Source: an uncultured Monoglobus sp. (GTDB lineage Bacteria; Bacillota; Clostridia; Monoglobales; Monoglobaceae). From it: a stretch of DNA of 47,900 bases. The notes beneath the pieces were generated by a model. It was not told the origin of the DNA. It saw nothing but the letters and a program-made list of their open reading frames with translations, and searched no databases. A program made the position numbers and the translations under genes. Location of the stretch: assembly GCA_947630505.1 (NCBI GenBank), contig CANRHV010000013.1, forward strand, positions 1 to 47,900. The letters are read 5' to 3'. Shown here in pieces: positions 1-47,900 of the stretch. Every line of letters begins with the position of its first letter. Positions within the stretch are counted from its first letter, which is position 1.

Positions 1-1148
1 ACCGCGTCAACGTCTCTCAGGCCGCCGCACTCCATCTCGGGTCTGCCCGCCTCAAACTTTTTGGCGACGCAGGGCATGACCGATACCATGAATATGCTCT
101 TGGGATCGATGCCGTGCTTCTCGGCGTAATAGCTCTTTACGATCGCGCCGAACATCTCGTGGGGAGACTTGCAGCTTGAAAGATTGTCGAGAAAATCGGG
201 GAAGTTATGCTCGCAGAACTTGACCCAGCCGGGGCTGCAGGAGGTTATCATCGGCAGCTTACCGCCGTTTTTGATCCTCTCCACAAGCTCGTTCGCCTCT
301 TCCATTATCGTGAGGTCGGCGCCCGTGTCGGTGTCGAACACCTTGTCAAATCCCAGTCTGCGCAGCGCAGCGGCCATTTTTCCGGTAACGGCCGTTCCCA
401 TGGGATAGCCGAATTCCTCGCCCAGAGCGGCTCTCACCGCGGGCGCGGTCTGCACGATAACGACCTTGCTGTCGTCCGCGATCGCGTCCCAAACCTCTTT
501 GGTGTTGTTCTTTTCTCTGAGCGCGCCCGTGGGACATGAGATTATGCACTGTCCGCAGTTCACGCAGGATGTGTCCGCAAGGCTCATATCAAAGGCCGAG
601 CCGACCTTTGTTCTGAATCCGCGCTCCATCGTGTCGATGACCGAAACGGTCTGAACGTTTTTGCACATATTGACGCAGCGGCGGCAGAGCACGCATTTGT
701 TGTTGTCGCGAACGATCGAGGGCGAAACCTCGTCTATGTCATAGGTGTTCATCTCGCCCTCAAACGGGATGTTCTCAACGCCCAGATCATCGGCCAGAGC
801 CTGAAGCTCGCACTTTTGGTTCCTCGGGCAGCTGAGACATTTTCTGTCGTGGTCGGAAAGCAAGAGTTCGAGGGTCACTCTTCTCTGGTCCCTTACCTTT
901 TTTGTGTTCGTCAGCACCTCAAGACCCTCGGACACGGGATAAACGCAGGAGGCCTGGAGCGCTCTCGCGCCCTTTATCTCAACGATGCACATTCTGCACG
1001 CGCCCGTCTTGCTGACGTCTTTTAAGTAGCACAGGGTGGGGATATCAATTCCGTTTTCCCTTGCCGCCTCTAAGATCGTGTAATTCTCGGGAACAGAAAT
1101 TTCCGTTCCGTTTATTTTCATATTAACCATATTAATTTTTTCAGACAT
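1..1148 (-). CDS. hydA: [FeFe]-hydrogenase catalytic subunit HydA (3' end beyond window)
   Basis: Catalytic subunit of a probable electron-bifurcating hydrogenase, which couples H2 turnover to ferredoxin and NAD(H) in the cytoplasm. About 382 residues are visible. An N-terminal plant-type [2Fe-2S] domain has Cys40, Cys51, Cys54 and Cys68. It is followed by a His-Cys3 cluster (His100, Cys104, Cys107, Cys113), two 4Cys [4Fe-4S] motifs (CVLCRRCVNMC and CVNCGQCIISC), and the first two H-cluster signatures, TSCSPGW (about residue 305) and MPCVAKK (about 357). The third H-cluster motif and the C-terminus lie off the window. The ATG follows a GGAGGG ribosome binding site and comes 13 nt after hydB, so it is the last visible gene of hydC-hydB-hydA. 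The accessory clusters and the NuoE/NuoF-like partners favour a group A3 trimeric enzyme. The direction of electron flow in vivo cannot be read from sequence. Confidence 0.95.
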   Translation of the reverse strand, partial: MSEKINMVNMKINGTEISVPENYTILEAARENGIDIPTLCYLKDVSKTGACRMCIVEIKGARALQASCVYPVSEGLEVLTNTKKVRDQRRVTLELLLSDHDRKCLSCPRNQKCELQALADDLGVENIPFEGEMNTYDIDEVSPSIVRDNNKCVLCRRCVNMCKNVQTVSVIDTMERGFRTKVGSAFDMSLADTSCVNCGQCIISCPTGALREKNNTKEVWDAIADDSKVVIVQTAPAVRAALGEEFGYPMGTAVTGKMAAALRRLGFDKVFDTDTGADLTIMEEANELVERIKNGGKLPMITSCSPGWVKFCEHNFPDFLDNLSSCKSPHEMFGAIVKSYYAEKHGIDPKSIFMVSVMPCVAKKFEAGRPEMECGGLRDVDA

Positions 1149-1161
1149 CTCTATTCCCTCC

Positions 1162-3045
1162 TTACTGCTTGCTGATAGCCTTAAAGGGGCACTTATCCAT
1201 GCAAGCGCCGCACTTTACGCACTTATCGGTGTCGATCGTGAACGGACTCTTGACCTGACCCGAGATCGCGCCCACGGGACATTGCTTGGCGCACAGGCTG
1301 CAGCCGCGGCACTTGTCGGGGTCGATCGTGAACTTCAAAAGTCCCTTGCAGACATGAGCGGGACATGTTTTGTCCTTAATATGCGCCTCGTACTCGTTCC
1401 TGAAATACTTTAAGGTTGACAGAACGGGGTTCGGCGCGGTCTGACCCAGGCCGCAAAGCGAGCCCGCCTTGATGGCGTTAGCCAGCTCCTCGAGACGGTC
1501 AAGGTCCTCCATTGTGCCCTTGCCCTCGGTTATCTTTGTCAGTATCTCAAGCAGGCGCTTTGTGCCGATTCGACATGGCGTGCACTTTCCGCAGGACTCG
1601 TCGACCGTGAACTCCAGGAAAAACTTGGCGATGTCCACCATGCAGTTGTCCTCGTCCATAACGATCAGACCGCCCGAGCCCATCATTGAGCCGATGGCCG
1701 TCAGCGAGTCGTAGTCGATCGGCGTGTCTATAAGCTCAGCGGGGATACATCCGCCCGAGGGGCCGCCCGTCTGAGCCGCCTTGAACTTCTTGCCGTTCGG
1801 GATTCCTCCGCCGATGTCCTCTATGATCTCGCGCATTGTGGTGCCCATGGGAACCTCGACAAGACCCGTGTTATGGATCTTTCCGCCGAGCGCGAACACC
1901 TTGGTGCCCTTGCTTTTTTCGGTGCCCGTGGACGCGAACCACTCGGCGCCCTTCAATATAATTCCGGGCACGTTGGCGTAGGTCTCAACGTTGTTGAGTA
2001 TAGTGGGCACGCCGAACAGACCCTTGACCGCGGGGAACGGGGGACGGGGTCTCGGCTCGCCTCTGTGACCCTCGATCGAGGTCATCAGCGCGGTCTCCTC
2101 GCCGCACACGAACGCGCCCGCGCCCAGTCTGATATCAATGTCAAAATCGAATCCCGAGCCGAAAATGTCCTTGCCCAGCATTCCGTATTCTCTCGCCTGC
2201 TTTATGGCGATCTTGAGTCTCTCGACCGCGATGGGGTACTCGGCTCTGATATATATATAGCCCCGGCACGCGCCGATGGCGTAGCCAGCTATAGTCATCG
2301 CCTCAAGCACCGCGTGGGGATCGCCCTCGAGTATGCTTCTGTCCATGAACGCTCCGGGGTCACCCTCGTCAGCGTTGCAGCAGACGTATTTTATATTGCC
2401 CTTTGAGTTGGCGGCGAACTGCCACTTTGTGCCCGTGGGGAAGCCCGCGCCGCCGCGGCCCCTGAGGCCCGACGCGCCGATAGTGTCGATCACCTGCTGA
2501 GGCGTCATTTCCTTAAGCACCTTGCCGAGCGCCGCGTAGCCGTCTCTGGCTATGTACTCCTCGATGTTCTCGGGATTGATAACGCCGCAGTTCCTGAGCG
2601 CCACTCTGTGCTGCTTTTTATAAAAGTCGATTTCATTGAGCGACTTGATCTCGTCGGTGCCCGCGTGAACGGACTCCTCATAGAGCAGTCCGGTAACGAC
2701 CTTGCCGCCCATCAAATGCTGCTCGACTATCTCGTGCACGTCCTCGGCCTTTACCATGCTGTAGAACGCGCCCTCGGGATAAACTATAACGACCGGACCC
2801 AAAGCGCAAAGACCGAAACAGCCCGTCTTGACAAGCTTTACCTTATCGCCCAGATCGTTCTTTTCTATCAGCTTCTCAAACTCGTCGATCAGCGTCATGC
2901 TGCCCGACGAGGTGCAGCCGGTACCGCCGCACACCAGAACCTGATACTTATAATCACTATTGGTATTTTCGCTGTCATCATTTCTCATGTCCACCAGGTC
3001 GAACATTTTTTCGCGAATTGATTTAAGCTCTTCCAAACTTTTCAT
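1162..3045 (-). CDS. hydB: NADH-binding flavoprotein subunit HydB (NuoF-like) of bifurcating hydrogenase
   Basis: 627 residues, the length and domain order of HydB/NuoF-like subunits of trimeric hydrogenases. A thioredoxin-like [2Fe-2S] domain (Cys39, Cys44, Cys76, Cys80) is followed by the NuoF core with the glycine-rich NADH/FMN segment (GLRGRGGAGFPTGTKW, near residue 200) and GAGAFVCGEETALM. Then come a [4Fe-4S] site (ESCGKCTPCR plus a later SLCGLGQ cysteine) and a C-terminal two-cluster ferredoxin domain (CRGCSLCAKQC and CVKCGACMDKC). It binds FMN and NAD(H) and is the likely site of flavin-based bifurcation. It lies between hydC (31 nt) and hydA (13 nt), almost certainly in one transcript. 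A formate dehydrogenase partner subunit has a similar layout, but the adjacent [FeFe]-hydrogenase settles the assignment. Confidence 0.95.
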   Translation of the reverse strand: MKSLEELKSIREKMFDLVDMRNDDSENTNSDYKYQVLVCGGTGCTSSGSMTLIDEFEKLIEKNDLGDKVKLVKTGCFGLCALGPVVIVYPEGAFYSMVKAEDVHEIVEQHLMGGKVVTGLLYEESVHAGTDEIKSLNEIDFYKKQHRVALRNCGVINPENIEEYIARDGYAALGKVLKEMTPQQVIDTIGASGLRGRGGAGFPTGTKWQFAANSKGNIKYVCCNADEGDPGAFMDRSILEGDPHAVLEAMTIAGYAIGACRGYIYIRAEYPIAVERLKIAIKQAREYGMLGKDIFGSGFDFDIDIRLGAGAFVCGEETALMTSIEGHRGEPRPRPPFPAVKGLFGVPTILNNVETYANVPGIILKGAEWFASTGTEKSKGTKVFALGGKIHNTGLVEVPMGTTMREIIEDIGGGIPNGKKFKAAQTGGPSGGCIPAELIDTPIDYDSLTAIGSMMGSGGLIVMDEDNCMVDIAKFFLEFTVDESCGKCTPCRIGTKRLLEILTKITEGKGTMEDLDRLEELANAIKAGSLCGLGQTAPNPVLSTLKYFRNEYEAHIKDKTCPAHVCKGLLKFTIDPDKCRGCSLCAKQCPVGAISGQVKSPFTIDTDKCVKCGACMDKCPFKAISKQ

Positions 3046-3076
3046 TTTAACCCTCCAAACTTTATGCTCGTTTAAA

Positions 3077-3556
3077 CTAACTGTACTGCTTGACTATGCC
3101 TTCGACCTGATCAACGGTCAGTCTGCCGTGAACATCGTCGCCGATCGTCATAACGGGAGCCAGACCGCAGGCGCCTATGCAGCGCGTCGCGTCAAGCGAG
3201 AACTTGCCGTCGTCCGTGCACTCTCCGACGTCGATCTTTAAAATATCCTTGAGCTTTTCAAGAATATCGCCGCTGCCCTTTACGTAGCACGCGGTTCCGA
3301 GACAGACTCCGATGGGGTGCTCGCCCTTGGGATTCAGCGAGAACTGAGTGTAGAACGTAACAATTCCGTATACCTCGGCAAGAGATACGCCCAGTCCCTC
3401 GGCAATCATTTTCTGAACCTCGATCGGAAGGTAGCCGTAGATATCCTGCGCCTCGTGGAGAACCGGGATAGTGGCGCCCTTCTCGCCCTTGTGAGCCGCA
3501 ATAACCGCTTTGAGCTGCTCTTCCTGCTCTTTTGTACCCTTAAATGGGATCGCCAT
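3077..3556 (-). CDS. hydC: [2Fe-2S] subunit HydC (NuoE-like) of bifurcating hydrogenase
   Basis: 159-residue thioredoxin-fold [2Fe-2S] protein of the NuoE/HydC family. The four ligands are Cys85, Cys90, Cys126 and Cys130, in CLGTAC and CIGAC, the spacing typical of the family. It relays electrons to or from the flavin subunit HydB. I chose the ATG at 3556 and not the TTG six bases upstream. AGGAGG at 3566-3571 sits 9 nt from the ATG but only 3 nt from the TTG, and the protein then begins MAIPF. It is the first gene of the operon, with a promoter at 3640-3668. Confidence 0.93.
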   Translation of the reverse strand: MAIPFKGTKEQEEQLKAVIAAHKGEKGATIPVLHEAQDIYGYLPIEVQKMIAEGLGVSLAEVYGIVTFYTQFSLNPKGEHPIGVCLGTACYVKGSGDILEKLKDILKIDVGECTDDGKFSLDATRCIGACGLAPVMTIGDDVHGRLTVDQVEGIVKQYS

Positions 3557-3639
3557 TTGCAAAACCTCCTATTAATTTCAATTTCGTGTATTTGTTATAA
3601 GGTTAATCATATTTCAACACTTCTCCGAAAAACCAATTT

Positions 3640-3668
3640 ATTATATCACAAAAAAATTAAAACTGCAA
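3640..3668 (-). promoter_or_regulatory. Sigma-A promoter of hydCBA
   Basis: On the minus strand TTGCAG (3663-3668) and TATAAT (3640-3645) are 17 nt apart, with a TGA extended -10 directly upstream of TATAAT. It predicts a leader of about 75 nt before hydC. The leader contains a GGTT...AACC pair that could form a weak hairpin. Confidence 0.7.
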
Positions 3669-3767
3669 CAATAACTTTAAAAATATTGTTAAAAAAAATA
3701 CACAAAAATTTTTTAGCTCTCAAAAACAACGTATTTACGGGGTTTTCGAGGTGTGGATTTTTTAAAA

Positions 3768-3941
3768 TCACGAGTTTGACACCATTTTGACACCAAATGA
3801 AAGCTTGGTAATGTTTTTTTTCAGCAGATTTATATCCGTGTGAGTATATATATTTAACGTAGTTTGTATATTGCGATGTCCTAAATACATTTGAATGTTT
3901 GCGTCTCTGCGCAAACTGTAAAAAGTTGAAGCAGTATATTG
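3768..3941 (-). pseudogene. C-terminal remnant of a tyrosine recombinase (phage/ICE integrase)
   Basis: Read on the minus strand, about 57 codons match the end of the tyrosine recombinase catalytic domain. A YSL...DANIQMYLGH stretch is followed by NIQTTLNIYTH, giving the distal histidine box and the tyrosine nucleophile. The segment ends with a K/N-rich tail, GVKMVSN and a stop. The Arg-bearing N-terminal part and the proximal H-x-x-R box are absent: upstream of about 3941 the frame reads into unrelated AT-rich DNA. That breakpoint coincides with the promoter of the next gene on the other strand. No start codon or ribosome binding site serves it. It is most likely the scar of an integrated element whose cargo is the adjacent two-gene unit. 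Only a short segment supports the family call. Confidence 0.72.
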
Positions 3942-3966
3942 ACAAAGATATATCATATGGTATAAT
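3939..3966 (+). promoter_or_regulatory. Near-perfect extended -10 promoter of the PRTase-SLOG unit
   Basis: TTGACA (3939-3944), 16 nt spacer, TATAAT (3961-3966), with TGG immediately before the -10 box (extended -10). Transcription should start near 3973, leaving a leader of about 30 nt before the ATG at 4005. The promoter lies exactly at the break in the integrase remnant. Its consensus quality suggests constitutive expression in this host. Confidence 0.8.
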
Positions 3967-4004
3967 AGAAACATAGAAATCATATATATAGTGGGCGATG
4001 TTAA

Positions 4005-4580
4005 ATGGCCGCAATACGATTAGACGGCATGTGGGACGAGGGTTATGCCATAGACCAATATATTCTTTCCAGTGAATATGTAGGAGAGGATGTTTATGGT
4101 TATCCGCATTTTAATAACCGATATACTCCGATAGGAGAAGCATTGTATAAAATGAAATATAACGGGCATTACAACACATCTGATTTAATTGTAGAATTAT
4201 CCAAACCATTTTTAGACAAATGGTTGCCCGGTAAAAACATATCAACGATTTTATCGGTTCCACCCACAGTTACGCGTGAAACTCAACCGCTATTCATAAT
4301 ATGTGAGGCCCTCGCGTCTGCTTATAATCTTTATTTTCGTTCAGACATATTATATAAGCACACGCAAAGCCAAGCCAAAGAAATGCAAGACAAAGAGCGC
4401 CAATTACGCGGCACAATATCTATGACACGACAGGCAAAAATACCGTGTAATATTTTGCTCATCGACGACATTTATTCGACAGGATCAACCGCTAACGAGT
4501 GTGTGCTTGTACTGCGGCAAGATGATAATATTAAAAACATATACTTTTTGGCTATTGCCAAAACCATGAATGCGAGGTGA
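4005..4580 (+). CDS. ComF-like type I phosphoribosyltransferase (islet cargo)
   Basis: 191-residue phosphoribosyltransferase-fold protein. The PRPP-binding loop is plain at residues 150-163 (ILLIDDIYSTGSTA, acidic pair Asp154-Asp155). The upstream part follows the ComF pattern: TPIGEALYKMKYNG (41-54) matches the ComF start of domain, SVPPTVTR (84-91) stands where ComF has its VP...R segment, and HTQSQ...R...LRGTI (119-138) matches the T-x-x-Q...R...N region. The N-terminal zinc-finger cysteines of genuine ComF are missing. Substrate is unknown; the family typically uses PRPP or releases it from nucleotides. It is AT-rich and runs opposite to both neighbours. Its stop is 4 nt before the SLOG gene start, so the two are co-translated. 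ComF is a competence protein in other bacteria, but no other competence gene is visible here. Confidence 0.8.
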   Translation: MAAIRLDGMWDEGYAIDQYILSSEYVGEDVYGYPHFNNRYTPIGEALYKMKYNGHYNTSDLIVELSKPFLDKWLPGKNISTILSVPPTVTRETQPLFIICEALASAYNLYFRSDILYKHTQSQAKEMQDKERQLRGTISMTRQAKIPCNILLIDDIYSTGSTANECVLVLRQDDNIKNIYFLAIAKTMNAR

Positions 4581-4584
4581 TGTT

Positions 4585-5118
4585 ATGAACATCTTTATAG
4601 CGGGCGCTCGCTCTATAAAAACACTTGACGAGAACGTGTTAGTCAGGCTCCGGAATATCTCGGACAAAGGTCTTAATATATTAATTGGCGACTGTTACGG
4701 TGTCGATACAGCCGTACAAAAATATTTTCACAAACTAAATAATCACAATATAACGATTTACGCAAACAATGGGAAGCCGCGCAACAATGTCGGAAACTGG
4801 AATGTTCATAGCGTTGTTGCTCCAAGCAATATTAGAGGTTTTGATTATTATGCGCTAAAAGATGTCGCAATGGCTGACGATGCCGACTACGGTTTTATGA
4901 TATGGGACGGCGAAAGCAGGGGCACGCTGAACAACATAATCAACTTAATAATTCGAAATAAGCATGTGCTGGTGTATTATACGAAGATAAACAAAATGCT
5001 TACTATAAAAGATATTGATTCATTGGAATATTTGATCGGGAAATGTTCTGCGGCAACACAACGAAATTATATTAACCTAATCAACAAGCACGCACTGTCA
5101 GCCAACGCAGGCTTTTAG
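4585..5118 (+). CDS. SLOG-superfamily Rossmann-like nucleotide-binding protein (islet cargo)
   Basis: 177-residue protein with the hallmarks of the SLOG (SMF/DprA-LOG) superfamily. GAR at residues 7-9 follows the first strand, GDCYGVD is at 35-41 after the second, and WDGESRGT at 107-114 is the nucleotide-contacting loop, followed by a VLVYY strand. This superfamily includes DprA, LOG-type nucleotide hydrolases and sensor or effector proteins in predicted conflict systems. The reaction or ligand here is unknown. I start at the ATG at 4585, because GAGGTG at 4574-4579 is spaced correctly for it; an in-frame ATG at 4570 lies upstream of that site. The gene follows the PRTase by 4 nt and ends before a bidirectional terminator. 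About 60 C-terminal residues (after 118) form a helical tail I do not recognise. Confidence 0.75.
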   Translation: MNIFIAGARSIKTLDENVLVRLRNISDKGLNILIGDCYGVDTAVQKYFHKLNNHNITIYANNGKPRNNVGNWNVHSVVAPSNIRGFDYYALKDVAMADDADYGFMIWDGESRGTLNNIINLIIRNKHVLVYYTKINKMLTIKDIDSLEYLIGKCSAATQRNYINLINKHALSANAGF

Positions 5119-5155
5119 CGTTTGCAATGCTATTACAACTTGATATTATTTGACT

Positions 5156-5186
5156 AAAAAGAGTCCGCGTTTTGCGGACTCTTTTT
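5156..5186. terminator. Bidirectional rho-independent terminator
   Basis: An 8-bp perfect stem GAGTCCGC/GCGGACTC (5161-5168 and 5174-5181) with a GTTTT loop is flanked by A5 and T5. It can stop the PRTase-SLOG transcript and also the convergent radical SAM transcript. Confidence 0.9.
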
Positions 5187-5205
5187 ACGGCAAATTGACA
5201 TAGGC

Positions 5206-5808
5206 TTATTCGATATACTCTCTGACGCGGAAGGTCACGCCGACGCTTTCGGCGATTCGGCGGCACATCTCTATGTCGCTGTCGGGCATGGTCTTGTCGA
5301 CCACGCTGAAAACCACGTCTTTTACGTAGGGCTTTGCCTTTTTGGCGAATTCTTGTAGCGCCGCAAACGCTCCTTCCCCGTATCTGCTGTGACATATTTT
5401 TTGGTACGCCTCGGCGGTGGGGGCGTTAAGGCTGATAGAGACTATGTCAATCGCGCCGCGCAGCTCGGGCGTGACGTCCCTGCCGTTTATCAGGTTGGCC
5501 TGACCGTTAGTGTTGACGCGTATCCGCGCGTCATGATTCTCTTTGAGCCATTTGGCAATTTTTATCATATCGTCAAATCGCTCGGTCGGCTCGCCGAAGC
5601 CGCAGAACACCACCGCGTCGTATTTGCTTAAATCCCGCTTTTCAAAGTCGGCCTTGATCTCGTCTATCGTCGGCTCGCGCTCAAGCCACAGATCGTCCTC
5701 TCCGTTCACGTTGTCGTGCTTTGAGCGCAGACAAAACTCGCAGGCGTTGGAGCAGCGGTTGGTTATATTAACATAGAGGGAATTTCCCAATTCATAAGTT
5801 ATCGTCAT
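5206..5808 (-). CDS. Radical SAM protein, TatD-linked type
   Basis: 200 residues. The radical SAM cysteine motif CSNACEFC (C-x3-C-x2-C) lies near residue 18, followed by VFCGFGEPTER (the GGE-like SAM segment) and VNTNGQANLINGRD. The compact length, the YVNITNRCSNACEFCLR opening and the C-terminal FRVREYIE match the uncharacterised radical SAM family described as linked to TatD nucleases. It should hold one [4Fe-4S] cluster and cleave SAM; substrate unknown. In this window no TatD gene is adjacent: upstream is gdhA, downstream the islet. GGAAGGA precedes the ATG, and a promoter with a duplicated -10 box lies at 5832-5876. Confidence 0.85.
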   Translation of the reverse strand: MTITYELGNSLYVNITNRCSNACEFCLRSKHDNVNGEDDLWLEREPTIDEIKADFEKRDLSKYDAVVFCGFGEPTERFDDMIKIAKWLKENHDARIRVNTNGQANLINGRDVTPELRGAIDIVSISLNAPTAEAYQKICHSRYGEGAFAALQEFAKKAKPYVKDVVFSVVDKTMPDSDIEMCRRIAESVGVTFRVREYIE

Positions 5809-5831
5809 GGTATCAGTCCTTCCAATTAGGT

Positions 5832-5876
5832 ATTATAACACATGGGTATTATAACACAAAACAATATTAATTGCAA
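5832..5876 (-). promoter_or_regulatory. Promoter of the radical SAM gene with duplicated -10 box
   Basis: On the minus strand TTGCAA (5871-5876), 17 nt, TATAAT (5848-5853) with a TGT extension. The segment TGTGTTATAATACC is repeated 16 bp downstream, giving a second TATAAT at 5832-5837 that has no matching -35. It is either a tandem duplication of the -10 region or two start points. Confidence 0.65.
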
Positions 5877-5880
5877 GCGG

Positions 5881-5920
5881 ATAATAAAAAAGGCCTCCCG
5901 CCTATTTTTTGGGGGGAGGC
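5881..5920 (-). terminator. Rho-independent terminator of the nfnA-nfnB-gdhA operon
   Basis: On the minus strand GCCTCCC (5914-5920) pairs with GGGAGGC (5893-5899), then a run of T follows (5892 down to 5881). It starts 20 nt after the gdhA stop codon. Confidence 0.85.
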
Positions 5921-5939
5921 TATTATATTTAAAATTATA

Positions 5940-8710
<2,771 letters not shown>

Positions 8711-8718
<8 letters not shown>

Positions 8719-9556
8719 CGCGCATTCCCTCCAATCTGCATCTGTGAGCCTCGCTCGACTCCGCTTCCTGCTTTCTGAACATTCTCGAGCGCGAGATCGC
8801 GCTGTCAAAATCGACCTGGTGGCCGTCAAAATCGGGGCCGTCGACGCAGGCGAATTTGGTCTCTCCGCCAACCGTTACGCGGCAGCCGCCGCACATTCCG
8901 GTGCCGTCGATCATGATCGGGTTCATGCTGACGATAGTCTTGATGTTATACTTCTTTGTCAGATCGCAAACGGCCTTCATCATAACCAAAGGACCGATGG
9001 CGATAACCATGTCGTAGCCTCTGCCGCCCTCGATCAGCTCCTCGAGCTTGGCGGTCACGAATCCCTTGTTTCCGTTTGAGCCGTCGTCCGTCATGGTGTA
9101 CAGATTGTCGCAGGCGGCCTCGCAAAGATCCTCGATTATGATAAGGTCCTTATTGCGGAAACCGTTTATCATGTCGACCTCAAAGCCCATCGAGTGGAGC
9201 TTTTTCGCCTGGGGATAAGCGATAGCCGTGCCCAGGCCGCCGCCTATGACAGCGACCTTTTTCACTCCGTCAAACTTGGACGCCACGCCCAAAGGTCCGA
9301 CGAAGTCTTGAATACTGTCGCCCTCGTTAAGCTCATTTAAGCGCTGAGTGCTCTGTCCCACGATTTGGAAAATTACCGTTATTGTGCCCTTTTCCCTGTC
9401 AAAATCCGCTATAGTGAAGGGAATTCTCTCACCTTTTTCGTCGATCCTGAGAATGATAAACTGACCCGGCTCCGCCTTTCTGGCGATATAGGGCGCTTCG
9501 ACCTCGATCAACGAAACGGTGGGATTGAGCTCTTGCTTTCTTACAATTTTAAACAA
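8711..9556 (-). CDS. nfnA: NfnA ferredoxin:NADP+ oxidoreductase alpha subunit
   Basis: 281 residues of the PyrK/FNR-like family. An N-terminal FAD-binding beta-barrel (IPFTIADFD near residue 50) precedes an NAD-binding domain (VAVIGGGLGTAIAYPQ near residue 110). A C-terminal [2Fe-2S] motif is CGGCRV...FACVDGPDFDG, which ends in the GPDFDGHQVDFD hallmark of NfnA/SudB. It binds NADH and passes electrons to NfnB. The start is TTG at 9556: GGAGG is 8 nt upstream and no in-frame ATG is close. It is the first gene of nfnA-nfnB-gdhA. Confidence 0.92.
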
Positions 9557-9599
9557 TTACCACACCTCCATAAATTTTCGCGATTATACGCTTTCTCCA

Positions 9600-9629
9600 A
9601 TTATATCATAACCGCTATTATGTTTGCAA
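9600..9629 (-). promoter_or_regulatory. Promoter of nfnA-nfnB-gdhA
   Basis: On the minus strand TTGCAA (9624-9629), 18 nt spacer, TATAAT (9600-9605), with TGA as extended -10. The leader to the TTG start is about 35-40 nt. Confidence 0.7.
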
Positions 9630-9668
9630 CAATAAATATTATGTATATAAATTTATATCAAATCCGTC

Positions 9669-9699
9669 AAAAAGGGGCGCGGCTAAAAAGCCACACCCC
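9669..9699 (-). terminator. Minus-strand-specific terminator upstream of the nfn promoter
   Basis: As minus-strand RNA, 9689-9699 and 9674-9684 form an 11-bp stem with two G-U pairs and a UUUU loop, followed by U5. On the plus strand the same two positions become C-A mismatches, so the structure favours minus-strand transcripts. It sits 580 nt past the 3' end of the 10280-11422 gene and just before the nfnA promoter. Confidence 0.75.
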
Positions 9700-9932
9700 A
9701 TTGTGCGTCATTGAACATTCTTAATTTTATATCGGAAACGCATCATCGCGTGTATCAAATCCGACTTTTTGATTATATAACAGCCGAATATGTTTGTCAA
9801 CAAAAAAATATAAATTGTTAAATTTAAAATAAAATTATATAAATTCAAACAACATTTACCCATATATTGACATGAAAAAAGCGGTATTTTAGCCGCCTTC
9901 AATGGGATAATATATAAAGAATAAAATAAAAA
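9700..9932. other. AT-rich intergenic stretch with no gene
   Basis: I see no credible coding frame here. The only structure is a short GCGG/CCGC hairpin (9881-9884 and 9893-9896), with an A6 run before it that would be a U-tract on the minus strand: a weak second terminator. TTGACA occurs at 9867-9872 but has no -10 box at 16-18 nt, so the promoter of the following small gene is not identified. Confidence 0.5.
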
Positions 9933-9946
9933 GGGAGGCGGCGCCG

Positions 9947-10270
9947 TTGCTCAGAGTTTATGACAATCTGATAATTGACAGCGACGCGGAAACAGCGAAT
10001 AATACAGCCGAGCCGCGGGAGCTTTTGCTCATAACCTGCGGCCTGAAGCAGAATTCCAGCGTGACCGCGTCAAGCATAGGCGACGACGGATTTTTGTACT
10101 GCATACAGAGAGGGTTCCGCACGAGGGGCGGAAACGCGCTGCTGCCCCAGGAGTTCAAGGTGCGCTGGAGAAAAAAACGGGACAACATATATCCGTGCCT
10201 GGAGTTTGTCACCGCGCTGCTGCTGTCGGACATGAGTCCGAGCGACATCAGCGAGTTTTTTATACTTTAA
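9947..10270 (+). CDS. Small protein of unknown function
   Basis: 107 residues starting from TTG at 9947, with GGGAGG (9933-9938) 8 nt upstream, the only convincing signal for a start. It has no membrane segment or signal peptide. The centre (LLLITCGLKQNSSVTASSIG, residues 26-45, then LYCIQRGFRTRGG) looks like a small folded domain, and the second half is basic then helical (FVTALLLSDMSPSDISEFF). I do not recognise a family. It is convergent with the membrane protein gene ending at 10280, only 9 bp away, and no terminator follows. The long minus transcript from that side would run antisense through it. Confidence 0.6.
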   Translation: MLRVYDNLIIDSDAETANNTAEPRELLLITCGLKQNSSVTASSIGDDGFLYCIQRGFRTRGGNALLPQEFKVRWRKKRDNIYPCLEFVTALLLSDMSPSDISEFFIL

Positions 10271-10279
10271 CGCATACGC

Positions 10280-11422
10280 TTATATTTTTATCTTACTTAA
10301 TAATTTAACCGCCGCGCCGCGTCCGCACATGCCGCCGACCACGGCTGAAAGCGCGCAAAGCGACACGTTTAAAACAAACGGCAGGCTCAGCATTGACGCC
10401 AGCAGAAACGCGGCGCAGAAATAAAACGCCATAGCCGTTATTTTGGAAAACAAAATAATCAAAACGTTGATTTTAAATTCCGCGAAGTTTGTATTTCCGC
10501 GAATCAGAGAAAAAACCTCTGCCGCCAAAAAGACAATGAGCGCGATAAGCGAGGCGAGCAGTCCGGTTTTTACTACCTTCGGAAATCGGTTCACGGCTCC
10601 GCTCATTGAGGTGAACCCGCCTCCCGCTCCGGTTTTCGCGGCCGCGTCAAACCCGAGCGCGGCTTTGCTTTCCCCGATCTTCGGAAAGGGGATATTCTTA
10701 AACAGAGCCGTTCTGGCGAACTGCGAGCATATGATATGCGTTATGTAGGACAGACCGAAAGCTCCGCCTCCGCATTTCAGCGCCGACTTCGCGGCTCCGC
10801 CTTTATCGCGCCCGCCTCTCAGTGCCGAGACAAACGCCGCGGCGAATGTGACTATAGCTAAAATAAAGCAGCGCAAAAATCCGCTCGCGCAATCATACAG
10901 CAGCGACTCGCGGGTGAGCGGCGCGCACAAAGCGACAGACTGGTCGTATGTCAGATCGGAAGGTCGCACAAATTCCTCGGCGCGGCTCTCGTCGCTCACG
11001 CCGGGGACCTTGCCCTTTGATATCCTGAGCCTGAACTCCTTTACGGCGCCTGAGTACATATCCTTCGGCACCTCGACGGGCATCGGACTGCCGTCATCGT
11101 TGATATATCTGTAGATCCCGCCGTTTTCCGAGTCAAAGCAGGCGGCGACGCAGCCTCTGCCCGAATTATAAAACTTGGTCTGGACACTCGTTCCGTCAAC
11201 CAGACGGTCGGCTCCGTTTTTAGCGTTGTCGCGGCCGACGACAAACGCGCTTTTTCCGCGCAGGCGGTCGATCATCGTCTGCGCCTCTTCCGCCATTATC
11301 CCGTGGCCGCTTTTTGAGTTGTTTATCGAATAATTGGCGGGCGTCACAGCGTCTGCCGCGGCCGCCGCGTTTCCCGCCTCCGCCGCGCCAACGCAGGCGC
11401 TTTTCTCTCTTGATATTATCAT
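10280..11422 (-). CDS. Membrane protein with nuclease-like N-terminal soluble domain, unknown function
   Basis: About 380 residues from ATG 11422; no clear ribosome binding site, but it starts 7 nt after the methyltransferase stop. Residues 30-165 are soluble and hold HGIMAEEA (40-47), VGRDNAKNGADR (62-73), SVQTKFYNS (79-87), VEVPKDMYSGAVKEF (117-130) and GKVPGVSD (137-144). The order G-x-D...(8)...Q-x-K resembles the D...(E/Q)xK core of PD-(D/E)xK nucleases, and I recall similar domains in uncharacterised phage- and toxin-associated proteins; both are inference. Residues 182-375 contain about five hydrophobic segments (roughly 182-200, 219-238, 300-322, 328-352, 355-375). Upstream neighbours are housekeeping genes (pcrA, mnmA), so it may simply be the tail of that operon. 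Confidence 0.7.
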   Translation of the reverse strand: MIISREKSACVGAAEAGNAAAAADAVTPANYSINNSKSGHGIMAEEAQTMIDRLRGKSAFVVGRDNAKNGADRLVDGTSVQTKFYNSGRGCVAACFDSENGGIYRYINDDGSPMPVEVPKDMYSGAVKEFRLRISKGKVPGVSDESRAEEFVRPSDLTYDQSVALCAPLTRESLLYDCASGFLRCFILAIVTFAAAFVSALRGGRDKGGAAKSALKCGGGAFGLSYITHIICSQFARTALFKNIPFPKIGESKAALGFDAAAKTGAGGGFTSMSGAVNRFPKVVKTGLLASLIALIVFLAAEVFSLIRGNTNFAEFKINVLIILFSKITAMAFYFCAAFLLASMLSLPFVLNVSLCALSAVVGGMCGRGAAVKLLSKIKI

Positions 11423-11429
11423 AGCTTGC

Positions 11430-12167
11430 TCACATTTTTCGGGCGGCAAAAAATATCCGCTCGGTATTGTCGGTCGGCTTTTCAAAGCCCAGATCACCGA
11501 AAAACTCTATATGCTCGAATCCGCAGTATTTAAGCAGCTCCGCGACCTCGCCCGCCTTAAATATCGTCTCCTCCTGATACTCGTTGTATCTAGAGTATCC
11601 GCTGCCTCTGTCTTTCACAAAAAAATTCAGATCAAAGCTCACCACGTTGTCGTCCGGGAAATATCCGCAGTCCCACACGCAGTAGGCCGAAGCGTCCTCA
11701 TATATAAAGGTGTTGTTCCCCAGGATCTCGCGGAGCTTGTACTCCGAGTTTATGTCGAATATAAACATCCCGCCCGGTTTCAGGCTGCCGTAAACGCACT
11801 CAAAGGCCGCTCTCAGCTCGTCTGAATTTTCAAGATAATTCACGCAGTCAAGAGCCGAAACAACGCAGTCGACCGGCTCGGGAATCTCAAAGGCACACAT
11901 ATCCATATTTAAAAACAGAATATCAAGGCCTTCTTCCTCCGCCTTGCTCCGCGCGATCGCCAACATATCGGGCGATATGTCGACCCCGATCACGTCAAAA
12001 CCCTCTTTTGCCAGCAGCAGCGTGACCGCGCCCGAGCCGCAGCCCAGATCGAGCACAGTCTCGGGATTTACGCCCGCGCGGCGAAATATAGCCTTGTAGA
12101 ACTCAACAAAGGCGCCGTAGTCTATTTTCTGGAACCTGTCGTAAATCTTTGAAAAATCGTCGTACAT
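11430..12167 (-). CDS. Class I SAM-dependent methyltransferase
   Basis: 245 residues. Motif I VLDLGCGSGAVTLLLA (near residue 45) is the SAM-binding glycine loop, followed by VIGVDISPDMLAIA with the acidic residue that contacts the ribose, and LNMDMCAFE. Substrate is unknown; the overall pattern is that of small-molecule or tRNA-type methyltransferases of the Methyltransf_25 group. I start at MYDDFSKIYD (ATG 12167, 4 nt after the pcrA stop), as relatives begin with this Y-D-x-F...YD stretch. An upstream in-frame ATG at 12194 would overlap pcrA. It belongs to the iscS-to-membrane-protein operon. Confidence 0.85.
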   Translation of the reverse strand: MYDDFSKIYDRFQKIDYGAFVEFYKAIFRRAGVNPETVLDLGCGSGAVTLLLAKEGFDVIGVDISPDMLAIARSKAEEEGLDILFLNMDMCAFEIPEPVDCVVSALDCVNYLENSDELRAAFECVYGSLKPGGMFIFDINSEYKLREILGNNTFIYEDASAYCVWDCGYFPDDNVVSFDLNFFVKDRGSGYSRYNEYQEETIFKAGEVAELLKYCGFEHIEFFGDLGFEKPTDNTERIFFAARKM

Positions 12168-12171
12168 ATTA

Positions 12172-14544
12172 TCACAGTCTTTCAAAATTGGCATACGCCG
12201 CCATCATCTTTTTTGTGCCGACCGTCTCAAAGTCCACTATAACGAACCAGTCTTTGCCCATCTCCTGAGCCGAAACCACTGTGCCGACGCCGAATTTGCG
12301 GTGCTTTACGCGGTCGCCCGGGCTGTATGTGTCACCCGCGGCCGCGGCGGGCTCGGGCTGTTTTTTGAGGAACGCGCTGTCTCCGAAGCCGCCGTAAACG
12401 TTCGCGCGGCGTCCTCTGCCCGCTCCGAAGCTCCGAAGCTCCGTCTGCTCGAAGGCGGGCGCGTCCTCGGTTTTGTCGAGCAGATCATCGGGGATCTCGT
12501 CCAAAAATCTGGATGGCATGTTATACCTCGTCTGTCCGAAAAGCGTCCTCTGCTTGGCCGCCGACAGATACAGCCGCTCCTTGGCGCGGGTTATGCCCAC
12601 ATAGCACAGGCGGCGCTCCTCCTCAAGCTCCTCAGCGTCACCGAAGGCGCGGGAGTTGGGGAAAACGCTCTCCTCCATGCCGATCAAAAAAACGTTTTTA
12701 AACTCAAGACCTTTGGCGCTGTGGAGCGTCATCAGCGTCACGCTCTCCTGCGCCTCGTCGTAGTTGTCGATATCCGAAATGAGCGAGATATTTTCGAGCA
12801 GCTCGCTCAGCGTTATATCCTCATTTTCTTTGACAGCCTCCTGCACCATTGACACAAACTCGTTTAAGTTCTCAAGTCTGGTCTGGTTCTCAACGGTCTT
12901 TTCTTTTTGGAGCGCCTCGATCATGCCTGAGGCCTTCATAACAGTCCTGACAAGCAGCTCAAGACCCATGCCGCCTAACGCGTCGGCTCTGAATCCGTTT
13001 ATAAGCTCGGTGAATTTTTTGAGCCGCGCCGCCGCCGATGAATTGAACCCGGAAAACTCGCCCGCCCTCTCGCAGACGCGGAACATTGAGATGTTCTCGG
13101 CCGCCCCGATCGCCGCCAGCTTGTCAACAGACGCCGCGCCGATACCGCGCTTGGGCTCGTTTATGACCCTGCGCAGCGCCACGTCATCGTCGGGATTGGC
13201 GATAAGCCTCAGGTATGAGCCGATATCCTTTATCTCTTTTCGGTCATAGAACCTGAGGCCGCCCACGACCTTGTAGGGTATGGCGGAGCGCAGCAGCGCG
13301 TCCTCAATAACGCGCGACTGGGCGTTGACGCGGTACAGGATAACAATGTCATTCAGCCCCGCGCCCAGCTTGTATATGTTGTCGACCACGAACCGCGCCT
13401 CGCTGTGCTCGTTGTCGGCCACATGCAGGGCGATTTTTTCTCCCGAGCCGTTCGACGTCCAGAGATTTTTTCCCTTGCGGCCGCCGTTATTTTTGATAAC
13501 GCCGTTGGCGGCGTCCAGTATGCGCTGTGTCGAGCGGTAGTTTTCCTCAAGCTTTATCACCTTCGCGTCGGGGAAATCCTCCTCAAATCCCAGAATATTG
13601 CGGATGTCGGCGCCGCGGAACTTGTATATGCTCTGGTCGTCGTCGCCAACAACGCAGAGATTTCTGTGCTTTTCGGCAAGCAGGCTGACAAGCCGATACT
13701 GGGCGTGGTTGGTGTCCTGATACTCGTCGACCAGTATGTATTTATATTTGTTTCTGTAGTAGTCCAAAACCTCCGGACATTCCTCAAACAGCCGCACCGT
13801 CAGCATGATAAGATCGTCAAAATCCAGCGCGTTGCTGCTTTTGAGCTTGCGGCTGTAGAGAGTGTACACCTCCGCGACAGACTTTAAGTAATAGTCCTTC
13901 TCGGCTTCCTCCCTGTATTCGAGCGGGTCGATTAGCTTGTCCTTGGCTCCGCTTATCAGGGTCTGCACCAGTCTCGGCGAATACTTTTTGTCATCGATGC
14001 TCAGCTCTTTAAGGCAATCCTTGATTACGGTCTGCTGATCGGCCGTGTCGTATATGACAAAATCGCCCGTGTAGCCGATCTTGTCAATATCCCGCCTGAG
14101 CATACGGGCGCACATCGAGTGAAAGGTCCCCGCGTGAACGTCGGCTCCGTCGGGGCCCAGACGCGCCGCCAGCCTGTCCTTGAGCTCGCCGGCCGCCTTG
14201 TTGGTGAAGGTTATGGCGAGAATATTATAGGGCTTGACGGGCATATCCGAAAGGCACGCCTCAAGCTCGGGCGCCAGTTCGTCGACCTCGCCGTCTCTGT
14301 ACCACTCGAAAAACTCAAGCTCCTCGTCGGTAAAGTCACGGGGAATATTTTTGCTCTCATACGCCCTTCCGTATTTTATCAGGTGGGCGATCTTGTTGAT
14401 TATAACCGTGGTTTTGCCGCTTCCGGCTCCCGCCAGAACAAGCAGAGGCCCCTCGGTCGAAAACACCGCACGCCTCTGCATCTCGTTTAAGTTTTTATAT
14501 TCGTTTTCAATTATGCTTTTTCGTATCTCTAAAAAATCACTCAT
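12172..14544 (-). CDS. pcrA: UvrD/PcrA-family DNA helicase
   Basis: 790 residues, superfamily 1A 3'-5' helicase acting in repair, replication restart and removal of proteins from DNA. Walker A is VLAGAGSGKTT (near residue 37), the Walker B/DExx motif is VDEYQDTN (near 270), and motif III GDDDQSIYKFRGAD and motif IV/V/VI elements (YRVNAQSRVIED, TLMTLHSAKGLEF, CYVGITRAKERL) are all present. The C-terminus has the Tudor-like module of Gram-positive PcrA (GDRVKHRKFGVGTVVS). The start overlaps the mnmA stop by 8 nt (ATGAGTGA), indicating translational coupling. Confidence 0.95.
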   Translation of the reverse strand: MSDFLEIRKSIIENEYKNLNEMQRRAVFSTEGPLLVLAGAGSGKTTVIINKIAHLIKYGRAYESKNIPRDFTDEELEFFEWYRDGEVDELAPELEACLSDMPVKPYNILAITFTNKAAGELKDRLAARLGPDGADVHAGTFHSMCARMLRRDIDKIGYTGDFVIYDTADQQTVIKDCLKELSIDDKKYSPRLVQTLISGAKDKLIDPLEYREEAEKDYYLKSVAEVYTLYSRKLKSSNALDFDDLIMLTVRLFEECPEVLDYYRNKYKYILVDEYQDTNHAQYRLVSLLAEKHRNLCVVGDDDQSIYKFRGADIRNILGFEEDFPDAKVIKLEENYRSTQRILDAANGVIKNNGGRKGKNLWTSNGSGEKIALHVADNEHSEARFVVDNIYKLGAGLNDIVILYRVNAQSRVIEDALLRSAIPYKVVGGLRFYDRKEIKDIGSYLRLIANPDDDVALRRVINEPKRGIGAASVDKLAAIGAAENISMFRVCERAGEFSGFNSSAAARLKKFTELINGFRADALGGMGLELLVRTVMKASGMIEALQKEKTVENQTRLENLNEFVSMVQEAVKENEDITLSELLENISLISDIDNYDEAQESVTLMTLHSAKGLEFKNVFLIGMEESVFPNSRAFGDAEELEEERRLCYVGITRAKERLYLSAAKQRTLFGQTRYNMPSRFLDEIPDDLLDKTEDAPAFEQTELRSFGAGRGRRANVYGGFGDSAFLKKQPEPAAAAGDTYSPGDRVKHRKFGVGTVVSAQEMGKDWFVIVDFETVGTKKMMAAYANFERL

Positions 14545-15646
14545 TATTCTCTAATTCCTTTATTGTTTCTCCGCCTTCCTTTATTGTTCCTCCGCCGATA
14601 ACGACGTCGAAGTCCATGTCGTAAAACACAACCGCCTGGCCGGGAGTGACGGCTCTCTGGGGCTCGTCAAATATGACTTTCGCAAGCCCGCCGCCAATAG
14701 GCTCAACGCGGCACCGCGCGGGTCTCGCCGCGTAGCGCACCTTTGCCAGAGCCTCGAACGGCTCAAAGTCGGCGTTGTCAAACGTGATAAAATTCAATCT
14801 GTCCGCCACAAGGGATGACGAAAACTCGCTGCCCTTTTCGCCAAGCGTCACCCGATTGGTCTCGGGGTCTATCCGCGTGACGAACATCGGCCTGCCGAAC
14901 GCCACGCCCAGACCCTTGCGCTGACCGATCGTGTAATTGATTATGCCCTTGTGCCTGCCGATAACATTGCCGTTTGAATCGACGAAATCGCCGGGCTCGG
15001 ACTTTAAGCCGTCGTATCTCTCGATAAAAGAGGCGTAGTCGTTGTCGGGCACAAAGCATATCTCCTGGCTGTCGGGCTTGTCGGCGACGTCGAGGCCCAG
15101 CCGCCTGGCGGTCTCGCGGACCTCGTTTTTATCGCGCATCTCACCAAGCGGCAGTATCATTTTCGAAAGCTGTCTCTGTGTCAGGGAATACAGCACATAG
15201 GTCTGATCCTTCGCCTCGGCTCTAGCGCGGCGCAGCACATATCTTTTAATCCTGTCGTCATAGCCGACTCTGGCGTAGTGGCCGGTGGCTATGTAGTCCG
15301 CGTCCAATATCCGCGCCTTGTCGAGCATCGCGTCGAATTTCAAAAATCTGTTGCAGGCTATGCACGGATTGGGGGTGCGGGCGCTCTTGTATTCGTCCAC
15401 AAAATAATCTACCACGTTCTTTTCAAAATCCGAGCGGAAGTCGAGCACGTGGTAGTCAATTCCCAATTTTATACAGGCTCGGCGGGCGTCCTCCACCGAC
15501 GACAGCGAGCAGCAGGAGCCTTCTTCCTCTCCGTCCCAAAGCCGCATGGTGACGCCTATGACCTCATAGCCTTTTTCTTTTAAAAGGGCGGCGGCGACAG
15601 TGCTGTCAACGCCGCCCGACATTCCGATAACTACACGCTCAGGCAT
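14537..15646 (-). CDS. mnmA: tRNA-specific 2-thiouridylase
   Basis: 369 residues. It installs sulfur at the 2-position of U34 in tRNA-Glu, -Gln and -Lys, using ATP and persulfide sulfur. The PP-loop IGMSGGVDSTVAA is at the N-terminus. The first catalytic cysteine is in PNPCIACNRFLKF, ATGHYAR binds tRNA/ATP, and the second cysteine is in QEICFVPD. I start at MPERVVIG (15646); the upstream extension is out-of-frame iscU sequence. Its ATG shares one base with the iscU stop (TAATG). The iscS and iscU genes just upstream supply the sulfur. Confidence 0.95.
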   Translation of the reverse strand: MPERVVIGMSGGVDSTVAAALLKEKGYEVIGVTMRLWDGEEEGSCCSLSSVEDARRACIKLGIDYHVLDFRSDFEKNVVDYFVDEYKSARTPNPCIACNRFLKFDAMLDKARILDADYIATGHYARVGYDDRIKRYVLRRARAEAKDQTYVLYSLTQRQLSKMILPLGEMRDKNEVRETARRLGLDVADKPDSQEICFVPDNDYASFIERYDGLKSEPGDFVDSNGNVIGRHKGIINYTIGQRKGLGVAFGRPMFVTRIDPETNRVTLGEKGSEFSSSLVADRLNFITFDNADFEPFEALAKVRYAARPARCRVEPIGGGLAKVIFDEPQRAVTPGQAVVFYDMDFDVVIGGGTIKEGGETIKELENNE

Positions 15647-16098
15647 TATTTTGCCCCGTGGACCTCGTCCGCCACCGTGCAGGAGGAGCAGCAGCCGCTG
15701 CACTGAGGTATGGCCGACGCGTCCATTCCGCGGCTCTCGTAGTAGTTGGCGAGCGCCGCGTGCACCGCCTCCTCGGCGAGATTGGAGCAGTGCATCTTGA
15801 TCGGCGGCAGGCCGTCCAGAGCGTCGGCCACGGCCTGATTCGTGAGCTTGAGCGCCTCGTCTATCGACTTGCCCTTGACAAGCTCGGTCGCCATGCTTGA
15901 TGTTGCTATGGCGGCACCGCAGCCGAAGGTCTTGAACTTAACGTCCTCGATAACTCCGGTATCGTCGTTTATCTTCATATATATTTTCATTATATCTCCG
16001 CACTGGGGATTGCCGACCTGACCGACGGCGTTGGCGTCGGGGATCTCGCCCACGTTGCGCGGATTTGAAAAATGGTCCATTACTTTTTCACTGTACAT
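15646..16098 (-). CDS. iscU: NifU/IscU-type Fe-S cluster scaffold
   Basis: 150 residues. The three scaffold cysteines are visible in NPQCGD, FGCGAAIATSSM and KMHCSNLAEE. As in many clostridial NifU-like proteins there is a short C-terminal extension carrying extra cysteines (SGCCSSC), which classical IscU lacks; its role is unclear. It assembles [2Fe-2S]/[4Fe-4S] clusters on sulfur from IscS, encoded 31 nt upstream, and is translationally coupled to mnmA. A good AGGAGG site precedes the ATG. Confidence 0.92.
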   Translation of the reverse strand: MYSEKVMDHFSNPRNVGEIPDANAVGQVGNPQCGDIMKIYMKINDDTGVIEDVKFKTFGCGAAIATSSMATELVKGKSIDEALKLTNQAVADALDGLPPIKMHCSNLAEEAVHAALANYYESRGMDASAIPQCSGCCSSCTVADEVHGAK

Positions 16099-16129
16099 AA
16101 TATTTCCTCCTAAATATAATCTAAGAAAA

Positions 16130-17305
16130 TTAAGAATTATTCTTTACAAAATCCTCATAGAGAGGCGACATGCTGCGGAGCAGCGGCACTATCTCGGCGA
16201 GCGCGTCGGCTATGATGTCGACCTGCTCTTTGGTGTTGCTCTCATCGAACGTCACGCGCAGCGAGCCGTGAGCGTCCTCGTGCTTGAGGCCTATCGCCAA
16301 CAGCACGTGGGACGGGTCAAGAGAGCCCGAAGTGCAGGCGCTTCCGCTTGAGGCCGATATGCCCTTCATGTCAAGGCGGAGCAGCATGCCCTCGCCCTCG
16401 ATAAATCTGAAGCTTATATTTGTGTTGCCCGGCAGACGCTCGGTCGGGTGGCCGTTGAGCCACGCGTAGGGCACCTTGTCAAGCACCTGTTTTATATAGT
16501 AATCCCGAAGCTCGGTCAACTTTTTCGCTTTCGCGGGGATATCCGCCGTGGCCAGCTCTATCGCCTTGCCCATGCCCACGATGCCGGGCACGTTCTCGGT
16601 CGCGGCGCGCTTGCCACGCTCCTGCGCTCCGCCCGTGATAAACGGCGTAAGTCTGACGCCCTGTCTCACATACAGCGCGCCCACGCCCTTGGGGCCGTGG
16701 AACTTGTGCGCCGTCAACGACAGCATGTCTATGTTAAGCTCGTTCACGTCGATCTCGACCATTCCGATCGCTTGTACCGCGTCGGTATGGAACAGGACCT
16801 TTTTCTCGCGGCAGATCTCTCCGATCTCTTTTATCGGCATGATAGTTCCGATCTCATTGTTTGCGAACATGATCGAAACCAGAACCGTGTCGGGTCTGAT
16901 CGCGTTCTTCACGTCCTCGGCGGAAACTCTGCCGTACTTGTCGACCGGCAGGTATGTCACATCCCAGCCCTGCTTTTCAAGATCCTGACAGGTGTGCAGC
17001 ACCGCGTGATGCTCAACGGCGCTTGTGATGATGTGCTTTCCCTTATCGGCGTACATCTTGGCCGCGCTTCTTATAGCCCAGTTGTCCGCCTCGGTTCCGC
17101 TGCCGGTAAAGTAAATCTCCTTTGGACTCGCGCCTATGGCGTTAGCCACTTTTTCTCTCGCCGCCTCAACCGCGCGGCGCGCTTCCCGTCCCTCGGTGTA
17201 AATGCTGGACGGGTTTCCGGGTATCTCTTTGATACACGAAATCATTTCCTCGGCGACCTCGTCCGCAATTCTGGTGGTCGCCGCGTTGTCAACATAAATT
17301 CTCAT
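16130..17305 (-). CDS. iscS: Cysteine desulfurase (NifS/IscS family)
   Basis: 391 residues, PLP-dependent fold-type I enzyme that takes sulfur from cysteine and leaves alanine. The PLP lysine is in SLTAHKFHGPKG (near residue 203). The active-site cysteine loop is SSGSACTSGSL (near 325), a group I feature. FANNEIGT, FHTDAVQ and the N-terminal YVDNAATT are typical. First gene of a sulfur-transfer and repair operon (iscS-iscU-mnmA-pcrA and on). No IscR-type regulator is adjacent; a perfect 10-bp palindrome GTAGATCTAC lies 45-55 bp upstream (about 17350-17359), of unknown relevance. Confidence 0.95.
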   Translation of the reverse strand: MRIYVDNAATTRIADEVAEEMISCIKEIPGNPSSIYTEGREARRAVEAAREKVANAIGASPKEIYFTGSGTEADNWAIRSAAKMYADKGKHIITSAVEHHAVLHTCQDLEKQGWDVTYLPVDKYGRVSAEDVKNAIRPDTVLVSIMFANNEIGTIMPIKEIGEICREKKVLFHTDAVQAIGMVEIDVNELNIDMLSLTAHKFHGPKGVGALYVRQGVRLTPFITGGAQERGKRAATENVPGIVGMGKAIELATADIPAKAKKLTELRDYYIKQVLDKVPYAWLNGHPTERLPGNTNISFRFIEGEGMLLRLDMKGISASSGSACTSGSLDPSHVLLAIGLKHEDAHGSLRVTFDESNTKEQVDIIADALAEIVPLLRSMSPLYEDFVKNNS

Positions 17306-17379
17306 TATGCCTGTCCTACCTTTCGTTAAATTTTATACGTTCAACCCATGAAAAGTAGATCTACGTATTTTTCGGAAAT

Positions 17380-17838
17380 TTATCGGGCCTGATTAGCGAA
17401 CCTTTTGGACTGCTCCACCGCCATTCGGTCGCACTCCTCGTTCTCGGGATTGCCGCTGTGGCCCTTGACCCAATGGAGAGTTACCTCATGGGATTCGATC
17501 AGCTCAAGCACCTGCTCCCACAGATCGGGATTCAGCGCCTTTTCCTTTTTGTTCCGCATCCATCCTCTGCGCTTCCAGCCTTCCGCCCAGCCGAGCTCGA
17601 CCGCGTCGATAAAATACTTTGAATCGCTGTATATATCGACCCTGCACTTTTGGTTGAGCGCCCGAAGGCCCTCGATGACCGCCGTAAGCTCCATGCGGTT
17701 GTTGGTGGTCTCCGCCTCGCCGCCGCTGAGTTTTTTCTCGTATTCTCCGTATCTGAGGATAACTCCGTAGCCGCCGGGGCCGGGATTGCCGCTACACGCG
17801 CCGTCGGTATAGATACATACATGTTTAAGCTCCGCCAT
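17380..17838 (-). CDS. rnhA: Ribonuclease HI
   Basis: 152 residues, cleaving the RNA strand of RNA-DNA hybrids. The catalytic carboxylates are in YTDGACSGNPGPGGYG (Asp11), NNRMEL (Glu), YSDSKYF (Asp) and ECDRMA (Asp), with the conserved HWVKGHSGN histidine loop. The length matches E. coli RNase HI, without the extra N-terminal hybrid-binding domain common in Gram-positives. It is divergent from the oxidoreductase at 17979. Confidence 0.95.
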   Translation of the reverse strand: MAELKHVCIYTDGACSGNPGPGGYGVILRYGEYEKKLSGGEAETTNNRMELTAVIEGLRALNQKCRVDIYSDSKYFIDAVELGWAEGWKRRGWMRNKKEKALNPDLWEQVLELIESHEVTLHWVKGHSGNPENEECDRMAVEQSKRFANQAR

Positions 17839-17866
17839 AACACACCTCGTTAAATTTCCGCATAAT

Positions 17867-17895
17867 ATTATAGCACAAACAAATTCGGAATAAAA
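17867..17895 (-). promoter_or_regulatory. Promoter of rnhA (extended -10)
   Basis: On the minus strand TATAAT (17867-17872) is preceded by TGC. The element 17 nt upstream (TTTTAT, 17890-17895) is a poor -35 box, so the call rests on the extended -10. It lies back to back with the promoter at 17926-17954. Confidence 0.5.
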
Positions 17896-17925
17896 GCCCT
17901 TTTTTAAAAAAATTTCCTAAAATAT

Positions 17926-17954
17926 TTGCGCGTCACAAAAATTTGTGCTACAAT
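17926..17954 (+). promoter_or_regulatory. Promoter of the flavodoxin-fold oxidoreductase
   Basis: TTGCGC (17926-17931), 17 nt, TACAAT (17949-17954) with TGC extended -10. The start codon is 25 nt further on. Confidence 0.6.
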
Positions 17955-17978
17955 ATTTCAATCGGAGGTAAATATATT

Positions 17979-18536
17979 ATGGACAAAATACTTTATATAA
18001 ACACCTGCGTCAGAAAAGAATCGCGAACAAACAGACTGGCTCGGCGGCTGCTGGACAAGCTGGGCGGCGAGATAACCGAGATAGGCCCCGATTTAAACGG
18101 CCTTAAGCCGCTTGACGAAGGCTCGCTCAAGCGGCGCGACGAGCTGACCGCGGCGGGCGATCTTTCCGCTCCCGAGCTTGACGCGGCTCGCGAGTTTTCG
18201 GAGGCGGACACGATCGTGATCGCCGCGCCGTACTGGGACCTGACATTTCCCTCTATCCTTAAAATATATCTCGAAAACGTGACCGTGTGCGGAGTGACGT
18301 TTCGCTACACCGACGAGGGAATACCCGAGGGCCTGTGCCGCGCGAAAAAGCTTTATTACGTCACGACGTCGGGCGGGCCCATAATACACAATTTCGGCTT
18401 TGAATACGTAAATGCCCTCGCGACGGAATTTTACGGCATTGAGGAAACCCGCTTTATCTCGGCCGAAGGCCTCGACATAATCGGCGCCGACCCCGAGAAA
18501 ATCCTGAGCGACGCGGCGGATAAAATACGGCTTTGA
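17979..18536 (+). CDS. NAD(P)H-dependent flavin oxidoreductase (AcpD/KefF-like, flavodoxin fold)
   Basis: 185 residues from MDKILYIN (GGAGG 10 nt upstream; the longer frame begins before this site). The N-terminal strand then R-x-x-SRTNRLARRLL matches the FMN phosphate-binding region of the flavodoxin-like NADH dehydrogenase/azoreductase family. IVIAAPYWDLTFPSILKIYLE (spanning roughly 75-95) is the family's FMN-contacting loop, and TSGGPI near 128 fits the second FMN loop. It probably reduces quinones, azo compounds or similar acceptors; the physiological substrate is not visible. It is a single-gene unit. Confidence 0.85.
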   Translation: MDKILYINTCVRKESRTNRLARRLLDKLGGEITEIGPDLNGLKPLDEGSLKRRDELTAAGDLSAPELDAAREFSEADTIVIAAPYWDLTFPSILKIYLENVTVCGVTFRYTDEGIPEGLCRAKKLYYVTTSGGPIIHNFGFEYVNALATEFYGIEETRFISAEGLDIIGADPEKILSDAADKIRL

Positions 18537-18567
18537 TACTCGTTTGCAAATTTTTGGTTCATGTTTA

Positions 18568-18596
18568 TTGACTAAACAAAATTTAATTGTTATAAT
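18568..18596 (+). promoter_or_regulatory. Promoter of the amidohydrolase gene
   Basis: TTGACT (18568-18573), 17 nt, TATAAT (18591-18596): almost consensus. The leader to the ATG at 18646 is about 42 nt and ends with AGGAGA. Confidence 0.75.
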
Positions 18597-18645
18597 AGTT
18601 CGGTTGAATAATTTTACAAAAAGCTAAAAGACAGGAGACATAAAT

Positions 18646-19434
18646 ATGATAATTGACGCTCACGCTCATGTGTTCCCCGACAAGATAGCCGAAAAGGCGT
18701 CTCACGGGATACAGGTGTTTTACGATCTTGACGTTGTGAACAACGGAACTTTAGACCGACTGCTTAAAATGGAGGACGAAGCCGGAGTGGACAAGGCGAT
18801 AATCCACTCCCCCGCGACCACGCCCCATCAGGTGACTTCGATAAACGATTTTATTCACGAGTGCGCCCAAAAATATCCCGACAGGATAATCGGGTTTATG
18901 ACGATGCATCCCGATTTTGACGACATCGAGGGCGAGGTGGACCGCTGTGTTAAAATGGGGCTCAAGGGGCTCAAGATACACCCCGATTTTCAGCGCTTTC
19001 ATATAGACGACAAAAAGGCGTATGACATATACGAGGCTATCGCGGGCAGGATACCCATTCTTGTTCACACCGGAGACTTCCGCTACCAATGGAGCAAGCC
19101 CGCGCGGATGGCGAAGGTCATGGAGGACTTTCCGAACCTGACGGTCATCGGCGCGCATTTCGGCGGCTGGTCGGAATGGGACGACGCGGCCGAGGTTTTC
19201 AGCCGCTGTAAAAACAAAATATACGTTGACACTTCAAGCACAATGTACGAGGTGCCGCCAGAGCGCGTGCGCGAGCTTATCAAGCTCTACGGCGAGGATC
19301 ACGTCATGTTCGGCACCGACTACCCAATGTGGAACGCCGTCGACGAGCTAAAGCATATCGACGCGCTGGGTCTTGACGCGTCAACGCGCGAAATGATACT
19401 TCACGAGAACGCCGAAAGGCTGCTTGACCTGTAA
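18646..19434 (+). CDS. Amidohydrolase-2 family metal-dependent hydrolase/decarboxylase
   Basis: 262 residues with the TIM-barrel amidohydrolase layout. The HAHVFP metal motif is at residues 5-10, GLKIHPDF is in the middle, HTGDF and GAHFGG carry the strand-5 and strand-6 histidines, and FGTDYPMW carries the strand-8 aspartate near residue 225. This family hydrolyses or decarboxylates small carboxylates or lactones. The exact substrate cannot be inferred, as the gene stands alone with its own promoter and terminator. Confidence 0.85.
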   Translation: MIIDAHAHVFPDKIAEKASHGIQVFYDLDVVNNGTLDRLLKMEDEAGVDKAIIHSPATTPHQVTSINDFIHECAQKYPDRIIGFMTMHPDFDDIEGEVDRCVKMGLKGLKIHPDFQRFHIDDKKAYDIYEAIAGRIPILVHTGDFRYQWSKPARMAKVMEDFPNLTVIGAHFGGWSEWDDAAEVFSRCKNKIYVDTSSTMYEVPPERVRELIKLYGEDHVMFGTDYPMWNAVDELKHIDALGLDASTREMILHENAERLLDL

Positions 19435-19450
19435 AAATACATGAATATTT

Positions 19451-19498
19451 CCGCGCTTCAAACAGCGCGGTGCGGGCGGTGTTTAACCGCCCTTTTTT
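19451..19498 (+). terminator. Double hairpin with rho-independent terminator
   Basis: A first hairpin CCGCGCT/AGCGCGG (19451-19470) is followed 3 nt later by GGGCGGT/ACCGCCC (19474-19480 and 19486-19492) with T6. The second is a classical terminator for the amidohydrolase gene; the first may strengthen it. Confidence 0.9.
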
Positions 19499-19511
19499 GC
19501 TTAATAAACAG

Positions 19512-19540
19512 TTGACAACATGACCTTTATTAATTATAAT
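19512..19540 (+). promoter_or_regulatory. Consensus promoter of purL
   Basis: TTGACA (19512-19517), exactly 17 nt, TATAAT (19535-19540): a perfect sigma-A promoter. It would start transcription near 19547, some 77 nt before the purL ATG. Confidence 0.85.
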
Positions 19541-19544
19541 AATA

Positions 19545-19616
19545 ATGTATTATTATGCCTTTAGAGGCATATCGGATATAAGCATGAGAACAACATAATT
19601 TATCATACATAAGGAG
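19545..19616 (+). promoter_or_regulatory. Potentially structured purL leader
   Basis: The leader contains a tight hairpin ATGCCT/AGGCAT (about 19555-19570). It also has an alternative long-range pairing: ATGTAT and ATTATG near its 5' end can pair with CATAAT and ATACAT just before the AAGGAG ribosome binding site. The two folds share bases, so they exclude each other. No purine-riboswitch core is recognisable. Function is inference. Confidence 0.35.
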
Positions 19617-19623
19617 AGCAGTT

Positions 19624-22600
19624 ATGAGCATAAAAAGATTATTTGTTGAAAAGAAAAAGGGATTTGATATCGAGGCGGGAGCCTTGAAGGATGATTTTGT
19701 GAACAATCTGGGTCTTGGCGGGCTTGAGTCGGTCCGCGTGCTTAATCGCTACGACATAGACGGCCTAACCGACGGCGAGCTCGAGACGGTGCTGCCGGTG
19801 GTTTTCGCCGAGCCCCAGGTCGACAACGTGTATTTTGAAAAAATAGATATCCCCGAGGGATGTAGATTTTTCGCATCCGAGTACCTGCCCGGCCAGTTCG
19901 ACCAGAGAGCCGACAGCGCGGCTCAGTGCGCGCAGATCATGACGGGCGGCGAGAGACCGCTTGTCAGGACCGCGAAAATCGTTATCATGAGCGGAAACAT
20001 CAGCGACGACGAGCTGATCGCGGCGAGAGACTATTACATAAATCCCGTCGAGTCGCGCCCCGCGTCGATGGAAAAGCCCGAGACGCTGAACGACAGGCTT
20101 GAGGAGCCCGCCGACGTTAAGATAATAGACGGGTTTATCTCCATGTCGGACGGCGAGCTTACCGGTATGATAAGCGAGCTGGGTCTCGCGATGGACGAGG
20201 ACGATATAAAATTCTGCCGCGCCTACTTCCGTGACGGCGAAAAGCGCGACCCGTCGCTGACCGAGATCAGAATGATCGACACCTATTGGTCGGACCACTG
20301 CCGCCACACCACGTTCGCGACCAAGCTCAATAACGTTAAGATCAAGAACGAGTTTATAAAAAGCGTGTACGGCGACTATCTGGAGTCCAGAAAATTTGTG
20401 TACGGCGAGAGAATTGACAAAAAGAATATATGCCTGATGGATGTGGCGACCATCGCGGTCAAGGAGCTCAAAAAGCGCGGCGTGCTGACCGCCCTTGACG
20501 AGAGCGAGGAGATCAACGCCTGCTCGATCGAGGTCGAGGTCAAGCTGACCGACGGCTCCACCGAGGATTACCTGGTTATGTTCAAAAACGAGACCCACAA
20601 CCACCCCACGGAGATCGAGCCCTTCGGCGGCGCGGCCACCTGTCTGGGCGGCGCTATACGCGATCCGCTGTCGGGACGCTCGTATGTGTATCAGGCGATG
20701 CGCGTCACCGGAGCGGGTGACCCGAGAAAGACCCTCAAAGAGACGCTGCCCGGCAAGCTGTCGCAGCGCAAGTTGGTTCTGGGCGCTGCCGAGGGTTACA
20801 GCTCATACGGAAATCAGATAGGCCTCGCCACAGGCGTGGTAAACGAGATATACGATGAGGGCTATGTGGCGAAGCGCATGGAGATCGGCGCAGTCATAGC
20901 CGCGGCACCCAAAAAGAACGTGATACGCGAGACCCCCGAGCCCGGCGACGTGGTTATTCTGCTTGGCGGAATGACCGGGCGCGACGGCTGCGGCGGAGCC
21001 ACGGGCTCATCAAAAGCGCACGACAGCTCGTCGCTCGAAACCTGCGGAGCCGAGGTTCAGAAGGGCAACCCGCCCGTTGAGAGAAAGTTGCAGCGCCTGT
21101 TCCGCAAGAGAGAGGTGACGACCATGATTCGCCGCTGCAACGACTTCGGCGCGGGCGGCGTTTCGGTCGCTATCGGAGAACTGGCGGACGGCCTTGACAT
21201 CGACCTTGATAAGGTTCCGAAAAAGTACGAGGGTCTGGATGGCACCGAGCTCGCCATTTCCGAGTCTCAGGAGAGAATGGCGGTAGTCGTGCGCGAGAGG
21301 GACGCCGAGAAATTTATAGCCGAGGCCGACAAGGAAAACCTTGACGCGGTTGTTGTCGCGGTCGTGACCGAGAGTCCGCGGCTTGTTATGAAGTGGCGCG
21401 GCAAGACCATATGCGACATTTCAAGAGAGTTTTTAAACACCAACGGCGCGGAAAAGAACGCCGACGTCACAGTCACTGCGGACGATTTCGGCCTTGAAAA
21501 ATACGAGTTTAAAACAAAAGGCGACACATATAAAGAAAAGATCATGTCGCTCGTCAGCGACCTTAACGTCTGCTCGCAGAAGGGCCTTGTCGAGCGGTTT
21601 GACAGCACGATAGGCGGCGCCTCGGTATTTATGCCCTACGGCGGAAAGTATCAGCTGACGCCTCAGCAGAGTATGGCCGCAAGGATACCCGTTTTGGACG
21701 GCGGCAAGGAGAGCGAGACGGCCACAGTCATGGCCTACGGATATGACCCGAAGGTCTCGGAGGCCAACCCCTTCGCGGGAGCCGTGTACGCCGTGGTCGA
21801 GTCGGTGACGCGCGCCGTATGCGCCGGTGCCGATTATAAGGACGTTTATCTGACGTTCCAGGAATATTTCGAAAGACTGGGCGCAGACCCGGAGCGCTGG
21901 GGCAAACCCCTGGCCGCGCTGCTGGGCGGCTACTACGCTCAGGAAAAGTTGGGCCTCGCGGCTATCGGCGGCAAGGACTCGATGTCGGGCTCGTTTAACG
22001 ATATAGACGTTCCGCCCACTCTGGTTTCGTTCGCGGTGGCGCCCCTTGAAGCAAGCAAGGCTGTGTCCTGCGAGTTCAAGGGCGCGGGCAACATGGTGTT
22101 CTTGATCCGTCCCAAATACGATGAGAACAACCTGCCCGATTTTGCGAGCTTAAAGCAGCTCTACGGTATGCTGAATCTGATGATCTCAGACCCAAGCAGC
22201 GTTGTCAGAAGCGCGTACGCCGTGGGCTACGGCGGCGTTATGGAGGCGGTTTTAAAAGCCGCCATGGGCAACAAGCTGGGCTTCGCGTTCACCCACTGCG
22301 GAAACAACGAGGATCTGTTCCGCGCGATGAGCGCCGGCATTGTCCTTGAGATCGAGGGCAACAATGCCACCGGATATTTAGGCGACAATGTTGACACGAT
22401 CAAGCTCGGCAGGACCACCGATGACGGCATAATACGCGTCGGCGGCGAGGAAATAGACATAAACGAAATAATCAAAGCGTGGCAAAAGCCGCTCGAGGGC
22501 GTCTATCCCACCAAGGCGAAATATGACGATGTGGGAATGAAAGCGTTTGAGTGGGGCGAGAGAAATGCGAAGGCTCCCGCGATAAAGACCGCGAAGCCGA

Positions 22601-23391
22601 GAGTGTTTATCCCCGCTTTCCCCGGAACCAACTGCGAATACGACTCCGCGAGGGTTTTCGAGCAGGCGGGAGCCGAGACAGACGTTCGGATATTCAGGAA
22701 CCTGAAGCAATCTCACGTTGAGGAATCGATCGAAAGATTTGTCAAGTCGGTAAACGAGGCGCAGATCATCATGATCCCCGGCGGATTCAGCGGCGGCGAC
22801 GAGCCCGACGGTTCGGGCAAATTCATCAAGGCAGCCTTTGAGAACGAAAAGCTGCGCGAGGCCGTAATGGAGCTTTTAAACAAGCGCGACGGATTGATAC
22901 TGGGAATATGCAACGGATTTCAGGCGCTTGTGAAGCTAGGCCTTGTGCCCTACGGCGAAATAAGAAAAGTTGACGACACCTGCCCCACCCTCACATACAA
23001 CACGGTCGGCAGGCACGTTTCGCAGATAGTATCGACCAGGATATCATCGGTAAAATCGCCGTGGATGTCGGGCGTGAACCTCGGAGACATTCACCAAATC
23101 GCTGTTTCCCACGGCGAGGGAAGATTTGTGGCTAGCCCCGAGGTGATCGCAGAGATGGAAAAGAACGGCCAGATCGCCACGCAGTACGTTGACCTGTCGG
23201 GCAACCCGACCTACGAGATGCCATACAACCCAAACGGCTCCTACTACGCGATTGAGGGTATCACCAGCCCCGACGGCAGAGTTCTGGGCAAGATGGGACA
23301 CTCGGAGCGCATCGGCGGACACGTTTACAAAAACATAATCGGAAACATAGACCAAAAACTGTTCGAAAGCGGAGTAAAATATTTTAAATAG
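19624..23391 (+). CDS. purL: Phosphoribosylformylglycinamidine synthase, single-chain
   Basis: 1255 residues: the long single-chain type, fusing PurS-like, PurL and glutaminase (PurQ) domains. It converts FGAR, glutamine and ATP to FGAM. Visible features are DTYWSDHCRHTTF (near 220) and KNETHNHPTEIEPFGGAATCLGG of the synthase, a second ATP-grasp-unrelated half with IGGKDSMSG (near 785), and a C-terminal class I amidase with the nucleophile in GICNGFQAL (near 1098) and HGEGRF (near 1162). Many Firmicutes encode separate purS/purQ/purL, so the fused form is worth noting but is well known in clostridia. AAGGAGAGC precedes the ATG. punA follows after 10 nt. Confidence 0.96.
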   Translation: MSIKRLFVEKKKGFDIEAGALKDDFVNNLGLGGLESVRVLNRYDIDGLTDGELETVLPVVFAEPQVDNVYFEKIDIPEGCRFFASEYLPGQFDQRADSAAQCAQIMTGGERPLVRTAKIVIMSGNISDDELIAARDYYINPVESRPASMEKPETLNDRLEEPADVKIIDGFISMSDGELTGMISELGLAMDEDDIKFCRAYFRDGEKRDPSLTEIRMIDTYWSDHCRHTTFATKLNNVKIKNEFIKSVYGDYLESRKFVYGERIDKKNICLMDVATIAVKELKKRGVLTALDESEEINACSIEVEVKLTDGSTEDYLVMFKNETHNHPTEIEPFGGAATCLGGAIRDPLSGRSYVYQAMRVTGAGDPRKTLKETLPGKLSQRKLVLGAAEGYSSYGNQIGLATGVVNEIYDEGYVAKRMEIGAVIAAAPKKNVIRETPEPGDVVILLGGMTGRDGCGGATGSSKAHDSSSLETCGAEVQKGNPPVERKLQRLFRKREVTTMIRRCNDFGAGGVSVAIGELADGLDIDLDKVPKKYEGLDGTELAISESQERMAVVVRERDAEKFIAEADKENLDAVVVAVVTESPRLVMKWRGKTICDISREFLNTNGAEKNADVTVTADDFGLEKYEFKTKGDTYKEKIMSLVSDLNVCSQKGLVERFDSTIGGASVFMPYGGKYQLTPQQSMAARIPVLDGGKESETATVMAYGYDPKVSEANPFAGAVYAVVESVTRAVCAGADYKDVYLTFQEYFERLGADPERWGKPLAALLGGYYAQEKLGLAAIGGKDSMSGSFNDIDVPPTLVSFAVAPLEASKAVSCEFKGAGNMVFLIRPKYDENNLPDFASLKQLYGMLNLMISDPSSVVRSAYAVGYGGVMEAVLKAAMGNKLGFAFTHCGNNEDLFRAMSAGIVLEIEGNNATGYLGDNVDTIKLGRTTDDGIIRVGGEEIDINEIIKAWQKPLEGVYPTKAKYDDVGMKAFEWGERNAKAPAIKTAKPRVFIPAFPGTNCEYDSARVFEQAGAETDVRIFRNLKQSHVEESIERFVKSVNEAQIIMIPGGFSGGDEPDGSGKFIKAAFENEKLREAVMELLNKRDGLILGICNGFQALVKLGLVPYGEIRKVDDTCPTLTYNTVGRHVSQIVSTRISSVKSPWMSGVNLGDIHQIAVSHGEGRFVASPEVIAEMEKNGQIATQYVDLSGNPTYEMPYNPNGSYYAIEGITSPDGRVLGKMGHSERIGGHVYKNIIGNIDQKLFESGVKYFK

Positions 23392-23401
23392 GAGAGCCAC
23401 C

Positions 23402-24208
23402 ATGTCATACACTAAGGCCGCGGAATATATTAATTCCAAAATAAACCTCACGCCAGAGATCGCCGTGGTGCTCGGCACGGGCATGGCCGAACTGGCGGAC
23501 GGTCTCGACAACAAAACTATAATACCGTACGGGGATATTCCCGGCTTTCCTCCGATCGGCAAAAACCACCACAGGTGCCGCATGATAATCGGCAAGCTCG
23601 ACGGAACGCCCGTCGCGTTCATGCAGGGCAGACTTCATTATTACGAGGGCTACACCATGGAGGAAACCGCGTTTATTATCCGTATGCTCAAAGCAATGGA
23701 TATCGAGACGGTTATTCTCACAAACGCCTCGGGCGCCGTCAATCCGGATTACGCTCCGGGAGATATTGTGATAATACGCGACCATATAAAGCTGTGCGCC
23801 GAATCGCCGCTTCGGGGCGAGAATCCCGAGGAGCTGGGCGAGAGGTTTTTCGACATGACAAACGCCTACGACAAGAGCCTGATAGGGCTTTGCGAAAAAT
23901 GCGCGGACGAGCTCGGAATTAGCCTTCCGAAAAGCGTGTACGCCTATATGGCGGGGCCTCAGTTTGAGACGCCCGCGGAGATAAACATGCTTAAAATATT
24001 GGGCGCCGATCTTGTGGGCATGTCCACCGTGCCCGAGGTCATAGCGGCGGCGCACTGCGGAGTGCGGATCCTGGCGCTTTCGGGCGTTTCCAACATGGCG
24101 GCGGGCATCGAGGGCGGCGGCTTCAACCGCGAGGCAATAGACAGCGCCGAGCCCGTGATCCGAGAAAAGTTGATGAAATTGTTAAAAGTTATAATAAATA
24201 AGTTGTAA
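23402..24208 (+). CDS. punA: Purine nucleoside phosphorylase (trimeric, PunA type)
   Basis: 268 residues, cleaving inosine/guanosine with phosphate to base and ribose-1-phosphate. VLGTGMAELAD (near 22) is the phosphate-binding start, RCRMIIGKL and MQGRLHYYEGYTMEE hold the active-site Arg/His, TNASGAVNPDYAPGDIV the purine site, and GPQFETPAEI with ADLVGMSTVPE the C-terminal signature including the Glu and Met that bind the nucleoside. The family's common length is 265-290. It is likely co-transcribed with purL; a palindromic repeat follows. Confidence 0.93.
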   Translation: MSYTKAAEYINSKINLTPEIAVVLGTGMAELADGLDNKTIIPYGDIPGFPPIGKNHHRCRMIIGKLDGTPVAFMQGRLHYYEGYTMEETAFIIRMLKAMDIETVILTNASGAVNPDYAPGDIVIIRDHIKLCAESPLRGENPEELGERFFDMTNAYDKSLIGLCEKCADELGISLPKSVYAYMAGPQFETPAEINMLKILGADLVGMSTVPEVIAAAHCGVRILALSGVSNMAAGIEGGGFNREAIDSAEPVIREKLMKLLKVIINKL

Positions 24209-24285
24209 AAAAAAAGACCCCTCTCCGCCCGCAAGCGGGCACCTCTCCCCAAGGGGCGAGGCAGATATTGTGAGGGAGTTAAAAG
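24209..24285. repeat. Intergenic palindromic repeat, copy 1 (REP-like)
   Basis: Between punA and luxS. A hairpin GCCCGC/GCGGGC is followed by a second palindrome CTCCCCAAGGGGCGAG and a tail (GATATTGTGAGGGAG). The second palindrome recurs inverted at 28211-28275, where the flanking hairpin has different bases but keeps its pairing. It is a dispersed non-coding element and may also act as terminator. Confidence 0.6.
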
Positions 24286-24331
24286 CGTTCCAAAATATCA
24301 TTTATTTAATAATTGTGGGGAGGGAGTTTAA

Positions 24332-24790
24332 ATGGAAAAAATCGCGAGCTTTACGGTGGATCACCGAAAAATAAGGCCGTGGGTCTATATATCACGGATC
24401 GACGGCGATATCACGACCTACGACATACGCATGAGAAAGCCCAACACAGGCCGTTTGCTTGACAACATTACCATGCACTCTATAGAGCACCTGTTCGCCA
24501 CAATGGCGCGCAACTCGGAGCTTAAAGACGACGTGATATATTTCGGCCCTATGGGCTGCCAGACCGGGTTTTATCTGCTTATGAGAAATGCGGACAACAA
24601 AAAGGTTGTCGACTTGATAAAAAATATATTCAAAGAAATTTCGGTCTATGACGGCGAGATGCCGGGCGCAAGCGAGATCGAGTGCGGCAACTTCCGCAAT
24701 CTCAGCGTTGAGGAAGCGAACCGCGAGGCCGAGGACTATTACGAAAAAATAAAAAAACTCACCGAAAACGATCTGGAGTACGAAAAGTAA
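24332..24790 (+). CDS. luxS: S-ribosylhomocysteine lyase
   Basis: 152 residues, a metal enzyme cleaving S-ribosylhomocysteine to homocysteine and DPD, the AI-2 precursor. The metal site HSIEH (residues 50-54) and the third ligand in GPMGCQTGFYL (Cys near 74 region) are present; the N-terminal FTVDHRKIRPWVY is conserved. GGGAGG lies before the ATG. Its partner nucleosidase (Pfs/MTAN) is not in the window. It precedes mtaD, which also acts on SAH/MTA, so this pair handles by-products of methylation. Confidence 0.96.
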   Translation: MEKIASFTVDHRKIRPWVYISRIDGDITTYDIRMRKPNTGRLLDNITMHSIEHLFATMARNSELKDDVIYFGPMGCQTGFYLLMRNADNKKVVDLIKNIFKEISVYDGEMPGASEIECGNFRNLSVEEANREAEDYYEKIKKLTENDLEYEK

Positions 24791-24825
24791 TTTTTAGGTG
24801 TAACAATAGGATCGGAGAATAAATT

Positions 24826-26025
24826 ATGAAAACTTTATTTGAAAACATAACGGTCATAACCATGGACAATGACGCGGGCGTTATAAAAAACGGCTGTGCC
24901 GCGGTCGACGGGAATAAGATAAAATATGTGGGAACAACCAAACCCGAGGGAGAATTTGACCGAGTGATAAACGGCGAGAACAAGGCTCTTATCCCGGGGC
25001 TTATAAACGCGCATACCCATACGGCCATGACGCTGCTCCGCGGATACGCCGACGACATGAACCTGCAGGACTGGCTGTATAACAAGATATTTCCCTTTGA
25101 GGACAAAATGACGCCCGAGGATGTGCGCCGCGGAAGCGAGATCGCGATAGACGAGATGCTCGCGGGAGGAACCACCTGCTTCAGCGATATGTATTTCTTC
25201 CAAGCCGAGACGGGCAGGGCGGCGATACAAAAGGGCATCCGCGCGGTTCTCAGCGACTGCGTGAATTTTGACGGATACGAGCGCAAGGTGAAGCTTATGG
25301 AGGAAATGGCCGAAGAATTCAGCGGCAGCGACCTTATAACCTTCACATTCTCGCCGCACGCGATATACACCTGCTCGTTTGAACTGCTTGAAAAATGCGC
25401 GGCTTACGCCAAAGAGCACAACATGCCGATACATACCCATCTGGCCGAGACCCGAACCGAGTTCTCGGACTGCGAGATAGAGCATAACATGACGCCGACC
25501 GCCTATATGGAAAGCGCGGGGCTGTTTGAAAATCCGACGATAGCCGCCCACTGCGTGGTGATGACCGACAGTGACCTTGAGATACTCAAAAAGCATAACG
25601 TTTCAGTCGCTCACAATCCGATAAGCAATCTTAAACTGGCGTCCGGCATAGCCCCGGTCCCGAAAATGCTTGACATGGGGATAAACGTGGCGCTCGGGAC
25701 CGACGGCGCGTCGAGCAACAACAGCCTTGATATGTTCGAGGAGATCAAGGCGGCGGCTCTGATACACAAGGGCGCGGGGCTCGACCCCACCGCGGTGCCC
25801 GCCGAGACCGCCCTCAAAATGGCGACAATAAACGGAGCCAAGGCGCTGGGCTTTGACAATCTCGGAATGATTAAAGAGGGCTATCTGGCCGATTTAGTTG
25901 TAGTAGATCTCGACACGCCCCACCTCAGGCCGATATACGACCCGATATCAAGTCTGGTCTACTCGGCGAAATGCGGCGATGTTGAATACACGATGGTAAA
26001 CGGCAATATAGTATACGAGAGATAA
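24826..26025 (+). CDS. mtaD: 5'-methylthioadenosine/S-adenosylhomocysteine deaminase
   Basis: 399 residues, amidohydrolase superfamily. INAHTHTAMTLLRGYADDMNLQDWL (a span of 25 near residues 58-82) carries the first two metal histidines and the family-typical loop. THLAETR (near 205), AAHCVVM (near 245) and LGTDGASSNN (near 293) give the other ligands. It deaminates SAH or MTA to the inosyl analogue; adenosine/guanine-type substrates are possible. It lies 35 nt after luxS and 30 nt before purE, inside the purine cluster. Confidence 0.88.
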   Translation: MKTLFENITVITMDNDAGVIKNGCAAVDGNKIKYVGTTKPEGEFDRVINGENKALIPGLINAHTHTAMTLLRGYADDMNLQDWLYNKIFPFEDKMTPEDVRRGSEIAIDEMLAGGTTCFSDMYFFQAETGRAAIQKGIRAVLSDCVNFDGYERKVKLMEEMAEEFSGSDLITFTFSPHAIYTCSFELLEKCAAYAKEHNMPIHTHLAETRTEFSDCEIEHNMTPTAYMESAGLFENPTIAAHCVVMTDSDLEILKKHNVSVAHNPISNLKLASGIAPVPKMLDMGINVALGTDGASSNNSLDMFEEIKAAALIHKGAGLDPTAVPAETALKMATINGAKALGFDNLGMIKEGYLADLVVVDLDTPHLRPIYDPISSLVYSAKCGDVEYTMVNGNIVYER

Positions 26026-26055
26026 CAAAATTCAAATATATTTCAGGAGGACATT

Positions 26056-26556
26056 ATGGCACAAGTAGCAATTGTAATGGGAAGCAACTCTGATCTGCCC
26101 GTGGTACAGGGCGCGATCGACATGCTGAAGTCGTTTGGCGTTGATTTTGAGGCGCACGTGATCTCGGCGCACAGGACACCTGCCAAGGCGGAGGAATTCG
26201 CCAAAAACGCCAAGGAAAACGGCGTTAAGGTGATAATCGCGGCCGCGGGCAAAGCGGCTCATCTGGGCGGTGTTATCGCGGCGTACACCACATTGCCGGT
26301 CATCGCGCTGCCGATCAAGTCGTCGTTTATGGACGGTCTCGACTCGCTGCTCTCAATGGTGCAGATGCCGACGGGCATACCCGTGGCGACGGTCGGAGTG
26401 AACGGCTCGGACAACGCGGGCATTTTGGCCGTGCAGATGCTGGCGCTCAGCGATCAGAAACTTTCCGAAAAGCTTGAAAAATTCAAAGCTGACATGGCGG
26501 CGGCTGTTGACGAGAAAGATAAAAAACTTCAAAAAGAGCTTTATGACAATATATAA
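26056..26556 (+). CDS. purE: N5-carboxyaminoimidazole ribonucleotide mutase (class I PurE)
   Basis: 166 residues. MGSNSDLPVV (8-17), ISAHRTP (38-44) with the catalytic His, AAGKAAHLGGVIAA (66-79) and DSLLSMVQMPTGIPVATV match class I PurE, which converts N5-CAIR to CAIR. A partner PurK is not in the window. CAGGAGG precedes the ATG. purM follows after 12 nt. Confidence 0.94.
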   Translation: MAQVAIVMGSNSDLPVVQGAIDMLKSFGVDFEAHVISAHRTPAKAEEFAKNAKENGVKVIIAAAGKAAHLGGVIAAYTTLPVIALPIKSSFMDGLDSLLSMVQMPTGIPVATVGVNGSDNAGILAVQMLALSDQKLSEKLEKFKADMAAAVDEKDKKLQKELYDNI

Positions 26557-26568
26557 GGAGGCGATGTA

Positions 26569-27606
26569 ATGAGCGAAGCTTATAAAAACGCGGGCGTTGA
26601 TGTGGAGGCCGGCTACAGGTCGGTGGAGCTCATCAAAGAGCACGTAAAGAGGACAAACATACCCGGCGTCGTTTCGGGAATCGGCGGTTTCGGCGGCCTG
26701 TTCGAGCTTGGCGGAGCCTATAAGAACCCCGTTCTGGTCTCGGGCACCGACGGCGTCGGAACCAAGTTGAAACTGGCGTTCATCATGGACAAGCACGACA
26801 CGGTCGGACAGGACTGCGTGGCTATGTGCGTCAACGACATTGTGTGCGGCGGCGCGAAACCGCTGTTCTTCCTCGACTACATAGCGACCGGAAAGAACAC
26901 GCCCGAGAAAATCGCGGACATAGTTAAGGGTATCGCCGACGGCTGCGTCAAGGCGGGCTGCGCTTTGGTCGGCGGCGAAACGGCCGAGATGCCAGGATTC
27001 TATGACCCCGACGAGTACGATCTGGCGGGATTCTCGGTGGGTATAGTCGACAAGGACAAGATCATTGACGGAGAGAGGATCGAGATCGGTGACAAGATAA
27101 TCGGCATCGCCTCGTCGGGCGTTCACAGCAACGGCTACTCGCTTGTCAGAAAAATATTTAATATCGACGACAGCGAAGCCTGCGCAGATGCACTCAAAAA
27201 GCACGATGAGGAACTTGGCGCGTCGATAGGCGAAACACTGCTTGAGCCGACAAAGATTTACGTGAAACCGATGCTAAAGGCTATTGAAGCGGTCGACGTG
27301 AAAGCGGTGTCCCACATAACGGGCGGCGGATTTTATGAGAACATTCCGCGCATGCTCAAGGACGGCGCGAGAGCCGTTATCCGAAAAGACAGCTTTGACA
27401 CTCCGCCGATATTCAAAAAGCTGCAAAAGCTGGGCGGCATCTCGGAACATGATATGTTCAATACCTACAACATGGGTATCGGCATGATGTTCGTGGTGCC
27501 GGCGGATCAGGCCGACAAAGCCGCCAAAGTGATAAACGCCGAGGGCGAAAAGGCCTGTGTTGTAGGCGAGATCGTCTCGGGCGAAAAGGGTGTGGACATC
27601 GTATGA
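26569..27606 (+). CDS. purM: Phosphoribosylformylglycinamidine cyclo-ligase
   Basis: 345 residues, AIR synthetase, forming aminoimidazole ribonucleotide from FGAM with [17 protein letters not shown] (near 61), [38 protein letters not shown] and [11 protein letters not shown] are standard. AAGGAGG precedes the ATG. The stop overlaps the purN start (ATGA), so the two are translationally coupled. Confidence 0.96.
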
Positions 27607-28196
27607 AAAAAATAGGAGTTTTAATTTCGGGCGGCGGCACAAATCTTCAGGCGCTTATCGACGCCGAAAAAAGCGGCATCATAAAGAGCGGCAGGATCGT
27701 GTGCGTCTGCTCAAACAGCGCGGGCGCGTATGGGCTGACGAGGGCCGAAAAAGCCGGAATACCGATAAAGGTCATCCGCAAGAACGCGGACTGCGGCGGC
27801 GACATTGACGAGTTCAGCCGAAGGATCTGCGCCTATATGAAAGAGATGGGCGTTGACATTATAGCGCTGGCGGGATTCTTAGCCATATTCGGAGGCGAGC
27901 TGCTAAAGGAATACGCGGGCAAGATCGTTAACATTCACCCGTCGCTGATACCGTCGTTCTGCGGCGAGGGCATGTATGGGCTCAAGGTGCACGAGGCGGC
28001 GCTTGACTACGGCGTCAAGGTGACCGGAGCCACCGCGCACCTTGTCAACGAAGTCGTTGACGGCGGAAAAATCCTGCTACAAAAGGCGGTCGAGATAAAG
28101 GACGGCGACACTCCGGAAATTCTGCAAAAACGCGTTATGGAGCAGGCCGAATGGATAATCCTGCCCCGCGCCGTTGAAATGCTGTGCAGTGAGTAG
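27603..28196 (+). CDS. purN: Phosphoribosylglycinamide formyltransferase
   Basis: 197 residues, transferring the formyl group of 10-formyl-THF to [14 protein letters not shown] (8-18) is the phosphate-binding loop. LAGFLAIF, then [18 protein letters not shown] holds the catalytic Asn-His-Ser triad, and [17 protein letters not shown] carries the catalytic Asp. Length and order are typical. It starts within the last codons of purM. Confidence 0.95.
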
Positions 28197-28312
28197 AGAA
28201 TAGGAACTAGGAATTGGCTCGCCCCTTGGGGAGATCCGGCTGCGAAGCAGACTGTGAGAGGGGTTCCCTAATCATTGCTTTGTAGGGCGGATATTATCCG
28301 CCTGTATTAAAA
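28197..28312. repeat. Intergenic repeats: palindromic copy 2 plus GGCGGATA hairpin
   Basis: 28211-28275 carries the CTCGCCCCTTGGGGAG palindrome in the inverse orientation of that at 24209, followed by a CTGCGAAGCAG hairpin and GTGAGAGGGG. Next comes a second element, GGCGGATATTATCCGCC (about 28284-28300), a hairpin without a long T-run. Both have the look of dispersed intergenic elements. They separate purN from the last two purine genes. Confidence 0.55.
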
Positions 28313-28328
28313 ATTTATGGAGGTAATT

Positions 28329-29042
28329 ATGAAAACAATAAACATCAGCGACGAGCTGAAAAACAACTCATACCCCGGACGGGGAATTATCATCGGCAAA
28401 TCGGCCGACGGAAAAAGCGCGGTATGCGCATACTTTATCATGGGCAGAAGCTCAAACAGCCGCAACCGCGTGTTTGTGGCGAACGGAGACGGCATCAGGA
28501 CCAAGGCCTTTGACGAGTCAAAACTTGAGGACCCGTCGCTCATCATATACGCGCCGGTTCGGGTATTGGGCAACAAAACGATCGTCACCAACGGCGATCA
28601 AACCGACACGATATACGATCTGATGAACAAGCAGATGACGTTCGAGCAGTCGCTCCGCGGCCGCGAGTTTGAACCCGACGCGCCCAACTACACCCCGAGG
28701 ATATCGGCGGTCATGAAAGTGTCGGACGGAACCTACAACTATGCGATGTCGATATTAAAAAGCGCCGACGGCGACCCCGACTCGTGCCAGAGATTCACGT
28801 TCGCGTACTCAAATCCGAAAAGCGGATACGGACATTTTATCCACACCTACAAGGGCGACGGCGACCCGCTGCCGAGCTTTGAAGGCGAGCCCAAAAAAGT
28901 CGAGGTCCCGAATTCTATCGACGAGTTCACCGACACATTGTGGACAAGCCTCAACGAGGACAACAAGGTTTCGCTGTTCGTGAGATACATAAACATACAA
29001 ACCGGCAAAACCGAGTCCCGAATAGTAAACAAAAATAAATAG
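28329..29042 (+). CDS. purO: IMP cyclohydrolase, PurO-like
   Basis: 237 residues, related to archaeal PurO-type IMP cyclohydrolase, closing FAICAR to IMP. The N-terminal NSYPGRGIIIGKSADGK, YFIMGRSSNSRNRVFV, LGNKTIVTNGDQTDTI and NYTPRISAVM are the stretches I recognise from clostridial proteins of this family. The ATG at 28329 lies 6 nt after GGAGG; the upstream in-frame ATG overlaps that site. The following gene encodes a transformylase lacking a cyclohydrolase domain, so this protein supplies the missing activity. It does not resemble the cyclohydrolase half of PurH. Confidence 0.85.
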   Translation: MKTINISDELKNNSYPGRGIIIGKSADGKSAVCAYFIMGRSSNSRNRVFVANGDGIRTKAFDESKLEDPSLIIYAPVRVLGNKTIVTNGDQTDTIYDLMNKQMTFEQSLRGREFEPDAPNYTPRISAVMKVSDGTYNYAMSILKSADGDPDSCQRFTFAYSNPKSGYGHFIHTYKGDGDPLPSFEGEPKKVEVPNSIDEFTDTLWTSLNEDNKVSLFVRYINIQTGKTESRIVNKNK

Positions 29043-29053
29043 GAGGAATTGTT

Positions 29054-30232
29054 ATGAATGAAATGGAATTAAAATACGGCTGCAACCCTAATCAAAAACC
29101 CTCGCGGGTGTATATGGAAAACGGCGGCGACCTGCCGATAACCGTGCTGTGCGGCAAACCGGGCTACATCAACCTGCTGGACGCGCTGAACGGATGGCAG
29201 CTGGTTAAGGAACTCAAAAAGGCGACCGGCCTCCCGGCCGCTACCTCGTTTAAGCACGTGTCGCCCGCGGGCGCCGCGGTCGGACTTGAGCTTTCGGACA
29301 CGCTCAAAAAGATATACTTCATCGACGAGTCGATCGAGCTCTCACCTCTCGCCTCGGCCTACGCCAGAGCCAGAGGCGCGGACAGAATGTCGTCCTTCGG
29401 CGACTTTATCTCGCTGTCCGACGTGTGCGACACTCCCACGGCGCAGCTTATCGCCAAAGAGGTCAGCGACGGCGTGATAGCTCCCGGCTACGAGGAAAAG
29501 GCGCTTGAAATTTTAAAGGGCAAGCGCGGCGGAAACTACAACATAATTCAAATCGACGAAAACTACACCCCCGACCCGATCGAGCACAAGCAGGTGTTCG
29601 GCGTGACTTTTGAGCAGGGCAGAAACGAGCTCGATATCAACGGGGAGCTTTTGTCAAATGTGGTTACCCAAAACACCGATATGACCGAGGCGCAGAAGCG
29701 CGATCTGATGATCTCGCTGATCACGCTCAAGTACACACAGTCAAACAGTGTGTGCTACGTCAAGGACGGTCAGGCGATAGGCATCGGCGCGGGCCAACAG
29801 TCCAGAATACACTGCACCCGCCTCGCGGGCAATAAGGCCGACATTTGGTGGCTCAGACAGTCGCCGCAGGTGCTGGCGCTCGAGTTTGTTGACGGCATAC
29901 GCAGAGCCGACCGCGACAACGCCATCGACGTTTATATCTCGGACGAGTATATGGACGTGCTCAAAGAGGGCGAGTGGCAGAAGATATTTAAGACCAAGCC
30001 TCCCGTGTTCACCAAAGATGAACAGAAGGAATGGCTCAAAAAGAATACCGACGTGGCTCTGGGCAGCGACGCGTTCTTCCCGTTCGGCGACAATATCGAG
30101 CGCGCCCACAAGTCGGGCGTGACAGCGATCGCCCAGCCCGGCGGCTCGATAAGGGACGACAACGTTATTGCCGCCTGCAACAAGTACGGCATAGCGATGT
30201 CATTCACGGGCATCCGCCTGTTCCATCATTAA
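29054..30232 (+). CDS. purH: Stand-alone AICAR formyltransferase (PurH transformylase domain only)
   Basis: 392 residues, corresponding to the C-terminal transformylase of bifunctional PurH. It formylates AICAR to FAICAR. Landmarks are ELKYGCNPNQKPSRVY at the N-terminus, TSFKHVSPAGAAVG (near 65) with the catalytic Lys-His pair, GAGQQSRIHCTRLAGNKAD (near 252), SDAFFPFGDNIERA and AQPGGSIRDDNVI. The MGS-like N-terminal cyclohydrolase domain of PurH is absent; the previous gene, 11 nt away, encodes a PurO-like cyclohydrolase. AGGAGG precedes the ATG, and a strong terminator follows. Confidence 0.93.
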   Translation: MNEMELKYGCNPNQKPSRVYMENGGDLPITVLCGKPGYINLLDALNGWQLVKELKKATGLPAATSFKHVSPAGAAVGLELSDTLKKIYFIDESIELSPLASAYARARGADRMSSFGDFISLSDVCDTPTAQLIAKEVSDGVIAPGYEEKALEILKGKRGGNYNIIQIDENYTPDPIEHKQVFGVTFEQGRNELDINGELLSNVVTQNTDMTEAQKRDLMISLITLKYTQSNSVCYVKDGQAIGIGAGQQSRIHCTRLAGNKADIWWLRQSPQVLALEFVDGIRRADRDNAIDVYISDEYMDVLKEGEWQKIFKTKPPVFTKDEQKEWLKKNTDVALGSDAFFPFGDNIERAHKSGVTAIAQPGGSIRDDNVIAACNKYGIAMSFTGIRLFHH

Positions 30233-30281
30233 TACGAGCTTGATCTATATTTTTTAGGAAGATCATTACAGAAATAAAACT

Positions 30282-30307
30282 CCGGGCGGAAATTCCGCCC
30301 GGTTTTT
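30282..30307 (+). terminator. Terminator of the purine gene cluster
   Basis: Perfect 8-bp stem CCGGGCGG/CCGCCCGG (30282-30289, 30295-30302), loop AAATT, then T5. Confidence 0.92.
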
Positions 30308-30358
30308 GAAATGATTCGCGTTAATGAAAATCTAATGAAAATCCAATCAAAAATAGAC

Positions 30359-30387
30359 TTGACACGAGACTTTAATTTGTGTATAAT
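30359..30387 (+). promoter_or_regulatory. Consensus promoter of tRNA-Arg
   Basis: TTGACA (30359-30364), 17 nt, TATAAT (30382-30387). The mature tRNA begins 20 nt downstream. Confidence 0.85.
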
Positions 30388-30406
30388 AATTAGGCTTACA
30401 AAACAC

Positions 30407-30481
30407 GCCCTCTTAGTTAAGTGGATATAACACGCCCCTCCTAAGGGTGGATCACGCGTTCGACTCGCGTAGAGGGTGCCA
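30407..30481 (+). tRNA. tRNA-Arg(CCT)
   Basis: 75 nt cloverleaf with encoded CCA. The acceptor stem GCCCTCT pairs with AGAGGGT (one G-U at the first pair). The D stem is GTTA/TAAC, the anticodon stem CGCCC/GGGTG with loop CTCCTAA (anticodon CCT at 30440-30442, reading AGG), and the T arm ACGCG-TTCGACT-CGCGT. The variable region is short (4 nt). It is a single-gene unit with its own promoter and terminator. Confidence 0.95.
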
Positions 30482-30487
30482 TCAAAC

Positions 30488-30527
30488 GCCGCGAAAACGT
30501 CACTTTTTGACTTTCGCGGCATTTTTT
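30488..30527 (+). terminator. Terminator of tRNA-Arg
   Basis: 9-bp stem GCCGCGAAA/TTTCGCGGC (30488-30496 and 30512-30520) with a 15-nt loop and T6. It also overlaps the 3' end of the convergent anti-sigma gene and may serve both sides. Confidence 0.85.
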
Positions 30528-31215
30528 ACTTTATCTCTAAATTTTGCGCGATTTTTATAAGCTCTTCCTTGTCGATACCGCTCTGTATGGTGCATATTGT
30601 TCCGTTATCATATACCACTAAAGACCTGTAGCTTTCTTTTTCGATATAATAGCAGTCGTATGAGTTTATGGTCATATACTCGACCTCGGCGTTTTCGGTA
30701 TCAATATAGCCGCTCGCGCTGTCGGAATCAACAAAAATATTGATACTTTCCCGATCGTCACTGAATTCCACATATGATGCTCCGCGTTTCACCATATGGA
30801 ACCCGTGCGGTATATATCCGAGCGATATTTTATCGTCGCTGTACGTTTCGGGATCATAGCTGTCGCTTATGCCGAATTTGCTGTTTGTTTCCTCGGTGTT
30901 ATGAATAAAATTCAATATCCTGTTTCTGACCGCGCCGACACTCATGGCTGTTATTCCGAGGAGCAATATCAATACGGCGGCGCATATCGCTATACGTTTG
31001 GCGTTATTGCGGAACACCGACTTTATTTCGCGTTTTTTTGCCTGCCTGAAAATCTGCTCTATCTTATTCTTATGCTCTTGCGAAAACTCAACCGGCTTAT
31101 CATCGGGCAAATCCGGATTCGGTGTTCGGGCCATTTTAATGAGCGCCTCATCAAGCACGTTGTCAAACACTTTTTCAAATAATTCTTTGTTATCATGTTG
31201 ATCGTTGTTACTCAT
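30526..31215 (-). CDS. Membrane anti-sigma-like protein with DUF4367-type extracellular domain
   Basis: 229 residues from MSNND. The cytoplasmic N-terminus (1-73) is acidic then basic and would bind the sigma factor. One membrane segment spans roughly 74-97. The exported C-terminal half (SLGYIPHGFHMVKRGASYVEF..., ending ICTIQSGIDKEELIKIAQNL) fits the DUF4367 family seen in such proteins. No zinc-binding anti-sigma (HxxxCxxC) motif is present. The ATG overlaps the sigma gene stop by 8 nt (ATGAGTAA), preceded by GGTGA, so the pair is co-translated. The signal sensed is unknown. Confidence 0.82.
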   Translation of the reverse strand: MSNNDQHDNKELFEKVFDNVLDEALIKMARTPNPDLPDDKPVEFSQEHKNKIEQIFRQAKKREIKSVFRNNAKRIAICAAVLILLLGITAMSVGAVRNRILNFIHNTEETNSKFGISDSYDPETYSDDKISLGYIPHGFHMVKRGASYVEFSDDRESINIFVDSDSASGYIDTENAEVEYMTINSYDCYYIEKESYRSLVVYDNGTICTIQSGIDKEELIKIAQNLEIK

Positions 31216-31753
31216 TTTTATCACCATTTTTGAACCTTGCTTTCAGTTTTTCCGTTCCGCGTTTTATACGATGATTTATCGTGCGCTCGGGCACTCCCAA
31301 TATATCCGAGATCTCTTTTATGCTGTATTTATAGACCCTGCTTAAAATCAACGGATCGCTGTATTTCTCGCCTAAGCTTTTTAATTCGGCGATTATCATA
31401 TCCACGCTTTCGTTTGTTATAACATATTCATCGGGATTGGATGATACCGAAGCATCGGGAACTTCCTCGCTGTCCTCGTAGTTCTCATAAATTAATTTGT
31501 TATGTTTATTATATACGTTAATCGCCGTGTTCCTCGCGATCGCGGCGATATAATTTTTTTCCTCAGCGCTGTTGAATAATTTGACTCTATCACAGTATTT
31601 CACGATTTTACACGCGGTTTCCTGCGCTGCGTCCTCGGCGAGATGCTTATCGCGTAAAATATCCAGAGAAATCCTAAATATCATATTTTCATATTTATAG
31701 TATAATTTCTCGGTAAATATTCTGTTTTCATGCGGCGTGTTTCTTTTAAACAT
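31208..31753 (-). CDS. ECF-type RNA polymerase sigma factor
   Basis: 181 residues. Region 2 covers about 18-85: YYKYENMIFRISLDILRDKHLAEDAAQETACKIV is the span, with DAAQET typical of region 2.2, then AIARNTAINVYNK for 2.4. Region 4 (about 125-172) has a helix-turn-helix YSIKEISDILGVPERTINHR. Coupled to a membrane anti-sigma, it should direct an extracytoplasmic response regulon; targets are not visible. The start has TAGGA upstream. I could not define its own promoter in the 31754-31888 gap. Confidence 0.92.
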   Translation of the reverse strand: MFKRNTPHENRIFTEKLYYKYENMIFRISLDILRDKHLAEDAAQETACKIVKYCDRVKLFNSAEEKNYIAAIARNTAINVYNKHNKLIYENYEDSEEVPDASVSSNPDEYVITNESVDMIIAELKSLGEKYSDPLILSRVYKYSIKEISDILGVPERTINHRIKRGTEKLKARFKNGDKNE

Positions 31754-31860
31754 AATAAATTTTCCTAAGATGTTCTTCCTTTTTTGAGGCTTTTTTGTTT
31801 TGGTACATCACGGAGTCGGCCCTGTGGATAACCGCGAATCAGATAAATTTTTTTGATTTA

Positions 31861-31882
31861 TTAAAGACCCGCGACGCGGGCC
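31861..31882 (-). terminator. Possible terminator after wecB
   Basis: On the minus strand CCCGC/GCGGG (31876-31880 and 31868-31872) with a 3-nt loop is followed only by TCTTTAATAAA. The T-run is poor, so it is a weak terminator for the long wecB-ending operon. Confidence 0.45.
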
Positions 31883-31888
31883 TTTGGT

Positions 31889-33013
31889 TTATTCGAATTT
31901 GTCGATTATCGCCTTGACTATGCGCTCGGAGGCGTGACCGTCGCCATACGGGTTGACGGCTCTGGCCATCTTGGCGTACTCTCCGCTGTCGGTCAGCAGT
32001 TCCTTTGTCATGGCGTAGATATTGTCCTCGTTGACTCCGGCGATCTTGACCGTTCCGGCATCCACCGCCTCGGGGCGCTCGGTCTCGTTGCGCAGTACCA
32101 GCACGGGCTTGCCGAGAGAGGGAGCCTCCTCCTGAAGGCCGCCCGAGTCGGTCAGCACCAGATAACCGCGCCTTATGGAATTGTGCAGCTCGTCGGCGCT
32201 CACGGGATCTATGAGGCTTATCCTGTCGTGGCCGCCCAGAATCTCAAACACCGTCTCGCGAACTGCGGGATTAAGGTGCACCGGATATACCACTCGCACA
32301 TCCTCAAACTCGTTGACTATCCTGAGCACCGCGCGGCAAATGTTCTCAAGCGGCTCGCCCAGATTCTCGCGTCTGTGGGCGGTCATCACGATCACGCGGC
32401 TGCCGTCCCAGTCAACGGACTTCAGACCCTCGTCCGAGAAAACATAATCGTCTCTGACCGTGGTCTTGAGCGCGTCGATAACCGTGTTGCCCGTGACGTA
32501 GATATTATCGGGGTTCGTGTTCTCGCTCAGCAGATTGAGGCGGTTGCGCTCGGTCGGAGCGAAGTGCATATCAGCGATAACGCCCGTTATCCTGCGGTTT
32601 ATTTCCTCCGGGAACGGGAAGTATTTGTCGTAGGTCCTGAGCCCCGCCTCAACATGGCCGACCGCGATCTGATTATAGTAAGCGGCCAGACTTCCCGCAA
32701 AGGTAGTCGAGGTGTCGCCGTGGACAAGCACAATGTCGGGCTTTACATCTTTCATGACCTCGTCGAGCCCCTCAAGGGCGCGGGTCGCTATCCCCACAAG
32801 GGTCTGGCGGTCGTGCATTATGTTCAGGTCATAGTCGGGCTTTATTTTGAAAATATCAAGCACCTGGTCCAGCATTTCACGATGCTGGGCGGTGACGCAG
32901 ACTATCGACTCTATTTTATCATCGTTTTTCTCAAGCTCCTTAACAAGGGGAGCCATTTTTATCGCCTCGGGTCTTGTGCCGAAGATCGTCATAACTTTAA
33001 TTCTTTTGCTCAT
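31889..33013 (-). CDS. wecB: UDP-N-acetylglucosamine 2-epimerase (non-hydrolysing)
   Basis: 374 residues, converting UDP-GlcNAc to UDP-ManNAc for teichoic acid or related wall glycans. IFGTRPEAIKMAPLV (N-terminus), HGDTSTTFA, HVEAGLRTYD, TAHRRENLG and DSGGLQEEAPSLGKPVLVLR with TERPE carry the UDP and catalytic residues. The ATG at 33013 has GGAGG 6 nt upstream and overlaps the tagO stop. The adjacent TagO makes the same pathway likely. Confidence 0.94.
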   Translation of the reverse strand: MSKRIKVMTIFGTRPEAIKMAPLVKELEKNDDKIESIVCVTAQHREMLDQVLDIFKIKPDYDLNIMHDRQTLVGIATRALEGLDEVMKDVKPDIVLVHGDTSTTFAGSLAAYYNQIAVGHVEAGLRTYDKYFPFPEEINRRITGVIADMHFAPTERNRLNLLSENTNPDNIYVTGNTVIDALKTTVRDDYVFSDEGLKSVDWDGSRVIVMTAHRRENLGEPLENICRAVLRIVNEFEDVRVVYPVHLNPAVRETVFEILGGHDRISLIDPVSADELHNSIRRGYLVLTDSGGLQEEAPSLGKPVLVLRNETERPEAVDAGTVKIAGVNEDNIYAMTKELLTDSGEYAKMARAVNPYGDGHASERIVKAIIDKFE

Positions 33014-34106
33014 GATCATCCTCCGTAAGCTGTTCGTCAGCGTTATAGTTCACATATTCGCCCGGGTCGCGAAGCTCGCCCATAACCTTTATCGAAACCA
33101 ATATTATAAGCAAGACCGAGCATATCAGTATAAGTCCTCTGGTGTAGCCTTTGATCGAGATAACAACGGCCGTCATGCACAGCACCGCTGTCAGCGTGTA
33201 CAGGATAGCCACAACGCGCCTCTGTGAAAATCCCATGTCGAGCAGACGGTGGTGCAGGTGGCCGCGGTCGGGCTGCATCGGCGATTTTCCGGTGAGCAGA
33301 CGGCGCAGTATCGCGAACACCGTGTCGAAGATCGGCAGGCCCAATATCAGTATGGGCGCCGCGAACGTGATGACCGCGGACATCTTGAGCATGCCCTGGA
33401 CAGAGATACACGCCAGTATGAAGCCCAGGAACAGTGCTCCGGTGTCGCCCATGAATATCTTTGCCGGGTTGAAATTATATGGCAGGAATCCGAATCCCGC
33501 TCCCGCCACCGCGGCGGTGATTATGGCGACGTTTAAGTTCTCGCTGATAAGCGTCAGCGTCAGCAGCGCGATAGACGCGATGGACGAGACGCCCACCGCG
33601 AGGCCGTCCAAACCGTCGATAAGGTTGACCGCGTTGCATATTCCCACGATCCAGAATATGGTGACGGCGCAGGAAACCCAGTAGTCCATTACGATATAGG
33701 GCGCGCCGAACCATTGAGTGAACGGGTTGGCGAAATGCTCGATCCGCACGCCGCTGTACACAACAACAGCCGCCGCCAGTATCTGGCACAACAGTTTGAC
33801 GATCGCCTTCATGTCGGTTATGTCGTCAATGATTCCCGTGGTGACGACGATCACACAGCCGACTAAAATTCCCATGACCTCTTTATCGATCGTGGCGAAG
33901 CAGATCACGCTGACGACAAAGCCGTAGAATATGGCCAGCCCGCCCATCAACGGAGTGGGCTTTTTATGTACGCGCCTCTTATCCTTGGGCACATCTATCG
34001 CGCCCACCTTGTGCGCCAGCGATATGACCATAGGCGTCGCCGAAAACGAGACCAGAAACGCCACGGCAAGCGCCAGCAGCACAAAAATATCATTACTGAA
34101 AATCAT
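32997..34106 (-). CDS. tagO: Undecaprenyl-phosphate GlcNAc-1-phosphate transferase
   Basis: 369 residues, polytopic membrane enzyme of the MraY/WecA/TagO family with about ten hydrophobic segments. The cytoplasmic loops carry DDITDMKA, NLIDGLDGLAVG and MGDTGALFLGF with metal/substrate aspartates. HLHHRLLDMGFSQR marks the WecA/TagO rather than the MraY branch. It links GlcNAc-1-P to undecaprenyl phosphate, the first step of teichoic acid or other wall glycans. The C-terminus is a short acidic tail. It lies 46 nt after trpS and overlaps wecB. Confidence 0.92.
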   Translation of the reverse strand: MIFSNDIFVLLALAVAFLVSFSATPMVISLAHKVGAIDVPKDKRRVHKKPTPLMGGLAIFYGFVVSVICFATIDKEVMGILVGCVIVVTTGIIDDITDMKAIVKLLCQILAAAVVVYSGVRIEHFANPFTQWFGAPYIVMDYWVSCAVTIFWIVGICNAVNLIDGLDGLAVGVSSIASIALLTLTLISENLNVAIITAAVAGAGFGFLPYNFNPAKIFMGDTGALFLGFILACISVQGMLKMSAVITFAAPILILGLPIFDTVFAILRRLLTGKSPMQPDRGHLHHRLLDMGFSQRRVVAILYTLTAVLCMTAVVISIKGYTRGLILICSVLLIILVSIKVMGELRDPGEYVNYNADEQLTEDDHEQKN

Positions 34107-34152
34107 TGACTTTGCTCCTAACGTAGTGATTAGCGATTAGTGAATAGAAAAT

Positions 34153-35157
34153 TTACGGCTCGATAAAGCCTACTTTGCGGTAGACTTTGGCAAGGGTCCT
34201 GTTCGCCACGCGCGACGCGCGCTCCGCGCCGCTTTTGTATACCTGCTTTAAATAATCCTTGTTTTTCATCAAATCGGCGTATTTTTCCTGTATCGGGCGC
34301 AGCGTCTCAACGACAGCCTCGGCCACCGACTTTTTGAAGTCGCCATAGCCTCTGCCCTCAAACTCCGACTCAATCTCGTCAAATGACTTGCCGGTGCACG
34401 CGCCGTAGATCGACATAAGGTTCACGATACCCTCTTTGCCCTCGCCGCGTTTTACCTCGCTGCCCGAATCGGTGACAGCGCGCTTTATCTTGTTGGCAGC
34501 GCGGTCAAGCGGGTCGAGCAGCAGGATATAGCCGTTCTCGTTGGTGTCGGATTTGGACATCTTTTGGGCCGGGTCCTGAAGGCTCATGATCCTGGCGCCC
34601 ACCTTGGGATTATACGCCGCGGGTATCTTAAATGTCTCGCTGTACGCGTTGTTAAAGCGGTTCGCCAGGTCGCGCGTCAGTTCCAGGTGCTGGTTCTGGT
34701 CGTTGCCGACCGGCACCAGATCGGCCTGATACAGCAGGATATCCGCCGCCATCAGCGACGGGTACGTGAACAGACCCGCGTTGAGGTTAGAGGCGTGCTT
34801 TTTCGCCTTGTCCTTGTACTGGGTCATGCGCGACAGCTCGCCCATGTAGGTGTTGCATATCAGCACCCACGCCAGCATCGAATGGGCCGGCACGTGGGAC
34901 TGGAAAAATATCGGGCTCCTCTCGGGATCGAGCCCGCAGGCCATAAACAGCGCCAGCAGGTCCATGGCGTTCTTGCGGAAGTCCTTGGGGGTCTGGCGCA
35001 CGGTTATGGTATGCATGTCGGCCAGCATGAAAAACGCCTCGTACTCGTCACCGCGCGACAGCTCTACCCAGTTGCGAAGCGCGCCCAGATAGTTACCCAG
35101 AGTCAGCGCGCCCGAGGGCTGTATGCCGCTCAGTATACGCTTTTTGGTGTCGCTCAT
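34153..35157 (-). CDS. trpS: Tryptophanyl-tRNA synthetase
   Basis: 334 residues, class I synthetase charging tRNA-Trp. The HIGH-type sequence is in PSGALTLGNYLGAL (16-29); KMSKS is near residue 196. MLADMHTITVRQ and VGNDQNQHLELTRD are standard. The ATG at 35157 shares one base with the aminotransferase stop (TGATG), with GAGGAGG upstream. No T-box leader is present, as it lies inside an operon. Confidence 0.96.
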   Translation of the reverse strand: MSDTKKRILSGIQPSGALTLGNYLGALRNWVELSRGDEYEAFFMLADMHTITVRQTPKDFRKNAMDLLALFMACGLDPERSPIFFQSHVPAHSMLAWVLICNTYMGELSRMTQYKDKAKKHASNLNAGLFTYPSLMAADILLYQADLVPVGNDQNQHLELTRDLANRFNNAYSETFKIPAAYNPKVGARIMSLQDPAQKMSKSDTNENGYILLLDPLDRAANKIKRAVTDSGSEVKRGEGKEGIVNLMSIYGACTGKSFDEIESEFEGRGYGDFKKSVAEAVVETLRPIQEKYADLMKNKDYLKQVYKSGAERASRVANRTLAKVYRKVGFIEP

Positions 35158-36359
35158 CACTCGCCTACCTCCTCTTTCAGCAGGTCGCCCAATATCTTTA
35201 TTCCCTTTTCTATCTGCTCAAACGACGCGGTTGAGTAGTTCATTCTGAACGTGCTGTATTTGGCCGTGTCATCTATCATCGTGGTTGAGCCGGGCACGAA
35301 CGCTACGCCGCGCTCGACCGCCTTCGCCATTATCTCTTTTGTGTCGTAACCCTCGGGCATCTCGCAGAACAGGAAAATTCCGCCCTGAGGCGTGGTGTGC
35401 GTCACCGAGGCCGGGAAGTATTTGTCCATGCACTCGCACATAAAGCGGCACTTCTCTCCGTATACCATGCGCAGACGGGCGATGTGCTCGTCGATCGAAT
35501 TGTTTTTTATGTACTCATAGGCCGTCATCTGCGAGAATACATTTGTATGCACGTCCTGCACCTGCTTGCAGATTATCATGCGCTCCATCAGATCCTTGTG
35601 GCAGGACACGAATCCCAGTCTGAGACCGGGCGAAAGTATCTTCGAGAAGGAGCCCAGATACACAACTCTGCCGTTTGTGTCCATTGATTTCATGGTCCTG
35701 ACGTCCTCGCCGTCGAATCTCAGCTCGCCATATGGGTTGTCCTCAAATATTATAAAGTCGTATTTATCCGCCAGTTCCAAAAGCTTTTTGCGGTTCTCGA
35801 GCGACATCGTGATGCCCGACGGGTTCTGGAACGTGGCGATCGTGTATATCACTTTGATGTTGGGGTGCGCCTTGCACAGTTCCTCCAGTTCCTCCATGTC
35901 GATGCCGTCGCTCTTGACGGTCACTCCGTACAACTCCGCGTTATACGAGCGAAAGCTGTTGAGACCGCCGATAAAGCTCGGCAGCTCGCACACGACGCCG
36001 TCTCCGGGGTTTAGAAGCGACTTTGCCGCAAGGTCTATTCCCTGCTGTCCGCCGCTGACGATTATCGTTTCGTTAAAATCGTCCTCTTTGATTATGCCCT
36101 GAGAAACAAGACGGTTCTTTACCCAATCGCGAAGGGGCGTGTAGCCCTCGGTCACGCCGTACTGAAGCGCCACCTTGCCTTGGTTTATAAGCACGTCACT
36201 CGCCGCCTTCGCCAACTGCTCGCAGGGGAACAGTTCGGGGTCGGGCGCGCCTCCTGCGAACGAGATTATGCCCGGCTTGTCGAGAAGTTTGAATATTTCG
36301 CGGATGGCCGAAGCCTCCAGATGTTTAACTTTATCGGAAAATTTTGTTTGAATGTCCAT
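35157..36359 (-). CDS. PLP-dependent aminotransferase (fold type I, LysN/2-aminoadipate-like)
   Basis: 400 residues. The PLP lysine is in YLGSFSKILSPGLRLGF (near residue 238). SGGQQGIDLAAKSLLNPGD binds the cofactor phosphate, and FEDNPYGELRF holds the PLP-ring Asp/Tyr; the C-terminal RMNYSTA has the carboxylate-binding Arg. It belongs to the group that includes 2-aminoadipate and aromatic/branched-chain aminotransferases, without the MocR DNA-binding domain. Amino acid preference is unknown. The gene is translationally coupled to trpS and 17 nt after the small membrane protein. Confidence 0.88.
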   Translation of the reverse strand: MDIQTKFSDKVKHLEASAIREIFKLLDKPGIISFAGGAPDPELFPCEQLAKAASDVLINQGKVALQYGVTEGYTPLRDWVKNRLVSQGIIKEDDFNETIIVSGGQQGIDLAAKSLLNPGDGVVCELPSFIGGLNSFRSYNAELYGVTVKSDGIDMEELEELCKAHPNIKVIYTIATFQNPSGITMSLENRKKLLELADKYDFIIFEDNPYGELRFDGEDVRTMKSMDTNGRVVYLGSFSKILSPGLRLGFVSCHKDLMERMIICKQVQDVHTNVFSQMTAYEYIKNNSIDEHIARLRMVYGEKCRFMCECMDKYFPASVTHTTPQGGIFLFCEMPEGYDTKEIMAKAVERGVAFVPGSTTMIDDTAKYSTFRMNYSTASFEQIEKGIKILGDLLKEEVGE

Positions 36360-36376
36360 TTATTTACCTCGCAATA

Positions 36377-36841
36377 CTATAATACTATATATCCTTTTTC
36401 TTTTTTGATCTCGTCCGAGGGCTCGTCAGCCGCATCCTCATCTTCTGCTTCCGATTCTTCGCTATCGGGCGCGAAGTCCTCCGCCTCGGCGTCCTCGGGC
36501 TCTTCCTCTTTCGCCTGCTTCTCGGCGGCCGAGCCGTCGTAGGAAACGATCTTGTGGTTCGAGCAGTACAGCTTTTTGATTATCATTCTGGCCGCCACAA
36601 TGCCGCCCGCGATAGCGCCTATAATGCCCGCTATTATCATAATGAGCTTTATGCTGCCGCCGACAGCCGCGCACAGCTTATCCCAAAGCGACGGGTTCCT
36701 GCGGCGCATGTATTCCTTCTTTTTGGCGCCGTACCAGTCTTTTACGCTGTCTCCGGCGTCCGAGAAAAACTCGCCCGTTCTCTTGATATACGGCGAGGCG
36801 AACCTTGCCGCGTCATCGGCGTATTCTCTGAAACATCTCAT
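36377..36841 (-). CDS. Small membrane protein with acidic cytoplasmic tail, unknown function
   Basis: 154 residues. An N-terminal amphipathic, charged stretch (1-60) is followed by one membrane span with Gly/Ile/Ala (about 63-85, LIMIIAGIIGAIAGGIVAA), a short basic turn, then about 50 strongly acidic residues (EEEPEDAEAEDF..., DEDAADEPSDEI). It ends GYIVL. I recognise no family. It lies between hpt and the aminotransferase in the long minus-strand operon, so it is probably expressed. The tail is low complexity. Confidence 0.75.
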   Translation of the reverse strand: MRCFREYADDAARFASPYIKRTGEFFSDAGDSVKDWYGAKKKEYMRRRNPSLWDKLCAAVGGSIKLIMIIAGIIGAIAGGIVAARMIIKKLYCSNHKIVSYDGSAAEKQAKEEEPEDAEAEDFAPDSEESEAEDEDAADEPSDEIKKEKGYIVL

Positions 36842-36886
36842 ATCAATTCCTCCGTTTATATAAAAATTAAATTATTTTCAATATTT

Positions 36887-37432
36887 TTATTGTTCGTCGT
36901 CGCTCGGCTCGATCACCGCCACATAGGGCAGGTGACGGAATTTTTCCGCGTAGTCCAGACCGTAACCCACTATGAACTCGTCGGGTATTTTGACGCCTAT
37001 GTAATCCGCCTCAAAATCAGCAACGCGCCTGTCGGGCTTGTCGAACAGACCGCAGAACCTGAGGCTTTTCGGGTTTTTATCTTTGAGATATTCCCGCATT
37101 CGCGCAAGCGTCCTGCCCGTGTCGATTATGTCCTCGACCACCAGCACGTCGCTGTTCTCAATTTCCGAGGTGAGGCCGCTTATAGCCACATTGCCGCGGC
37201 TCACGCCGCCCATACCGTAGCTCGAGGCGCGTATGTACTCTATCCTGAGATCGGGAACGTCAATCTTCCGCGCCAAATCCGAGGCGAAAACCGCGGCGCC
37301 CTTGAGCACGCACAGCAGCGTCAGCTTATCTATCCCATCGCGTTTTATGTCACTGTTTATTTTGTCCGCCACGTCCGAAACTATCCGTTTGAGCTCGTCC
37401 TCGCCGAACATAATTTTTTTGATCCTGCACAT
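36887..37432 (-). CDS. hpt: Hypoxanthine phosphoribosyltransferase
   Basis: 181 residues, converting hypoxanthine or guanine with PRPP to IMP/GMP. LVVEDIIDTGRTLARM (near 101) is the PRPP loop; LLCVLKGAAVFASDLA, SSYG and DYIGVKIPDEFIVGYGLDYAE (a 21-residue span holding the purine-contacting Lys/Val/Phe) are typical. GAGGA precedes the ATG at 37432, which directly follows tilS, as in many Firmicutes (tilS-hpt). It complements the purine synthesis genes elsewhere in the window. Confidence 0.95.
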   Translation of the reverse strand: MCRIKKIMFGEDELKRIVSDVADKINSDIKRDGIDKLTLLCVLKGAAVFASDLARKIDVPDLRIEYIRASSYGMGGVSRGNVAISGLTSEIENSDVLVVEDIIDTGRTLARMREYLKDKNPKSLRFCGLFDKPDRRVADFEADYIGVKIPDEFIVGYGLDYAEKFRHLPYVAVIEPSDDEQ

Positions 37433-37434
37433 AT

Positions 37435-38901
37435 TTATTCCTCATAGTGTACCACAAGATAATTCTTGGTGTGCTTGTCGGGCTTATATATCTCGCTGAC
37501 GCGGACGCCCAAAACGGCGATGATCTCGTCGCCGAAGCAGAGCACCGGAACCGCCGCTCTGTTCTCGCGGCGTATCTTTCGGTCGATAAACAGGCTTTTG
37601 AGCTTTTTGGTCTTTCCGTTTTTGTAGACCGCGATCCTGTCGCCGGCTATCCTGCTGCGCAGCTTGAAACGCGCTGTCTTTATGCTCTCGTCGTCAAGCC
37701 CCAGCTTGTCGGCGTCAAGCAGTATATCGCCGCTCATTCTGCCGAGCGCGTCTTTGCCTATCAGCGTTATCGAGATCTCGGCGCCTGTTTTTTCTATATT
37801 ATACAGCTTATCGGCTCCGACTTCAACACAAAATTCAATATTGTTACAAGAATTTAATGATTCCGCATTGTTTTTGTCTTTATCCGCCGCCCAGAACTCC
37901 AGCCAGCCGTATCTCTCGCTGACCCGAAGCCCGCCGGGCAGCTCGGCGCCCGAGCTTTCGCCGTCAATAATTTTATGCACGGCCTCGATATGCTTTCGCT
38001 CGGGCTTGTAATCCTCGCCCATGGCGTCCTTGGCGCACAGCATGATGAGCCGCGAGACTATGCTCTTTTGAGCCACAGTCCTGAGACTCTCGATATGCAG
38101 CGCCTTTATTCCGCTGTTTGAAAGCGGCGGTCTCAGGCGGGCGTAGAGCCTTTCGGCATAGCCCTCCATAAAGTCGGCGTCCTCCTGCGCCGAATCGGCA
38201 AGATTACACAGGGCGTTTACAACGCTCGGGTTAAACTCCTTTTCGATGATAGGCAGCAGGTTCAGTCTGATGTTGTTTCTTGTATAGCGCGCATCCGAGT
38301 TGGTGCTGTCGGTTATATACTCAAGCCCCGCCGCCTCGCAGTATTCCTCGATCTCGGCGCGACTCACGTCAAGCAGCGGACGAATCACGCCGTCGTCGCG
38401 CTTGTATCTCACGCCGCGCAGACCCGAAAGCCCGGTGCCTCGGATTATCCTCATCAGCACCGTCTCGGCGCGGTCGTTTTTGTTATGTGCGGTGGCGGCG
38501 GCCTTTATGTTGCGCTCGCTCATCAAGCGTGCAAAAAAGTCATATCTGGCGCGCCTGCCCGCCTCCTCCTCGGTGAGGCCGTTTTTTTTCGCAAGCTCCG
38601 GAACGTCGCGCTTTTCGGTATACAGAGTGACGCCCAAGCTTTCGCACAGCTCCTCGCAGAATTTCATATCGCGCTCCGCCTCTTCTCCCCTTATCATGTG
38701 GTTCAGGTGGGCGGCGCTGACCATGAATTTTTTTGTCTTTGAGAGCCTGAGCAAGGCGTCCAGCAGGCACACCGAATCGGCGCCGCCCGAGAGGGCGACC
38801 GAAACCTCGGCGCCGCGCGGGAGCATGGAATACTTGTCCATAGCCGCCGACACCTTGCCGAGCACAGTATTTATAATATCGGTATTTTTTTCATCAATCA
38901 C
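37435..38901 (-). CDS. tilS: tRNA(Ile)-lysidine synthase
   Basis: 488 residues, converting C34 of tRNA-Ile(CAU) to lysidine. The PP-loop is VALSGGADSVCLLDAL (30-45). AAHLNHMIRGEEAERD, ATAHNKNDRAET and RTGLSGLRGV-like text (RIIRGTGLSGLRGVRY) are family signatures. The C-terminal lysidine domain ends with KSLFIDRKI and GVRVSEIYK. The start is GTG at 38901, overlapping the dnaB stop by 8 nt; no ATG fits. hpt follows with 2 nt between. Confidence 0.93.
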   Translation of the reverse strand: MIDEKNTDIINTVLGKVSAAMDKYSMLPRGAEVSVALSGGADSVCLLDALLRLSKTKKFMVSAAHLNHMIRGEEAERDMKFCEELCESLGVTLYTEKRDVPELAKKNGLTEEEAGRRARYDFFARLMSERNIKAAATAHNKNDRAETVLMRIIRGTGLSGLRGVRYKRDDGVIRPLLDVSRAEIEEYCEAAGLEYITDSTNSDARYTRNNIRLNLLPIIEKEFNPSVVNALCNLADSAQEDADFMEGYAERLYARLRPPLSNSGIKALHIESLRTVAQKSIVSRLIMLCAKDAMGEDYKPERKHIEAVHKIIDGESSGAELPGGLRVSERYGWLEFWAADKDKNNAESLNSCNNIEFCVEVGADKLYNIEKTGAEISITLIGKDALGRMSGDILLDADKLGLDDESIKTARFKLRSRIAGDRIAVYKNGKTKKLKSLFIDRKIRRENRAAVPVLCFGDEIIAVLGVRVSEIYKPDKHTKNYLVVHYEE

Positions 38902-40270
38902 GCCTACCGCTCCAGTTCGTAAATTTCACGTATTCACCCAGCCAGGACAGGTATTCGTAACCCACCTCGCCGTTTCTGTGCTTCTCAAATTTGATCTTGG
39001 TCTTGTTTGGCTCCTCGCAGTCCTCTTTATAATATCCCTCTCTGTAGAGGAAAATAACGATATCAGCGTCCTGCTCGATCGAGCCCGACTCGCGCAGGTC
39101 ACTCAAAACGGGCTCTTTGCTGTCTCTTTTCTCAACCGCGCGGTTGAGCTGTGACAAGGCTATCACGGGTATTTCAAGGTCGTTCGCCATGACCTTTAGA
39201 GTTCTCGATATATCCGAGACCTCCTGCTGACGGCTGGCATTTCTGAGGCCCGACGTCATAAGCTGCAGATAGTCGACAACCACCAGATCAAGGCCCTTTT
39301 CCATTTTCAGCTTGCGGCACTTGGCCGCGATCTCGGCCGCGGTTATGGCCGAGTTGTCGTCTATATAAATATTTGTGCCGACCAGCGCCGACAGCGCCTC
39401 GCCCAGTCTCGGCCAGTCGTCGTCTTTTATGTCGCCGCGCTTAATGCGCTCGGAGCTGACCTTCGCCTCGCCCGCCAACATGCGGTTAGCTATCTGTATG
39501 CCGGGCATCTCAAGACTGAATATTGCCACTGTGGCGCCGCCTTTTATCGCGGCGTTCTGGGCTATGTTGAGGCCGAGAGCCGACTTGCCCATTCCGGGGC
39601 GTCCCGCTATCAAAATAAGCTCGGCGGGATGCAGACCCGCTGTCCTGCGGTCAAGATCCGCGAAACCGGTCGTGAGTCCGGTGATCTCCTCGCCCGCGTC
39701 GGCAAGCTGCTCAATTTTTTCAATACTGTCATTTAGGTAAGTTGAAATATGCGAAAGGCCGCTGTTGTTCTTGTCGTGGGTAATATCGATTATGCCCTGC
39801 TCGGCCACCGCCAGCATATCGTCAAAATCGCCCTCGCCCGAATAGCATCTCGCGGCGGTTTTCTCGCACAGGTCGATAAGCCTGCGGATGCTCGCCTTTT
39901 CACTGACGATCCCCGAGTAGTGCCGCACACTCGAAGGGTCGGTCGAAGGCACCAAATCAAGGAGGTGCACGATGAACTGCATTCCTCCGATTTGGTCAAG
40001 TATTCCCTTTTTTCCAAGCTCGTCCTTTATCGTCACAAAGTCTATCCCCTTGCCCAGATTGAACATATCGAGCAGCGCGTCATAAAGACGGCGGTGACGG
40101 TCGATATAAAAATCGTCGGACGACACTATCCCCATGACCTCGGGGATAAGATTGCGGTCGCACATCATCGCGCCCAAAACCGCCTGCTCCGCCTCATCAC
40201 TGAAGGGCATGACCTTGAGATTGATCTCGTCGGTGAGCTCGGGTTCAAGATTCTCGTTTTCGTATTCCAT
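38894..40270 (-). CDS. dnaB: Replicative DNA helicase
   Basis: 458 residues, hexameric 5'-3' helicase of the replisome. The N-terminal domain (MPFSDEAEQAVLGAMM) is followed by a RecA-like motor with Walker A AGRPGMGKSALGLN (near 208), Walker B VVDYLQLM (near 320) and the arginine/Q-loop region LSQLNRAVEKR. FEKHRNGEVG is near the C-terminus. No intein is present. It follows rplI by 90 nt, as in other Firmicutes. Confidence 0.96.
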   Translation of the reverse strand: MEYENENLEPELTDEINLKVMPFSDEAEQAVLGAMMCDRNLIPEVMGIVSSDDFYIDRHRRLYDALLDMFNLGKGIDFVTIKDELGKKGILDQIGGMQFIVHLLDLVPSTDPSSVRHYSGIVSEKASIRRLIDLCEKTAARCYSGEGDFDDMLAVAEQGIIDITHDKNNSGLSHISTYLNDSIEKIEQLADAGEEITGLTTGFADLDRRTAGLHPAELILIAGRPGMGKSALGLNIAQNAAIKGGATVAIFSLEMPGIQIANRMLAGEAKVSSERIKRGDIKDDDWPRLGEALSALVGTNIYIDDNSAITAAEIAAKCRKLKMEKGLDLVVVDYLQLMTSGLRNASRQQEVSDISRTLKVMANDLEIPVIALSQLNRAVEKRDSKEPVLSDLRESGSIEQDADIVIFLYREGYYKEDCEEPNKTKIKFEKHRNGEVGYEYLSWLGEYVKFTNWSGRRD

Positions 40271-40360
40271 AACTTAATTTTACTCCGATAAATTTTATCA
40301 CGCGCGGCGGCATAGCCGCCCGAACGCGTTTTCTTTCGTATGCTTTCCTTTGTCCGGTAA

Positions 40361-40807
40361 TTACTGAGGCGTCACTTCAACCTTAAAGGTGCCGGAAATA
40401 CCGGTATAAAGCGAGACCTTTACATCGGTCACGCCGCAGGTCTTTATTCCGTCGGGCAGGTTGATTTTTCTTTTGTCGACAGTTATGTTGTACTGCTGCT
40501 TGAGAGCTTCGGCCACATCCTTTGAGGTGATCGAGCCGAACAGCTTGCCGTTCGCGCCCGCTTTGGCCGTGAGCTTTACGGTCATGTCCTTCATGCGCTC
40601 CGCGATGTTATTGGCCTTGACCTCCTCCTGATTGCGGCGGTACTCCTCGGCGCCGCGCTTGCCCTCAAGCTCGTTCAGCGCCTGCTTGGTGGCCACCTTG
40701 GCAAGACCGCGCTTTAACAGATAGTTGTTGGCGTAACCGTCGCTGACCTTTATAAGGTCGCCCTTCTTTCCCTGTGACTTTACGTCCTGTGTCAAAATTA
40801 CTTTCAT
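40361..40807 (-). CDS. rplI: 50S ribosomal protein L9
   Basis: 148 residues. MKVILTQDVKSQGKKGDLIKVSDGYANNYL (30 residues, N-terminal rRNA-binding domain) is diagnostic, followed by the long connecting helix and the C-terminal domain with GKLFGSITSKDVAEAL. Its place between gdpP and dnaB matches the Firmicutes order. Confidence 0.96.
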   Translation of the reverse strand: MKVILTQDVKSQGKKGDLIKVSDGYANNYLLKRGLAKVATKQALNELEGKRGAEEYRRNQEEVKANNIAERMKDMTVKLTAKAGANGKLFGSITSKDVAEALKQQYNITVDKRKINLPDGIKTCGVTDVKVSLYTGISGTFKVEVTPQ

Positions 40808-40831
40808 GATAATATACTCCTTTTGAATTTT

Positions 40832-40851
40832 ATTATATCATAATTATATCA
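40832..40851 (-). promoter_or_regulatory. Tandem extended -10 elements before rplI
   Basis: On the minus strand TGATATAAT occurs twice, 11 bp apart (40843-40851 and 40832-40840). No convincing -35 boxes fit. It may be an internal promoter for rplI-dnaB. Confidence 0.4.
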
Positions 40852-40879
40852 CAGACCCGAGCGCGGATCCGCTCCGTAT

Positions 40880-42907
40880 TTATTCGTCCATGACCTCGTC
40901 TATGGCGGCTTTGAGCCTTTCCTCCGCATACTCGATATCGGTGGTGGGGAGCTGCGCTCCGGCGATCGTTATATGTCCGCCGCCGCCCAACCGCTCCATA
41001 ACGAGCTGCACGTTTATTGTCTCGATCGAGCGGGCGCTGATTGAAATTTTGTGCCCTACTCTCGCCAACACAAACGACGCTTCTATACCCGCTATGTTGA
41101 GCAGCTCGTCCGCCGCCTTTGCCGCGATGACCTGCTGCTCCTTGCCGCTTGCGCCGCTTGAAGCGATAGCTATGCCGTCGCGGTAAACCTTGACGCTGCC
41201 GATAATTTTCGACATCATGACCGACTCGTTTATGTCGCTCTTAAACAGCCTCTGCACGCTGACCGGATTGACGCCCAGCCGCCTGAGATACGCCGCGGCC
41301 TCAAAGGTGCGCACGCCCGTTTTGAACGTGAAGCCCTTGGTGTCAAGGAATATGCCCGCGTACAAAGCCTCCGCCTCGCTGATGTCGATCTTCGGATTGT
41401 CCTGTATATACTGAAGTATCTCGGTCACCATCTCGCAGGCCGACGAGGCGTAGGGCTCGTGGTAGGTAAGCACCGCCTTGTCGATAAAGTCCTCCGAGCG
41501 CCTGTGGTGGTCTATCAGAACCACCGACTTGGCCGCGTCAAGCAGGTCGACAAACTCCACCATGCTGTGCCTGTGGGTGTCAACAACTATCAAAAGAGTG
41601 TTTTTGTCCAGAATATTCATAGCCTTATCGCCGCCTATGATGCGTCCGTCGTATTCGGGGTTGTCCTCAAACCCGTCAAGCAGCGCCGCGGCGTTGGTGG
41701 AATTCCTCTTGACCGCGATATACGCGTCTCCGCCGCGGGTGCGTATCGCGCGGCATAAGCCTATCGCCGCTCCCATCGAGTCCATATCGCTGTTTTTGTG
41801 GCCCATGATTATGACCTTTGACGAATCGTCTATCAGCTTGCGCATGGCGTGCGCCACGACCCTGGCCTTGACCTTGGTGCTTTTTTCAACCTCGCGGCTC
41901 TTGGCGCCGTAAAACTTGTATGCCGACGGCGACTTGACGACCACCTGGTCGCCGCCGCGTCCCAACGCCATGTCAAGCGCCAGAACCGACATGTTGTTGT
42001 TTTCCTCAAAGGTTTCGCCGTCTATTCCCGTTCCGATGCTTAATGTCACCGGTATCTTGTTTTCAAGATTAATGCTCCTGATGTCGGCCAGAATACTGTA
42101 TTTTCTTTTTTCGATTATCTCATGGTATTCGCGGCTCCTGAAAAATATAATAAACCTTTCGCGCTCGAACCTGCGCACAACGCCGTTTCCCGACGCGACC
42201 CACGCGTTTATCCTGCGCTCGATCTCGCCCATCAGCGCGCCGTGGTTGGAATTGGGCGTCTCTTTTATGACCTCGTCGTAGTTGTCGATAACGGCAAGGC
42301 ACTGAACGGCGCGATTGTCCTCCGCCAGCTGTCTCAGCTCTTTTATCTCGGTGACGTCCACAAAATACAGACCCGCGAGGCTTATTCCCTCGTCGGCGCT
42401 TTCTATCGAGCGCCCGTGTATAACGTAGCTGTGTCCGCCGAACTCAAAATCGTCGACCACTTCGGCGTCGCTCTCTATATATTTGTCTACCGCCAGACCG
42501 GTGAACACATCCTGGATATACTCGCCGTAGTGCGAATCTCTGTCTATCATTCTCAAAAACCTGTCGTTGCTCCAGATTATCTCGCCCTCGTCGTTTATCA
42601 CCGTCACCGGATGAACAAAGTTCTCGATCGCGGTTCGGGTCACCGCGTCGACGCAAAACGAGTACTCATGCATATATTTGTAGACCCGCTTTTTTCTGAT
42701 GTGCATGGTAAAAATCGAGTAAAGCAGCACGGCGGCGCCCAGCGCGACCCCAAAAAAGCCCGGAAGCTGCATACCGAACGCTCCGCCGCGGATTATCAGC
42801 GCCGCGCCAAAAAGCATGACCGTTATGCCGCACACCGAACTGCAAATAAACCCCGTCCGAACGTCGGACAGAGTGAATTTTTTGACGCGGTTATTTTTCA
42901 CCGTCAT
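40880..42907 (-). CDS. gdpP: Cyclic-di-AMP phosphodiesterase GdpP (YybT)
   Basis: 675 residues, hydrolysing c-di-AMP to pApA at the membrane. Two hydrophobic segments (about 24-65) precede a PAS domain (about 85-185) and a degenerate GGDEF domain (about 195-320). A DHH domain follows (IIMGHKNSDMDSMGAA near 365, VVDTHRH, VLIDHHRRSED), and DHHA1 is last (GGGGHITIAGAQL near 645). The GGDEF signature itself is lost (RFERERF occupies its position), as is normal in GdpP. The start ATG overlaps the DUF2232 stop by 17 nt. Confidence 0.95.
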   Translation of the reverse strand: MTVKNNRVKKFTLSDVRTGFICSSVCGITVMLFGAALIIRGGAFGMQLPGFFGVALGAAVLLYSIFTMHIRKKRVYKYMHEYSFCVDAVTRTAIENFVHPVTVINDEGEIIWSNDRFLRMIDRDSHYGEYIQDVFTGLAVDKYIESDAEVVDDFEFGGHSYVIHGRSIESADEGISLAGLYFVDVTEIKELRQLAEDNRAVQCLAVIDNYDEVIKETPNSNHGALMGEIERRINAWVASGNGVVRRFERERFIIFFRSREYHEIIEKRKYSILADIRSINLENKIPVTLSIGTGIDGETFEENNNMSVLALDMALGRGGDQVVVKSPSAYKFYGAKSREVEKSTKVKARVVAHAMRKLIDDSSKVIIMGHKNSDMDSMGAAIGLCRAIRTRGGDAYIAVKRNSTNAAALLDGFEDNPEYDGRIIGGDKAMNILDKNTLLIVVDTHRHSMVEFVDLLDAAKSVVLIDHHRRSEDFIDKAVLTYHEPYASSACEMVTEILQYIQDNPKIDISEAEALYAGIFLDTKGFTFKTGVRTFEAAAYLRRLGVNPVSVQRLFKSDINESVMMSKIIGSVKVYRDGIAIASSGASGKEQQVIAAKAADELLNIAGIEASFVLARVGHKISISARSIETINVQLVMERLGGGGHITIAGAQLPTTDIEYAEERLKAAIDEVMDE

Positions 42908-43871
42908 CACCGGCTTCCCTTGTCACGCGCAGATTCAGGTTGGAGTCAAGCATGCCCACCAGCATCAGCGCGTAGAATATAAGCGATATAAATATGTATC
43001 CCAAAACGAACACAAGCAGATATATCAAAAACCGCTTGTATCCCGAGTTGATTTTTTTGCTCAGTTTATAGTCAACGACCGACAGTCCTCCGACCGCCAG
43101 CACAAACGAGATAACGGCGACTATGTTTTTAAGCGCAAGAGTGTAAACGCTCGTGTCGCTTGAGAAAAACGACAGCAGCATAAGCGCTATCGCGATGATA
43201 AGCATGCTCTTGGGCAGCCGTATCATGCTGAATGGAACATAGGCGTATCCCGAGACGCGGAGCCTCTTTGCGAAAAATATTCCCAGCGACAGCATAATAT
43301 ATCCGGATATCAGAGCCGCGATTATCAGTATCGACGGGAAATAGCTCAGTATCGCCGTTTTCGCCGCGTCAAGTGACGCTGTCAGCGTCTCGCCCATCGC
43401 TCCCGCTCCCGCACCGCTCAGGTATGTTCCCATCATGTCCTTCACGGCGCTGAAATATCCGTCTATCATTTCGGTCACATAATTGTTCCCGCTCACTGCG
43501 TTTAATATCATTATCATTATCAGATAGCCAAACAGGTTGGCGATCGTCACGGCGGCCAGCGTCGCGTAATACTTATACCGCTTTCTGATGCAGAAGCCCG
43601 CGGTCAAATACGGCAGCAAAGACAAAGCGCAGCCGACGGGGCCCGAGATCAGGTCTCCGGTCAGAGCGAATATAAGCGCCAGCGCGGCGACAAGCGCGGC
43701 GGCGGAAACATACGCGCCTCTGCGGATGATCAGCCACATGAGCGGAATTCCCGAAAGCAGCATGGCAAATATCCCGAGCGCGGGAACATACATGCCCGCG
43801 AGCGTCAGAATAACCGTAAGCGCCGCCGCAATCGCGCCCTCGCAAATCGGCGCGGCGGAATTTTTTTTCAT
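42891..43871 (-). CDS. DUF2232 (YybS) family membrane protein
   Basis: 326 residues, with about eight hydrophobic segments and no extracytoplasmic domain of note. In Bacillus and many clostridia the yybS gene precedes gdpP (yybT)-rplI-dnaC, the order seen here, which is the main support for the family. The fold is ECF/S-component-like in some descriptions; the substrate or role is unknown. It overlaps gdpP and follows the mazG-like gene by 22 nt. Confidence 0.82.
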   Translation of the reverse strand: MKKNSAAPICEGAIAAALTVILTLAGMYVPALGIFAMLLSGIPLMWLIIRRGAYVSAAALVAALALIFALTGDLISGPVGCALSLLPYLTAGFCIRKRYKYYATLAAVTIANLFGYLIMIMILNAVSGNNYVTEMIDGYFSAVKDMMGTYLSGAGAGAMGETLTASLDAAKTAILSYFPSILIIAALISGYIMLSLGIFFAKRLRVSGYAYVPFSMIRLPKSMLIIAIALMLLSFFSSDTSVYTLALKNIVAVISFVLAVGGLSVVDYKLSKKINSGYKRFLIYLLVFVLGYIFISLIFYALMLVGMLDSNLNLRVTREAGDDGEK

Positions 43872-43893
43872 AATATATAACCTTCTTTTCGTG

Positions 43894-44232
43894 TCAAGAG
43901 CCGAAAGAGCCGATATAGCCGAGCAATGCCGAAAGATCGCCGTAGCGCCGCTCGATAAAGTGGCCTCTGTCGATTTCCTGTTTCAGCTTCCTGCCCATGG
44001 CAAAGCCCACGCTCTCATAATCGATCCCAAGCCTCGCCGCCATCACAAAAGCAATGTTGATAAGCGCCGCGGCGTCATCCGCAAGCCTCGCGGCGGTCTC
44101 GCTGTCGGTCTCCGCGCTGATGTCTCCGAACAGGTCGGTGACCTTTTGCAGCAGCTCCACCTTGAGCAGCTCCACGGTCTTGATGTTGTTAGCGATATTT
44201 ATCTCCAAATTGATCACCCTCATCCGAAGCAT
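43894..44232 (-). CDS. MazG-like family protein
   Basis: 112 residues, all helical. The C-terminal RRYGDLSALLGYIG and the ARLGIDYESV stretch match the MazG-like family (PF12643 type) of Firmicutes. It lacks the full EExxD metal motif set of true MazG, so NTP pyrophosphohydrolase activity is uncertain. I start at MLRMRVIN, with GGAGTG 9 nt upstream; a longer frame from a TTG has no ribosome site. Promoter at 44259-44287. It is the first gene of the long minus-strand operon. Confidence 0.75.
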   Translation of the reverse strand: MLRMRVINLEINIANNIKTVELLKVELLQKVTDLFGDISAETDSETAARLADDAAALINIAFVMAARLGIDYESVGFAMGRKLKQEIDRGHFIERRYGDLSALLGYIGSFGS

Positions 44233-44258
44233 GTCCGGGCACACTCCGCAATGATAAT

Positions 44259-44287
44259 ATTTTACCAAACTTTTGAAATGATTTCAA
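44259..44287 (-). promoter_or_regulatory. Promoter of the mazG-like-to-wecB gene string
   Basis: On the minus strand TTGAAA (44282-44287), 17 nt, TAAAAT (44259-44264) with TGG extended -10. Confidence 0.65.
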
Positions 44288-44330
44288 GCCCTTTTATGAA
44301 TAATTATGTGACAAATTGATTTAAAAGGGC
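44288..44330. promoter_or_regulatory. Inverted repeat in the mazG-like/feoA divergent region
   Basis: Perfect 9-bp arms GCCCTTTTA (44288-44296) and TAAAAGGGC (44322-44330), 25 nt apart. The left arm abuts the -35 box of the mazG-like promoter. The right arm lies in the spacer of a possible feoA promoter (GTGACA 44308-44313, TAGTAT 44332-44337). It could be an operator for a metal-dependent regulator; no known Fur or DtxR consensus is matched. Confidence 0.4.
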
Positions 44331-44359
44331 ATAGTATGGTTATAGAAACGAGGGATTTT

Positions 44360-44614
44360 ATGTTTTTATGCAAAAAAAACGGCGTATTTCAGCTTGATAA
44401 ACTGAATCGCGGAGAAACCGCGGTGATCGCCGAAATAAAAGCCGCTGCGGGCGGCCGTCTCGCTGAGATGGGTTTCGTGGCGGGCGAGAGTATTCAAAAC
44501 GGCTTCACCTCACCCGCGGGCGATCCGACAGCCTATCTTTTGGGCGGCTGCTCGCTTGTCGCCCTGAGAAAAAGCGAGGCAAAAAATATATTGGTGAAAA
44601 TCATCGCCGATTAA
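44360..44614 (+). CDS. feoA: FeoA, accessory protein of ferrous iron transport
   Basis: 84 residues, SH3-like. KLNRGETAVIAEIKA, GGRLAEMGFVAGESI and LLGGCSLVALRKSEAKNI are the usual FeoA landmarks. I use the ATG at 44360, 5 nt after GAGGG, rather than an in-frame ATG at 44336 without a ribosome site. feoB follows after 17 nt. Confidence 0.9.
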   Translation: MFLCKKNGVFQLDKLNRGETAVIAEIKAAAGGRLAEMGFVAGESIQNGFTSPAGDPTAYLLGGCSLVALRKSEAKNILVKIIAD

Positions 44615-44631
44615 AAGGAGCGCTATAATAT

Positions 44632-46497
44632 ATGAGACTCGAAATATTTAAACAAAAACGAACGGACGCGCCGCGGCGGCTGTATCTTTTGGGCAACCCC
44701 AACGTGGGGAAAAGCACTGTGTTCAACGCGATGACGGGGCTCAGACAGCACACCGGCAACTGGTCGGGCAAAACCGTTGACGCGGCGCGCGGAAAATATA
44801 CATATAACGACAGAAAATACGAGCTGACCGACCTGCCCGGAACGCACTCGGTAAACAGCGGATTCTCGGAGGAAAGCGTTGCCGCTCGCTCGATCGCGCT
44901 CGGAGACGACGCGGTGACGCTGATACTGGCGGACGCGTCGGCCCTAAAACGAGGCGTGGCGCTGGCGCTTGAGTTTTTGGAAAACAACGGCGGCGGCGCG
45001 GTGCTTTGCGTAAACTTCTGCGATATCGCCGAAAGGCGCGGAATAAAAATCAATTTTAAAAAGCTCTCGGAAGCTCTGGGCATACCGGCGATTGGCATCA
45101 CCGCCAAAAGGCGCGGAGACATAAACTGCCTCAAAGAGCTTATAGACAAAAATTATGATAAGCTCTCGCGCAAAACCGAAGCGCGCGAATCACTCTCGGA
45201 GCCCAAGGAACTGCTGAGACTTGCCGACGGCATATCAGCCGAATGTTCCGACGCGCCGCGAAAAACGGCAAACGCCGCCTGCGGTCTCGCCGACCGAGTG
45301 CTGACCTCGCGGGTCTTCGGCATCCCGATAATGCTTATGTTTTTCGCGGGGATACTCTGGCTGACGATTGAGGGCGCAAACTATCCGTCCGAACTGCTGT
45401 CAAGGCTGTTCGCGTATATAAAGCCGCACATGGCCGCCTTTGTCCCGAACCCGCTCAAAGGAATATTGGTCGACGGGATATACGGCACGGTCACATGGAT
45501 AGTGGCGGTCATGCTGCCGCCGATGGCAATATTTTTTCCGCTGTTCACCCTTTTGGAGGACGCGGGCTTCCTGCCGAGGATCGCATTTAATCTTGACAGA
45601 TGCTACGCCCGCTGCGGCATGAGCGGCAAGCAATGCCTGACACAGTGCATGGGGCTGGGCTGCAACGCGGTCGGCGTCTGCGGCTGCCGCATTATGCCCG
45701 ACGAAAATCAGAGGACGATAGCCGTTATAACCAACAGCCTGATCCCATGCAACGGCAGATTCGCGATACTTATCTCGCTGTCCGCGATCTTTATAGGCGG
45801 CATGGTTCCCGACCGTCTCGCGGGGCTTATGCCCATGCTGTGCGTGCTGGCTCTTATCTGCCTCGCTTTCGCCGTGAGCTGGGGCGCGTCATTGTTTTTT
45901 TCAAAAACGCTGTTTCGAGGCGGAGAGTCGGCTTTCGCCATGGAACTTCCCGAGTACCGCCGCCCCGAAATACTCAAGACGCTGGCGGTTTCGCTCGTCA
46001 CAAGAACGATAAAGATCGTGGGCCGCGCCATACTGGTCTCGGCCCCAACCGGAGCTGTGGTCTGGCTCCTCGCAAACACGGACGTTGGCGGAGCCCCAAT
46101 GCTGACGCGGCTGTCGCTGTTGCTTGACCCCGCTGGACGGCTCATCGGCGTCGACGGATTCATACTGCTGGCGTTTATCCTGTCACTTCCGGCCAACGAG
46201 ATAACCATGCCGATCCTTATCATGGGCTACACCGCGGCGGGCGCAATGGCCGACGCGGGCAGTCTTTCAAATCTGTCTGCGCTTCTTGCGCAAAACGGCT
46301 GGACGCTGCTCACCGCGGTCAACATGATGATCCTGACCCTGTTCCACTGGCCCTGCGCCACGACCCTCATCACGATCTATAAAGAGACAAAAAGCCTGAA
46401 AACGCTGGCTCTTTCGTTTTTAACGCCGTGCGTGATCGGGATCGCGCTCTGCCTTATCACCAAATTATTGTCAAAAGCGGTATTGCTGATAGTGTAA
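44632..46497 (+). CDS. feoB: FeoB, ferrous iron transporter with Cys-rich gate motif
   Basis: 621 residues. The N-terminal G domain has GNPNVGKSTVFNA (G1), TDLPGTHS (G3), NFCD (G4) and a TAKRRGD (G5-like) sequence. The membrane part has about nine to ten hydrophobic segments and two gate regions. The first gate holds GMSGKQCLTQCMGLGCNAVG with six nearby cysteines, in place of the classical GLSGKS...GFGCNVP form. Variants like this occur in other Firmicutes. The chain is shorter than E. coli FeoB (773), and the usual FeoC partner is absent. It takes up Fe2+, useful for the Fe-S-rich enzymes of this window. Confidence 0.92.
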   Translation: MRLEIFKQKRTDAPRRLYLLGNPNVGKSTVFNAMTGLRQHTGNWSGKTVDAARGKYTYNDRKYELTDLPGTHSVNSGFSEESVAARSIALGDDAVTLILADASALKRGVALALEFLENNGGGAVLCVNFCDIAERRGIKINFKKLSEALGIPAIGITAKRRGDINCLKELIDKNYDKLSRKTEARESLSEPKELLRLADGISAECSDAPRKTANAACGLADRVLTSRVFGIPIMLMFFAGILWLTIEGANYPSELLSRLFAYIKPHMAAFVPNPLKGILVDGIYGTVTWIVAVMLPPMAIFFPLFTLLEDAGFLPRIAFNLDRCYARCGMSGKQCLTQCMGLGCNAVGVCGCRIMPDENQRTIAVITNSLIPCNGRFAILISLSAIFIGGMVPDRLAGLMPMLCVLALICLAFAVSWGASLFFSKTLFRGGESAFAMELPEYRRPEILKTLAVSLVTRTIKIVGRAILVSAPTGAVVWLLANTDVGGAPMLTRLSLLLDPAGRLIGVDGFILLAFILSLPANEITMPILIMGYTAAGAMADAGSLSNLSALLAQNGWTLLTAVNMMILTLFHWPCATTLITIYKETKSLKTLALSFLTPCVIGIALCLITKLLSKAVLLIV

Positions 46498-46564
46498 ATT
46501 GGGCACAAATTTTAAAAAAACGCTAATAAATTAGTACAAGTTGCAAAAAAATTAGTAAAAAATA

Positions 46565-46593
46565 TTGACATACATCTTTCGTTAGGTTATAAT
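46565..46593 (+). promoter_or_regulatory. Consensus promoter of the SCP2/H1-tail gene
   Basis: TTGACA (46565-46570), 17 nt, TATAAT (46588-46593). The leader is about 40 nt, with AAAGGTG before the ATG. Such a strong promoter suggests high expression. Confidence 0.85.
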
Positions 46594-46639
46594 TTATTTA
46601 AAAATTAAACAAATCTTGTAAAAAGAAAGGTGATTTTAA

Positions 46640-47164
46640 ATGACTTTCGAACAGGCAGTCGGCAGAGTTCAGGCGATTATGGAGAACGCCAGCGTTGAGA
46701 AAATCGGAAACGTGGCGGTACAGATCCAGTTCACCAACAGCGACTGCAAAGGTATTATGTACATCTCGACCAAAACAGGCGAGCTTGACGTTCAGGGTTA
46801 TGATTATAATGACCGCGACGCGGCTGTTGAGCTGGTTTACGGCGACCTGAGCAAGGTGCTGACCGGAAAGCTGAGCGCCGCAAACGCGATAGCGAGAGGC
46901 GACATTGTTGTTTCCGGCAATCCCGACGCTTTCCTGGCTCTCGCGGGCTGCGCGAAAAAGGCTCCCGCCAAGAAGCCCGCGGCAAAAAAAGCTCCCGCAA
47001 AAAAAGCGCCCGCAAAGAAGGCCGAGCCCAAAAAAGCGGAGACAAAAAAGGCTGAGGTAAAAAAGGCCGAGCCCGCTCCCGCTTCCAAAAAGACCGCGGA
47101 GAAAAAGCCCGCCGCAAAAAAGACGGCGGCCAAACCCGCGGCAGCAAAAAAGACAACAAAATAA
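46640..47164 (+). CDS. SCP2 sterol-carrier-like domain with Lys/Ala/Pro-rich tail
   Basis: 174 residues. Residues 1-103 fit an SCP2 lipid-binding fold: AVQIQFTNSD, the beta-sheet MYISTKTGELDV, and GDLSKVLTGKLSAANAIARG (the helix pair typical of SCP2), then IVVSGN. Residues 104-174 are almost only Lys, Ala, Pro with some Glu/Thr, in repeats such as PAKKA, like histone H1 or bacterial H1-like (Hc1/AlgR3) tails. The tail is disordered and strongly positive, so nucleic-acid or membrane-surface binding is possible. The gene stands alone with a consensus promoter and a strong terminator. I know of no described function for this fusion. Confidence 0.85.
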   Translation: MTFEQAVGRVQAIMENASVEKIGNVAVQIQFTNSDCKGIMYISTKTGELDVQGYDYNDRDAAVELVYGDLSKVLTGKLSAANAIARGDIVVSGNPDAFLALAGCAKKAPAKKPAAKKAPAKKAPAKKAEPKKAETKKAEVKKAEPAPASKKTAEKKPAAKKTAAKPAAAKKTTK

Positions 47165-47183
47165 CAGCTTAAATAAAGCAAGG

Positions 47184-47208
47184 CCCGCGGATAAAACCGC
47201 GGGTTTTT
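47184..47208 (+). terminator. Terminator of the SCP2/H1-tail gene
   Basis: Perfect 7-bp stem CCCGCGG/CCGCGGG (47184-47190, 47197-47203), loop ATAAAA, then T5. Confidence 0.92.
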
Positions 47209-47216
47209 CGCGTATT

Positions 47217-47241
47217 CAAAACGCCCCGCAAAACGGGACGT
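47217..47241 (-). terminator. Terminator of the small minus-strand gene
   Basis: On the minus strand ACGTCCCG (34-41) pairs with CGGGGCGT (47221-47228) with one C-A-type mismatch, followed by T4. It is weaker than the convergent terminator next to it. Confidence 0.5.
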
Positions 47242-47262
47242 TTTTGGCATATCGGGTTTGTG

Positions 47263-47535
47263 TCAACTGTTCTTCAGCTTAATGATCCGCACACTGTTGG
47301 ACAGGGGTTCAAATTCCTCCCCCGTCACCTTCGCCTCGTTCGGGCGGACAACCGTCTCTTGCTCCTCCTCCGCTCTATCATCATACTCGCTGATAAGCAG
47401 AGAGATCTCGCGCTTCATCTCCGCGATACGGCTATGCGTGCCGGTTCTCAGCGCGTCCGACTCGCGGCGAATATCCTCGGCGGCGTTTCCGTCAAACCCG
47501 CGCCTGCGGAATAACTCCGAAACAGCAGCTCTCAT
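47263..47535 (-). CDS. Small coiled-coil protein of unknown function
   Basis: 90 residues, charged. Residues 20-60 (RRESDALRTGTHSRIAEMKR and on) look helical with heptad-like spacing. The C-terminal third is acidic then ends SNSVRIIKLKNS. There is no membrane segment or known motif. TAGGAGTG is 6 nt before the ATG, and a consensus promoter lies about 105 bp upstream, which together argue that the gene is real. Confidence 0.7.
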   Translation of the reverse strand: MRAAVSELFRRRGFDGNAAEDIRRESDALRTGTHSRIAEMKREISLLISEYDDRAEEEQETVVRPNEAKVTGEEFEPLSNSVRIIKLKNS

Positions 47536-47640
47536 TCTAACACTCCTAACTTGCCTGAAAATACCTGAAACCTTAAAATATTAAATCTTCCGTTATGCTA
47601 CAGCAATGTTTTTGAAACATCACTGTAACAATTTTGTAAC

Positions 47641-47669
47641 ATTATAACACAGAAAACAATATTTGTCAA
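47641..47669 (-). promoter_or_regulatory. Consensus promoter of the small coiled-coil gene
   Basis: On the minus strand TTGACA (47664-47669), 17 nt, TATAAT (47641-47646) with TGT extended -10. The leader of about 100 nt holds a small ATGTTT/AAACAT hairpin. Confidence 0.8.
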
Positions 47670-47900
47670 TAGTTTTTTTGAAAAAAATTTCGACAAATCC
47701 CCGTATTTTCGGCGTTTTTTAAAGATTATGGGAATATTATACCCGAAATCGACTGCAAAAAATTGCACATCCCGCCGCAGACGCCGCAAAAATTTGCTCA
47801 CCGTCTCGCGCGCCGCGTAAAAATTCGTGAATTCCCAAAGAAAATTCCAGAGTGAGAAGGAAGTGGCATTTAGAGCGGGAAAAGGGCGGAAATAAGTATG
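47670..47900. other. Non-coding end of window
   Basis: No frame here has a credible start, ribosome site or family match. I see no RNA gene or repeat. The sequence is AT-rich to about 47750, then GC-richer. Confidence 0.5.

Follow-up and report, generated by a model that had tools for sequence, protein, structure and literature searches.

A lipid-binding N-terminal domain followed by a DNA-binding tail of the PAKKA type is an established design, represented by MLDS and PhaF. MLDS, the major lipid-droplet protein of Rhodococcus jostii RHA1, has four PAKKA motifs in its C-terminus; this part binds DNA regardless of its sequence, while a Lys-to-Glu version does not (PMC5504291). The isolated KPAA-type tails of PhaF (PMC3574117) and AlgP (PMC9239181) also bind DNA, and both PhaF and AlgP position granules. 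We analysed a 47,900-nucleotide stretch of DNA (the window) from an uncultured Monoglobus sp., whose genome (G000) is a 2.70-Mb MAG that is 98% complete. One gene in the window encodes a protein, hereafter the SCP2-tail protein, in which a predicted SCP2 domain is followed by a Lys/Ala/Pro-rich tail. Like MLDS, it combines an N-terminal domain, in its case a putative lipid-targeting one, with a C-terminal PAKKA-rich Lys tail; however, the N-domain of MLDS is apolipoprotein-like and serves triacylglycerol droplets, whereas that of the SCP2-tail protein is of the SCP2 type. PhaF of Pseudomonas putida, which has a tail-less counterpart (PhaI), likewise pairs an N-domain, in its case one that binds a lipid polymer, with a disordered H1-like tail, but this N-domain consists of an amphipathic phasin helix bearing a leucine zipper. 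AlgP of Pseudomonas aeruginosa resembles it in the disordered KPAA-type Lys/Ala/Pro C-terminal tail and differs in its helical N-domain and its polyphosphate granules, the SCP2-tail genomes showing no association with PPK1. With the SCP2 family (PF02036, comprising SCP2, the SCP2-like domain of MFE-2 and the UbiJ N-domain) the protein shares the profile match and the predicted fold; it is set apart by the motif YDYxD and, in the main tailed clade, by Cys36, and the homologues examined outside the class Clostridia carry no polylysine tail. Nothing relevant on a bacterial protein with SCP2 and an H1-like tail was found in the open-access literature searched. The sequence-only reading had held such a protein to be new, a claim that has to be divided: the two-part design is known from MLDS and PhaF, while its occurrence on the SCP2 fold in Clostridia appears to be undescribed.

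The ORF (46640-47164, + strand) begins with ATG and encodes 174 aa. It lies downstream of feoA/feoB as a transcription unit on its own, and the 142-bp gap between feoB and the gene contains the gene's own promoter (Table 1). Both the perfect consensus promoter and the strong terminator described from the sequence at the outset were recovered, the hairpin of the latter having a folding energy of -21.1 kcal/mol (z = -3.6) with a T run on its 3' side. Promoters matching at least 11 of the 12 consensus positions were found for 31 of the 47 tailed genes, where shuffled sequences would give 0.3, versus 3 of the 16 tail-less ones, a difference (Fisher p=0.0014) that is indicative only, the species being related. 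Codon adaptation of the SCP2 domain is 0.74, and the ribosomal-protein genes of the same genome score about 0.61-0.76; several metabolic genes within the window score as high as the domain. Taking promoter and codon adaptation together, the protein is likely to be abundant. The feoAB operon was discarded as a functional clue, because an upstream feoB is confined to the genus and its close relatives, and in other families the gene has different neighbours; no conserved lipid-gene neighbourhood was seen around the homologues compared. Beyond the terminator, on the opposite strand, lies a 90-aa ORF without a confident family, whose weak eIF-4B match is probably due to chance and which has a second perfect promoter of its own.

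Table 1. Coordinates of the features at and next to the SCP2-tail gene (positions in the window).
Feature	Position	Strand	Evidence
Sigma-A promoter TTGACA-17-TATAAT, 12/12 consensus	46565..46593	+	Motif match; kept consensus-like in relatives
Ribosome-binding site AAAGGTGA	46627..46634	+	Sequence; conserved in genus relatives
SCP2 domain (predicted), aa 1-104	46640..46951	+	Pfam PF02036, AlphaFold2, Foldseek, VIA, purifying selection
Lys/Ala/Pro-rich tail (predicted disordered), aa 105-174, net +21, 5-aa repeats	46952..47161	+	Composition, low pLDDT, lysine conservation
Stop codon TAA of the 174-aa ORF	47162..47164	+	ORF call
Intrinsic terminator, GC-rich hairpin and T run	47180..47209	+	Folding energy
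90-aa ORF	47263..47535	-	Conserved in several genus relatives
Promoter of the 90-aa ORF, 12/12 consensus, extended -10	47669..47641	-	

The N-terminal part of the protein was assigned to the SCP2 family by profile and by predicted structure, in agreement with what had been read from the sequence. PF02036 matches aa 28-103 (E=5.1e-6; 27.2 bits versus a gathering cut-off of 21.3) and was matched by 10 out of 10 divergent domain sequences, with a best E of 2.9e-12. An AlphaFold2 model for which nine close sequences (the window protein and eight relatives) were the input gave a pLDDT of about 73-86 for the domain and about 34-43 for the tail, with no residue at or above 90. Foldseek comparison with the PDB returned SCP2 domains as all of the top 18 matches (probability at most 0.99, E at least 4e-3), and VIA-align placed UbiJ-SCP2 at the top (Z 6.9), together with alkylsulfatase C-domains and human and insect SCP2 (Z 4.5-6.9). 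These scores are moderate and agree with the profile match; they predict an SCP2 alpha/beta fold for the N-domain, and the tail is predicted to be disordered. A PHROG match (E 0.003) was set aside as weak, covering the end of the domain and the low-complexity tail. The subfamily signature is YDYxD, and tail-less members keep the same domain signature. Almost all members of the main tailed clade have Cys36 (46745-46747), the cysteine of a D/E-C motif, whereas the tail-less relatives have other residues there.

The tail (aa 105-174, 70 aa) consists of 37% K, 33% A and 13% P, has no Arg and carries a net charge of +21. A degenerate repeat of 15 nt (5 aa) underlies it, and it contains two exact PAKKA motifs and one PAKKP, in line with the PAKKA-like repeats first noted in it. 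Across members, tails are made of Lys, Ala and Pro with almost no Arg, are hydrophilic, and conserve charge rather than sequence; most lack an obvious amphipathic or hydrophobic anchor. The composition is also that of HC2 and the Burkholderia-type H1-like family, but the models of both match far below their cut-offs (HC2, PF07382, 19.4 versus 40; hist_H1_lk_Burk, NF038053, 32.6 versus 80), so that membership of the whole protein in either family was rejected and its H1 likeness is, by these profiles, one of composition. The earlier comparison with DNA-binding H1-like tails thus stands for composition and falls for family membership.

Pairwise comparisons within the genus gave dN/dS values of near 0-0.05 for the domain (0.09 in one pair that is very close and differs at few sites) and, among the five closest relatives, of 0.06-0.17 for the tail, beyond which the alignment of the repeat tails is uncertain. 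These ratios indicate that the SCP2 domain is under very strong purifying selection, far stronger than that on the tail. In the gap-free tail columns of five close genomes, none of 23 lysines had changed versus 8 of 36 other residues (Fisher p=0.018), and 10 of the 23 lysine codons showed synonymous AAA/AAG variation. Tail length between close relatives changes by 5-aa units. From these substitution patterns, the charge pattern of the tail is judged to be kept by selection.

The fusion is real and conserved beyond chance, with the same architecture in every close homologue and in most of the divergent ones. A homologue was present in 20 of the 60 relatives searched. The other 11 genomes of the genus include 10 with a homologue, the single miss (G007) being only 74% complete, and all 11 proteins, that of the window genome included, are tailed. 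An assembly chimera was rejected, as G008, a genome in one contig, also has the fusion, and so do nine further genus relatives. In a Clostridia sample, the domain was matched in 68 of 393 genomes; of 64 distinct proteins parsed, 49 had the tail and 15 lacked it, showing that the tail is widespread. One clade of 36 Clostridia sequences (support 100/97), in which domains are as little as 26% identical, consists of tailed proteins only, provided that L019, with an acidic extension after its Lys-rich tail, is included among them. Since the homologues examined outside the class end at the domain, the tail is derived. It was probably gained more than once: the tree, which is based on about 105 columns and has weak deep forks, needs five tail changes (at least two forced by well-supported branches) versus 13.5 for shuffled labels. 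No relatives were found among the viral contigs or the plasmids searched for a viral or plasmid origin.

Polylysine tails bind RNA, polyphosphate and anionic membranes as well as DNA. Given that the tails of MLDS, PhaF and AlgP bind DNA, we infer that DNA is the leading candidate for the polyanion bound by the tail, with RNA, membranes and polyphosphate as alternatives. Composition, lysine conservation and these tested analogues make H1-like DNA binding plausible. Of the matches to KK[APST][APST]AKK in a whole-genome scan, five fell in the tail; the other two fell in topoisomerase I and FtsK/SpoIIIE, in each case at the N-terminus. The sharing of KKxxAKK with DNA-handling proteins points to DNA, although it is only suggestive because the reversed control pattern gave one match in the same scan. 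Both of these proteins (L130, G000:C48:15594; L124, G000:C2:69612) have Lys/Ala-rich N-terminal extensions that carry the motif. The gene is patchy, being missing from several nearly complete relatives, and this argues against a core nucleoid role for its product. HU is encoded separately in the genome.

We prefer a model in which the SCP2-tail protein is an SCP2 ligand carrier of the cytosol, anchored to the nucleoid through its H1-like polycation tail, and we favour it tentatively, as falling a little short of an even chance. The product of this single gene would be cytosolic and probably well expressed. Its SCP2 domain may hold an apolar ligand, such as an acyl or isoprenoid lipid, or make contact with a lipid surface, and its polylysine tail, unfolded when free, would grip DNA electrostatically and without sequence specificity, this DNA most likely being the nucleoid. 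Domain and tail together could then place a lipid carrier on the nucleoid or tether a lipid surface to it. By analogy, the best model is thus an MLDS/PhaF-like way of working with an N-domain unrelated to that of MLDS or PhaF. In those proteins, lipid-DNA bridging serves storage bodies; here the same two-part layout is found on an unrelated and well-studied lipid-carrier fold, in many gut Clostridia, mostly with near-consensus promoters, and in a focal genome without a PHA synthase match. If the tail binds DNA, the protein would be a widespread nucleoid component with a small-molecule pocket.

The main rival to the nucleoid model is a membrane-docked lipid carrier, whose tail would dock on anionic phospholipid head groups at the inner membrane face while the SCP2 domain moved lipid, DNA being irrelevant. 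We consider it unlikely, even though a tail of +21 would bind anionic membranes too. The top VIA match, UbiJ-SCP2, speaks for it, as this domain works in membrane-lipid (ubiquinone) biosynthesis (PMC9499169). However, the hydrophilic and predicted disordered tails would mostly offer no obvious anchor for a membrane, and KKxxAKK marks DNA-handling proteins in the genome, although FtsK is also a membrane protein. Also unlikely is a general nucleic-acid protein, with the tail on DNA or on RNA and ribosomes and an SCP2 domain that has lost lipid binding and acts as an oligomerising or scaffold module. This would fit the H1-like tail with its charge kept rather than its sequence, the codon adaptation near that of ribosomal proteins and the lack of a lipid-gene context, but not the domain dN/dS, which is far tighter than that of the tail, nor the persistence of tail-less members with the same domain signature. 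Because of this strong constraint and these tail-less members, the SCP2 domain probably has a function of its own.

An organiser of storage granules that coats them and tethers them to the nucleoid, as PhaF does for PHA, MLDS for triacylglycerol droplets and AlgP for polyphosphate, is very unlikely in our estimate. The layout is the same as in MLDS and PhaF, the SCP2-tail genome encodes PPK1, and lipid-droplet-like bodies have been reported in gut bacteria (PMC10019568). Nevertheless, PhaC_N had no match in the 98%-complete genome, whereas the control matched in Caulobacter, and a phasin-like role on PHA granules is therefore disfavoured. So is an AlgP-like role on polyphosphate granules, as PPK1, although present in this genome, is not enriched across the class (outside the genus, 15 of 33 tailed genomes versus 133 of 351 others, p=0.46). 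For WS/DGAT, neither the genome nor the control genomes gave a match. Least probable of all, and already disfavoured, is a tail that is a functionless low-complexity by-product of repeat slippage. The degenerate 15-nt repeat and the 5-aa steps in length between close relatives are what slippage would leave, but the lysines are fixed while their codons drift synonymously, charge is kept across members with only 26-38% domain identity, and the tail was probably gained more than once.

An extension of the preferred model, in which the proteins would form an undescribed class of nucleoid-bound lipid carriers in gut Clostridia, is that DNA binding responds to the loading of ligand through the pocket and the region of the invariant Cys36. 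We regard this as quite unlikely; if true, lipid or redox state would be coupled to nucleoid organisation.

Tailed and tail-less SCP2 paralogues coexist in two genomes of one family, G404 and G268 (L055, L056, L062, L070 and L087), and recall the PhaF/PhaI pair. In family f61, three tail-less SCP2 genes (L063, L065 and L066) lie shortly downstream of a putative glutamine synthetase gene. Several tails are unusual in form: L056 (G268) has an exceptionally long tail of Ala, Pro and Lys with some bases masked, L053 (G158) has a 159-aa Ala/Lys/Glu tail that is probably helical, and G053 encodes two variants, L019 and L051, in the first of which acidic repeats of about 40 aa come after a Lys-rich stretch.
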